Source: Diadema setosum
Lineage: Eukaryota > Echinodermata > Echinoidea > Diadematoida > Diadematidae
DNA length: 64,000 nucleotides
Direction: 5' to 3'
Assembly (NCBI GenBank): GCA_033980235.1
Contig: CM067075.1
Location: 23,004,061-23,068,060, forward strand
Made by a program: the position numbers and the translations under genes. Position 1 is the first letter of the stretch, and each line of letters begins with the position of its first letter. Below are positions 1 to 64,000 of this stretch, one piece after another. The notes under the pieces are model-generated. The model made no database searches. It was not told the DNA's origin and saw only the letters and a list, made by a program, of their open reading frames with translations.

Positions 1-485
1 TGACCCATATTATGCTCTGCACGATGATTAAATCACAACTTGTTTCTGCACCACTCAGATGTTTAATCAGCACTACAGTACTTCTACCTATTGAACATAA
101 ACTGACGGCAAATAGCATTTCCACAGCACTATTTTTCATGCTGTTCTCAAGAATTAGTGTGGTAAAGGGGGGAAAAACTGCATCTCACTACAGCCGCAAT
201 GATGAAACCTTGGGTAACGTTTTGTCTGCTTCACAAGAAAGTCAAGCAAAATCAGCAAAGTATTGTATGGACACTGATTTACACATATTCTGGAGAAAGT
301 AAAAACATTCTGCAAAAATGACCGATATTGATTTGACACTTTTAAATCTCATGCAAATTTGTTAACTTGTACACGCTGTGATTGCTAATCTCTGGATGAA
401 TGTCAACAGTTCATAAGTTCATATTTCCTGAACTTTGCTACCACACTGACAGAACCCCTGAATGCTCAAAAATTGACTCCAGGCT
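1..485. other. No feature recognised (probable dynein intron)
   Basis: AT-rich DNA without codon-like structure on either strand. It would belong to the intron left of exon 20. Confidence 0.4.
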
Positions 486-665
486 ACTCCCTTTACCATT
501 AACATAGTTATAATAAGATTCCGTTACTAACAAGTAAAAATTCAGGTCCCAAAATTGTTGTCTTTATGTATTTCAGATATCTTTTAGTTTGACTATAACA
601 AAATTTTGATATAACCGCACAAAACTGCCAGTCCAAAAGACTTTGTTATAATGGAAGTCTCCTGT
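486..665. repeat. Degenerate pogo-like MITE fragment
   Basis: Contains the internal phrase ATTCAGGTCCCAAAATTGTT and an end TTTGTTATAATGGAAGTCTC, both shared with the better copies at 13,128 and 58,784. Confidence 0.5.
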
Positions 666-795
666 ATTATTGACTTTATCTCATCCCATTCAATGTCACA
701 GTAAGAAAAGTAAAGTTTACAAAACATTGTTCACAATCCAGGCTGCATGGCATTAGTTACAATGTATTTGATTGACAAATTGCCCTACATCGACG

Positions 796-1035
796 TAAAT
801 AAGCACTGAGTTGATCAGTGTTTTAGTAGTAGCCATGATAAAAAATCATGGGCGTACATACTCGAGCAGGATTCGAACCTACGACCTCCTGATCACCGGA
901 CAGGCATCATCTTCCCTAGACCACCGAGCTTTCGCCCGACAGCAAGCGTTGGTTCTAATCCTTATAGCATGCAGCGGGTACTGCTTTGTTATTCAAATTC
1001 ATGAAATCCTTCCGTCAAGATGTTTTCATTGCAAC
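796..1035 (-). mobile_element. tRNA-derived SINE with 27-bp target-site duplication
   Basis: Read on the minus strand, a pol III-type A box (GCTCGGTGGTCTAG, about 916-929) and B box (GGTTCGAATCC, 869-879) are visible, as in a tRNA head. The element sits between two perfect 27-bp direct repeats at 769-795 and 1036-1062, beginning TGATTGACAAATTGCCC. That is the signature of target-primed retrotransposition. The cloverleaf is too decayed to be a working tRNA. Confidence 0.72.
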
Positions 1036-1800
1036 TGATTGACAAATTGCCCTACATCGACGGGGGGGGGGAGTTATACGGTATCATTTTGTACTGGTTC
1101 TCATCCTACATAAAAAGGCATGATGTACATAACGCAGCCTGTTGCTTTCATCCACGTACAGAGAATTATAACTGCATGAAATGTATACTTGTTTTCTGCA
1201 AGTTTTACAATAAGCTGATATTAGATTTATAGGTCATAGGATCATGGATACAAAGATTGATGGACATGGAAAGCATACTTTATGTACACGTGTTTACTAG
1301 TACTGCATACGCGTTGAATATACTGTCTGTATATGAACAAGCATAATGCTTTTTGTATATACATGCAAATATGTGTATAGTAAGTAGTGTACTTTACATG
1401 ATTTGTGATTGGTTGACTACTGGCCTGGTTGAATTGATATTACATGACAGTCACTATTTTCATTACAGTGCACCGTTGTGCAATATAGCTTTGAATTAGT
1501 GCATGGGACTTGGATACAATTCATATATTTACTGCAGCAAATAATGTGCCCACATGCTCTGTTGGTGCACTATTCTAAAGTATAAGCACTTCAAAAGTAT
1601 GATTAGCCTACCCTTTCTCAAAGGCTGAGGTTAATGTGTAACAAACTCACATTAGACTTATTGTGCTTTTGAAGTGTATATAACTTAATAGTATAATGCA
1701 TTCGAGATCGTGAAATAAATATATTTGCAAGATATATATGATAACGTGGGCCCTTGATGAATGACAATGAAAAGTATTGTATGCATCGGCAGATACATGT

Positions 1801-2496
1801 ATGTGACCCGTCACAACAAAAGGATCCTAAAGTCGCTGATGTCTGAGCCGAAAAAATTGAGTTTGAAGTCAGATCATCAAAATCGGTCAAACAAACAAAT
1901 TTCTGTTTTGGGCATAATTTTGTAATCTAATATATTGTTTATCACCTGCTAAAATTTTGAAACTACAATAAAAAAGGATAGGCAAGAAAGTAGCATTTTT
2001 CTTAGCCATGATTTTCTGACTTTCAACGGAACAGAAATGTGTCCGCAGATTTGGATTTAGCACCGCAGATAGACTCCGCCCCTAGCAACGAGGGAGTGAT
2101 TTTATTAGTCAGTGCGTGGCATCTTGGTTGCTGATTGGTTGTGCGTAGACCGCTGGCGCTAAGCTTGAAAGAACATTGCAGAGGTTGCTAGGAGCACACC
2201 TTCTATTGTCAAGAGGTGAAAAACTGTCTTGCCTCCCCTTGATCATGATGGCGTCGGAAGGAAAACTTTGAAGGCGGTTTTCTTAAAACACTGATTTCCT
2301 AAAACACTCGACATGCGCTAATAAAATCATCTGCATCTCTTCAACCATGTACTTTTATAAGTCATGTTATACATTTACATGTATAAATAGTATGAAACTA
2401 AAGGAGAAGAGTACAGGAAGTACATGTATGCCATGTCATTTTCAGAAAATCGTCCTCCCCCGACTTTCGGATCCTTTTGTAGTAGCGGGTCACATA
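1801..2496. mobile_element. Foldback/MITE with TGTGACCCG termini
   Basis: Inverted ends of about 34 bp: TGTGACCCGTCACAACAAAA at the left, and the reverse complement ending AGCGGGTCACA at the right, with GGATCC shared in both arms. The interior has no coding sequence. A 75-bp relative lies at 20,769. Confidence 0.65.
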
Positions 2497-2694
2497 TCTT
2501 TCTCATACTAAACTGCACATGGACAGTCACTGAATCCGTATGCACAATGCTATATTAGAGATGCTTGGGTAATTGGAACAAGCAAGGTGCATTTGACATG
2601 CAGGATTTCTTAAACTGCATTTTAGGAAACAATTTTGACACAGCCTTTGCTCCATGGGCTTATATTTAGCTCTTCATCATGCTTGAGGTGTAAT

Positions 2695-2860
2695 GAATGA
2701 ATAAATTAATTAATTAATTAATTTCAATTAATCAATTAATTAATTAATAGTTGGAAAAAATTAAATATATGAATAAATCGTTGAAATAATTAATTGATAA
2801 ATAGATAAATGAAAATAAAGAAATATAAATAAATAAACAAATAAATACATAAATAAATAT
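2695..2860. repeat. (TTAA/AATA)n low-complexity tract
   Basis: Alternating ATTA then AAATA tetra/pentanucleotides. Confidence 0.85.
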
Positions 2861-5800
2861 TGAGCACATAGAGTGACTACCAGGAGAGTGCATTAAGTTT
2901 TCATGCCACATGCACAATGTCCAATTTATCACTAGAGACAACATCATTACAATAACTACGTCTGAAATACATGTATCAGCAATATGTAATGAATGAATTT
3001 ATACTTTGTGTCTAATGTAATCATCTTCAACAGGAAAACTGAGACACTCTGTATGTTGTGACTAGAAGAAAGGTATTGCATGCCAAGTTCATATTTTGCA
3101 TACTCTTTTTTTCTCTTCTTCCTTCTGTCTCATTTGATATATTTGTACAACAGAAAAAAAAAAACATGATGCTATGATGTCCTGCAAAAACAAAATAAAA
3201 ACATGGACAACAATAAAAGTAAAAGAAAAGAAAAGAAAAACCTTCCATCCCATAGTGTCAACAACAAAATAAAAAAAGTAATCTTGAAAGAGGTGCAAAT
3301 CTGGTGATCTCCCACTTGAACAGCCAACTCAAAGAATCCATTCAAACCCACGTGTGGTGATTAATTCATACTCACACTTTTTGCTCCCAACCATACAGCT
3401 CAGTGCAAGTGAGGGAAATATGAATGCAACCATCCCACCTTCTGTGAAATAGCCCTGGGTGTACACAGAACACCATATCAATAATCTACCTTGGTAAATA
3501 GATATGGAAGTAAAATATTGATGTTGTTTGTCCCATTGTGGCTATCCTCGTGATCTGTTTGGTAATGTAATGATCAAATGATGATTATTATGGCTTGACT
3601 TTGCATAGGCCAGATACATGGATGAAGGACATCTGAAGATATAAGGGTAGAACTGTATATGGAAATGGACTTATCTGAAGAGATACTACAGATTTAAAGC
3701 TTTGCTAAGAATACATTATGTGAATAAGACAGTCATAACGAAGATGGCTATATCTAACTAAAATGTCCCAAAATGATTTATGATATTCTACAATGCATAT
3801 GGACAAGATAACATGATTGAGTACTGCTTTATGTGAGTGGGAGTGTAAGTCATTTGAAATACAGAGATTGTGACAAGTAGGTACACTGTACCTGACTGGC
3901 AATTGATTTACATTCTTGGTATGTGGTGTATGACAGAGCTCAAGATAAACATCACTCAGTATGCAGGGGAAAAAAACCACAGAAATAAAACAAAATTAAT
4001 CCATAGAAATACATGTATGCATAATCTTAATGGTCTGCATACAGTATATAATTCAATTTTCTGTTATATCTTAAAATATATACATGTAAATATGTTATTC
4101 TCTTCACCAAAAGTGCAAATCACAGGCAAGTTCCAGGACTAAAATTTGAGCAGATTAAAGGAAATCACACCTTGAATAGTTTCTTGTATTCTTTAGTTCA
4201 TTTGCATCTGAGTATTCAATGTTTAGAGAGTGCTGGTTGGCATGAAATTCATGTTCCTTAATCATGTGTACTGATGTCCCCGTCAACATGTGTGAATATA
4301 CAAATATACCTAGTGAAAATGAAAGTGTGAAAGATAGAGACCCATTCACCATGTTGATTATGCTGCTGCAATGCAAGACATTACAGGCATATCAACAATG
4401 CACAGAGAGAGAGAGAGAAAAAAAAAAGATTGCAAAACAGCACTTTAACAAGTGCTTCTCCGAAAGCTGCCTCTTCAAAGACAGACAGCTGTGATTGGTG
4501 CTTCAGTTTAGAGGTAGAATCACACTTTGCTTGTGCTTCCAAAAAATCATCAGACTTAACGACACAATAATGTTATGTAATCTATTAAACAGCAAAGTAT
4601 CAAAGTTTTGATCAAATCACCCCTTAACAATCCAATTTAGGAATAATCTGGTCGATTTTTTTTTCTTCTTCGCTTTTTTAATTCTGTATCTTATATGATG
4701 ACGCCTTTAACAGGTAGAGGATCATCAAGGGAAAATACTCCTTAGGTTCTAATGAAAATGAGTTAATCTTTAAATGGGGTAAATAGATATTTCTCTCCTT
4801 CTCAGAGCCCCCATAGGATCAAGCTCCTTAGATTTGTATTTCCTATCATGGCTTATATCTTGGAACAATAAACTGGGCCCTGGATTATAAAGAGTTAATA
4901 TCTACTGACATTTGCTAGATATAATGCAAGATGTTGGATAATAATTGAGTTATGGTTGATTGTAAATGTACAATCAATTGCTGATTTTGATTATATACAC
5001 TTGGTGTTGCAATAGCTGAAATAACATTCATGAATAGCTTTGCAATTAGCTATTTGGTGTCACTGGCTGAGAATCCTATGCATACCCCACAGGAAAGAAC
5101 TTTCTCGGGAGAATTTACTGTCTTATAAAAACCATAAGACCCACCTTTCCCTTCGTTGCTCTTTCTGCTACTCCTTCATTCTCTCTCTCGCTCTCGCTCT
5201 CTCTCTCTCTCTTTCTTTTCCCATAATATTCCTATATCATGCTCCCAACGGTGAAAAAAAAAGTTACAAGCATGTTTGCTGAGAAAAAAATGTAAAAAAA
5301 TCAAAGATGGTGCATGGGAACACAGCGAAATACACATCTGCAATGGCAACGACAAAGCAAAGGGCACTTTGGGGATCCACATTGTGTACACCCACACACA
5401 CACACAGAAAGCAAATGTCACCTTTCGATGCTCGGCGATGGCATAATCACCACAAAATCGCAATTCCTGTGAGTGAAAAGTTCAGAGTTAACATTCTCTC
5501 CGTCGCTGCCAGCTTCCCCTGCTTTCAAAACAGTTGACTATATGTAGATTTACTGAAATCATCTTAATCTTCCCCCCCCCCCCACCCCCAAGACTAACAT
5601 GTACTTTCCCTTTAAAAAAAACAAACAAACAAACAATCTCCATCATCACTACATATTGTACATACACAGTAACAAATTCAAAGATAAACACTGCATTTAC
5701 AATGAGATGTATGTTGAATAATGATCCAAACAGTGGTGTCATTAGCATTTTGCTTGTTTGGTTAATTGTTAGACAGCAAGCTCACTTGTTGTTTTTTTGT

Positions 5801-6211
5801 GAAAAATGGCTAACATCCTCATAATTTATGTAGAAACCGACTTTAAAACGATCTCTTTTGCTGACATCTGACATAGACGTAACTTCATTCCTCTGAGAGG
5901 TCTTCACGGAAGCTGACTTTGGACCTTACGTTTCACATCACTACGTTACTTTGAACCAACACACACATCATGTACATTAAAATGTTAGAAGAGAATTTCT
6001 GGTAATAGGGTCTGACTGGAAATTAGCCACAAGAAGAAAAACACACTATATCTCTATTTGAGAATGCCTGGTGATGTTGTGTACTGAAAACACATTCATT
6101 TTATCTTTATAGTCACAGTGAACTATTGTTGCTACACAAACACAGAGAGAAAAACAAATCAAACAAATGAATCTGAGAAGATTTGCACGTGCAGTCTGTC
6201 ACAACACTTAC
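2861..6211. other. No gene recognised (intron 20 of dynein, part)
   Basis: I see no exon-like block with splice borders on the minus strand. Contents: a (CT)n run near 5,181-5,213, short poly-A/C runs and unassigned AT-rich DNA. Confidence 0.4.
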
Positions 6212-6430
6212 CATGACGACACCTTTGACCTCAGTTACGAAGTCATTGGAGAGGTTCTTGGCCTCATTGGCTGTGAAGTTGAGGAGGTCCCTGAAGGCTG
6301 CATTCAGGAGGGGAACAAGATCGTCCTGAATGGCGCCAGAGTCGACCAGGAACAGCCTGTTCTGGGTGACAAAGCTGCGCTCCACGTTCTTGACACGCTC
6401 ACACCAGTCCCGAATCTCCCCGAGCTTCAT
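6212..6430 (-). CDS. dynein exon 20 (last exon in window)
   Basis: Residues 823-895, 73 whole codons, including LGEIRDWCERVKNVERSFVT, LFLVDSGAIQDDLVPLLNAA and DLLNFTANEAKNLSNDF. The h-L-h-D-x-x-x-h-x-x-x-L-h-P step is found at this point in inner-arm dyneins. Acceptor CGTGCAG|ATG, donor ATG|GTAAGT, so the gene continues leftward. Confidence 0.82.
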
Positions 6431-9400
6431 CTGCACGGGAAAACGGGTCAGAACAGGGTCTAGATAAACTACTGTTTTCTGCATAAACGATGACGTCTTT
6501 AAAATTCTCGGGAGAGGATTGGCATGCATGCAGTGATCATGTTTCATTGGTGAAAATATGAAATAACCTTATTCAGCTTGCTTTCTTTTGCACGTACGCT
6601 ACACAAACAAAAGCTCAATGATAGGACATGCTCTCGTCATAACACAAAAATCTGCACAAAACTATGCCCATGAATGGTGTCAAAGGTTTTGAAGTGTCTT
6701 AAAAAAAAAATAGCTGCTGTTTGCATGTGAGTTTGTGCCATCTGTGCCCAAACACATACTGTGTACAGCATACATTAAGCAAGTCTAATCTTTCTAGAAT
6801 CGGGACTTTCCAACAATTTTATGAGTAGTCATTGGTGGAGTAATGAAAGGAGAAGTGTACACATGCACGTCATGAATTCATGTCTGGATCACTGGTGACG
6901 AGCAGTTCGTGTTGTAAAATTCACAAGTAGCACCTGTCTCACAAAATTCACACACACACATACAAGTAAACTACAAGGCAACTCTACCTCTATGGCATCA
7001 GCCTCACACATGCAGCCCATCACAGTGTCTCATACACCCTGGACAACATGTTACTAGCCTGTATCTTTCTCCCCAATCCATTTTGAAATCTTACCTCTAT
7101 GGTATAAGCCTGAGCCCTGCGCCACTTCTCCACGGCGTCCTTGTTCCACTTGCGGGCGAAGTGGTGGATGTCGCCGAGCCAGGAGTGGCTGGCACAGAAT
7201 TCATCGATATCGGCCAGAGCCTCGGCAATGATCTCTCCCTGAAGCTCACGGGCAGCAGAAATCTCCTCACTGGGAAATATGATGGGGTTTAATAGAGATC
7301 ATGCAGGTTGTAGTCTAATCCCAACTTTTTGATGCAACAGTCATCTGCATTTATTCCATATCTGGTACTCAAATGCATCTCCATCGCACTGTTCATGGCT
7401 AAAGTGATTTTCATTAAACTTTTAAATTCCTCGTAGAATTGTGTGCTCTATTATATTTCATAAGTGGTCTCTAATTATTTTGCTAAAGGTTAAAATATGA
7501 ATTTCCCATCTCAACAGAAACTAAACCATCCCTTTAACACATTGAGAACAGGCTGATTTTGCTACAACACACATTTCCCATAGACATGTACCCGAGTATG
7601 CTCGGGACTAGTCTTCAGAGGGTTAAGCTTGGAAATTCTGCAACACTCATATGTCAGATCCAATTTTTTCACAAAATTCTATCATTCTGGTTTTGATTTT
7701 TACCCTATTTGTCAAAGCCAAGTGTGACATAGAATGGAATCACACTTCACAACACACATACACTGCATGACTGCAAATCTCAGAAAGTTGGAGTGACTCA
7801 CTCATTCAGTAGTCTCGTCTCCAGACTCCCTTCAGACAAGGGGTTGTACTGGCCGATCATCCCCTCCCCAATGACCACGAAATCCTCCTGCAGGTCAGTC
7901 TTTTTGCAAAGTTCGGGTGTTGCCACGCCCAAGTAGTCTGCCTCCTTCCTGGGGGTGTCTGTCAAATAATCAGAAAAGCATTCATGCATATTCATTGCAC
8001 AACATCAAAGAGATGGGTGTCTGTCAAATCATTGGAATAATTACACTCATGCATATTCATTACACAATACCAAAGGTGGTGTCTGTCATATTACTGGAAT
8101 AAAATTCATGCATATTCATTGCACAATGACATACAGGGGGTGACTATCAAATCATTAGAATAAAATCATGCATATTCATTACACAATACCAAAGAGGGGG
8201 TGTCTGTGAAGTCAGTGGAATGATATCATGATTATTCATTAAACAATATCAAAGGGAGTGTCTGTCAATTCATTAACAAAACATTCATGCACACTCATCG
8301 CACAATTACAAACAGGGGATGCCTGTCAAATCATTCATGCATATTCATGTCACAATACCAAAGAGAGAGTCTCTGTCAAATTATTCAAATAAAATTAATG
8401 CATATTCATTACAAAAACACATCAAAGACAACTGCAGATGAATGTAAATGTACCAGTTACCCACTTGCAAGGTATGACAAAATGTATCTTGGTTTACTGA
8501 TTATTAGGCTCCATATCTATTGCATTCCAGCACAAACTAGAGAAAATCAATAAGGATGTGGATTGTTGGTATGCCCTCATGATATTTCTCTTGATATGAG
8601 TTTCAATTTCAAAACCAGTGAATCTTTATTTCCAGTATGTATACAAGTACTGAAACTTAATTCAAATATTTCCAAGTGACTGTGCCCTACAACCTTTTTC
8701 TACATAATGTATGCTCACACTCTTTGATGGGTATCAATATCAAATTGAATACGCAGCCATGGTACTAAAGGGATGGATCTTGTGAAAATAGTGCCTTCAG
8801 CAATGTCTTGTTTTACTGTACACAAGTTTACTAAAAGGTTTGCCTTGTTCATTCTAGTACATGGGCAATATCCAGACCTGCGTACGTATGCAAATGCCAC
8901 TGTGCTCTCAATAAGTTTTCAAGGAGTACTACAGTACATTCCAGAGACTCCAACCCCAAGCACCTTCTGATCTGGAGATTCTCCCGCCCTGAAACCCCTA
9001 GCAAACGGGAGACTCCGAGTTGATGTGTGCGAAGCGCGAAGTTTCTAGGATTCTAGATGTTCTCTAGTGCTATCTAAGGCTTATTTTTTCAACATACAAT
9101 ATGGCAATAAGTAAGAAATCCTCTCCACCGGGAGACACAGAGCCAGGGCGGGAGAAATCAAATCTCCAGCAGGAGAACGGGAAATTTTGCAAAACTGGGT
9201 TTTCGGTGGGAGATCTCCCATCAAAAACGGGAGAGTTGGAGTCTCTGACATTCATCCAGTCATCATTGCAGAGAAAAGAGAGACATAAATATGTCTCTAC
9301 AGAGAGTTAATGGCTCATGCACAGCAGAACTTTTAAATTACTACAGAGACTTTCTTTATATCTCACTGAAACTCAAGCTGGATACATACAACTGTCATTT

Positions 9401-10741
9401 AACGCACTTTATCTCACACTTACTTAGCTTTCTAAATACTAAATATCACTGACTAAAGTCAAGACTACAAATCACTCACCCTTTGAAACAAGCTCTGGCT
9501 TTTGTAGATTATCTTTGGCTGACTGCAGCAGACTTCTTCGGGCTAGTCTGGCGCCCTCGTCTGACACCGCAGAGGGAGTTCTGCCTGCTGCTGTATCATC
9601 TTCCTCACTGGAATCAAACATCAATATACAGGTACACAATGTAAGTGCTGACATGAGATTATCAATGAAAGCAAAACGCAGTGTCACAAGTGGGAATTGT
9701 CTAAAAAAAAAAATAAATAAATAAATAAAATACATGATAGGTTGAAGTAATGCATTTTTTTTAGTCCTGGGCATCGAGTGTGAAAAATACTAAATTATTA
9801 CCCTGCTAAGTGGCAAACCTGTCATTAAGTCAATTTATCCGTCTGTCATAATATGCAACATACATGTATAATGAACTTTGGCCCTACTAATATGTGATCT
9901 GCAGCATACATTGTATGTACTAATCCTGAATGCACAAAAAATGCTCTTAGAGAAAGAAGAGGATGTATTGAGATGTATTGGTTACAGTCTAACCTCTCTG
10001 CAATGACCACTCAAAGCGAACGAGAAATATGGTCATTATAGACAGGTGATCACTAGAGCACGTTTGACTGATTACTATGCAATGATATTTAAGACCCCAT
10101 AGCATGGGAAATTATAGAGCGGGAAGGCTGGCCTAGTGTGGATATACATGTAATTGAGAATCCCCAAATCGAATTGTGCATAGCTTTATCACTGATTTCC
10201 ATGTACATTATATGTAAGTACACAAGCAGCCACAGAATCTCAACTGGACTCCACCTTTACTGATGTGATGTACAATGTACATTTCGTTGTACGTATTCAC
10301 TGACCACTGCTATTCATGATTTTAGTATGTACAGTACCCCACTGGGCAGTAAATGAATTGGACCACCCATGAATCCCCACGCAACTGGGTCTTTAACACA
10401 TTGAAGACAAGTCCTGAGAATACTCGAGCAGGTGTCTATGGGAAATGTGTGTTATAGCAAAATCAGTCCATCCTCAACGGGTTAAGGTTCATACTCCTTG
10501 TGAAGGAAGAGCTTCTCCCGTTCGTCTCCGACCCATCCCGCCGTGACCTCCTCCATGGGCTGAGCTGCATCACTAATGAGCCTGGCCAGGTTGGTGACCA
10601 GGGCTTGGCTGGAGTCCAGGAATGTCTGCTTGGAAGGGTAGAGACTCAGGGCACCTACATAAGGGAAATATAAATAGAAGAGTAGAGTGGTCATTGTAAT
10701 AGTAGAAGTTGCAGTAGTAGCAGTAGCATGATGTAAATCCT

Positions 10742-10831
<90 letters not shown>

Positions 10832-13800
10832 AAAGTAGTGGTAGTAGTAGTAGTAGTAATAGTTATGTAGTAACAGCAGTTGTAGTAGTAGTAGTAGTGC
10901 AGCAGTAGTAGTAGTAGTAGCAGTAGTAGTAGAAGTAGTAAAAGTAGTAGTAGTATCAGAAAAAATCAATTGCAGTAGTTGCAGTAGTAGTACTAGTAGT
11001 TGGAGTAGTAGCAGTAGTAGAAGTAGTATCAGCAGCAGTAGGAGTAGTTATACAAGAACAAGTAGTAGTAGTAGAAGTAGTAGTAGCAGTCATCAGAGGA
11101 GTTATATAATTTTAGTTTTTGAAATTAGTCTTGTCCTTTATCTCGCTGTCATCATCATTTTGTTATTACAAATATTGTATTTATTGCTGCTACATTTAGT
11201 ACACTGTACATCTAGTATTCCTGATAGAACCTCTATGCAGTTTTTCTGGAAATGAACATACAGTCTGTATGTACTCAAATAAATAAGAGTTTGTGACTAC
11301 ATCAATGAAAGATTAACAGCCCAAAAAGCAGTAAATGGGCTTGCAGTCACTCCCTTACCTTTGTTGGTGAAGTTAAGCTTTGCCTTGTACAGGGCCTCCC
11401 GAGGGGCGTCTTCGCCCCCCACCATGGTCTGATGGACAAAGGTGCAGATGTTGAAGCGGGCCAGGGACAGCAGGTGGCAGACCAGGATCTGGTCCATCAG
11501 CAGCACAAAGTTCCCAAGGCGCCTGTAAAAGGGCAAGACAATGGAATTACAAGAGACTAATAGTTTGTTGTTGGTGGTGGTAGTGGTGGTGGTCTTGGTC
11601 TTGGTCTTGGTCTTGGTCTTGGTCTTGTTGTTGTCGTTGTTGTCGTTGTTGTCGTTGTTGTCGTTGTTGTCGTCGTTGTCGTCGTTGTTGTCGTTGTTGT
11701 CGTTGTTGTTGTCGTTGTCGTTGTCGTCGTCGTCGTCGTCGTCGTCGTTGTTGCTGCTGCTGCTGCTGTCGTCGTCATAGTAGTTGTTGTTGTTGTTGTC
11801 ATTGTTGTCGTCGACATCATCGTCATCATGTCAGTGGTGGTGGTGGTGATGGTCAAAGTGTATGTACATTTTCTACTAAACATAAATCTAGCTATAAAAA
11901 GTAACCATCCCACAAACTGAAAATGAATCAATGTATGGATGCAGTCTATATTCACACAATATGGCGACACATTGGCAAGTGCTTCTAATTGTAACTGGCA
12001 AATTTATAATACACTTTTCACACTCGCTGTAGCTGTAGGCAGAACAAATGGCAAAAAGACCCTTCACTGCATCTGTCTTTGCTTGATATTTTTAAAACTT
12101 GCACACATCTATTCTAAATTTTGACTAGTGATCTTCCCTTCCTTTTATCAGTCCCCTGAGCTTAAGATGTTGATTTTCAAGGAATTTGCGAACAAGCCAT
12201 TGGTTAACCCACAGATCACCGAGAGCAGGTACATTGTAGACCCAGTGCAAGGCCTATGGATAGTTTAGAATATCAAGGAGGATGAGTTAGAGAGCATGAC
12301 GCATGATGCCTCTGATCTCAAACTTACTCTTCCATGCTAGAACTCAAGCGATGTACTCGGTACCATAATCTATAAAGTCACTTGTCAGGTACAATGTATG
12401 TATCTCCACCTTGTTTTCTTTGATGGAAAGTGTATACTGAAACTTTTTTGTTACAAGGAAGCACCATGGTCTAGTGGATGAGGGTCATCTTGTTGAAGAC
12501 TTACTTTGTTTCATCCTGTGCCTTCCTCAGATTCATCTCTCTCTGCTCCTTCTTCTGCCGCTGCACAAAGAGAGATTCCTTGGAGCTGGATTGAGGTACA
12601 ATCAGACGAACCAAGAGTTGTTTTTTTTTTTATGTTTTTCTCTTTTTTTTTGGCAATTTCTTTACCTGTATCACTACCATCAGCAACTCTATCTGAGAGG
12701 AGTTAAATAATATGTCATAGTAGCAATCTCGGAAAGGTTAATTTCATGCTGCCTATCTGTTGACATCGAGGGTGAAAGAGGTTTTCTAGCCTTTCAGCTC
12801 TAAAAGAGTGTCAGTTCTTAATACACTGAATTAATTTCAATCTACATGTATGCAAGATCTTTTACATCTGGAATTTGAGATACACTTTATATATAGATTC
12901 ATCTTTGAAGATAAATATGATATATCTTCTGAGTTCTCTCTTTTTTCAACAGGGGAGAGACATTTCAAACCTGTGATGAGGTTAAATATATGGAGGCCTG
13001 GTCTCAGAAGATGATTTCTGAATGCACAAACTGGGTTCATGTATAAAACATGACAATGCCTCAACAAATATCAACTCCTATATGTGCAATATCATGGTGT
13101 ACATGAATGGTTGACTTTACGCATGTACAGTGCACTCCCATTATAACGAACTCAGTTTAAACAACAAAACTCTCCATACAACGAAGAGAAAATTCAGGTC
13201 CCAAAATTATTGTCTATATTATATGTTTCTGCTCTTTATTGTTAAAGGGGCATAGTCCCGGTAGTGTAGAGGGCACTGTTGATGATACTGCCGATCACCG
13301 TTAGCATTGATACGATGAATACCGAAGTTGAGCTGTCATCAAGAGTAAAGTGCGTAGCTGTTGCTAAGTAACGTTGCCTTCGTTGTCTTCTCTGCGCATC
13401 GCGCAGTCTGTAGTAATGCCAGGGTGCGTGCATATGTGCTTGTTATTATGACATCACAAAAGAAGTTTGCTAAAGCTGTCATCCCCCTCAGCCAAATCAG
13501 GAGCCGAACTGTGATCCGACCATTGACTACAGTGAATCGGACTTCTTCAGACTCGGGGAAGTGGGCCAAAGCGTAAGCGCTAAAGAGGAGTCGATAGCGT
13601 AGGTCTCTATAGGAAACTTGCGCCATGCGCCCGTGTACGCATTTGACTAAAACACGGGGACCGTGCAACTTTAATTAAGATATAACAAAATTTCATTAAA
13701 ACGAAAGAAAACTGAAGGTCTCAAGGACTTTATGATGATGGCAGTCACCCGTACACAGTCACAGTTATAAATGAACAGCAATTTGTATCATTGGCTAGTG

Positions 13801-16800
13801 TATCACCGACAGGTGCGCAACAAGTGGGTCTTCTAATGTAGGATAATGAGAGGACAAATGATTGCAGTTTCCATACTTACAAGAGAGCTTTGTCTTTCTT
13901 TGTCTGCAGCTCACAGAATCGCAGCATCTCAAAGGAGTCTTCGCAAGTCTTGTCTAGAATCAATTTACAGTAGCTGTGACCAAATACAATGGGTAGGAAT
14001 TCATAAGATACAAAGACACAATCTCAGACATCTCTTTTGTGTTTTTGAGTCCTTACATGTGTGGTCTAAACTTGACATAGAGCAGCTGCAACAAAGTTAA
14101 AGCGATGTATGAAAGTGAAATATAAATATGCACATCTCAAAATGTGTCCATGCATGCCTTGTAAAGAATCAATGTACCAGAGCTGCTGCAAGCACAGCAG
14201 AGCAATATCCATATGATTCTATGAAGAAAACAAGCACAATTGTCATGCACCTGTCATCAAACATAATGTAAACAGAATCAGCTCACATTCCTTGTATTAT
14301 ATATATTTCGTCTTAAGATCATAAAGGCAAACAAAGCCGATTGAGCAGTGGCTTTTCTCATTGTGTTTTCATTTCTGATGCGCTGTCGCAAGCAAAAAAT
14401 GTGATTCAAAGTCCAGGAAACAAAGCATAATTATTAGCACACTGACCTTAATTTCAAGTAAATAATATTGTCATTCATGGAAAAGATGATGCAATAAAGA
14501 ATCTGGAAAATTGCGCATCAGATATGTAATTTGGTAAAACATCACAAAATCAACAAGTTATTCTATGTAGGGTTTAAGAGGATACAGTAGCTACAAATCT
14601 GATGTCATGTATTGGAAGAATGTCATCTATAGCATGTTTGTGATGCTTACTTGAAAAACTTGTTGAGGATGGTTCTTCCAGCTTTGGACATTAGCTTGGT
14701 CTTGTGCTCAAACTCGGACAGGGTGAAACAGTAGCTGAAATCAAAAGCGTAATGAGAAACGTCACAAATGTAAAAGAGACTTTACAGACAGACAGATGAA
14801 CTGATGTCTTGGTTATGAAAAAGCACTGAACCTCTCTGCTCAAATGACAAAAAAAAAAGAAAAAGAAACAGCAACAACACAACATAGCATTTAATGTAGC
14901 TATTCAACACAAGGTTTGCATATAAATAGCATAAAATCCAAAAGTTGGCAATTTTAATTGATGTGAATTTATGACAACATAACATAATGTGGAAGAAATT
15001 GTAGGTCCTTAAATATGTCTTCACCATGAAATTGTTGTAATTGAAAGCTTCAATATACAAGTGAAGGCTTTGTATGCAAAAACCGATAAGTCCATTTTTG
15101 AAGATTTTGAAGTACGATCTCTGTCATAAAGTACAAAATAATACCTTTTGAATGATATATTGGTCACTACATATAAAGGTATATTTTTGAAGTTATGGTC
15201 AAAAGAAGCAAAAATTTTCTCATTATTCTCTTTATTTTTCTTGACCTTTAATCGCAAATATCTCCATTTGGCAAATATGGACTTATCGGTTTTTGCAAAC
15301 AAACTCTTCAAGTAATCATTAAAAATACTCTTTGATGCACACATCCACTCTTACGAAACATAAGGCATGAACAGTGTGCCTACATAAGCAAATCAAACTG
15401 CCAAATAATAGCAGTAGAACACTCTGCCATCCTACCAAAGTGCACTGCTTACACAACTTTTATGCATCTAGGTAATCTGTGATCACTTCTCCTAACCCTT
15501 TCCCCTAATTCCCTGCCCCCCCCCCCTCGAGTTTTGGTGTAGGTGCACAAAAGGTGTCTATTATTAACCCCTGATCTGCCAGTTCAGAACCCTTTCCATC
15601 CTCAAACCAGGAATACTGCATTGTGTACATATCCTATCAGTGTGCAGTACATGTACCTCAGCCTAATAAATCCTGTCTAGAAGCTTGCAAACCTAGCCAC
15701 ACTGTTTCAATGTAGACTTATTTGTCTATTAATTAAGTGTATAATCAACATCCCCCACTTCCATTCAAATCAAACTCTTTGTGAGTACCTTTTAAGCTGG
15801 GGCATGTACACATGCATTATTAAGCCTAAGTAGTTCCTTTGTTCATTTATTTGCTTTGTTGTGTTGTTCACAATTGTGCACTGTGCTACTGCAAGGTTAA
15901 AGTATGAGGTAGGTGTGCATGGCATTCAGCTCTAAGCCAGGGTTTTCTTGTGCAAGTCACACCATCACCCTATGGCCCGCATTCACGAAGGTGGTACAAT
16001 CTTTGTAGTTTTGTATGGAGCGCCAAGTGTGAAATGACTGATTTCGTAATGAAATAGGCCATGCAACACTTGGCACCCCTACAAAACTACAGTCTTTGTT
16101 CATGGTTTAAACCATGGACAAAGATTATACCACCTTCGTGAATTTGGGCCTATGTGTTTGCTTTTAATCCAAAATACAGACTTGCTCTCAGACTCATGTA
16201 CAATCCACAACTGAAGTTACTGTGCGTGCCAAAGATCTGCAGTGAAAATTATGGTCATAGGTAGAGTCAGATGGGGAAATGATGTAGGTGAATGATTTTG
16301 GTTGGTAGATGTCTATGGTCACCAGCTACAGTGTAGCTGTAGTACGACATTCCTATTAATCCTTCACTGTAGAATGGGGATTAAAGACCCGGTAGCATGG
16401 AGAAACATGGGTGGTCTGGTTGAATCCACTGGGGTACAAGCTGTACATGTACATTCACAATCTATAAATAGCACCCGTCAGCCACATGTTAGCAGATTTA
16501 TGCATGAAAACTTATGTATTATGCTCATCGGTAATGGTGGACTCTAGCCAAGACTATTCTTTAGCTGTGTGTGTACTGTTACAGCTGTATGTGTACATAC
16601 ACATAGAGATCAGTGGCAAAGCTGTACACAATCCATTACAGGAATTCTCGAATATATCTGAGTCAGGCCAGCCTTCCCACTTCATGTTATCTCCATGCTA
16701 CTAGGTCTTTAAAAGTACAAAATTAAACCATGTCAACCAGTAAAAATAGAAATGTCGCTACAGCGACTGGTTATACCCCCGCCAAACAACATTTCATAAG

Positions 16801-19800
16801 CTTTGGTCAAAAAACTGAGGAAGTAGTTAAATCCGCAAGATCTTTCCTTGATCTTCTGCCATTAATATGCCGTTACCATGGCAACGTACTTTCGGGTACT
16901 GTCAAAAAATGCGTCTTGCACATCTACAACCAAAGGCACACATCTGTACCAAGTTTCATGGAAATTGGGCAAAAACTGAGGAAGTAGTTTGCAACACAAA
17001 ATTTTCCATCATTTTGGCTCATAATATGTGAGCTGTTACCATGGCAACATACTTTTTGTCACTGTCAAGAAATGTGTCATGCTGACCTATATCCTAAGAC
17101 AAACATTCAATATGAATTCCATGAGAATTGGAAGAACACTGATGAAGCAGTTTTGCCATGAAGCATTTTGCCCTATATTTTACCAATAACATGCCGTTAC
17201 CATGGCAACGCACTTTTTGCCACTGCGGAAATATGTGTCTTGCACATTAATATATTCAGATGAACATCTGTACCTAATTTCATAAAAATTGATCAAAAAC
17301 TGTGGGAGGAGTTCGCGACGCAAGATTTGTACCCATTTTTGCCCATAATATGCCGTTACCATGGCAACGTACTTTTGGGTACTGTCAAAAAATATGTCTT
17401 GCACATCTACAACCCAAGGCACACATCTGTGCCAAGTTTTATGGAAATCGGTTGAAAACTGAGGAAGTAGTTCGCGACGCAAGATTTGCAACGGACCGAC
17501 CGCCCGACCGCCCGACCGCCCGACCGACCGCCCGACCGACCGACCGACCGCCCGACCGACCGCCCGACCGCCCGACCGCCCGACCGTCCGCTGATTCCTA
17601 TATACCCCCTTCAAACTTCGTTTGGCGGGGGTATAAAAAGAAACAATATTCCTTTTAGACGCTATCTGCCCATTCAAAGGGAAAGGGGAAAGGGAGGGGT
17701 AGTCATGTGACTGACTTACTCCAGCTCGAGGGGTAGGAAGCGGACCGTGCCCAGCTCCTGGAGGAGCTTGGAGATCTGGATGGAGGCAGCACCAAACCCT
17801 GGGACAGCCAGGAGCAGACTCTCGTGCACCTTCTTCCGGATGGTGCAGAACTCCTGATGCTTCTGGCCTGACCTCCATCTGCAAGGATAATCACCATGAC
17901 AACCAAATAGATACGATTAGATTTGATAAGACCTGATTTATCTCATTATAGTCTCTTTCCTAGTCACTAACATGTTAGATGCACTACCCAAGTACAATGC
18001 TTTGAGAAATCTGTGTATAAATGGCTTTGATCAGATTTATATGAATACATGGAAAAATGGTTCAAACAATAGTTGGAAAATCAGGAAAAAGCAGAGAAAG
18101 AAATAAAAAAGGTATACAAATCACACAGTGCTCATTTCACATCTTTTCCTCATGAATTTGCTTGTGAATAATTGATCACCCAACAAAATGAAATCACAGC
18201 AGTATTTTCAAACTGAAAGGAGTAAAGAATCTTCTTGCTGAAGAGAGTCACATCATTACTTCCAAGCTCAAAAGTGTTGCTCTTTTAAACTTATCAATTG
18301 TTGTTGTCTTGCTTTGTTTTCTGTTCTGATTTCTTCTGTTTGTTGTTGTTTTTCTCTGTAATAAAAATTGATATGATATTTGGCTAACCTGGTGAAGGCC
18401 TTCCTGACCAGGTAGTTCTTGAAGAAGGGGATCTTGGACACAATTCCCCAGAGGACCGCCTCTCTGTGCCAGTCGTACAGGTTCATGCTCTCCGCTGGCT
18501 GACCTGTGACCTTGTGCATGATTCCAAAGCAGGACACGATCCAGTGTTCGTTGGGGTTGGCCTGGGATAGAGAGAGAAAGGGAGAGCTCGGGAATCACAA
18601 AGATGCTCACATAACACTCTGCTGTTCAGTCAGCAAAATCATGACTTTATTCGTGGTGCATGTGGTTTGCAATCTTGAAATTTTTCATTCTGACCATACC
18701 CAGGGATGCAAATTTCAACACACAGACAAGCAATTTAATATAACGATAACTGTTGATACTACATGTATGCTCACGCATTTACAAACTGTGAATCTGCAAA
18801 ATTTACAAATGGCAGTATGGTACTCACATTTTGAATTTCAATCCTTTTCCACCCCCCCCCCCCCAAAAAAAAAAAAACATAACAAATAAAAAATAAAACA
18901 AAATCAACATACAAGCAAACAAAGAAAACAAACTAGCAAAATTTTCGAATGAAATTAAAGTGTGGCAAAGCCAAAGAGTAGTTTTTACCATCAAAACACA
19001 TATTGCAGAACTATTTGTCATTCATCTTAATTTTCAAAATACAGGCATTGGATTGTGAAGGGCTTTATATTCAGCTAGTTTATCCACAGAAATGGGGTTT
19101 TAATGTAATAACATTCTTCAAATGATTTTCAAGGGCACTACACAGACTATCAACCTTGCAATCTTTTATCTATGTGTCTACAGCATGATATTCTCTTTGT
19201 TACCAGTATATAAATGTAACTGAACTCCTATTGTGTATATAGAGGAGTTGTGAGTAGTACCCACCTTTGCTTTGGGAACCATGACCAGCTCATAGGGCAT
19301 GAAGTGCCTGGTCTTGGTCTTGTTGAGATAGATGAACTTGGCCTTCCCAAGATGGCGCCCTTTGCCAAACAGTTCCACAACCTCCTTGCCCGTCATAGGA
19401 ACCTCCTCACCAACCTCCTGTTGTCATGGACACAAAATGTATATAGTACACATGGAAGATTCTATAGTGTGAACATCATTGTGATGCCAGCATGAAGTAA
19501 GAATGCATAAATATATTGTGTGTTACATTTTGACCATGTGATCTTACATCAATACCAGTTATAATTTTGTGTGATTACTTTCAGCAAAATCAATGCCACA
19601 AAAATTTATCTATGGTAGACCAGGTGTGAAAGAAATTAGTTGCACTGAAATGTCCACTGTCACAGTAGTTTCCATCCAGATTCTGTGTTTCTCTTTAAGA
19701 AATTGATACCATCTCCCTCATCTATTCACACTGGAATAATTTCATTTCCATGACTAGAGAAAATAGCAGTGCATTGCATGATGTCAAACACATCCTATTC

Positions 19801-22800
19801 AACAGAATTAAGGTTGATAAATGCTTTAGATACCAAAATCACCTTGGGATCATGTGTGATCGTCTGAAATCTTTCCAAATTTGGTCCACAAATTATCAAA
19901 GTGTAATAATCAAACAGAATTAGGAAATTGAAGAGTGAATAACTCTATTGAATATCTGATATTTATCAAACATCATAGTTATGAAATGAGAGGAAAAGAA
20001 ATTACAGAGCAATAGCAATGTCACACAGGGGGATTGGACATACAAAAGACAGCAGTCTGCTGGACAAACTCACCGACTCTGCATCCTCACTGACCGCCAG
20101 TTCCTCACCGAGGATGGGCTGACCGGCCAACCACGAGGAGTCTGGCACCCTGGGGGGTGGGGCAGGCTGCTGGGCAGAGGGCGCCCTGTCGTTCAGGTCA
20201 AGGTTCATGGCAGCTGCCGTCAAGCCAAGGCCTTCACTCCATACAGCCTCATCTAGGATGTCAGCAACAAAAAATAAAAGAATAAAAATAAAAAAATCCA
20301 CAGCAGTGATAAAGCACTTCATATCAATATATGGATTGTGACTGGTGAACACTTCATCATTGGATATTGGAGAAAAACATTTCAGAAAATGAAAAAAAAA
20401 AAGAAAATCAGACAGAATAAATATTTCACATAAACTTTACAAAATGAAACTCAATAAACTTGATTTCATGTTTCTAAATTTTTCATCAAGATACAAAAAA
20501 AAAGAAGGTACCTTTGTCATGAAACACCCAAATCCTTAAATCAGGCAAGTTGAAAAAAGTGTCATTTTCAGGTGCACTAGAAAAATCCACCACTGTGAAT
20601 TTTTGTCAAGTTTGCAATGCAGGGTCACATAATTACTATGTACCAACATGTATGTGCATACACACAAACACGAAAAGCACACAAGCATGCACATTTTTAA
20701 GTCTGTTGTCTGGTATCATTTTACCAGATAGTGAAGTTCAAATGGGATAAGTAGTAAACAACATAATTGTAACCCGCTACAAAAAAAAAAGATCCAAAAG
20801 TCAAAATTTTTGGATCCTATTGTTGTGGCGGGTCACATTATATGCTTGGATCTTCCCTCTCAGTCTGCTATCAAAGAGCACAAAATGTGTGAAATTATTC
20901 ACTCTGCAAAATATCCAACTTTTGCCATCAAGAGATAAGTGGATGTATATCTAACAAGACAACTCTGCTTACGTCTTGTGGTTTCCATGACAACAGATGG
21001 CAGCACCTCCCGTATGTGGCCAAAGTTGATGCCTCTTGGTGTGTGCTTTTCTTCATCTTCCTGCAATTGAAAATGATGTGAAAGAAAAGTATAAAATCAA
21101 CTCATCTGATGCAAACCTGGCAAGTGCATGATGAGAGAAAAACAATGGAAATCAATGAAGTTATCAAAGTATAGTTTTTGTTTTTGTGTGGTTGTTTTTT
21201 TCAGAGTGGCATCTTCCTTCAATATAACAATGACATGACACAAGTATATGTCCTTATTGTGATATGATTTTCATTAGTGTATACAGTCTTTAAAGGGATA
21301 GTACAGTTTTGGTTGAGATGAAAAATAGGCTTTCAAATTTTTACAAGATACCAAGAAAACACTTATGATATAGCACAGAGCATACCATTTTAAGAGGAAT
21401 TCAAAGTTTATTTGAAGAAAGTCGGGTTTGGAATAACTGAAACATCCAAAACAAAGTAAAACAAAGCGATCGTTACAAAGTGTGGGTCCCACACTTTATT
21501 AGAATCATTCTTTTTTGGATATCTCAGCCATTTCAAAACCAATTTTTATCAAATAAATGTTGAATTCGTCATAAAATGGCATGCTCTTTCATATTTCATA
21601 TGAGATTTCTCATTATCTCACCTAAAAATGTTAGAAACCCGAAATTAGGTTTCAACCAGAACTGTACGATCCCTTTAAAGGTTCCATTTCAAAGAATATT
21701 CATACAAACTTGTAGTCATACATGTACCTCATTTTGAGAGCTTCTAGAATACATTCAAAAGTTGTTTTTTTGGTGTGTGTTTTTTTTTTTTTTTTTTTTT
21801 GGGGGGGGGGGAGGAGATATGTTTGAAAACGTACATGATTTCACATTAGTTTGTGCAGCATATTTTTTTCATTACTACTAATATCATCAGATATCAACTC
21901 ATATCTAATGGTCACATTCTCCTTAATTTTTGATAACTTTGTTCAAAAGTTAAAAAATAATTTCACTCACTCAATATTTTTGCATCAATACATTCATGCA
22001 TTATTCAGATTATTTTGGGATCATTCTCCTTGAAAGGCTCAATTTCAATGCATGAAAAGTCATCTCTTCCTCTAGATCATTCTCCTCAATACTCACAGGT
22101 CTTTCGAGCTTGTATGGATCCGCCCCATCAGGAAGGGACATTGTCAGGGGGTTGAACTTGGCAGGGGCATCCCTGGGTGACCTCGCTGGGGTCAGGGGGT
22201 TCCGGTAGTCCTTGGGGTCGCCTCCTGTGGATTTCAGGGCGTGGATCGCCTGGGACAGGAAGGTAGAGGAGCAAAGTGGTAGCAATGGTTCTGCATTTTT
22301 TACTAATTAGGCAAGTCATTCCCTCAGACAGACATGAAATTGCATGACATTATCATCATTATCTTTGTTGTTCTCAATACTTTATTATTTTCTTTCTATT
22401 ATCATTATTACTATTTATCATCTTCATTATCATAATTATTACTATCATTATTATCATTATCATTGTCAGTATCATCATTTTATAATTGTTTTTATCATTA
22501 CTATAATTATTATTGTCATTGCAACCATCATTTTTATCATATCATGATTATAATCATTATTCTTCTTGGTAGTAGAAAAAGAGCAGTGGCAGTCCTTCTA
22601 CCATTACCATAGTATTATTTCACATCAGTTTTGTGCAATTCTCTCCACATTTTCGGACCCCAAAACGGATGTAGCTTTCCCATCCAGTGAAGAAGGCACA
22701 TGGATCAATGAAAACTTTACATATTGACAACTTGTGAATGGCTTCTCCGAATTCCCTAAAACTCCACCAATGTTTTCGACTAATTTGTCTGCATGTATTG

Positions 22801-25800
22801 AATCCTCACATACACCTGTACGTCTGGGGAGAATTTCCCTGCAATCTGCTCACCTTGGGAAACACACTGGCCATCACCTCATCAATGGCGAAGCCTGCAG
22901 TCGGTGTTTTGTGCTGTCTCGTCTGGAAGTAGGACCGGCTCACGTAGTGCCTCAACTGAAAAAACAAATCGAAGTTTAAGGTACATTACATGATGCACAT
23001 TTGAAAAAGGTGTCTTCAGTAGCACCCAGTAAACGTGAAGACTTGATGGGTAAATTTGACAGATTTTATTTGATTTAATAGGACTGGATTTCTACACTCC
23101 TTTCTAATAATTTACTCTAGTATTCTAATATAATGAAGTGCAAAATCCACATACTTGATGCAAGGGTGGCACAAATTAGTCATTTTAAATGCTGCATATT
23201 GCCAATTAACCTCAGAGGATTAAGAAAAAAAAACTAAATCATTAACTTACAACTCTTTAAACTTAAAATCACTGCATGTCACCTGATAGCAAACATCAAG
23301 ATGACTAAACACAGATTTTACTGATTAGTATCAATCAAGTTAATGAATATTTGTGAAGAGCAGCATTCCCTATTTTTTAATATAGACGACATCTGGGTAA
23401 ATACAGAGAAGAAAACTTACTTGTTCATCATCCTGTATGAATCTGGAATAAGGCTGGCAAAGGCGCAACACTTCAACAAGGTAGACCCACTGATGCCGAC
23501 TGGAGGTGGTTTGGAAAGTTTGAGGGGGAAGAGAATATTTCACTCAATGACTATGAAGAGAGAAATATGCAAGATATATATACTTTGAAAAGTCTTTGTA
23601 ATCTTAAACTCTAATATCCTACAACATTCAAGTTCTGTTTAACAAAATTCTTACTCAAAGCTGTAAGCTAAGCATTATTAGCAGTCTTATTCATATGGCC
23701 ATCATACAGACTACCTTTCAATGGGAATCAAACAAATGGAAGAGACCACATTCAGGGAAGATCTTTTCGGTTTCAACATGTACAACTGTACACGGTAAAA
23801 CACTCCTAATCCATAAACATTATCATTGACTCATGCGCTGCTCTTGTAATCTAATTGTGCACGGCATGGCTCAAGCTACATGGCAGATTGTGGAACAAGA
23901 CAGTCGATGTGTCAGATGATCGACAAAGCAAGAACCAATAATAAACTTTTGAAAGTTGTATGCATTTACAGTGTAGTCGTGACAGCCCTATTAAACAGCT
24001 CATAATGTGCTCCAAAAGCAAATCTTGCATTTTCAAAGAGTACTTTGATGTGCACACAGGTGTGTGTTACAGACTTATACAGTAATACTGGTGACAGCAT
24101 TTTGCCAGACACAAAGTGACAAAACACAGATACCCATACGTAAAAGTAGGTGGATCTCAGCGCTATCATAAAAACACACATCTCATGGCAAAACAAGCGT
24201 AACCAACCAAAATACCAAGTCCATACCAACTAAAATTGGCAGTACCTGTTTCTCTGTAGGGCTGCTATGAAGACTGCACTTAGCTCTGCCGTAAGCTCAG
24301 TGATGAGACTGTTGTCAGGGTGATGACCTTGACCCAGGAAGTCATCCAGCTTCTGGCGGATGTCCAGTGCCCACGAGGAGGAGAGAGTCCTGGGGTCTGC
24401 ATGTCTGACATGTCATACAAGCAAGTCAGTGAGATAAGATTTGAACACCTAAACATCTTGGTATGCTACCTCTGTTATGAATCATGATATCTAATCATGT
24501 GAGCAACAATTTGAAAACTCAGTTTCCCCAGTTAACTGCACTTCATGCAAACCATGATTGAACGGTGTGATAAGATACACGTGTACTACATAAGAATGAG
24601 AAATGCTGTGGCCAGGATAAAGGCATTTACACATGTTTTCATTACAACTTTTATCCAGTATCAAACAACTGGTTGCTTATCATCAGCTCCAATGTAGGAA
24701 AGCAGAGACTGAGCAATGTCATTTGTCATTATGCTGTCCCCTCTACTACGAGGCAAAATACTTGTCCCTCAGATATGACATATAAATTATAATGGAAGTT
24801 TTGTGAGTCAGAACTCAAGCACATGAAAGATCCCACTTCACTTCTCTCTCAAAGAGCTGTGTATTAACCCTGTGAAGCGATCTCACGGAAATGTACAAAC
24901 ACACACTAGAAAACAGATTAATGATATGCTGCCCCCTTTTGGTTTGTCCTAGGAAACTAGCAATAATCAGCCAAATGTTATCAACCAGGCAAGTGTAGTG
25001 CCATAATGAATGAATGAAAACATAATAGTCATTAGAACCTACAACTGCTATTTGATGGACACATGTGAGATTGAGTACACAACGTTTTGCCAAATTTGGC
25101 AAATTACGATGAAAGCAAATTTAGGAGAGAATGAAATTACCAGTGCACAATTTTTTTAGTGGAACCTTTCAGTGGCTTTACCTTGAGATGTGAGCATGCG
25201 GCGTCTTGGTAGGTGTTTCCGTTTCCCTTAGCAGGGGGATGACCCTTGGAGATAGGGGCATGGTCCTCTGCTGTTGGTCCAGTGAAGACATGGTTAGGCC
25301 AACTTTTAGCCTACCTTGTTGTCTTATCGGTCTATGGATGTAGTATCTTGAAGGTTATCCAGGCCTCTGCTTTAGTCTCTCATGATCATGGCCTACCTAC
25401 TGGGAAGATTTAAATTTGAAGAGACAAAGAGGTACTGTAACAAGTACAGATAACTTTGATGAAATGGGATTGTGTTTAAATTACCACAAGATATTATTAG
25501 CACATTATTGGCTGCTACATAGAATCTACATAATTAATTTCATTTGTTTCCCTATGAAATACAAGCGCCACCATCCATCGCATTGTATAATGAGACTGAA
25601 TAGAACTTGCCTCTTTTTTTTTCTTTCTTTCTTTCTTTTTTTGTTAAGGGGGGGGGGGGGGCTCTTTTTGGATCTTGGTACTAGGCAGTCAATATTAGAA
25701 CATGTAAGTTAGAAAGCATGATAATGGTATACACAAAGCTCAAGTTCACAATTTCACTCAACAAAATTTGACTAACTCCTGAAGTTTAGTCCTATCTCTA

Positions 25801-27959
25801 CCTTACTAAATAGTAGATGTCTAGTATAGACCTGGGAGGTCTATGTATTCTATGTATTTTACATGACCACTAAATCAAGGCCATGTTCTATGTATTCTAT
25901 GCATTTTACATGGCCACCAAGGCGGCCACTAACAGACGTACCAAGTCTCACGCCAACCCAAGCAACCCATCTCACACACGCACACCCAACAATCATTTCC
26001 TCACACCTCCCAAAAGGTTGGCTATAGAGAATGTACATATACCGGGTAGTCAACACCACATGGTAGTTTCCTCCAATTTACAGCTAGACTATTCAATAAA
26101 TAAATAATCCAGAGGTCTCTAAAAATTGTGTCACCTGGGTAGACTAAATCATATCAGTTCAGTGGGACATTCCTTTACAAATTAAGACTCATTCACCCTT
26201 GAAGAAAATTTGGGGAAAAATAATGCTCAAAAAATGTTTTTTTCAAACAATTTTCCATGTCACAAACTGATGAGATAAATTATTTTTATATTACTGTATA
26301 CGCCATATATTTCGTGAGTCTAAATTTTTGCGAATCTGGAATTCCCGACAATTTTGCGAGTGGTTAAATTCGCGATCATGGAGTCGTGTACTGAACGGAG
26401 AAATATACATGCGTACATAACATTCACATCGGGGATCAGAGTCAATATTTTCACGCGTCTTTAATTTCGCGAATACCACCCAACTCGCAAAATTCGCGAA
26501 AATAAAAACCTCGTGAAATATTCGGAGTATACAGTATTCGAGTAAAACTGCACCGAGGGTACAATACTACAAAGTACAGATCTACACCGTATTTCACAAT
26601 TACAAACCCCAAAGCAAAATGAAAAAAAATAAATAAATAAACTCTGGAACGTTAGACACTCTAACACTACAGGTTAGACCAACTGAGCTGAGGGAGCTAG
26701 GCCTATATGTAACCGTGCATCACAAAACAAACAAAAAGTCGCACACAGTGATTTTGTGCAAGGACTGAAAATAGGTGAAATGGGTAAACCTAACCAATCT
26801 TGAGTTTTTCATATTTTCTGAAAGAGCAAGTATTTTTCTATTTTATATTAAAGTTTGGGATGATAAAACAAACAGGAACTTGTGTTTTCAGCAGTTTTTC
26901 TCGAACACTTTTTGGTGGAATAGCGTGATTAGTTGTTTCTCATTTAACCCTCTTCCCATTTCTCAAAAACCCTGTTCATACACTTCACTTTCAACTCCAA
27001 TAACTTTGGATAGAAGGATGCTACTGCATTGAAAGTTGGCATTAATCATGTACAGAGTCAGAATGTGCTAATGAGGCATACTCAATTTCAGCTTAATCTA
27101 ATAATCCCTTCATTGTTGTTGCTCTGGTGGTCAACATCCTGTGTTTTGTTCCATTCATCTCACAGCTAGCATACACAGATCTATGTAGCTTGGTAAAGAT
27201 TAAGCACTTGAATACACCCTGTAGATACTTCAGAGCCTGTTTTCTCAGTTCACACTTTCCAGAGTGTGTCCTTTCTTTACAATATCTAAATAGACTAGGT
27301 TAGGAGAGTCCATTTGTAGGCATTTGAATTGAGTTAACTAGACAAGGTCTAGAACTATCTAACTTGTTATACATCATTTTAAAGCTTACGTTAAAGTCTG
27401 CTCTTTCAAAATCTACTCTTAACTAAAAATACATGTGTGGCGAATTTTTGTTTGTTTTGTGATGCAGGGTCACGACAAATGGTCCCTGGAGAATTCTGTC
27501 AGACTTTAACTTAAGTTAGAGTAGGCCTATAGCCCATATTGGTAGATGCATCTAGACCTTCTAGACACATCTAGGGCATACACATCCAGATCCAGACCCT
27601 ACAGTTGTTAAACTTAACGTTAGAGAATGCACTTTTCTGTGCATGGTCTGTTGATAATTGGACGGCAGCGCGGCGGCCAGCGCAGCAGCAGCTTCGGGCG
27701 ATGCGCGGGCGGGGACCGTACCCGTCGATAACGTTGGCCTGAGCTGAATACCAGCGGCAACACATTGCCCCGTGCCCGACAATGCTAAATTGTATGTAAC
27801 TGATGGCGGTGTTCCGCTTAAAAACTACGTCAGTCAATTTACGACAAACGAACGATAAGTTTCTTTAAAAAAAAGGAATTTGAAGTTCAAACTCCAGACA
27901 GTTCACAAGAGATTGGCTTACCTGATCGCTCGTTCAGCTTCTCGTTGCCAAGTCGCCAT
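6212..27959 (-). CDS. Axonemal dynein heavy chain, N-terminal stem (20 exons, 5' part of gene)
   Basis: Dynein heavy chains are the force-generating ATPases of ciliary and flagellar arms; this N-terminal stem binds light/intermediate chains and docks on the doublet microtubule. Twenty exons with GT/AG borders and compatible phases join into 895 codons. Seen: residues about 350-425 carry PYELVMVP, HWIVSCFGIMHK, WHREAVLW and IPFFKNYLVRKAFTRWR, followed by TLSEFEHKTK (about 480). From memory of the family, this order fits the region ahead of the linker in single-headed inner-arm chains (DNAH1/3/6/7/12/14 type). Residues about 174-310 are Pro/Ser/acid-rich and probably disordered. The usual length is about 4,000 residues, so linker, AAA ring and microtubule-binding stalk are absent here and must lie left of the window. 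Start choice: the ATG at 27,959 opens a short first exon with donor GTAAGC; GTTTCC and GCAACC lie just upstream. The paralogue is unresolved; DNAH14 or DNAH6 are possible. Introns hold only repeats. Confidence 0.82.
7095..7269 (-). CDS. dynein exon 19
   Basis: Residues 764-822 (LADIDEFCASHSWLGDIHHF ... WNKDAVEKWRRAQAY). Helical, with Trp/Phe spacing of the stem bundle. Acceptor TTCCCAG|T, donor GAG|GTAAGA. Confidence 0.78.
7399..7536. mobile_element. Half copy (single arm) of the 390-bp foldback family
   Basis: Matches the right arm of the elements at 21,290 and 54,113 (TGTGCTCTATTATATTTCAT ... ACCATCCCTTTAA) but lacks the left arm. Lies in intron 18. Confidence 0.6.
7534..7625. mobile_element. 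Short palindromic MITE, TTAACAC...GGTTAA
   Basis: About 92 bp with central palindrome CCCGAGTATGCTCGGG and the phrase ACACATTTCCCATAGACA. The same sequence in opposite orientation lies at 10,393, with a partial copy at 42,500. Confidence 0.6.
7802..7958 (-). CDS. dynein exon 18
   Basis: Residues 712-764 (EADYLGVATPELCKKTDLQE ... GMIGQYNPLSEG). Acceptor ATTTGACAG|AC sits at the edge of a minisatellite that repeats it; donor GA|GTGAGT. Confidence 0.75.
7959..8425. repeat. 60-bp minisatellite carrying copies of the exon 18 acceptor
   Basis: About seven degenerate units of 52-64 bp, each with GGTGTCTGTCAAATCATT and CATGCATATTCATT. On the minus strand each unit repeats ATTTGACAGACACCC, the actual 3' splice site of exon 18 at the array's edge. 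Confidence 0.8.
9480..9607 (-). CDS. dynein exon 17
   Basis: Residues 669-712 (EEDDTAAGRTPSAVSDEGAR ... SLLQSAKDNLQKPELVSK). Acidic, probably flexible. Acceptor ATTCCAG|T, donor G|GTGAGT. Confidence 0.75.
10393..10486. mobile_element. Short palindromic MITE abutting exon 16 donor
   Basis: Copy of the 92-bp element at 7,534 in opposite orientation (TTTAACACATTGAAGAC ... CCTCAACGGGTTAA). Its end lies about eight bases inside intron 16. Confidence 0.6.
10495..10654 (-). CDS. dynein exon 16
   Basis: Residues 616-669 (LSLYPSKQTFLDSSQALVTN ...). Acceptor ATGTAG|GT. The donor is inferred as GA|GTATGA, since the frame meets TAA nine bases further on inside a MITE. The next exon then joins in phase. 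Confidence 0.72.
10680..11097. repeat. (TAG)n microsatellite with interruptions, intron 15
   Basis: Pure AGT/TAG trinucleotides from about 10,741 to 10,830, then imperfect. The poly-Tyr frame on the minus strand is an artefact of this repeat. Confidence 0.9.
11359..11522 (-). CDS. dynein exon 15
   Basis: Residues 561-616, including RLGNFVLLMDQILVCHLLSL and FNICTFVHQTM, which fits the long hydrophobic helix R-L-x-x-F-h-x-L-x-D-x-h of the dynein stem. Acceptor TTTTACAG|G, donor G|GTAAGG. Trinucleotide arrays flank the exon on both sides. Confidence 0.82.
11561..11845. repeat. (GTT/GTC/GGT)n trinucleotide and hexanucleotide array, intron 14
   Basis: Runs of GTCTTG, then GTTGTC, then GTC trinucleotides, starting about 40 bases upstream of the exon 15 acceptor. 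Poly-Thr and poly-Leu frames here are not proteins. Confidence 0.9.
12464..12495 (+). repeat. tRNA A-box-like SINE remnant
   Basis: CACCATGGTCTAGTGGATGA resembles the 5' head of tRNA-derived SINEs. No B box follows because exon 14 begins at once, so this may be chance. Confidence 0.25.
12505..12585 (-). CDS. dynein exon 14
   Basis: Residues 534-561, a strongly charged helix (SKESLFVQRQKKEQREMNLR ...), plausibly coiled coil. Acceptor AATCCAG|C, donor AA|GTAAGT. Confidence 0.72.
13128..13752. mobile_element. pogo-like MITE interrupted by a second element
   Basis: The left end CAGTGCACTCCCATTATAAC after a TA matches the 58,784 element; the phrase ATTCAGGTCCCAAAATTATT and the right part AACGAAAGAAAACTGAAGG also match. 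The two parts are separated by about 430 bp of unrelated sequence (13,240-13,675). Confidence 0.6.
13240..13675. mobile_element. Nested element with GTCCC-type inverted ends
   Basis: The insert in the pogo-like MITE has ends TTAAAGGGGCATAGTCCCGG and, reversed, TTAAAGTTGCACGGTCCCCG. It is CpG-richer than its host element. No transposase frame is evident. Confidence 0.4.
13881..13973 (-). CDS. dynein exon 13
   Basis: Residues 503-534 (CKLILDKTCEDSFEMLRFCE ...). The paired AG at the acceptor was resolved by phase: TCACAG|C. Donor TT|GTAAGT. Confidence 0.75.
14651..14734 (-). CDS. dynein exon 12
   Basis: Residues 475-503, including YCFTLSEFEHKTKLMSKAGR. TLSEF matches the T-L-x-E-F step of inner-arm dynein heavy chains. 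Acceptor TTTCAG|C, donor AA|GTAAGC. Confidence 0.82.
15063..15310. mobile_element. Foldback element, arms TGCAAAAACCGATAAGTCCAT
   Basis: A perfect 21-bp inverted repeat at 15,075-15,095 and 15,277-15,297 flanks weaker complementary arms. Intron 11, non-coding. Confidence 0.65.
15974..16150. mobile_element. Foldback MITE, ends GGCCCG..TTCACGAAGGTGGTACAA
   Basis: Near-palindromic 177 bp. Both arms carry CACGAAGGTGGTA and the ACTTGGC/GCGCCAAGTG block. TAT lies on both sides. A relative lies at 57,583. Confidence 0.7.
16872..16885. promoter_or_regulatory. RFX X-box consensus, copy 1
   Basis: GTTACCATGGCAAC matches the RFX consensus RYYRCC-N(0-3)-RGYAAC exactly. It lies in a transposon unit. Confidence 0.5.
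17035..17048. promoter_or_regulatory. RFX X-box consensus, copy 2
   Basis: Identical 14-mer, 163 bases after copy 1. Confidence 0.5.
17196..17209. promoter_or_regulatory. RFX X-box consensus, copy 3
   Basis: Identical 14-mer, 161 bases after copy 2. Confidence 0.5.
17355..17368. promoter_or_regulatory. RFX X-box consensus, copy 4
   Basis: Identical 14-mer, 159 bases after copy 3. Confidence 0.5.
17488..17590. repeat. (CGACCGCC/CGAC)n minisatellite
   Basis: Tandem 4- and 8-mers inside the X-box element. The Arg/Pro/Asp-rich frames on both strands come from this repeat. Confidence 0.9.
17720..17878 (-). CDS. dynein exon 11
   Basis: Residues 422-475 (RWRSGQKHQEFCTIRKKVHE ... ISKLLQELGTVRF). 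It continues the KAF-x-W block and the hydrophobic helix pairs typical of this stem region. Acceptor CTTGCAG|A, donor GA|GTAAGT. Confidence 0.82.
18389..18561 (-). CDS. dynein exon 10 (most conserved stem motif)
   Basis: Residues 365-422, including HWIVSCFGIMHK, LYDWHREAVLW and KIPFFKNYLVRKAF. This S-x-x-G-h-x-H ... W-x-x-E ... h-x-x-h-x-FF-x-x-x-x-x-x-KAF pattern is the clearest family evidence. Acceptor ATCCCAG|GCC, donor AG|GTTAGC. Confidence 0.88.
19265..19417 (-). CDS. dynein exon 9
   Basis: Residues 314-364, 51 whole codons. Contains AKFIYLNKTKTRHFMPYELV; the PY-L-x-V motif leads into the conserved dynein stem block of exon 10. Acceptor CAACAG|GAG, donor AAG|GTGGGT. Confidence 0.82.
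20074..20252 (-). CDS. dynein exon 8
   Basis: Residues 254-313; rich in Ala, Pro, Ser and acids (SAQQPAPPPRVPDSSWLAG), a likely flexible linker. Acceptor ATCCTAG|AT, donor TCG|GTGAGT. Confidence 0.75.
20769..20838. mobile_element. Minimal copy of the TGTGACCCG foldback
   Basis: AACCCGCTACAAAA ... TTGTGGCGGGTCACA, with GATCC in both arms: almost only the inverted ends of the element at 1,801. Confidence 0.6.
20973..21060 (-). CDS. dynein exon 7
   Basis: Residues 225-254 (EDEEKHTPRGINFGHIREVL ...). Acceptor TTGCAG|GAA, donor C|GTAAGC. Confidence 0.75.
21290..21680. mobile_element. 390-bp foldback element, copy 1
   Basis: Arms of about 190 bp, from TTAAAGGGATAGTACAGTTT to its complement ending GTACGATCCCTTTAA, around a central palindrome GTGTGGGTCCCACAC. 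Open frames inside are arm sequence. Dynein intron 6. Confidence 0.8.
21778..21810. repeat. poly-T/poly-G run
   Basis: About 22 T followed by 11 G. Confidence 0.9.
22097..22249 (-). CDS. dynein exon 6
   Basis: Residues 174-224, 51 whole codons; start of a Pro/Asp-rich, probably disordered stretch (DYRNPLTPARSPRDAPAKF). Acceptor CCCAG|GCG, donor CCT|GTGAGT. The open frame runs on into the intron, so ORF length alone overstates this exon. Confidence 0.75.
22341..22570. repeat. ATT/ATC-rich low-complexity tract, intron 5
   Basis: Degenerate TATCATTATT trinucleotides. Confidence 0.8.
22854..22955 (-). CDS. dynein exon 5
   Basis: Residues 140-173, 34 whole codons (LRHYVSRSYFQTRQHK ... DEVMASVFPK). 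Acceptor TTTTTTCAG|TTG, donor AAG|GTGAGC. Confidence 0.78.
23421..23499 (-). CDS. dynein exon 4
   Basis: Residues 113-139, including WVYLVEVLRLCQPYSRFIQD. Acceptor CCACCTCCAG|T has a good pyrimidine tract; donor CAA|GTAAGT. The exon ends on a codon boundary. Confidence 0.75.
24246..24404 (-). CDS. dynein exon 3
   Basis: Residues 60-113, including SSSWALDIRQKLDDFLGQG and LTAELSAVFIAALQRN. Acceptor TGTCAG|A was chosen because the later AG at 24,398 would put a stop in frame. Donor CAG|GTACTG. Confidence 0.75.
25182..25322 (-). CDS. dynein exon 2
   Basis: Residues 13-60, including MSSLDQQQRTMPLSPRVIPL. The donor is AAG|GTAAAG. The acceptor is ambiguous: GATAAG|A and GGTAG|G (12 bp further in) both keep the phase, and neither has a strong polypyrimidine tract. 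The longer form is given here. Confidence 0.65.
26292..26536. mobile_element. Foldback MITE with TACTGTATAC ends, intron 1
   Basis: 245 bp. Ends TACTGTATACGCC and GGAGTATACAGTA, with AATTTTGCGAG-type blocks repeated in both arms. TA at both ends could be the target duplication (Tc1/pogo style). Confidence 0.7.
27922..27959 (-). CDS. dynein exon 1 (start codon)
   Basis: Encodes MATWQREAERAI plus two bases of codon 13. The donor on the minus strand is AG|GTAAGCC. No in-frame upstream ATG is obvious. Residues 1-13. Confidence 0.7.
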
Positions 27960-28100
27960 GTTTAGGTTGCGAGAACGGAAACCAAAATTAGAATTTATAT
28001 GCACAGCGCCATCTACTGTCAGTATTTTTTTTTTCCACGAAGTGTCGTGAACAGTCGTCACATTTCAAGAGAATGTTGTACACGTGTATTTCCCTCGATG
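27960..28100 (-). promoter_or_regulatory. Probable proximal upstream region of dynein gene
   Basis: Only about 140 bases separate the start codon from a GAT-rich repeat. No TATA box is placed with confidence: CATATAAATT lies about 30 bases upstream of the ATG on the minus strand but would leave almost no 5' UTR. GTTTCC and GCAACC half-sites lie 12-25 bases before the ATG with a spacer too long for a classical X-box. Confidence 0.3.
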
Positions 28101-28456
28101 GTCATGATAATGATGATGATGGTGATGGTGGACTTGATGATGGTGATGATGGTAATGGCGGTGATGGCGGTGATGGCGGTGATGATGGTGATGATGGTGA
28201 TGATGGTAATGACGGTGATGGCGGTGATGGCGGTGATGGCGGTGATGATAATGATGATGGTGATGATGATGATGATGGTGATGGTGATGATGGTGATGAC
28301 GGTGATGACGGTGATGACGGTGAAGACGATGATGACGGTGATTTTTTAAATTTGTGCTGATGGTGATGGTGATGATAGTGATGACGGTGATGATGGTGAT
28401 GACGGTGATGACGGTAATGACGGTGATGACGGTGAAGACGGTGATGACGGTGGTTT
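28101..28456. repeat. (GATGGTGAT)n array upstream of dynein
   Basis: GATGGTGATGAC/GGC 3- to 9-mers. A larger duplication is visible because TTTTTTAAATTTGTG ends both halves (about 28,343 and 28,452). Asp/Gly, Met/Val and His/Arg/Ser frames are artefacts. Confidence 0.9.
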
Positions 28457-28459
28457 TTT

Positions 28460-30530
28460 AAATTTGTGGAGATGGCAGCAGGAGATACTCTGTTCCAAGT
28501 TGCTTTACATCCAACGGCGAATCTCTTTAATAGCAGCCCTATCAGCAGCAGCTGCACGTTCCTCGGCACCTCGAATTACTTTTTGAACCAAAGGAAAGGA
28601 TCATGCACGATATTGTCTTTTCTTTTCTTTTCTTTCGATTTTAATTTACACAGGATTTATAGCTCATATCAAAAGAACATCGGAAATATCTTTCTCGTTC
28701 CAGGAACCCTTGTTTTTTCTATTAGAGGGAAGTTTAGTGGGCCTACGGTCTATATGGATATGGGGACTGCACTAATATTATGTACATTTGGGCAGTTTTG
28801 TGATGTATATGGATGTGCTAGCCCAGATTTACAAATTAAGAAAGTATATTGATGTTGCTAAGAACAGTTTCAACTCTGCCGTTTAGGTGTCTCTGCCATG
28901 ATTTAAAAAAAAAGTAGCAAACAAACGTGGATATATTATTATAATTAAGGAAGGGGTACTTAAAATGACCAAAAACAACGGGCCAGGGAAAGACAGAAGG
29001 AAAGAAAATAATGCATCGTTCACCGCCTTCGTTTCTCTCCCTTCGTTTCATGAAACATTATTTATCATAATGACATTATGTTCATATCTATTTCAAGTCT
29101 CTCTCTCTCTCATCTCCATGATTTTCCAACCTTCAACTTCTCCCTCTCCCCTTTTTTTCTGTTTCACCTTTATCATCCCAACGTATTCCGTACCCTTTAG
29201 GATCTACTTAGTATTCACTCTATTCTTCCTTACAATCCTCTCTGTCCAATATTCTCAAACGTTTCCACTTATAGTGCAACTTCAACTTCCAGCCCTCTGC
29301 TGCCCCTCACTTGTCACTATTTGCCTTCCTTTATACACTCTCCTTATGTCGCTTCCCTCCTCAACATATTTTCCTCTTTCTATGGGCTCTTAATTCTTCT
29401 GGCACCAGGCAGCGAATGGTGTTACGGCAAACATCTCTTCCTCAGGAAAGAAATGGATTAAAAGAGTCAGGTAGGCAAACAAAAGCAGACAAACAAACAA
29501 ACATACAAACACACACACACACAAACAAACAAATACTTAGGCCTATATAATTATGTCCCCATAATGACAATAATAAGGGGTAGGTCTGCAAAGATCCCAC
29601 ATATTATGCTACGAGTTAATGAAAGGAGATGATCTTAGTAGGACCTTCCTGAGTGGTGGTACAGTTTATTTGGCATTAGCTTTATCCTTTTCTCCCACCC
29701 CTGGTTTGAAAAGCGGTGGTAAAGGGGAAGGGATTTGGAAGAGTAAAGGCTGTCAGGGTAATAAGTGCATTATCTAATCAGCACTTCCATCACACTGATA
29801 TTGCAGGCTGAACACACTGGAGAAGAGTTTTTGTTAATTTCATTCAGTCACGTATTTTTTACATGTGCTTTCTGCTGGATGGATTTATTTTAGCAAAATC
29901 AACAATTGTGATTTGCTTCTTTATGTGATAATTTTCACGATAAAGTCAAAAATAAGCAAACTGAAAACGTAAAAAATAAATACGTGACTGACAGATATAA
30001 AATAATTAATTATCTAACATGCTTTTAAAAATGGCACAGCTCATCAACTTCCGATGCATGAAACCATCTAAAATGTAATAATACTACTTGGATATAATAA
30101 AACAGTCTTCATGAATGAGAAAGAGATGGAGAGAACAGATGAGAACTTACTGAAAAAGAAACGAAGGATGGATCACAAGCACTGAAATTGGGATTTATCT
30201 AATCGGGGGCTGGGGGAGGGGTATCAGAATTATTTCTTCGGGAAAGTTTTGATTTAATATTTTCTGATGAGATTGGTTGGACGTTTAGTGATAAGACTAT
30301 GTGTTATTAGATAATAATAGGTTGTTTGTTAAGTTCGGTAGTGGTGTTGGTAGTAATATTTTAGATATTTGAGTTTATCAATATCTGATATCATTCAGAT
30401 CTAAATCTCGTTTTCAAAAACAAACCTCTTAGTAGTTGGCCCAGACTATTATGTAAGACTTTGTGTGAGTGTGTTGTTGTTTTATTTGTTTGTTGTTTGT
30501 TTGCTTGTTTCATTTTCCATCTGAGAAATG
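28460..30530. other. No gene recognised
   Basis: Unassigned intergenic DNA, pyrimidine-rich around 29,080-29,400 and (CA/CAAA)-rich near 29,470-29,530. The longest frame (28,965-29,393) is compositionally driven, Leu/Ser/Phe-rich and has no motif. Confidence 0.4.
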
Positions 30531-30534
30531 GCTG

Positions 30535-30871
30535 GATGGCCCTTCTGCATTAGCTTATCTTCCGTAAGGTCCGGCCAGTTTGATGTGAGGCGGGACTATA
30601 CTTCACATGATTTAATGCACCCTGCTCTTTACACTATTCGACCTGAATGAATGAAGCGGAATCTTTTACGCACATGAGTTGTGTCTCTCTCACACACGGG
30701 ACCTCAATTTTATATCCTATTCGAAATTTTTGGACAGAGTGTTTCGCCTCTTACTAGCTGGAATGGTATGGCTACACACAGCATTGCTCAATATTATTCG
30801 ACTCTGGAATCGAACCCCGGATTCTTTGAATCTGGATGCAGACGCGTTACCGACTGAGCCAAATCACCGCC
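30535..30871 (-). mobile_element. tRNA-derived SINE
   Basis: On the minus strand the head reads GGCGGTGATTTGGCTCAGTC (A box) and GGGGTTCGATTCCAG (B box, 30,804-30,818). It is followed by a long unrelated body with CTCATGTGCGTAAAAGATTC and a tail region near 30,540. No tRNA cloverleaf with a sensible anticodon arm remains. Confidence 0.7.
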
Positions 30872-31339
30872 CTATGAAACAGTTTATAAGCAAATATTGC
30901 TTACTGCATAATCATTTATCAAGCAGATCAATTTCAAGTTTATAAGGAACTCAATATTTAGCTATTTAAAACAAAATTGTATACAGGATTTTGACAATCC
31001 TGATAGCTCTTTTGGCATTTTAAGTATACAAACTGCGTAGAAAAGAGAAAAATTAAGTTTGTAATCGCCGACGACTCTTTCCTGATTAATAATAATAAAA
31101 AAGTAGATACGTATGAATGTGTACGATAATAATAATTGTGACTGTCACCATTGAAATCAATGCTAGGGACCGTAGGCCCTGTAATACCTCATTTTTTACG
31201 CAAGGTACTGACAAAAGACTTTGACCTAGAATTTCAGGTTTCATTATTTTGTAAATAAATTTCAATAAAAGCTATCTACCCTGTGTGAATTTAAAACGAA
31301 AGAAAAGGAAACGGAAAGAAACAAAGGGAAAGTGCAATA

Positions 31340-31650
31340 AATAAATAGTTCATAGTTCATAGTTCAATCATAGTTTATTTCCAATCAAAGAAAATCAAAA
31401 CGTAATGCAAAGTATACATATCATAAAATGATATTGTCTACACTTTTACAAAAGGTTCATGTAATATACGAAATAAATCATATACATCAACATATGTACA
31501 ATATGAAGGAACGATGCGTATACATGTATACTTTGCGAGCTTTCAGAAAATAACTTCAATTTTGGAAAATAGCGATCCACAAAAAAAGCTAAGCTTGTAG
31601 GACGTGGATCCCTAGATAATTGATGAGTAAGCAATATATTATTCAAGTTT
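31340..31650 (-). mobile_element. 3' end of a LINE or SINE, reversed
   Basis: On the minus strand it ends TTGAACTATGAACTATGAAC, a short tandem 3' tail typical of CR1/L2-type elements, preceded by an AATAAA-like signal. No ORF is left. Confidence 0.4.
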
Positions 31651-32676
31651 GTTTAATTATTTTCTTACAGCATTTATATTAAATATAGATTACTTAAGTC
31701 GTTTGTAAAAATATATAAATGTATACTAATATATCAAATATCACCATCGAAGTATAGGACTGGTCCTGAGGCCCTATTAAATCCAATCACAATTTAGCAA
31801 CTGAACATTGACCTACAAGGCGGTTTGTGAAGGTCTCATTTTCGGTCTAATTACTTCGTCATGGATTTTACAACAACTTCTCGTACAGTTATGCTAAAAG
31901 TCTAGACATGTATTGTACGATACAGGCCAAACAAACAAGCCAAACGCATACAAGAAACCAAGGGCATGTATCATCCACGGAGACTCTGTCTGGGGGCCCC
32001 CGCCAGCACAAGATGGAGAATCACCCTCCCGTCGTTGCTGCGCAGCAAAAGATATATAGCGCCATCACTCGACAGGATGACTGTAATCTTTTGCTACTTG
32101 CTCGATAGTACATTTTGTACTCAAGAATAAGAGATAATGTTACAGTAAACTTCTAGAAGTATTTCCTTCATTTTTCGATTCCTTCCATTCACATTAGCTA
32201 TAGAGAAAACGTGTAGAAAATAGTGTACACAATCGTAATAAGGAGCAAAAACGCATTAGAGGACATGCAAACGGTGAACCACAGCAGTTTCAAGAGAAGG
32301 GTGTGAGCAATAATAACGATGCAAGTATAGATTTACAGAAGACAACATTCCCATATTCAACGGGCAAAAAAAAAAAATACAAACAGTAATCAAGCACTCC
32401 AAATACTAGACGTGACTTTACATCGAGGACGTAGAATGCAACTATTGAGTGCAAGGGAGGTACACAGAAGGAGACGTTGATTCGGTTTGACTGCATGCTC
32501 AAAGGAGCTTTTTACCACATTTACGCTTATGTCGGTATCAGAGCAAGGTGCAAATGACGTCACATCGAGAACTCTGTTGTTGGATTGTAAACATGTCTTC
32601 CACAACATGTCCCCTCTCTAACTTTTCTTTTAAAGTCAGAAGCACTTACAGAGAGGTGCACATTGTTTCAACGAAC
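31651..32676. other. No gene recognised
   Basis: Unassigned DNA; no frame with recognisable motifs. Confidence 0.4.
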
Positions 32677-33107
32677 TTAAAGAGATATTATAGTATTGGT
32701 TGAGGGGAGGATTCAGCTTTTAACTTTTTTGCTAGATACTTAGAAACCACTTTATCAAATGTTCAAGAGCATACACTTTTAAGAGGAATTATTAATAAAT
32801 TATGTATATTATTATTATATTATTTGAATATTGATGAAAATCACTTATGAAATGGCTGAGATATCAACAAAAAAAAATAAAACAAAGCAATCCTAATAAA
32901 AGGTGGGTCCCACCTTTTACAAGGATCACTTTGTTTTAGATTCATCTCAGCCATTTCAAAACTAATTTTCATCGAATAAACTTTGAATTCCTCTTATAAT
33001 TATACGCACTTTCGTATTTCATAAGAGGTTCCTCATTATCTGAAAAAAAAAATCATCAAAAATGTTGGAAACCTGAGGCCACATCTCAACCGAAATTCCT
33101 GTAAAGT
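32677..33107. mobile_element. 390-bp foldback element, diverged copy 2
   Basis: Central AAAGGTGGGTCCCACCTTTT and arms AGAGCATACACTTTTAAGAG / TTATACGCACTTTCGTATTTC. More diverged and slightly longer than copy 1. Confidence 0.7.
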
Positions 33108-33530
33108 ACACGCAAGTGACTACTCTAAATAATAAGTTGCCGTCATTGAAACAGCCTCATGAGATTTGTGTTATCATTCAAATCAAGCAGTTTCTCTTCA
33201 ATATTTTTTTTCTTTTTAATATGATTTTTTTTTGAATTTTGGTAGACGTTTCTTTGGGCAATTATTGATCAAAGATAAAGAATGAAACCAAGTATACCGA
33301 ACGGTAACAGTTTCATGAAAATCGGACAAACTAAGAGAGTTGTTGCATGTCAGGGATTGATTTTTCTTTAAAAAAAAATGTAGTGATTATGTTCAAAGTT
33401 ATACAAGTCATGTAAATCACACGTGATAAAGCCGATGTCGAGTCCTCTAAACTCTCTTATCTAAATTTGCACTAAACTGTCTTTTCTTAAACAAAAAGGA
33501 GTTAGATAGGTTACAATTCATTGATTTAAA

Positions 33531-34167
33531 GAAAAAAAAATCCAGTCCAAATAATTATACTTTAGTGTGATGAAAAAGAGTAAAACCTTCCAAGTTCAAA
33601 GGTAAACATTAAATTGACTGAAATCGGATGACAAATAAGGAAGTTAGGACATTTTGAAGCTTTGCTAATTTCTGCAAAACAGTTCTTGTACAGTGAATAT
33701 GAATATGCAACTGAGTGAGCTAACAGTGTCATACCCTAACAGTTTGCCATTGATCGTGTACAAAAAAAAAAAGGGGAAAAAAAAGAAACGAAAATGATGA
33801 AAATTCAATGTCTCTGTCATTGAAGTCTGAAACATGATGTTATTCCTGGTTGAATAACTTCAGAATAGTAATCAGTAAGATATACGAGGATTTGAGCCTC
33901 GGTCATAATTGCGCTTGAATGAAAAACTGGAAATTTCAAAATTTTATGTACAAACTATATGGTAAGTTGTGAGGGAATGACATGCTCACTTTCTATCTAG
34001 CATATTCATATTGACTGTTCAAGAACTGTTTCCCCCCAAATAGCAAAACTTCAAAATGTCATAACTTCCTCATTTTTCATCCGATTTCAATTAAAATTAT
34101 ACCGTTGAACTTGCAATATTTTCACTCTTTCTTATCAGACTAACTTTTATTTGGACTGGATTTCCCC
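33531..34167. mobile_element. 620-bp foldback element, copy 1
   Basis: Inverted arms from TCCAGTCCAAATAATTATAC to ATTTGGACTGGATTTCCCC. Both arms carry AAAACTTCAAAATGTCATAA-like blocks and a CAGTTCTTGTACAGT block. Non-coding. Confidence 0.75.
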
Positions 34168-34409
34168 TGCGCCAATGAGTCAAAATACGCACAATATTAT
34201 TTTCACAGACAATCCTATGAACAAGAAATTAATGGGGCACACAGAGAGTTAATCAGGAATCTATACGACGAATCACAATCTTCACTAACTGTAAGTGGTA
34301 TTATCATAGGGCCTGCTGTAGGCCTAAATGAAATAGATGTTTTATTCAAACTTAGTGAGAGAGTGAAATCGTTTTGGGTACAACAGTCCTTGCTTATTAT
34401 CATGCATTG

Positions 34410-34845
34410 TTTGTTTGTTTGATAGATACTTTATTTTCTGCAAATCAATATATACATAAATTGAATAATCGTGAACATGGGAAACATACAAAGTATATTT
34501 GAAACAGAGTCGTTTGACTTGCATAAACAACGATATAAAAGGAAATTAATGATATTACAGTATGCATGTCTATGCAGCTGGGATTACAATAACAATATTA
34601 TATTTAAGAAATGATAATGCAGAGGGCCGCCATTGTAAGCATTGCTTGAAAAGATGGCCGGCCCGAGGAAAAGGTAGGTAGGTAAATTGGTAAACAATAC
34701 AAATTCTGCTGCGAAGATAGCAGGGGAAAATAAACTCTGATGTGTAATTGTGGTGAATGTGCGTGCGAGTGCTTGAGAGAGCACAGGGGCAGATAGGCTG
34801 GGATTTGGAATGATAAAATTGGTTTGCTGGAAGAGGGAATGACTT
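34410..34845 (-). mobile_element. Reversed LINE 3' UTR-like fragment
   Basis: On the minus strand it ends AGAAAATAAAGTATCTATC then (CAAA)n. This is a typical LINE tail but has no coding remnant. Confidence 0.35.
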
Positions 34846-34848
34846 ACG

Positions 34849-35493
34849 ATGTTGCTACTATCGGGAGACCAATTTAACATAAGTCATATAAATTATGACT
34901 TATTAAAAAAAAATTCTCATTGTGATGAGAACAGAGAGACTCTTGCTGGTGCTAGAAATATTGACATTTTGAATACACTCAAACATTTTTTTTTTCCTGT
35001 TCATATTTTGCAGAGTATATATTCTTGTTTAATATCTCCACACTTCAATTATGGAATTTTGGCGTGGGGAAATGCAATTCACTCATTACCAGATTCCCTT
35101 CTCCGTATTCAAAAGCGTGCAATAAGAATCATAAACCACGCCGGATATTTTGCCCATACCAATTGTTTTTTCCATCAAAACAGAATTCTGAAAATTTCAG
35201 ACTTATTTTCTTATAATCTCGGAATTTTTATGTATAAACTAACAACTAATGAATTACCATCTGTTTTTATCCACATGTTCAAAAGGAATCGTTCTATCCA
35301 CTGTTATCCCACTCGCCAGAGTGACGCCTATCACCTTCCCCGTACTCGCACTATTTTTGCAAAGAAGACAATTACTGGACCCAGATATTGGAATGATCTC
35401 CCTCTAGACATCACTTCTTCCTTATCCTTATTCACCTTCAAACGCAAATTAAAACAGTTATTACTTAGTGGATACACACTACCAAGCCTTTAG
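34849..35493 (+). pseudogene. Non-LTR retrotransposon reverse transcriptase (ORF2), C-terminal fragment
   Basis: A 214-residue frame matching the region after the RT palm/thumb in CR1/L2-like ORF2 proteins. Visible marks are SIYSCLISPHFNYGILAWGN, RIQKRAIRIINHAGYFAHTN and GPRYWNDLPLDI near the end. The catalytic YxDD core and the endonuclease are absent, so this is a 5'-truncated copy, the normal fate of LINE insertions. The frame is intact to its natural stop, which suggests a fairly recent insertion. The first 30 residues may be read-through from flanking DNA. Confidence 0.8.
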
Positions 35494-35996
35494 CAACCTT
35501 TTTATGCTCCCAGTCTTTTGTACCTGTCCTCAGCACCAAGTTATTCAAGTGATTTCATGGTACCGATACATCTTATAATATAGCATTTTTGTTATTCAAA
35601 CACTGCGAGATTTGTAAGCAGTCTGGTTTGTGCGATATCTATGTGGTTCATTAGTTAATTACTCATCGATTTTTGGTACTGGTGTAATTTTAGTTGGTCA
35701 AGACAAACAAATCCGTTCTCCGTGTAAAATTATATGCCTATGAACTCGGGAACCTGCAGTTTTACAAGCTTTAAAGCTTTTATGTAGGCCCCATCATATT
35801 TCTTATACTTACTAGTGACATTTTCATACGATGTGACCATGTACATTTGTGTCAAGTATATTTTCTTTTTCTTCTACAATCAAAAGACATGATTGTATAT
35901 ATTTTGTACTCTTGTTTTGTCAATAATTTTGTAATGTCATCATTGAGAAAATGGAAATATGAAATAAATTTGAACTGAACTGAACTGAACTGAATG
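35494..35996 (+). mobile_element. 3' UTR and tail of the LINE
   Basis: Runs from the ORF2 stop to a (CTGAA)n tail at about 35,972-35,993 preceded by AAATAAATTTG. Short tandem tails of this kind, not poly-A, mark CR1/L2/Crack-type elements. Confidence 0.7.
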
Positions 35997-36239
35997 AAAT
36001 GTGCGAGGACGAAAGCATTTTTTTTTTTTGAACTATCAGCATCCAGGCGTTGTAATATGTTTGTTGGCAGCACTTAACACTGGTTGACAGCAGAGAAATA
36101 CAGAACATCCAGAAAATACTCTCCACATCCACCCCATTCATACCCCTCTTCCCCCCCCCCCCCCTGCCTTCCAAGAACGAAATAAAGTTTCGCTCTATTG
36201 TCCCATTAGGGTGACTTGATTAGATCATGAGACATACAG

Positions 36240-36930
36240 CGCTCGGGTCACTCATGCGCGCCGCACTTTCTCACACAGAGCAGGCACTGTGGCACAGGGG
36301 TAAATGGATTGTTCAAACATTTCTCAGTTCCGCAGCAGCGACAGCAAGCGGAGAAGTACAGTAATTTTCGTCCGCTTGCCAGTTCAATCTCAGTAGCCAA
36401 GCTGTACTGTCAGGTCGTGTTTTGACAGGAGCAGCACTCACAAGGACCCGTCGCTGCCTACGTTGCTGGCAGCGGATTTCCCACACCCGTGTCTGCCGTC
36501 GAGTAACGGGTGGAAAGAGAAGATACGCCAACTATCTAGGGGACTGAGCGGCAAGCGAAACGTGTTGCCGTTTCTCCGTGTTTACCTCGCTCCTGCCCGA
36601 GTGTCGATTTCCTCTTTTTGGATTTAGTTGAATATACGACCCGGACTGTACTGGGAATTATCTTCCTTCGTTCACGGAGTTGGTTACATATCTCCGTTCT
36701 CAAACTGTCAGCCCTTTCGGTACGGGTGGACTGTGGAACTTACCCGCGCTCGCACCCCTTGACAAGTTCGCAGTCTCGGATTTGCTTACATTTCCCCTCA
36801 CCTCTTGGAAGAAGTGTATGTACGCGTACACAGACAAGACTTGGGTTAGTGTTCCATGGGCTAATGTGTGAACTGCATACCGTACGGGATACTATCGCAC
36901 CGAAGAAATCCCCAAGAAAGTTTCGCCGGT
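36240..36930 (+). promoter_or_regulatory. Candidate promoter and 5' non-coding exon of a second gene
   Basis: GC/CpG-richer than its surroundings, apparently single-copy, and ends in TTTCGCCG|GTAAGT, a near-perfect splice donor at 36,931. The small frames inside (e.g. from 36,618) have no motif, so a 5' UTR exon is likelier than a coding one. No downstream acceptor or coding exon is recognised within the window. Confidence 0.35.
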
Positions 36931-37281
36931 AAGTTTATTGGTATCAATGAACATTTCTCCTAAAAGTGAAGACTTTATATGAATCTTTGAGACTTCTAAA
37001 TTTCGTCTCAGCACAAATCAGTGCCATACATGACAGATTTATCTAGCGTGACAGTTTGCGATATTTAATTGATGTGTGACAGACAAGTTTGTTATGTTTG
37101 CATGGTTAACCTTTTTTGACGGTGGCATGGGCTGTTTCATTTCGACACGTCAAGTTCAATCGGCTTGTCGAGTTTGCTCCTAAATCAAGGTAATGGCAAT
37201 ATGACGGCTGCGTTTCCGCGGTTATGAGGCATATTTAGTCACTAGGATAGGATAGGAGGCGACGATAAATTAATGATAGAG

Positions 37282-37291
37282 CAAGGAGGTA

Positions 37292-37331
<40 letters not shown>

Positions 37332-37346
37332 ATACCTCCTCAAGTG
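37282..37346. mobile_element. Hairpin element A, loop expanded by (GT)n
   Basis: CAAGGAGGTAT ... ATACCTCCTCAAGTG around a 36-bp (GT)n. It is flanked by GATAGAG at 37,275-37,281 and 37,347-37,353. Confidence 0.6.
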
Positions 37347-37353
37347 GATAGAG

Positions 37354-37383
37354 CAGGGAGGTGAGACTCTTCTCCCCTCCCTG
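37354..37383. mobile_element. Hairpin element B
   Basis: 30 bp, CAGGGAGGTGAG ... CTCCCCTCCCTG. It shares GATAGAG with element A on its left and has a third GATAGAG at 37,384-37,390. Confidence 0.7.
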
Positions 37384-37454
37384 GATAGAGTGAGTAGCAT
37401 TCAAGTGAATGGAAGTACAACGGATGCACACACTGTAGTAATATTATATTGGAC

Positions 37455-37480
37455 TAAAGAGGTATCTATACACCTCCTTG
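37455..37480. mobile_element. Hairpin element C
   Basis: 26 bp, TAAAGAGGTAT ... ATACACCTCCTTG. Flanks ATTGGAC and ATGGGAC (6 of 7). Confidence 0.5.
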
Positions 37481-37645
37481 ATGGGACCAGAGTTATGGGC
37501 TTGTATACTCTTTGGGTACTAGTATTTGTTCTGTATCGGTCCACAGATACCAGGGAGTATTGTGAATAGGGCCTACGGTCAATGGTGAATCCCCACTGCA
37601 GACTTGACAGGTGAATCAGTCCGCTAGTTCTCATGTGCATGAAAC

Positions 37646-37718
37646 CAAAAAAAAAAAAAAAAGAAAAGAAAAGAAGAAGAAAAAACAAGGAGATACTAGG
37701 CTCGCCTATACCTCCTTG
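37646..37718. mobile_element. Hairpin element D with A-rich insert
   Basis: 73 bp. An A/GA-rich run is followed by CAAGGAGATA ... TATACCTCCTTG. Perfect 7-bp flanks ATGAAAC at 37,639-37,645 and 37,719-37,725. Confidence 0.55.
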
Positions 37719-37904
37719 ATGAAACCATGCGCATGCACGTGTTTGGTTTCTTGATGATTCTTATATGATTCAAATATAAACATCATAATTAAATTAATTA
37801 TTTTTGTTTTGTTTGTTCCACGTGGAAGGATAACAAGACATTTCACGTTCGAACTAGACAGATGGGAGCGAGATCCCCTCCTCCTCCTCTCATCTCGTAG
37901 AAAG

Positions 37905-38040
37905 ATATATTTCATTTCATTTTCATTTTATTGCTTCTGCATGGTACAAGACATCAACTAAATCACATACTTCGAAAGTATGTTACACATGGTTCATCAC
38001 TATTCATGGCTGATTTTGCACATGAAAGGTAAGAAAATCA
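37905..38040 (-). mobile_element. Reversed LINE 3' tail
   Basis: On the minus strand it ends ATAAAATGAAAATGAAATGA, an AT-rich tandem tail. No ORF. Confidence 0.35.
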
Positions 38041-38070
38041 TTGTGACAGAGAACAGAGATATAATAAAAG

Positions 38071-38126
<56 letters not shown>

Positions 38127-38130
38127 TATT
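38071..38130. repeat. (TA)n microsatellite
   Basis: About 30 TA units with a few interruptions at the right. Confidence 0.95.
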
Positions 38131-38233
38131 AGCATATGTTCGTATATTCTATTATTTTATATGCCGATCTCTATTCTCTCTCCCTTTCTCTCTGCCTGTT
38201 TCAACTCTGAGTCTGAGAGATATGATCTGACCA

Positions 38234-38587
38234 ATGACTATGATGGTTGCCCAAATCGGACATTCAATGCTTCAGTGCTCATTTTCAACTCCTGATGCTT
38301 TTCAATTGACCAAACTCACAAACTGGCCAATTACAAAAACTATACAAAACGTCGCTGCACGCATCGATTCTTTGTCAAGCAAACGCAGTCACCTATACCC
38401 CTATATCCTAACGAGTCTTCATTGGTTGCTTGTAAAAGAGCGTGTTAATTTTAAAATACTTCTTCTGGTTTATCATGTCATTGAGGGAACAGCTCCTGAT
38501 TACAATGTATGTTTATTTTGTCAATACCAACCTACGCGAACTCTTCGATCCTCAACTTCTGGTCACTTTATATTCTGCTTTCTGTAG
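38234..38587 (+). pseudogene. CR1-type retrotransposon ORF2, C-terminal fragment
   Basis: QNVAARIDSLSSKRSHLYPY, LTSLHWLLVKERVNFKILLL and YHVIEGTAPDYN followed by TRTLRSS match the very conserved end of CR1-like ORF2 (xNAAARLV..., LHWLPVxxRIxFKIL, hxGxAPxY, SRxLRSS). RT and endonuclease domains are missing. The frame stops early at TAG 38,585-38,587, and the usual final RLWNSLP segment is frameshifted or lost, so this copy is dead. Confidence 0.82.
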
Positions 38588-38870
38588 TACATGTATCTAA
38601 TTGGGGGAATTAGCTTTCTTTTCCATATAAAGTGAGCTGAAAGACTCAAGCTCTATAACGTCTTCTAGGAGTAACTTAAAATCCTATTTGTTTGACAGTG
38701 CGTTTTGAAGACAGACATTCATGTCTTCTTTTTATCTTCTTCTTCTTTAATGTATGTATTTTCAGTCTTTTTGCTGTGGTGTATTAAAGCGCCTTGAGCA
38801 TTTAATCAGAATGAAAAATGGCGTTAGAAATTGTATGTGTTATTGTTATTATTATCATCATTATTATTAT
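38588..38870 (+). mobile_element. CR1-type 3' UTR
   Basis: AAAGCGCCTTGAGCATTTAA ... AAATGGCGTTAGAAATTGTA ... (ATT)n is the standard CR1-like 3' end, continuing the ORF2 fragment. Confidence 0.7.
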
Positions 38871-39080
38871 ATCTTCATACTCAGTAAAGCAGCAAGTCCG
38901 TTCTTAAATATGACAGTGACCACTTAGATTTAGTCACTTCCCGACACCCCACACAGCTACCCTATATCGACACATGATCCAGGTCTCTGAAATCAGATAC
39001 AGAATTTCCGGTTGCAAACTATAGCTGTGTGTTTTGCATGTAGCATAGATAGTAGTAGCCACGTCATGACTTGGTTCAAC

Positions 39081-39112
39081 CATGGAGCTACTAACGTGTT
39101 AGTAGCTCCATG
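39081..39112. mobile_element. Hairpin element E
   Basis: 32 bp with perfect 15-bp arms CATGGAGCTACTAAC and a 2-base loop. GTTCAAC at 39,074-39,080 and 39,113-39,119. Confidence 0.75.
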
Positions 39113-39119
39113 GTTCAAC

Positions 39120-39150
39120 CAGGGAGGTGGAAGAGAGATCCACCTCCCTG
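39120..39150. mobile_element. Hairpin element F
   Basis: 31 bp, arms CAGGGAGGTGG with a 9-base loop. It is adjacent to E across GTTCAAC, with a third GTTCAAC at 39,151-39,157. A further TCCATGGTTCAAC remnant lies at 39,219-39,231. Confidence 0.75.
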
Positions 39151-39400
39151 GTTCAACCATGCTAACCATTGGGCTACAGCACAACTCAACTACTTAGTGT
39201 AATACTGTAGCTAGTAGGTCCATGGTTCAACGCGCGGGATGTAGATTTCTTGTGTCGTGCGGAATATTTAATTCACACGTGCAAATGTTGCATTGGAGCT
39301 GGATCTTGATATACAGTATACATCTCTCTCCAAGCTTGACGAATGAGGTACAGGAGACGGCGGCCTGTTGCAGTGAGTTACAAAGCCTGCATGGTTGCAT

Positions 39401-39415
39401 CAAGGAGGTACCTTG
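39401..39415. mobile_element. Hairpin element G (minimal)
   Basis: 15 bp, CAAGGAGGTACCTTG, between GTTGCAT (39,394-39,400) and GTTGTAT (39,416-39,422). Confidence 0.5.
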
Positions 39416-39422
39416 GTTGTAT

Positions 39423-39437
39423 TAAGGAGGTGCCTTG
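39423..39437. mobile_element. Hairpin element H (minimal)
   Basis: 15 bp, TAAGGAGGTGCCTTG, between GTTGTAT and GTTGCAT (39,438-39,444). A third start CAAGGAGGTTATGCC follows without a right arm. A simple 22-bp tandem duplication is the alternative reading. Confidence 0.45.
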
Positions 39438-39792
39438 GTTGCATCAAGGAGGTTATGCCTTTAATGTCTCCTTTCAAACTCGAGATCGGAGGGGCAGGAC
39501 TGTATCTAGAGGGAGAGCTGATGTAGCTACGAAAAATGTTTAAGCTTTATTTTTTTTTTCAATTAGGTATCACAGGCAACTTGTAAGCTACCTCCTTTTT
39601 TATATAATGGCCTTGATGAAGCGCTGAATTATAAAACAAATATGGCCCACTTGTAACAAAAAGAGAACAGATAACAGCTATCGGACATCACTGCACTGTT
39701 TATGATCCCTGTTATGAGCGACAAAATACGTATACTATATAAAGTACTAGGGTGTATGAGCACTGCACATGCGGATAGGATAGGAGTAAAAC

Positions 39793-39815
39793 CAGGGAGG
39801 CAACCCACCTCCCTA
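39793..39815. mobile_element. Hairpin element J
   Basis: 23 bp, CAGGGAGGCAACCCACCTCC followed by CTA. Preceded by GTAAAAC and followed by GAAAAC, a decayed duplication. Confidence 0.5.
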
Positions 39816-40280
39816 GAAAACCGAGGTGCCTCCCGCTACAACGATCACGATTAGATTTGGGCTGGTCGACGAGAGAAACAGGTGGTCAACGCGAGGGCAC
39901 ACAAGTTCTCCGTTATGACCAATTTTTCAACGGGCACAGTATACTTGACCAGGCACAGCGGCTGAGGTTTCAGTAATATTTCTTGTAGTTGTTAGACGTA
40001 TGAGATGACGTCTGTAGAGCTTTCTTGAACATGTGGGGAAATGAGTAGGGCCTACTCCGAGTAGAATCATTCTTTATATCTAAACGTATGCTTTTTCGTC
40101 AAATGTTTTGTGGTTCTATTTGGTACAGCAAATAGGTTGGGATTGTGTATAGTTATGTTTTTTGAAGGTTTGTATATTGTGTTAATCGCTTCGGGTCGTT
40201 AGTCCTCAGTGCTATTATGATAAAATATTTGACCACTATTCCCGAGAAACCGGGCAACTTGCGAAAGTGAAAAAGAAAAA

Positions 40281-40318
40281 TAACAGCAACAACAACAACA
40301 ACAACAACAACATCAACA
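40281..40318. repeat. (CAA)n microsatellite
   Basis: About 11 CAA units. Confidence 0.9.
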
Positions 40319-41690
40319 ACGGTATAAACCGCTTGGTTTTCTAACTTTGATTTCGTCAGCATAAAATGCTTTTCTTTCGAGACGCAGGTACATGTATGGG
40401 ATCAAGGTTGTGTATCAAGAAGAGGCAAATAACAACGGCTATAATCCAGGTTCAGCAATGTCAAGCTCAGGCAAAGCATGTTTTGATGTCGACTTGCTTC
40501 AGGCTCAGACCTCGTACGTAGCTCCATGCTCAGACTATACACAGACAGAACAGTAACGGAAAAGTAGTATGGATGTCGTCGGGACTGGAGATGCCCGCCA
40601 AGTTACGACAGCGTTGAAAGATGACTCCAAAACGTCCGTGATTAGCCAAGTATAGAGTTTATCATGGCAATGATCAATCTGGCCCCCTGACCTATTCGCC
40701 CTAACCTGGAGTGATAAATCATCGCTTCTACAGCATTACCTGCTGTAAATAGTGTAATCGTTGTGCATGTTCCTCGTGGAAATAATATTATGACGCAGTG
40801 AATAGGAATCGTTAGATGAAGCTCTCGCTTAGAATCTGAAGCGGGCCCGAGAAGAGGCTTCTGTCGACAATTACGTCCTATTGTGTCTTTGTGCGCAAAG
40901 TTTCCGCAGTTGGCTAACTTTATTAGGCACCACTTGACTGCTGTGGCCTCTATAATGCGTGACAAGTCCATCTCTTCACAGCTCTTTTGTGATCGGCTTG
41001 GAGCACGGGAAAGAGCTGCCCAGCCAGGCCCGGTTTCTTGTCGGGGGGTTTATTGTTAAATGCGTTGGCGTTGGCGATTTGTAGAGGGGAAACACAATCA
41101 CCCGAGAAAGGACCCCAGCGATTACTAGCATTGTCGAATTCGCGATTGGAGATTCGGGGCCCTACCGAGTGCCATTCACCGTGTCAATGGGCTGGGGAAG
41201 GCGTGTTTTTCAGGTACTCCTCCTTTGAATACATACTGGGAAGGGGACCTCCGCCTTCTCATGTAAGTTTATGCCTCCGTCGAGAATTGTCGTTTTGATA
41301 ACACCGTATATGGCGCGATTTTGACAGCTCGCTTCCACCCAGGGGACGGGACATGGCCGATCCTCTCATAATAATATCGTGGGCAAAAATTTGGGGAGAC
41401 TCCACTGCGAGTTGTTCATGTCATAAATCGCAGATCCCTACATCGTGTTTATGTACCTCTCCTGAGCATTGACTTGTTCCACGAATCTGCGGAATGTGTT
41501 CGGGTGCTCCCTATCCCCGTGTATGTACAATGTATGCTGTGTTATTATATCCTCCTTTCATTTTTTCCAATATTAGAAATAGATGTTGTTTTTTGTGTAG
41601 GGTAATATCACGCTCAACCGCAGGTTTGCTACTGCAGTCAAAATGATCGTCATTTCCCCTTTCTCACAAACGAATAATTCAAGCGGTCCG
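40319..41690. other. No gene recognised; GC-richer unique-looking DNA
   Basis: The stretch 40,440-41,480 is more balanced in GC than its surroundings, with no exon-like block. The frame 41,038-41,298 has no motif. It could be regulatory sequence, but nothing direct shows this. Confidence 0.3.
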
Positions 41691-41696
41691 TATACA

Positions 41697-41726
41697 CAGG
41701 GAGGTGGTTCTCTTTCCACCTCCCTG
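41697..41726. mobile_element. Hairpin element K
   Basis: 30 bp, arms CAGGGAGGTGG with an 8-base loop. Perfect flanks GTATACA at 41,690-41,696 and 41,727-41,733. Confidence 0.78.
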
Positions 41727-41866
41727 GTATACAGTACCTCCACACTAAGATGGGACAGGAGATAAAGAGGTCATATCGGGGATATACAGAAGGGGCGACG
41801 AGAGACACCCCCCCCCCCCCCCACTCCAGAAGGTTCGCTCCATATCGAGACCATTCATAACTGATT

Positions 41867-42490
41867 AAAGAGGAGTTCCAGTCCAGATATAAAGTTAGTA
41901 TGCTAAGAAAGAGTAAAATCTAACCAGTACAACAGTGAAAATTTAATCAAAATTGGATAAGAATTAGGGAAGTTACATTTGTATGAAGTTACGCAAATAT
42001 CTGCGGTACAGTTCTCGTACAGTTGATTCTATGAATATGCAGATGAGTGAGCTGATGATGTCATCACCTTACAATTTTCCGTTGGTCTTGTACAAAAAAG
42101 AAAATTGCGAAAATTTACTGTTTCTGTTATTACAGTGTAGGCTCAAAACATGATGGTATGTCTGGTTGTATAACTTCAGAATAACTATCAGTTATGGTAG
42201 ATATATCGGGATTTGAGACTGGGATGTAGGGCCTATAGATTATAATTGTATTTGAATGAAAAACTAGAAATTTCATAATCGTATGTAGGCCTACAAACTG
42301 TGCAAGTTTTGAGGGTACTAAATGTGACATCATTACTTCATTATTTGTATGCATGTATTTATATTGACTGTTCAAGAACTATATCCTGGAAAAAATAGTA
42401 CAAACTTTATCCGATTTTGATAAAATTCTCATTGTGGTAGGTACTGAGTAAAATTATCTCCTTCTTTTCAGACTAACTGTAATCTGCACT
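41867..42490. mobile_element. 620-bp foldback element, diverged copy 2
   Basis: GTTCCAGTCCAGATATAAAG at the left and CAGACTAACTGTAATCTGCA at the right, with the same internal blocks (CAGTTCTCGTACAGTTGA, AATATGCAGATGAGTGAGCT). The right end is decayed next to a piece of the 92-bp MITE (42,500-42,568). Confidence 0.65.
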
Positions 42491-42499
42491 ATAGAGAGT

Positions 42500-42568
42500 C
42501 ACGTATACTCGGGCAGGTGTCTATGGGAAATGTGTGTATAGCAAAATCAGTCCGTCCACAATACGGGT
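42500..42568. mobile_element. Partial 92-bp palindromic MITE
   Basis: GTATACTCGGGCAGGTGTCT followed by ATGGGAAATGTGTGTATAGC, as at 10,393. Confidence 0.55.
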
Positions 42569-43106
42569 GAGTGCTTTCTCGAATTGAGGCCCTCTTTTCC
42601 AGAATGGATGCCCTCCTGATGAAGAGAGGACGGTGAGTGAAAGTAAACAAAGAGACACATGCAAAAGAGGAAGGAGAAGCAGATAATGGTGAAGAACAGA
42701 CGGAGGAGGAGGAGGAGGAGGAAGAAGAAGTCGATGGAGAAGTTGAAGATTACAACAAGGATAGAAGAAGAGTAGGAGGCTATCATAATGTACAGGAGAA
42801 GAAGAGTAAGAGTTTAGCGGCAGCAGTTGTAATAATTGCAATAGAAGTACATGTGTATAGCTGTCGTGGTAGTATAGTTTTAGTAGTGAAGCAGTATTAT
42901 ACTACAAGTGTATAGTAGGAGCAGTGGTAACGTAGTTGAACGAAATTACGAGTCGATTTTTACCGTATTACTGATTGAAGCTTACAGCGAAATAGTAAGT
43001 GACTCCACACTATTCTACTTTTGATGAAGTTACGATTGAGGACCATCAAATTGCCGTACGTCGTAGGATAAGAGCTCTGCCATGATAAACATGATTTCCA
43101 ATAAGC
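42569..43106. other. No gene recognised
   Basis: A GAGGAA-rich purine stretch (42,690-42,730) gives an acidic frame with no motif. Confidence 0.4.
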
Positions 43107-43113
43107 GTCCAAC

Positions 43114-43139
43114 CATGAACCCTACCACTAGGGTCCATG
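43114..43139. mobile_element. Hairpin element L
   Basis: 26 bp, CATGAACCCTA ... TAGGGTCCATG with one arm mismatch. Perfect flanks GTCCAAC at 43,107-43,113 and 43,140-43,146. Confidence 0.7.
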
Positions 43140-43146
43140 GTCCAAC

Positions 43147-46100
43147 TGATGGGGTTTTGATATTCATACAATAATTTTGCCTGTGATATAACCTAAACCT
43201 TGACACGCCGCCATCTGTTTTAGATCTGATTTAGATGTGTTTCAATTATACATAAACAATGATTTATTTTGACCCCCAAATTCATCTTTGGAATGTACCG
43301 ACACCGTTCAATTTCAGCAAGCAGTCTGTTGCCTTCTGTCAATGAATGTTTGCGTTGTTGCCGATGGCATGGTTCCCAGGGCAGCAAAAGAAGTATATTA
43401 TATACCGTACATATGCAGTATAAATTTTCCTACCTATAAAGGTTTGAATCAGAGATTTTTTTCATGAACAGAGCTTTTGTTTCCTTGTTTTAAATGCCTC
43501 AGCGTCTATAACAAGGACCTTTTATGCTGATAATATAACTATATGAATATAATCCTCACAATATCATATTTACGGGGAAAGATGAAAGAGAGATGGAATG
43601 GCAATCGTATATTAGGACAGGGTATTAACTATATACAGTAGCTCGTATGACATTACAGAGACTGAAACGGAGACTAAGCGTCACAATGTGCGCAGTTATC
43701 TACAGCAGCCTGCCCAGACAAACGAGGCTAGTAACTTCCTAAACCTTTTGTGATGGTGGAAATGAAGGGAAATGACTAATACCACGAATACTATTTGAAG
43801 GAAATCGTGCCTGTGGCGAAAACCATTTTGCGTTTTTCGACATGACGTTGGAAGTTCAAAATGACATAGTTGATTTACTCTCTTATTGTGCCATCTTTCC
43901 TCCTTCCCATTTTATAGCCGTTCTTTTCTTCCCTTTTCTTTTTGTTCTTTTTATCTCTGTCTCGTTCGTCTTTCCTGCTCCATTTGTGTCAACACAAACT
44001 TCGCAGCGTAACATCATGTTGAAAAGGTCTAGATTAAAGTCAGAGATACATGTAATAGTGACAACGTTCCGAAGAACTGAATACTGAAGTGATATTTTAT
44101 ATGGCGAAGAATAAGGCGAGGAAATGGGATGTAGATTGATTCATTGGTATCGAATCTTGCAGTTCAGATGAAGGACCATGTCGGGGCCAGACATGTTTTT
44201 ACAAAGGTTCTATAATTGACATCTAGGCCTGAGGAAATAGCCGGCATGCATATAGCTGCTGTGGTATCTTCCGTGTGTAGCATGCTGAGTAGATGACATA
44301 AAAAAAAAGATACAACTGTAAAGCCTCAGTAAGTCTGAAAACACACTTGATCAACATGATCCTGGGATGTTCATGGTAGGGTCTCATGAAGCACTGGACT
44401 GTAAACTAAAGCTTGCGACGATCGCCATTACATTGTAGGACCCTACTTTTGCAGGAACCAGGCAACAGCCCATCAATTATTGGCATTTTGAAACATTGCC
44501 ATGGTAACCGCAATCATCCCAACTGCAACCAATCCCAAACCTCTGACTAAATTTGGTAAAATTTGGTAAAAAAAAAATTGACTAAATTCAGTAAGGAGCA
44601 GAATCTACACGTACATCATTGTTTCCTGGTAAGCAGACTATCACGGTTCAGCAAATGAAGGCATATTGTACCGCAACCATCTACTGTCGATTTGTTCCGC
44701 GACAAAACTGTACTTTTCTGTCCAGGCGACCTTTCCTGCCCATGTAGTCAGTCGTTGGGTTGACTCGATCAGGAAGAGGAGATGCGATAAAAAGCAACTT
44801 CCGGTTCCCTTGTGACCTCTCGACGGAGACATGTCTGTGCTAGCTGGAGAGATGTTGTGTCACCACAATTTTCTAAGAGCTCGCAGTCCTCACTCAAATC
44901 ATTAATTCCAGGATATTGCCACTCAATTTGGGCCCTAATTGATTGCAACGAACATCAAACAGCTATCAAACAGATAAAAGTTTATGATTGTCTGTGTGAT
45001 GGTATGTGTGTTTGTATATACGTTTCAATTAAAAACGTTGTAGGAGTTCAGCCACTTTGCGCCATTTCCTTTCGCCGTACCCACTTGCAACGGGTACGGT
45101 CGAAGTGGGACGAGACAGTTAGAACTTTAGACACTTAAATTGATGCCATTTGATGTCCATAACGCTCATACATACACGAAATGTCGACATTTCCTGATTG
45201 TTTAAGCTCTCGTAAGTTTCAATAAGCCAGTTCGGGGTTCCACTTTGAGCATGAGCAGAAAAAGGTCATCTGTACCAGCAGAGCATGGTGGTTTTTAAAT
45301 TCACTGAGATAAGCATCTGTAATGTAATGATTATTCAACTGATCCCTATAAGTGGTGCTTGCCAGCACATCCACCTGACAGCAAAAGCGGTGTCTGACAA
45401 TATCAATAGAAAGAGATTGTTAATACATGCAATGCAAAATAATGAAATGGATGCTTTCCAAAATGCCAATGGAAGGATCATTCTGGTCACCTGGTCTATG
45501 CAAGTTCATCCTTTGTTTGAACATGACTGATGAATTCCATAAATTGTTACGTTGGGCAAGCTCATGCCTTCTGTCGCTTGAAACTAGTAGAGTGCCTAAT
45601 CAACTGAGAAAGAAGAAAGGTCATTTGTACCCATGTGCCCATGAGCTAACCCCGAAATGGCTTATACTTTTCGTCTAAATGGTGCATCATCGTCAACCTA
45701 TGAACTGAAAGGAGACCTCCAGATGATTTTCAGACTTTTACATATGAACAACTATAAATTGGTTATACCGGGTACAGAGTTTCAGAATTTATAGTGATTG
45801 GGATGAGGAAAAAGAATGTTTTCAAAATTTATAACAAATCACTATGAACAGGGATGATGACATGACAGCCTCACTAAAGGAATGCACAAGTTGGGGCTCA
45901 AGGAAGCAGAACAAAAGAAGAAGGCATGCATACATTATCCACAGGTGAACTTGCAAACTGGCAGTATTGTAATGGGAATTACACTGCTACATTTCTGAAA
46001 TATGTGAGGCTCCTGTGTCATCATCATTGTTCAGTGTAATTTGTTTAAGGTTTTTCAAAGTATTTTTTCTCTGCTCAAGGACCACAATAAATTCCACAAA

Positions 46101-46320
46101 TCTACACATGGAGCTGTTGATTTATGTACTACATGATGTGACATTATGAAAATCGTCTGGAATGCCCCTTGAACACTACAGCATCACGTGTCCTGCTGCA
46201 GGACGAACACAGTACAACCAGGGAGGTGCGCCTCCCTGGGACAACATATTCAATGTGGTGTCATGTTTTGTGAATTTGAGTATAGGTTCCGATTTAAGGA
46301 TGTCCTGTTCCAAAAATCAA
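43147..46320. other. No gene recognised
   Basis: Unassigned DNA except for hairpin M (46,219). A single X-box-like palindrome ATTGCCATGGTAAC lies at 44,495-44,508. Frames at 43,842 and 44,812 have no motif. Confidence 0.4.
46219..46238. mobile_element. Hairpin element M
   Basis: 20 bp, 8-bp arms CAGGGAGG/CCTCCCTG around TGCG. Flanks GTACAAC and GGACAAC (6 of 7). Confidence 0.65.
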
Positions 46321-46323
46321 TCA

Positions 46324-46519
46324 GGGTCCCGTTGCATAAAACTTTTTTAGCAACCTTAGAAAATTCTGGTTGGGATTTGCCCAACCTGAATTTTTTAAGG
46401 TTGCTAATCTAAGAATGTAAAATCCGTTGCATAAAAAACTCTGGTTGGGAGCTTCCAACCGGAATTTTGTGATTTCAACCAGAAAAAAAATCCGGTTGGA
46501 GTTTTATGCAACGGGCCCC
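46324..46519. mobile_element. Foldback MITE, ends GGGTCCCGTTGCATAAAA
   Basis: 196 bp. The right end is TTTTATGCAACGGGCCCC. The interior has nested inverted units of GGTTGGGA/TCCAACC and AGCAACCTTA/TAAGGTTGCT. Confidence 0.7.
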
Positions 46520-47692
46520 AGATCTTTTGGTATGCAAACACACGGAAAGCCATTATACACTATACGTATTAAAGCATGCATCATTTTCAAGACTTTCTGC
46601 GATGATTATGAAAAACAAACAAACAAACAATGCTCCCCTCGCAAGATGCATGCCCCTAGCACTTGAAAAACACTGTGGGTGTTTCTGAGAAATGTATAGT
46701 TCGAAAACATTCTATGGACGCAAAAGATTAGAGACATAACTTGTTTTCTTTCTGTATATCCACATCTTAAAGCCATTATTTGCTACTGAGAGCAGTGAAT
46801 AAATCGTTTCCTTTCAGTATATAACCATTTAAAACCACTGTTTACCAGTGGGAGCAGTGATTCAAAAATACGTTCGTGTTATCACACCACATTTGATGCA
46901 TATGTATAGTTCGGTTGCATCACAAAACATACCATATAAACATTTCGCAATAAAGCCACAAATATAAAAAGAGACTCCACCAATTTTCTCAATAAACCGT
47001 AACTGTAAACGGTTTATTCTAAAAGCAATTTTGATAAAACCACCTTTTGCATATTTATCAATACATACTTCATATTGATTATACTGATTGACATTTTTAC
47101 ATTTTTTCAATTTTTTCTATCCCTAAATCATATTTTAGAACAGTATTTTGAAGCACTAAAGCTGTTTTTTTTTTTTCATCCGCAAATTGTATAATAGTGG
47201 CTTTAAGAGTGTGATGTGAATCATTCCACATATTTCAGTTACAGGCCTGCGAACAGACCAAAGGAAAGACACTGAAAGATTGTACTTGGTTTGTCGTGAT
47301 AAAAACTGCTTGTTCTCTCCTTACACTTTAATAGTCAGACTAAACCGAAGAAAGGGCAGCAGTCCATTATACGGTCCTTGCAGTGAAAGTGGTGAGACTG
47401 TTAGGCAGAACATGTAGGCATGTTGTGCCTCAAAGTATTTACACTTAATTTCACTCTGGAGAAGTGATTCACTCCCACGTCAGTCCGGGAAACATACGGC
47501 CACAACTGCCGCAGGAAAACATCGCTATGAGCGTGACGGTAGTATATGGAAGGTCGTCAATGACGCGGCCTAAACGGAGGCATCTTGAGTTACTGCAGCA
47601 GGAAATGAGCTTGTCTCTTACATCACCCTATGGGCCAACCACTGCAAGGGATATAATGATAATGATAATGATTATAAAAACTTTGTCATGGC
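46520..47692. other. No gene recognised
   Basis: AT-rich unassigned DNA; 46,760-46,860 contains two short imperfect repeats around TATTTGCTACTGAGAGCAGT. Confidence 0.4.
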
Positions 47693-47701
47693 TGCAACTC
47701 C

Positions 47702-47726
47702 CCCCCCCCCCCCACACACACACACA
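47702..47726. repeat. poly-C and (CA)n run
   Basis: Simple sequence at the left edge of the 1-kb foldback. Confidence 0.9.
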
Positions 47727-47740
47727 CTACAGCCCGTACA

Positions 47741-48734
47741 CAGAGCGTATCAAAAAAAGAAGAAGAAGGTAATCCAACTTTGGAGGGCTGCGATTTCGTA
47801 ATTGTCAGTTATATGTGAAGAGATAACTGTAGGGTCAAATGCATTGATCCTCTCATCATAAAACTAGGAAATTATGGAGGGCTCAATGTTAGTTGTAAGG
47901 AAAGAGGAAGCCTCTTTCCATTGATACCTAATTATGTTGACAATTGTCATGCATGATCGAGCACATGGACTTTAAAGACAGCAATGACAAATTGCACTTT
48001 TTCCAAGTTTGCGTGTTATTGTGAAGGAACAGTGAATGTCTGACTGCATGGATGAGATCTGTCAATGAAAGTGGTCAAATCATCAGGCCAGCCTGCACGA
48101 CTGCAGATTTGTGTTTTAGGGTTTCTTCTAACGTTTTATGGTTCATAACCTTCAACATGGCCACGTTGTCGATATTTGGTCCTTCCCATTAAGGCGAAAC
48201 CATTATCCATTTTACTCTCTTCATATTCATGACATGGTTTGCCACTGGAAGCTATGTGCTGAATATGAACAGAGAAAAATGGATTGTGTTGGTTAGCCTC
48301 TGTGGGAGCAGGGAGGTGAGTTTTGTCTCACCTCCCTGGTGGGAGCGACCAAGTTTTCGGACAAAAGGCCATGTTAAAGGTTATGGACTATAAAATGTTA
48401 GGAGAAAACCTAAACACAAAACCTAAACATAAACCAGCATTCGTACAGGCTGGCCTATTTGGCAACTTTCATTGACAGATCTCATCCATGCAGTCAGATA
48501 TGCACTGTTCCTTCACAATAACACGCAAACTTGGAAAAACTGCAAGTTGTCATTGTTGTCTTTAAAGTCCATGTGCTCAGTCATGCATGACAATTGTCAA
48601 CTTAATTAGGTATCAATGGAAAGAGGAAGAGTTCCCATCTCCTTACAACCAACATTGTGCTCATCATAACTGACAATTAAGAAATGGCAGCCCTCCAAAG
48701 TTGGATAACCTTTTTTTTTTTTTTGATACGCTCT
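47741..48734. mobile_element. 1-kb foldback element
   Basis: Long inverted arms: the left starts CAGAGCGTATCAAAAAAAG and the right ends TTTTGATACGCTCTG. Complementarity (CCAACTTTGGAGGGCTGC; TTGACAATTGTCATGCATGA; TTGCGTGTTATTGTGAAGGA) runs about 450 bp into each arm. No transposase. TGCAACTCC lies outside both ends (47,693-47,701 and 48,772-48,780). Confidence 0.78.
48309..48338. mobile_element. Hairpin element N, inside the 1-kb foldback
   Basis: 30 bp, perfect 12-bp arms CAGGGAGGTGAG and a 6-base loop. Perfect flanks GTGGGAG at 48,302-48,308 and 48,339-48,345. Confidence 0.8.
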
Positions 48735-48741
48735 GAATTAC

Positions 48742-48762
48742 CAGGGAGGGGCCACCTTCCTG
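48742..48762. mobile_element. Hairpin element O
   Basis: 21 bp, CAGGGAGG ... CCTTCCTG. Flanks GAATTAC and GTATTAC (6 of 7), directly at the right end of the 1-kb foldback. Confidence 0.6.
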
Positions 48763-48820
48763 GTATTACATTGCAACTCCACATGAAGTGTTCCCGATGG
48801 CTTGAATAAACGGAAAGTAA

Positions 48821-48836
48821 AATAGTAATAATAATG

Positions 48837-48871
<35 letters not shown>

Positions 48872-48908
48872 TATAATAATAATGATAATAATAATAGTAA
48901 TATTGTTA
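48821..48908. repeat. (AAT)n microsatellite
   Basis: ATA/AATA/ATG trinucleotides. Confidence 0.9.
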
Positions 48909-49102
48909 GAAATGATAAGAAATAGATAAATAAAAAAAAGCTATGGTAGAGGGCGGGCTTCATCAAAATTGGACAGAACTTCGGAAGGGAAGGAATTTCT
49001 GAAGTTTCACATTATTTTGTGCAACAGTAACATTATACAAATGATGCACAGGACAGAGTGGATCGGTGAGATTTGGATGCTCGAGTTTAACTTTGGAACT
49101 GT

Positions 49103-49486
49103 TTAAAGGGACTGTACAGTACTGGTTGAGGTGGGGATTCATGTTTTAAACATTCCTAAGTGAGATAATGAAAAGCCTCTTATGAAATATGAAAGAGCAT
49201 GTAATTCTAAGAAGGATTCAACGTTTATTTGATGAAAATTGATTTTCAAATGGCTGAGATATCCAAAAAAGTGCTAATAATAAAAGGCGACATGCCACAA
49301 CTTTATTAGGATCTCTTTGTTTCACCTTGTTTTTGGATATCTCAGCCATTTCAAAACCGATTTTCATCGAATAAACTTTTGATACCCCTTAGAACTGCAT
49401 GCTCTTTGTCATCTCATAGAGTGGTTTCTGAATATCTCGCAAAACGTTAAAAGCTAAATCCTCACCTCGACCAGAACTGTACACAA
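49103..49486. mobile_element. 390-bp foldback element, copy 3
   Basis: TTTAAAGGGACTGTACAGTA ... GACCAGAACTGTACACAACC. The centre is decayed (GGCGACATGCCACAACTTT). Confidence 0.75.
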
Positions 49487-50343
49487 CCTCCACGAGCACA
49501 GCGAGTGGGTTTCAGACTGTTCCGAAGTTAAACGAGAGCATCCAATTCTCACTGATCCACGAAATAGGCATGTGCATCATTTGTGTTATAAATTGGGGCC
49601 CATAAATTCATGAAATACAACCATTTTCCCCATCATGCGTCTGGTACACCTACTACACTATACAAGACTTGAGCCATGCTTTCGGATTTTACCGGGCGCA
49701 TGGCTTAGTGTGGCTCAGTAAAAATCAATGCATGACAATTGACCAATCAGATTGCAGAGATTCTAAAGCCCATGTCATAATATTATATCAACCAAATGCA
49801 TCAAGGAGGAACTGATCATATTATTTTACCATCGTCTCGTTGGTCCCCATCATTTTTATCAATACCTACCATGCCTACATTCATGATTCTTCTCAGAACT
49901 TCCTGTTTTACAAGAAGTAGAATAACAATTAGGAAGTATCTTTCGCGTCAAATCTTTTGGTGATCTGGCAACGGTGCATTTTAGTGAGAAAAAGGTTTAA
50001 ATTACTTAATATTGTCGATGGGGAAGAATATGTGTTTTTTATTAGTTTTAACATCTTTGCGACCAAATTCAAAACATGTAAAATATTTTGAATTCCGCAA
50101 CTTTCTTATTTAACTTCCGATTTTGGTTAAGGTTCCTTCATTCTATTTGTCTTATGCTTTTATACCCTCCACGAAGTCAATTTGAACATGGTGTGCAAAT
50201 CGCACATTATCAGCACAGTTCAACATTGGGCAATCTCCACGCATGATTGTGCTACTGAAATGCGCCTTCGTCGCAGCTCGCAAACCGCGAATAAAACAAA
50301 TGACTAATCGTTATTGTACCATGCAGCTTTGGCAAGGTTACAG

Positions 50344-50377
50344 CAGGGAGGTGGAAGATCTTTCTTCCACCTCCCTG
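50344..50377. mobile_element. Hairpin element P
   Basis: 34 bp, perfect arms CAGGGAGGTGGAAGA around TCTT. Perfect flanks GTTACAG at 50,337-50,343 and 50,378-50,384. Confidence 0.8.
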
Positions 50378-50941
50378 GTTACAGACAAGTGAGCCGCAAT
50401 CGCAATCTATGTAGAGTGAAGGTCGTTTTAGCCAGACGAAAATGAATTCATATAATAGTAGGGCCTATATCCGTCACGAAATGTGCTAAAATTAGAACAA
50501 TAGTATAGCAGCTGATTCAACAAAGAGAATTATAAGTGCTCAAGAACAGAACCCCCCCCCCGCACTGCTGTAGATTTTATTGTTAGATAATTATATTAAA
50601 TAATATATACAAATGAATGTAATAGAGCAGAATGACATTGGGTAATTTGATTGAAGCCATTTCCCGACCGCTGACGTGATACTCTTTGTATACATTGACG
50701 AACCCATAGCCTTACAATTGACACGTTATAGTTCCACTCGCTGGTTGGAATGAATCATGCAGGTGGTCACGGCGTGTCGCTGTGTTTAAATAAATCTTTT
50801 GCCACCTGTAGTAAAACGAAATCTTCCCCAAATATTCACGTGGATTTAATGGATTCAGAAATGTTACAAGGCCTCAGTGAAGCTTGAGGAAAATCGAATG
50901 TAGTCTGTCCAAAAGTTATGGGTGTTTGTAATTTGCTAGGG

Positions 50942-51316
50942 TTAAAGGGATTATACAGTTTTGGTTGACACCTAACTTCCGGTTTCGGTCATTTTTCGGT
51001 GAGATGGTGAGAAACCTTTTATAAAATATGAAAGAGCATCTAATTTCAAGAGGAATTCGACGTTTATTTGATGAAAATTGGTTTTGAAATTGCTTGAAAT
51101 GGCTGAGATATCCAAAAAGAGCGATCCTTTTTTTTTCCTTTTTTTTTTTTTTTTTTTTGGATGTTTCGGCATTCCAAAACCAATTTCCATCAAATGAACT
51201 TTGAATTCCTTTAAGAATGGTATGGTCTATACTATTTCATAAGTGGTTTCTTAGTATCTCACAAAAAGTGAAAAGCCCAATCCTCATCTCCACCATTACT
51301 GTACCATCCCTTTAAA
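50942..51316. mobile_element. 390-bp foldback element, copy 4
   Basis: TTAAAGGGATTATACAGTTT ... TACTGTACCATCCCTTTAAA. The centre has become a long poly-T run. Confidence 0.75.
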
Positions 51317-53605
51317 CCGATGTGCTGTCATCGCCGGATGCAAGAAAACTGCAACAATTTTTAGTGTTGCACAAATTGAACGGTATGAAAAAAAAAAAAT
51401 GACGAAAATCTGAAGTATTTTATTTCGTCCCAGTATTATAGAAGAACAGTCGTCTTACCTCCAGAAGGTACATAATGGGAGATAATACCACCGCTGCCAT
51501 GCATATACTTCGAGCAGCTGTCGAGAGAATATGTGCATTTATACGGAGAATTTGATTCGAATTGTTGTAGCTTGTTATTTGGCGATAATTCCATCAATTC
51601 ACAATCGGTTCCTGCCACCTAGGCCTAAGCTTTTCTTTAACGTAAACAATGGACAAGTATGTGACACCAACAACTGATAATTTTTCATATTTTCCATTCA
51701 CGATTGTGCACAAACAATCCCTTTTGTCCACAGAAAACAAGAGAGGGAGAAAGTTGGTCAGAGCGAGATGAAGGGTTACTTGTTACAAGACTAGGGGTCC
51801 GTTGTCAGCAAAAAAGTTCATTAATTATGTACTTCCGTATGTCGTGATGATTACACTTCTGTTACATACGTAATGCCTATAACAATGACAGTGGTGTATG
51901 TGATGTATATCCTGTGTGTACAAACATACGTACCGAGGGGTACAGAGAAAAAGATTCTATTCAAGAAATTTGCTCATAAGTACCAAGACTCATAGTGATA
52001 TCGATGTTTCGATTGGATTTGGAAATAAAAACCTTGCTCAATATAATTTATGCAAATGACATAAGTGCAATATAAACTCTCTTTGAATATTCATAGGCCT
52101 ATAGCAAAATTAGTACCTTTCAAAATAGCAGGTGATGATACAGTCCTGAAAATTAGTGAAATTCATTTGAGACTTTGAAGTTTTGTTAATTTTTTTAGCA
52201 TTATATTCAATAGGAAATTAAACTTGAATAATGTAGATTATATATATCTGTTTGCTAAAGAATCTCTCTCTTAAATCTTAAATCGACTTAAATACGATTT
52301 GCCCATAATAATTTTTGTTAGCCTTGTATAATGCTCGTATTTCATCTTTCTTATATTTCAATTCTATCTAGGGGAGCTATTCTTACCAAATTCAATACCT
52401 CTTCCCTATACAAAAGAAAGCAATCTGAATTTGCACAAAATCGGAACAAGACTTGAATAAAATGAAAATTATACTATATTCTCTCATGCAGCGCTAACAT
52501 GTCAAAACTTCGTAACCTTAGCCACTTGACCATGTTTTCCGTAAAAAATTCAAAAAAAAAAAGAACAAGAAATGTTGATTAAAAATTCCCCATTTATTTG
52601 CTTCGTCTCTTCAGTATGAATATTTTATAAGGCCTATATGTGTTTCATTCTTATTTTTGTTCTAACCATTTACCTTTTAATCAAATTATTTGCTCCACTC
52701 TTTTAGCACGAGTTGTTAATACGTGCAATTAGTATATGTTTTGAGTATTTGTAACATAACAAGACCATTTCGGCTTTTTTTCACACATACCATATTCCAA
52801 TCATTGATTACACAATACACACACACACACACATACATATACATACAAGACTTGAGATGGAAAGAAAAAATGTCTCTTTACGGGATGTGAAATATACAGG
52901 AAGTGATGATGAAGTTGACACACTCGATAAGAAACTTTCGACGCAATAATGTCACGTCTTGAACGCTTAACTCCATACGTGGGGGTTTCGAATGTGGCGA
53001 GAATTTAACTTTCGGGTTTTTTTTTTCACTTGAGTCCGTCAGACTGCAGACTGAGTTCATTTTGAAAAGCCATCACTGTCAAATGTCAGAAGACATTATG
53101 TAGTGGAGTAAATCACATAACGCCTACATATCTACCGTGTATAACCATGGAACATTTGTTGCTACATTTTGGCGAACACAGTCTTTGCCAAGTTTGAATA
53201 ATTTGGCTGTGGTTGTCGTTGTCCGCTGTGTCGTCAAGATTGCGTAAATATTTGCGCAGGAACACGGTGAAACATAACCGAAAAACATTGTCAATCATGA
53301 TTTATTTCGGTACTGAGGAATACAGAGACGTTAAAGGCAATATAGTATTCGTTAATGAATGAAATAATGAAAGGAGTAAAGTAGACAGGGGAAAGTGTCA
53401 CAATGAATTTTGACTTACATGGCTTTATACCTTTGAAGATAGTGGTGGGTGGATTTCAGAAAATATTGAAATTTGCCGACTGAGTTGTATGGTGATGTTT
53501 AAGCGCGTAGAAAAAAAAAACAAGAAAAAGTCAGCATTCCAGCATACAAACACATACACACACTTAAAAAAAGACAGAGAATTGTATTGACTTTATCAAG
53601 ATAAC
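51317..53605. other. No gene recognised
   Basis: AT-rich unassigned DNA; (CA)n near 52,815. Confidence 0.4.
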
Positions 53606-53637
53606 CAAGGAGGTATCACATACGATAAACTTCCTTG
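53606..53637. mobile_element. Hairpin element Q
   Basis: 32 bp, CAAGGAGGTAT ... ATAAACTTCCTTG. Flanks AGATAAC and AGAGAAC (6 of 7). Rightmost member of the family seen. Confidence 0.55.
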
Positions 53638-54112
53638 AGAGAACTATGAACAAGTTTAGTATCATCATGTCAGTGAACGGTTTAAGTGGTTAATTTAACA
53701 TTATTTAAACTGTAATTTCAACCGTAAGTTATTCATTCATATAATAATTCCTATGTGTCATATCTAGACCTATTCATGGTGGGTGGCCTTGCAGGCAGAC
53801 CCCGATCTCCATATTCATACTTATTATTCCACGTGCCCGAACAGGCATTTTGAGCATGGGGCCCGATATTCTTAAAAGACTAATATTCATTCATCTTACT
53901 CAACACTGAATTATGGTTGCCTTCCAGGGCAGGGCGAGCCTGCAAAAAAAAAAAAAAAGTGGCTTTGTAGCGGTACGCTGCTGCACCATCAGTATAAGCT
54001 CTTCTAGATTCTAACTTTTCTTAAAAAAAAAAAGTGAATGAAGGAGGAGAATAACAGAAAAATGATGGTAAAAGACTGACAAATCTCTCCGTCTTGCATG
54101 CTTTCAGCGACA

Positions 54113-54506
54113 TTAAAGGGATAGTACAGTTTTGGTGGAGATGAGAATTTGGCTTTGAACTTTTTGTGAGATACCAAGAAAACACTTATGAAATAGTACA
54201 GAGCAGACCATTTCAAGAGGAATTTAAAGTTTATTTGATGAAAATCGGATTTAGAATGACAGAAACATCCAAAAACAAAGTAAAACAAAGCGATCGTAAT
54301 AAAATGTGGGTCCCACACTTTACTGAATCGCTCTGTTTTGGATATCTCAGCCATTTCAAAACCAATTTTCATTAAACAAACGATGAATTCCTCATGGAAT
54401 TACATGCTCTTTCATATTTCATAAGAGGTTTCTCATTATCTCACCAAAAATGTTGGAAACCTGAAATTTAATTAGGTATCAGCCAAAACTATACGATGCC
54501 TTTAAA
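54113..54506. mobile_element. 390-bp foldback element, copy 5
   Basis: Closest to copy 1; central ATGTGGGTCCCACACTTTA. The 122-residue minus-strand frame overlapping it is arm sequence. Confidence 0.8.
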
Positions 54507-56125
54507 TTGTTATCTTTCTATCTCCACCACACTGTAGTATAAATTGTCGATTGAGGGTGATTTGTTAGGGGATCTCGGTGCAAACGCTTCTTGAGCACAC
54601 AGTAATCCTACAGGAAGGTTGCGCCCTAAGTATAGTGTAGGCCGTTAATGAAGGTCGCTTCTCGCGCGTAAAGACAGATGTTTGCTCGCCAATAATCTGT
54701 TACTTCCCCGATTAAAAGAGCCCCCTATCCAGGTCGAATCTTGCAAGGAATCTAACTCTCTGACTGTATAAAGCACTATACCGTGTACAACGTTAACTTT
54801 ATTTCGGGCATTATTTTACAGACGGTTGCACATGTTTTATTTTAAAAAGAGAAAGAAATGGAAGAAGAATATTGAGAAAAAGAAGACTGCATACATGTTG
54901 GTGCTGCACTAAAGCACTATATTATGTCGTGCACAAAGTTTATTTCGTTCATTATTTTGCAGACTGTTAAACATGTTTTATGTTAAAGAAGAGAAAGAAA
55001 CGGAAGAATATTGAGGAAAAAGAAGATGACGTTTAAGGGTTAAAAGGAAAACGAGTTTGCTGCACTGTTCGTGACTCAATGCATTTGACTATTGTAATGG
55101 AGAACGTTACTTTTTTTCCTGTTGCCAAGGGAACGAGATAAGACCGTATCTTACTTTTCGTTATTCGCAAATGAAACGTAGCTCTCGTTATCATGTCTCG
55201 AACCGTATAATTGATGGCAAGATATCCCCGAGAGCTGTCTTATTTCATTAATCATGCTTTGCAAATATTATTTCAACAGTTGTGTGTTCTCTTCAAAAGC
55301 ACACAGTTTGATGGATATCTCGATTATAGTTTGTAAAGATTTTTCCAAAGCATTGAATTTGCACAACGTGTCTTTTGAAAAGTCCAACAGACCAAAGAGA
55401 ACAATAGAAGAGTTTAGCCAATTTGACCCATTATACACGTAGGCCTACTACTGTAGCAGTTACGCTATCTGTCTTTATAGGTACTTCAGCACATAACATT
55501 GTAGAATAATTTCTCCCGGCAGTATTTATGACTCAACATCAAACCGATTAGCCAGCCGTGCATCCGTACCAGGTGTCATGATCCTTGTATAAAGCCAGTT
55601 TGTTAGGCACTTCGCCGCTTGCTACTGTGCGTCGTATCAGTCAAATTGAAGTGCCCTGTAAAACACACAATGTATACAATGTGTATTATACATCATATAC
55701 ACAGAATGTAAGGCTTTTCTTCAACAAACATTGACAAACCGAAGTAAGTCACTTGGACGCAAAGGAATGTATTGTCACTTTCATGCGATAATGCGATAAT
55801 AGAATCGTTCGCGAGCTAGAGTTTCCGGGAAAGCAGTGGTGCTTAGCACCTTTGTTCTGTTGACACTCGGACCGTTGTCATTAATTTGAGCAATCAATTG
55901 TCAATCATCTGCGCAGAGCAGTGAGTCGGTAAGCCAATGAAAAAAATGTCTGAAAGAAAGAAAGAAGAAGAAAGAAAACACTTCGTAAAGCCTTAGTCAA
56001 GCAGCGCCGAGGCTGATCCGTCGGATTAATGGTGGCGTACTATGCTATATCTTGCTAAACTGTCTGGTGAGAGAAAATGTATTTTGGTGGACTCCTCATA
56101 AAAAAAAAAGACTGAAGGTCACATT
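54507..56125. other. No gene recognised
   Basis: A phrase GAGAAAGAAANGGAAGAA / TTTATTTCG recurs at 54,799-54,880 and 54,941-55,025, a local duplication of about 140 bp. Otherwise nothing is recognised. Confidence 0.4.
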
Positions 56126-56135
56126 CAAACTAAAA

Positions 56136-56156
56136 TGAGATAGATAGATAGGTAGG

Positions 56157-56192
<36 letters not shown>

Positions 56193-56581
56193 GATAGAAA
56201 GATAGATAAATAGATGGGTAGATAGATAGGTTTATAGATAGATAGAGATAGATAGATAGAGAGATAGATTGATAGATAGACAGATAGATAGATAGAGGTA
56301 GAAAGATAGATAGATAGAGGATAGATAGAGGTAGAAGGATAGATAGATAGATAGATAGAGATATACATATAGATAGATAGGTATATAGATAGATAGAGAT
56401 AGATAGATAGAGAGATAGATTGATAGATAGACAGATAGATAGACAGAGGTAGAAAGATAGATAGATAGAGGATAGATAGAGATAGATAGATAGAGGTAGA
56501 AAGATAGATAGATAGATAGAGATATACATATAGATAGATAGATAGATAGGTAGATAGATAGAGATATATACATAGATAGAC

Positions 56582-56632
<51 letters not shown>

Positions 56633-56640
56633 GACGGAGA
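56136..56640. repeat. (GATA)n microsatellite, about 500 bp
   Basis: GATA with GACA, GAGATA and GGTA variants, including an internal higher-order duplication (GTAGAAAGATAGATAGATAG blocks recur). The Ile/Tyr/Leu/Ser frames on the minus strand are artefacts. Confidence 0.95.
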
Positions 56641-57410
56641 TAGAGTGGAAAGGAGGGAGGGAGGAAGAGAGGGGAGGAAGTGAGATGGGAAGGGAGTGAA
56701 TTTTATAAAGCGCCACATTGTGTGATAAAGATAGCCAATCAATTTCGCGAGATGTGTTATTTGCATAATCATTGCGTTATTGGCATACATAGTTATCATC
56801 GTTCCACATTCGCTCTAAACAAAGCCGGGGTCTGTATCAATTAAATATTGATTTCTTAGTTTCAGATGTAGGGTTTTTGTTGTTGTTGTTGTTTTTTGTT
56901 TTTGTTTTAGTGATTCGCAACAGTATGTTACGAATCCAGTCTGCCATAATTGTGGTTACAATATTTTCGTGTTATAGTAATACTGTTTCATTCGTCTTGA
57001 TAAATGGCTTTACATGCATTATCTTTCTCACTTTGGCAAGAACACATAACCTATTATAGCGATTGATTCTGATAAGATAACTTCAGAATACAAACGATTC
57101 ATCTGCTTTTCATCGTAACACTATATGATTACGTGACATATATTACATGATATATAAAACCAAAATTGATATTGGGCATCAGCTGAGGCACATCGTGAGA
57201 ATTCTTTGAACATGAAAATTGATTCCTTGTGTGTATATTACAGTATGTGATAATTAACCATTTGTCACGTCACATAAAGTTTTCGGGGAGAGCACTACAC
57301 ATTATACGTGTACGAGGATTATGTACGGTCTAAGCAAGGTCTAAGCCTGTAAGAAGCCCGGAAGAAGATCACACTGTTTTCCCGTTTTTCTTTCTACCAG
57401 ACGTATTTCA

Positions 57411-57530
57411 TTTCATTTTATTTCATTTTCACATTCAAAACAATAATCATTACACTTTCAAGTCGTAGTGTAAACATATTCATTGTGGGAGACCAATTAA
57501 AGCCTTTCAGGCTTGTTGGGAAAAGTGAAT
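57411..57530 (-). mobile_element. Reversed LINE 3' tail
   Basis: On the minus strand AATTGGTCTCCCACA leads into a tail of ATAAAATGAAATGAAAT repeats, as in LINE 3' ends. Confidence 0.4.
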
Positions 57531-57582
57531 ACAAGACGTTCTCAGCTTAAAAAATAGGGGTACAAAATATATAGAACACAAA

Positions 57583-57879
57583 GGCCCGAATTCACGAAGG
57601 TGGTACAAATGACACCATGGTTTCAACCATGGACAAAAACCATGGAGCGCCAAGTGTCGCATGGAATATTTCGTTACGAAGTCAGTCATTTCGTCGATGA
57701 AATGATTATTTTGTAACGAAATGACAACATTTTGAAACTAAATGAACATTTCGTCCACGAAATGATAATTTCGTTAACGAAACGGTCATTTTGTCGACGA
57801 AATGACCAATTTCGTAACGAAATATTCCGTGCAATACTTGGCGCTCCATGGTTTTGTACCACCTTCATGAATTCGGACC
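57583..57879. mobile_element. Foldback MITE with expanded core (relative of 15,974)
   Basis: GGCCCGAATTCACGAAGGTG ... GTACCACCTTCATGAATTC. The core is a set of inverted TTTCGTCGACGAAATGA-like units, absent from the 15,974 copy. Confidence 0.75.
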
Positions 57880-58783
57880 AAATGGTATACAATCAGAACA
57901 GGCTGAAGAAGGAAAAGAGTAAAGAGTATAGTACTGGCAGAATATACAAAACTGTTGCTATTAAATACGGAAAGTTCGTCTAAAGTTGTTTCTGAACTGC
58001 TACAATGATTTGCAGTTTTTCAGTTCATTCGGTGAAGTATTTCACAAATTGGGACCTTGATAAAAAAAAGCATAACACTCAAGAAGCTCTCCATCCTCTA
58101 TACAATCCTAACATTCATGCTACACACCTCTGTTTTCATTATACGGGCCAACCAACTTCCGTGCGTGTGCACGTTGATAGCTCCGGCAGAAAATAATTAT
58201 CCCCTCTCTCTATGTATGGTGTATATTACAGGTTCTATCGAGGAGTTCAAAGTGATTCTGTAACTTGAATCCCTATGATGTTTTCGAATGTACCCGAAAG
58301 GTCTCGAACTAATTTGTAATATGATTTAATAAAAAAAAAAAAAATAGCGTTTCTTAAAAAGTCAGTGTCTTTCGTGTTTCATAATCAAGTAGATTAATGC
58401 GATTCACTTCAGTATTGAAATTTACGAGGGATGTTCTTCTGCGGAAACTCCGTTTATGAGATCCTTGGAAAACGGAGTGGAGATTTCATCAGTCTAAAAT
58501 TTGCACGTGTTTTGTGAGTCAGAGAGCGAGGGGGGGGGGTATTTAAATTATGTATAAGAAAGAGTACTGAGCTGATGCTCCTTTATGCAATACAATTTGT
58601 TGAGGAATTCACTTTCGTTGACCACAGATAAATACTTTTCAGCAAACTAATAATGGTGATTTTCATAAATTCCTTCGCAATATATAATAGCACGTTTTAT
58701 TGATAGCACACGACAAAGTGATAGCGCTGGTCCACTTTATTTACAGGTGTGTATGGGACCTTCAGTGATGTATGCACGGTGTA

Positions 58784-58979
58784 CAGTTCACTCCCGTTAT
58801 AACGAAGACGGTTACAACGAAATTCCGGTTAAACCGAAATAAAAATTCAGGCCGCAACGTTATCTGCTGTATGTTTCTTTTTTTATTGTTACAATTGTTC
58901 GGTTACAACAATATTTCGATACCTGTATAACGAAAGAAAACTGGGAGTCCCTAGGCTTCGTTATAACGGGAGTCCACTG
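58784..58979. mobile_element. pogo-like MITE, best copy
   Basis: 196 bp with ends CAGTTCACTCCCGTTATAAC and GTTATAACGGGAGTCCACTG, flanked by TA on both sides. CAGT ends plus a TA duplication fit Tc1/mariner/pogo-type transposition. Confidence 0.8.
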
Positions 58980-60550
58980 TATAGGCCTAAACGTGCTTAC
59001 CGTAATCGCTCGTATTATGTAGAAGATGAATGGTTGGCATTTAATCCACTCTCCACGCTTTGAGTTTATAATGCTACCTATAACTGTTATGTCTTTTGTA
59101 TTTTCATGTAGAATGATGTTTGTTGTTACTGCAGGGCGCCTTTGGAAAGCAGCTTCACAAAACTGAAGAGGCGAACTCTGCAGTATGAAATAAATAATCC
59201 AAAATAAATGAATGAATAAAAAAAAAACGTACTATGTAGGAGTCGATGAAAGTCGAACGAAAATTAGAGAAAAGGAAATGATAAAAAGGACAGACCAGAA
59301 ACAAACAAGGAAGGAAGCTGACCATGTGCAAAAGAAGCAAGAAATGTTGCGAGTGGCTATGTTGTATGGCAGGCACCTATAAACCATAATCACTCACAAA
59401 ATACCATTTGCATATTAATGAGCCGTGCTTCAATTATTGTCAAGATTAACATAATATAGGAAGTATTTGTGTCTGTGTAGTAATCGAAACAACAAACATG
59501 AACAGACTTATAATGGCTAGGTCTGAGTTGAAAGTTCCGTGTAAAGTTCCGCGAGGTCGGGTTCCGTCAGTACGGTACCTGGAGTACGTGTTTAGACAGA
59601 CTGCATTTCATACTGCAGTAAGAGGAGAACAGGATCTCTATACCGTCCACTTGATGCTAATAGTCATCCATATACGGATAGTCACTTTTGGACGAATAAT
59701 ATCATTTTTAGGATGGGAAAGGATATCATCATTGTGCCAGAAATTGTTTTTGTTTCCCTCTCCCGAATGGTTACCTTGCCATAATATGTACCTTCTGTGA
59801 CCACTCAATCATCTCACATTTGAGAAAACTATATACAGTCGTACTGATTTCGGATATCGAAAATCGTACTAAGAGGCTAGCGACTTCGGAGTGTAAATCC
59901 GCACGGTATATTATCATAATATTGAAGTCAAGCAAACCTCTCGATACTTCCTTGAGCAAACAAAACCAAGACTGCACAATCATCCCAATCGGATTCCCCC
60001 ACCCCCCCCCCCCCCCAAAAAAAGGGAAAAAGGTAGGAATATTTAAAGCGAAAACCTTTTTTTTTTGCGAGACATATTATGTATTTATCACAGTCACGGA
60101 GAATGTTATAAACGAGATTATCATTGCCAAACTTAATTTTCCCCGTTGGTTTGCTCATAAATCATTATTCAATCATCCGTTTTGTCGAAACATTGGCGAC
60201 TATGTCCTCCCTCTATTTTACAAGTTCATAAAAATTTCTTCTCCTTTAATTCACTTGTGCGCAAGTGAATGGGAGAATGATGAGGTCGTAGTTTTATAGT
60301 TTGCATTGTAGCGAAACGTGGGAAACTTTCCACACCTGTCTCATGCTCAAGTCCAATATAAGTGAAAATGTGTTTGGTTTTGTCCCTTTTTGAGGTCAAC
60401 TTGGAAAAAGAGTGATTTTTGACTGCTTGTAAGAAGCATAATGCTTCGCGTATCTTTCAGATGCTAGTTCGCGGACGGTACGCATGCAGTCAAACGTCCA
60501 TTTGAGTTAACTGAACGTCAATCTCATTATGTAAACGAATTTCGGGTGAT
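58980..60550. other. No gene recognised
   Basis: Frames at 59,498 and 59,820 have no motif. Poly-C/poly-A runs lie near 60,005. Confidence 0.4.
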
Positions 60551-60800
60551 GTCCATTATTCCGAAGGTTCGTTTATCCGAAAAGGAAGTAAGGTTCATTA
60601 TTCCGAAGATTCGTTATTCGGAAGGTTTGTTAAGCTTAAATTTACGAACCTTATTTCGTTGTCGGATAAAGGAACGTTATCATGAACTGCATTTTCTGAT
60701 TAACGAACATTCGGAATAACGAACCATATTTCATTTTTCAGATTAACGAAACTTCAAAATAAAAAAACTTTCGGAACAACGAACCTTATTTTCATTCCCG
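60551..60800. repeat. Degenerate TTCGGAATAACGAA repeat
   Basis: TTATTCCGAAGGTTCGTTA-like units in both orientations. The repeat resumes at 61,446-61,490 (CATTCGGAATAACCTTCGG), so it is interrupted by a foldback element. Confidence 0.7.
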
Positions 60801-60804
60801 AATG

Positions 60805-61445
60805 AAAGGGGAAATCCAATCCAAATATAAGTTAGTCTGATGAGAAAGAGTAAAATATTACGAGTTCAACGGTATAAATTTGATCGAAAACTGATGAAAA
60901 ATGAGGACGTTATGACATTTTGAAGTTTCGCTATTTTTTTTTGGGGGGGGGGGAGGGGGGAAGGGGGAAACAGTTCTTGAACAGTTAATGTGAATATGCA
61001 AATGACAAAGTGAGCATGTCATTCCCTCACATAACTTACTGTGTCATCTAGTTTTTACATTATGTTGAAATTTCCAGATTTTCATTAAAACGCAATCATG
61101 CCCGAGGCCCAAATCCTCATATATCTAACTGATCACTATTCTGAAGTTATTCAGCCAGGAATAACGTCATGTTTCAGACGTCAATGACAGAAACAATGAA
61201 TTTTCGTCATTTTTTTTTTTTTTGTACACGATCAGTGGAAAATCGTGAGGGTATGACATGGTTGGCTCACTCATTTGCATATTCATATCCACTGTACAAG
61301 AACTGTTTTGCAGAAATAAGCAAAACTTCAAAATGTCATAACTTCCTTATTTTTCATCCGATTTCAGTCAAATTTTTACCGCTGAACTCGTAAGATTTTT
61401 CTCTTTTTTTATCAGACTAACTTATAATTAGACTGGATTTCCTTT
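60805..61445. mobile_element. 620-bp foldback element, copy 3
   Basis: Ends AAAGGGGAAATCCAATCC and GACTGGATTTCCTTT, both arms with TTATCAGACTAACTTATA. Inserted in the TTCGGAATAACGAA repeat. Confidence 0.8.
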
Positions 61446-64000
61446 GTAACGCACATTCGGAATAACCTTCGGAATAACGAACTGTAACCAGAATGACGTG
61501 CCCTCAACCAACAACCACTTTTAACTGAAGTGCAATGATCTCTTTACATAAACAACCCTTCGCTCCAAAGGAGGTTATCACTCAAGCGTTGTCAGATGGA
61601 GGCGCCGATTTCAAAGCGCAAGTTCAAGAGAGAAAACTGGCCGAATTTTTCATCACCTGCAGAGAAGACAAAGAAACGCAGACGTTTGTTACGGTGTGGG
61701 GTGTTTTTAGGGTTAAGTGGCATGTTGATGTGAAGATGTCCACACAATCGTGTGTAAATCCCACCCTCTATTTCTCTCCCACCCGTATCCCCTTGCTCAT
61801 ATACTCCTTCTCTCGTATGTTGGTTATACCAAGGAGTTACGGCTATATTCTCATACATACTCTCGGGGACAATGGAAGTAATGGAGTCAAACTGTGGTAA
61901 TAGGACACGAAGACCATCTCGTTTCCCAGCGGTGTATCGAACTGACTACACTGCGCATGCACCCACTTTCCGTGGTTTCACAGTAGTATAGGTGAGCACC
62001 CATCAGCCTCCACAAACGGAATCAACAGTTAGCAGGAATCCGTGTCAATTCTACAGTTAAGACGTTTTCTTTAAATTTCTTGCGAGAAATGCTGTAGAAC
62101 AGCTTATACCGCATGCAGCGGTGAGCTCTGAGCGCAGATCACGTGTTAACGTGAATCATCATGTTGCCTGATTTGCTCATGATGCTGCCCAATGCCACGT
62201 ACACAATTACGTGCTTCATTATTGTAAGGGCTTATGTATGATAGATGGTTATCCACATACGTAGATAGCTTTGTGAGCCTTCTCGCATTACGATCACAGT
62301 CATTGTCCACGCGTCGTCGAATCACGCAGCTACTGTTAAGTCTCTGAATAAATACTGGACACATCGGAGAGAACTGATAAGTGAAGCGGTGTCCATTGTG
62401 TAGAGAGATTCGAAGAAAACAGCCCCGCGGATAAACTGTTGGATAAATACACAGGTTTTTATACAGACATGATTTACGTAGCTATTACTTAGACCAACGG
62501 CAAACTTTAAAGCATGGGCTCCTCCATAACTTCACTCAATAAATGTAGGCCATGATAATACAATAATAAATATGTGAAAAAAGACTTCTGTACGCATTTA
62601 TAAGCCAGTATGATAAAACATTCATTATAATGATATATGACGGAATTTGAGTTATGATGCCAGCAATTCACAGGTATTTCCTTGACCTGTTATATCCATA
62701 AATCTTATAGCTATGTATTCTCTATTTTTCCTTTGCATTACATTAGCGTACTCATTTAATAACCGAACAACGGTGACTTGTAAGGTTTAATGGTTTGTAG
62801 ATAATTGGTGTATTTTACCCTTCAAACACCATTTCCATGCTTACAGATTGCGTTTGTGTATAGGCCTAAACCGATTACAGTGGGATGTAGTATATCATGT
62901 GTGTTTTCTAGCAATATCACTATTGATCGGTGAAAACACCTGAAACTTCAAAATGCCACAACTTTCCCATTTTTCTCGCGAGTTGGTGAAAGTTCGGATG
63001 ATCTGTTCATCTAATTTTACTCCATGTCATTAAATTGTCCTTAAATCGTCAGCAAAGAGTCCCTGAGAAAATAAATGTTCCCAAAGTGAAAAACACTCGA
63101 GTGACCGGATTTATCATGCCTTGTACTTCCCATATTTAATCTTAGGATAAATTTTGATTCAATAAACGGTGCATTTCCATGGCGACATTTGTTCTTAAGA
63201 TCACTTCATAGGTGGCAGTATAAACATCGGAACTTTTGAAAACTCAAGTACTTTACCAACTCGATGTTTACCAATGTACATCGAGGGTAGCACAAGATTT
63301 GGACAACAAGAGTTGAGCCGATTTCGACCGGTGAAGTGGTGCATATCAAACGCGCACCTGATGAGACTGGTGTGGGTCTTTGTGTCTCCCACGGGGCAAC
63401 CCCATTTAAGCAGAAGAAGAAGAAAAAAAGATGTCGGGTCGCGTTTCTGCGCTCCTTTTGATGTTGCAGCTGCACGCCATTTAGGTATCATTCATCACGA
63501 AGTAAAACCTACTTACTGACCTGTAAAAGAGGGCCAATATATTTTTGGAGAGGAAGCAGATGGAAAGCAGCGCGATCTCATGCAGACGACAAGACCCGGT
63601 AACTTTGGCTCGTCAGTCGTCGACGAAACTTTTGCCGTGTCGTATTCGAAAAACCCCATCACCGGCCGCGTCAGGGGTGTTCTGTCAGGCTCTCGCCGCC
63701 GCTCGTTCGCCGCGGTGACGGCGGTGATGATTAAATTCGGATTTGCAGACGCTGTGACGCAAGTTCAGGGGTCAATGTCGCCCAATCGGAAACACAACTT
63801 TTTCTGTTAGTCGAAAGCAAACTTACTCCGGGGCTGTTTTGACGTATGGGGCGCGAGAATCTTTTTGACGTGTAAACCTTTCGAAGTAGGCTGATTGAAA
63901 TTTGGGTCAAAGAAGCTTGGGAAAAGGCCACCGTGTATGGTCACAAGATTGTCAGCCTAACATTATACTCTTACACCATTTCTCTAGTGTAGCCAGTGAA
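61446..64000. other. No gene recognised; CpG-rich patch at 63,540-63,760
   Basis: Frames at 61,535 and 63,274 have no family motif. The patch around 63,650-63,720 (CGCCGCGGTGACGGCGG) is the most CpG-dense part of the right end and might belong to a promoter or exon starting beyond the window. Confidence 0.35.

What the first reader, a model, noticed from the sequence alone, without database searches (positions are those of the whole stretch)
37275..53644. A family of tiny palindromic insertions (15-73 bp) flanked by 7-bp direct repeats
At least 16 hairpins with ends CANGGAGGT / ACCTCCNTG are scattered over 16 kb. Flanking 7-mers are identical at six loci: GATAGAG, ATGAAAC, GTTCAAC, GTATACA, GTCCAAC, GTGGGAG and GTTACAG (the first and third shared by two units). 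Four more match at 6 of 7. Loops differ in sequence and length while the ends are shared, so the copies are not segmental duplicates. Repeated exact 7-bp duplications at palindrome edges are what a transposase or recombinase with a staggered cut leaves. The arms occupy nearly the whole element, leaving no room even for a usual MITE interior. CAGGG ends recall hAT elements, but those give 8-bp duplications; 6-7 bp duplications are known for Dada. I know of no described family of this size in animal nuclear genomes.
Basis: partly seen in the sequence, partly recalled or inferred. Interest (0 to 1): 0.88.

Follow-up and report, generated by a model that had tools for sequence, protein, structure and literature searches.

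The report
Scars left by P-element-like transposon excision
Thousands of tiny hairpin-shaped inserts in this animal genome look like the repair scars left behind when a P-element-like jumping gene cut itself out, each keeping at most about 18 letters of either end of the lost element.

Summary
In the window 7 hairpins with ends CA..TG carry exact 7-bp flanking duplications, and 3 more of the same kind carry them with one mismatch, between 37 and 54 kb. The genome holds 3287 copies of CAGGGAGGT-N(4-30)-ACCTCCCTG; the backwards control gives 0. Of the first 15 listed, 12 have the exact 7-bp duplication, and hairpin-free paralogues of two loci carry the 7-mer once. What was inserted is probably not the hairpin itself. 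The hairpins mostly break down into two arms of at most 18 nt of a few related ends, with little filler; at 49-78 bp the count drops to 118. That is the anatomy of P-element excision joints: duplication, up to 17 nt of one end, filler, up to 17 nt of the other, duplication (PMC2895639 Table 1, from Rad51-deficient flies). The palindromic 7-bp target GTTNAAC resembles that of Galileo, P superfamily (GTATTAC, PMC4168063), and the genome encodes P-type transposases. Best reading: fossil excision footprints of a P-superfamily transposon. The full-length parent was not found.

The parts
37275..37353 (.). Imperfect unit 37282-37346 (CAAGGAGGTAT ... CCTCCTCAAGTG with a TG run) between two GATAGAG copies
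   Evidence: read; only as part of the 102-bp composite row
37354..37383 (.). 30-bp hairpin, duplication GATAGAG at 37347-37353 and 37384-37390
37646..37718 (.). 73-bp unit ending in hairpin CAAGGAGATACTAGG/CTCGCCTATACCTCCTTG (37686-37718); ATGAAAC at 37639-37645 and 37719-37725; the left arm is not adjacent to the 7-mer
   Evidence: read
39081..39112 (.). 32-bp hairpin with other ends (CATGGAGCTAC), duplication GTTCAAC
39120..39150 (.). 31-bp hairpin, 18-nt arm (CAGGGAGGTGGAAGAGAG) plus 12-nt arm and 1-nt filler, duplication GTTCAAC shared with its neighbour
39401..39437 (.). Two 15-bp units CAAGGAGGTACCTTG and TAAGGAGGTGCCTTG between GTTGCAT, GTTGTAT, GTTGCAT
   Evidence: read
41697..41726 (.). 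30-bp hairpin, duplication GTATACA
43114..43139 (.). 26-bp hairpin with other ends (CATGAACCCTA/TAGGGTCCATG), duplication GTCCAAC
46219..46238 (.). 20-bp hairpin, GTACAAC/GGACAAC
48309..48338 (.). 30-bp hairpin: CAGGGAGGTGAG joined to an 18-nt arm (reverse complement CAGGGAGGTGAGACAAAA), duplication GTGGGAG
48742..48762 (.). 21-bp hairpin, GAATTAC/GTATTAC
50344..50377 (.). 34-bp hairpin: 15-nt plus 18-nt arms and 1-nt filler, duplication GTTACAG
53606..53637 (.). 32-bp hairpin of the CAAGGAGG type, AGATAAC/AGAGAAC

Best explanation
These are excision footprints of one or more P-superfamily DNA transposons with a 7-bp target duplication. Steps: (1) an element with ends CAGGGAGGT... inserted at a GTTNAAC-like site and duplicated 7 bp (an insertion with duplication is shown; that it was a long element is inferred); (2) a P-type transposase cut the 3' ends at the element border and the other strand about 18 nt inside, so each donor end kept a tail of about 18 nt of the element (inferred from the 18-nt ceiling and from Drosophila P); (3) end joining of the two tails, with trimming, short overlaps or filler, left duplication + up to 18 nt + up to 18 nt + duplication (inferred from the joints). 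New rounds hit the same spots, giving rows and nests of footprints.
For: 7-bp duplication, exact in 12 of the first 15 listed copies and specific in length (31 distinct units at 7 bp, one of them with unrelated ends, against 2, 0, 2, 1 at 5, 6, 8, 9 bp). Hairpin-free paralogues with one 7-mer for two loci. Length ceiling: 3287 at 22-48 bp, 118 at 49-78 bp; 21 of 28 listed strings of the longer class that I classed hold a further copy of the end inside. Of the first 50 listed hairpins 26 are two arms with no filler, 14 have 1-3 nt, 10 have more; with shuffled interiors 1.1 on average and at most 4 in 500 trials are filler-free. Arms stop at nt 18: base 19 is C 19, A 16, T 13, G 6 in 54 distinct site views that carry one full 18-mer end. 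Arms of type A (GGRAA) and B (GAGA) do not mix in hairpins with both arms of 14 nt or more: 8 A/A, 5 B/B, 0 A/B of 13 (2.4e-4 for random pairing; part of that set was fetched by an A end); one A/B pattern has only 3 matches genome-wide (its A/A comparison not obtained). One-armed copies exist. The same anatomy is tabulated for Drosophila P excision with 17-nt tails. Palindromic 7-bp target, as in Galileo. 16 P transposase matches in the genome and a 910-codon frame with HTH, both RNase H parts and the GTP-binding domain.
Against: No full-length parent with these ends was found: five one-armed sites have no matching end next to a second 7-mer within 5 kb (in two of the five the 7-mer recurs elsewhere, without such an end), and two P transposase loci of 7 kb show no fitting ends. 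The fly table of direct tail joints comes from Rad51-deficient flies; in wild-type flies most products come from interrupted gap repair before joining. Arm sequences were defined from the same hairpins that they explain, so 26 of 50 is partly circular. 3 of the first 15 listed copies lack the duplication, and the one filler-free 18+18 unit read has flanks alike at 5 of 7 (L056/L057). If the two B ends (BL, BR) were left and right end of one element, BL-BR joints should dominate: the sample gave 5 BL-BR and no other (two of the five are forced by overlap), but genome-wide I find 23 BL-BR, 8 BL-BL, 6 BR-BR, not different from random pairing (p 0.19). Some units exceed 36 bp with longer fillers (37-55 bp). 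A repeat family continues past nt 18 (18-mer + ARGAGTG; L040, L046, L055, L077, L096, L098; L079 as far as ARGAGT), unexplained.
Confidence: 0.73

Rival explanations
1. One reading: the hairpins are themselves mobile, the smallest DNA transposons known, moved in trans by a transposase that needs only the outer ends and makes a 7-bp duplication.
For: Insertion with duplication and empty sites; parent not found; clustering (4 strict copies in the window against 0.24 expected, the window being chosen for them; 7 of 49 gaps under 12 kb on C1 against 2.3).
Against: The middle differs between most copies (45 distinct of 50), so no one hairpin is being copied; the arm ceiling of 18 nt with filler or overlap at the joint is left unexplained; Drosophila P has 31-bp ends plus internal transposase binding sites (PMC7776569, passages), for which a 30-bp unit has no room (inference); one-armed copies.
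Confidence: 0.14
2. Extremely short MITEs made by internal deletion (interrupted gap repair) of longer elements.
For: Interrupted gap repair followed by end joining gives most products of P excision in wild-type flies (PMC2895639, passages); a few 37-78-bp units with real filler exist.
Against: Internal deletions should end anywhere, but the arms end at or before nt 18 and the count falls sharply above 48 bp.
Confidence: 0.08
3. Footprints or insertions of another superfamily (hAT, Dada, Mutator, CACTA).
Against: Duplication is 7 bp (31 units) rather than 8 (2); palindromic GTTNAAC target resembling that of Galileo; keeping long symmetric pieces of both ends needs a long stagger, described as unusual and distinctive of P.
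Confidence: 0.05

Closest known systems
Drosophila P element excision junctions (PMC2895639; section 7 with Table 1 read; passages)
   Same: Target duplication, then up to 17 nt of one end, short overlap or filler, up to 17 nt of the other end, target duplication; one-sided losses also occur.
   Different: 8-bp duplication; products of one test locus in Rad51-deficient flies, not thousands of inherited copies; ends CATGATG instead of CAGGGAGGT.
Galileo, P superfamily (PMC4168063, passages)
   Same: 7-bp duplication (rarely 8) with palindromic consensus GTATTAC inside a 15-bp palindrome.
   Different: Galileo has long inverted ends (PMC3688188, passages) and many visible copies (191 characterised); the word footprint does not occur in the main text of PMC4168063.
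Zebrafish Pdre2/THAP9 (PMC10983969, passages)
   Same: Animal P-type transposon and transposase outside insects.
   Different: 8-bp duplication, 13-bp ends.
P-element MITEs of Anopheles (PMC1562414, title and start of abstract in a listing)
   Same: Non-autonomous P relatives.
   Different: Ordinary MITEs by recall; nothing further read.

Membership tests
P superfamily transposon footprint | Direct duplication of 7-8 bp flanking | tested here: met
   7 bp; 12 of 15 exact; 31 units vs 2, 0, 2, 1 at 5, 6, 8, 9 bp
P superfamily transposon footprint | Palindromic target motif | tested here: met
   GTTNAAC, n=30; Galileo GTATTAC
P superfamily transposon footprint | Arms limited to the length of the donor tail (17 nt in Drosophila P) | tested here: met
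   ceiling at 18 nt, one more than in P; length cut-off
P superfamily transposon footprint | P-type transposase in the genome | tested here: met
   16 PF12017 matches, 0 of 14 control genomes; 5 of 5 proteins scanned carry P transposase domains; none is tied to these ends
P superfamily transposon footprint | Full-length parent with the same ends and a P transposase | tested here: not met
   not found round 5 one-armed sites or 2 transposase loci; the search was small
P superfamily transposon footprint | Joint of left with right end of one asymmetric element | tested here: inconclusive
   23 BL-BR, 8 BL-BL, 6 BR-BR (p 0.19)
hAT | 8-bp duplication | tested here: not met
   2 at 8 bp against 31 at 7 bp
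Ordinary MITE | Shared interior among copies | tested here: not met
   45 distinct of 50

The most novel reading that the evidence does not exclude
The hairpins are mini-transposons of 20-36 bp in their own right, mobilised in trans without internal binding sites and re-diversified in the middle at each jump by end joining: the smallest DNA transposons known.
Probability: 0.1. Interest if true: 0.9.

Novelty: new variant of a known kind. Interest (0 to 1): 0.58.

Why it matters
If right, a genome keeps thousands of sequence-level records of germline double-strand-break repair at transposon tails, so end-joining habits (overlap, filler, trimming) can be read from evolution instead of single-locus assays, and the past of a vanished transposon can be counted from its scars. 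It would also set a stagger of about 18 nt and a 7-bp duplication for a P relative, and it warns that tiny palindromes with target duplications need not be MITEs.

Tried and rejected
Rejected: chance; segmental copies of one hairpin (45 distinct of 50; true repeats exist, and L038, L048, L080, L087, L091 and L098 were dropped as copies before the count); simple MITE; hAT. Tried without result: finding the parent round five one-armed ends and two P transposase loci; BLAST with the 78-bp BL..BR unit, which is unique in full and has four partial matches to its interior that could not be read; the left/right test of the B ends (inconclusive). The 8-bp CACAGAACTCTT family could not be counted and the A/A comparison for one search was not obtained. 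The ten paper searches (three of them returned no paper) listed no title or abstract start that describes a genome-wide class of P footprints; that says nothing about papers outside that library or those terms.
Full report
What was checked. The window is 64 kb, 38% G+C, from an unnamed 885.7-Mb assembly in 96 contigs, at C17:23004061-23068060. I scanned for units with CA..TG ends, matching terminal 7-mers (one mismatch allowed) and an exact duplication of chosen length on both sides. Length 7 gave ten rows, which are seven simple hairpins plus three composites; 8, 9 and 10 gave none, 6 gave one unrelated row; 18 of 20 resampled windows gave none. The seven lie in 37.3-50.4 kb. With one mismatch in the duplication three more of the kind appear, up to 53.6 kb.

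Genome-wide. The pattern CAGGGAGGT-N(4-30)-ACCTCCCTG occurs 3287 times; the backwards control 0. The first 15 listed, all on C1, were cut out: 12 have the exact 7-bp duplication, L004, L011 and L015 do not. In the 297,596 bases held at that point (a sample chosen for hairpins) 31 distinct units had a 7-bp duplication, one of them with unrelated ends, against 2, 0, 2 and 1 with 5, 6, 8 and 9 bp.

Insertion shown. Joining flanks with one 7-mer and searching all held sequence found hairpin-free relatives for two loci. L005 (TTCAAAG) lies in an interspersed repeat; relatives such as window 33041-32923 and L034 619-749 carry TTCAAAG once at the joint and no hairpin, others have near versions of it or gaps there. 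L008 (ATGCGAG) lies in a tandem repeat; a unit of the same array (L035 1078-1230, which is the same place as L008 1090-1242) and one elsewhere (L048 1939-1787) carry ATGCGAG once; other units have extra bases there. All are paralogues at 70-93% identity, not orthologues.

Target. 30 of the 31 units (the one with unrelated ends dropped) give G 70% and T 83% at positions 1-2 and A 83% and C 47% at positions 6-7, with a further T/A preference three bases outside, a palindromic GTTNAAC. Galileo of the P superfamily has 7-bp duplications (8 in three copies) with consensus GTATTAC inside a 15-bp palindrome (PMC4168063, passages).

Anatomy of the hairpins. Between 49 and 78 bp the count falls to 118. 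The listing shows letters for part of them, on C1-C5; of 28 strings that I classed, 21 contain another copy of the end inside, i.e. are adjacent or nested hairpins. Examples of nesting: C1:11637485, an outer unit hosting CAAGGAGG..CCTCCTTG between two GTGAGAC; C1:8797273 and C2:6079874, hosting a CACAGAACTCTTACA hairpin between 8-bp repeats (read; L082). Six end sequences, all beginning CAGGGAGGT, describe the arms: GGGAAGAGA, GGAAAGAGA, GGAAGAGAG, GGAAGAAAG, GAGAGGAAA and GAGACAAAA (74 distinct hairpins). Of the first 50 listed hairpins (45 distinct), 26 are two arms without filler, 14 have 1-3 nt, 10 more than 3; shuffled interiors give 1.1 on average. The ends were derived from these hairpins, so this is description more than test. 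The better test is the stop: 60 sites with the full 18-mer CAGGGAGGTGGGAAGAGA were read, 6 dropped as copies; in the 54 left the next base is C 19, A 16, T 13, G 6. In 20 of 54 the exact 7-mer returns within 36 nt; 20 fall into a class with a second-arm-like string and altered flanks (the sorting pattern is loose; L034, L058, L084, L090 and L101 look one-armed to me); 14 are one-armed, nested (L082) or of the ARGAGT kind (L077, L079, L096) (L046/L047 and L056/L057 are two views of one site each). The one filler-free 18+18 unit read is a 36-bp palindrome (L056) whose flanks agree at 5 of 7.

Pairing of arms. Among 13 hairpins with both arms of 14 nt or more, A-type pairs with A-type 8 times, B with B 5 times, A with B never (2.4e-4 by random pairing; part of the set was fetched with an A end). 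One A/B pattern has 3 genome-wide matches; its A/A comparison was not obtained. BL-BR has 23 matches (15 + 8 by strand), BL-BL 8, BR-BR 6, which does not differ from random pairing of the two (p 0.19). That goes against my first idea, suggested by 5 of 5 BL-BR in the sample (two of them forced by overlap), that they are the left and right end of one element.

Mechanism. P transposase cuts the 3' ends of the element at the border and the other strand 17 bp inside (PMC7776569, passages), and the donor ends keep 17-nt non-complementary 3' tails (PMC2895639, passages). Table 1 of PMC2895639 (section 7) lists repaired excision sites from flies without Rad51: duplication, up to 17 nt of one end, overlap or filler (some templated), up to 17 nt of the other end, duplication, plus one-sided losses. 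In wild-type flies most recovered products come from incomplete gap repair followed by joining, so direct joining of tails would have to be common in the germline of this animal. The hairpins match the table with 18 in place of 17 and 7 in place of 8. The genome has 16 matches to the P transposase HTH family, none in 14 control genomes; five proteins read from these loci all carry the RNase H N-terminal and GTP-binding domains, three of them the RNase H C-terminal domain as well.

What is missing. I did not find the parent. Five one-armed sites show no matching end next to a second 7-mer within 5 kb; in two of them the 7-mer recurs without such an end. Two transposase loci of 7 kb show no fitting ends and may be host genes. 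A repeat family in which the 18-mer continues with ARGAGT (L040, L046, L055, L077, L079, L096, L098) may be a remnant of a longer end and is unexplained.

Distribution. The window holds 4 strict copies against 0.24 expected, though it was chosen for them; on C1, 7 of 49 gaps are under 12 kb against 2.3 expected (segmental repeats not removed). Local hopping and insertion near promoters are described for P (passages); whether the 37-54 kb stretch is a promoter region was not tested.

Verdict. Observation confirmed; insertion by a transposase with a 7-bp stagger supported by paralogous empty sites; reading as a self-inserting micro-family replaced by excision footprints of a P-superfamily transposon, confidence 0.73.

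Noticed in passing
L082; G000 C1:8797273-8797329: A second hairpin type, CACAGAACTCTTACA..TGTAAGAGTTCTGTG, 34 and 28 bp, flanked by 8-bp duplications (GTCTCTTC in L082, GGTGAGAC on C1), nested in CAGGG hairpins; 34 is 2x17.
   Followed up: partly
G000 C3:479597-480107: A hairpin unit amplified as a tandem array with 47-bp steps.
   Followed up: no
window 47741-48300 and 48340-48741: The stretches on either side of the 48309 hairpin look like inverted copies of each other, so that hairpin sits in the middle of a larger palindrome (read by eye).
   Followed up: no
window 33041-32923, 49162-49270, 54442-54327: Copies of an interspersed repeat (..TTCAAAGTTTATT.GATGAAAAT..) whose hairpin-free members serve as empty site for L005.
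   Followed up: partly
L040, L046, L055, L079, L098: Repeat with a CACTTTACA-like flank in which the 18-mer end continues as ARGAGT; possible remnant of a longer element end.
   Followed up: partly
L070 1407-4136 minus strand: Open 910-codon frame with P transposase domains and a THAP9_C match; transposon or host gene not decided.
   Followed up: partly
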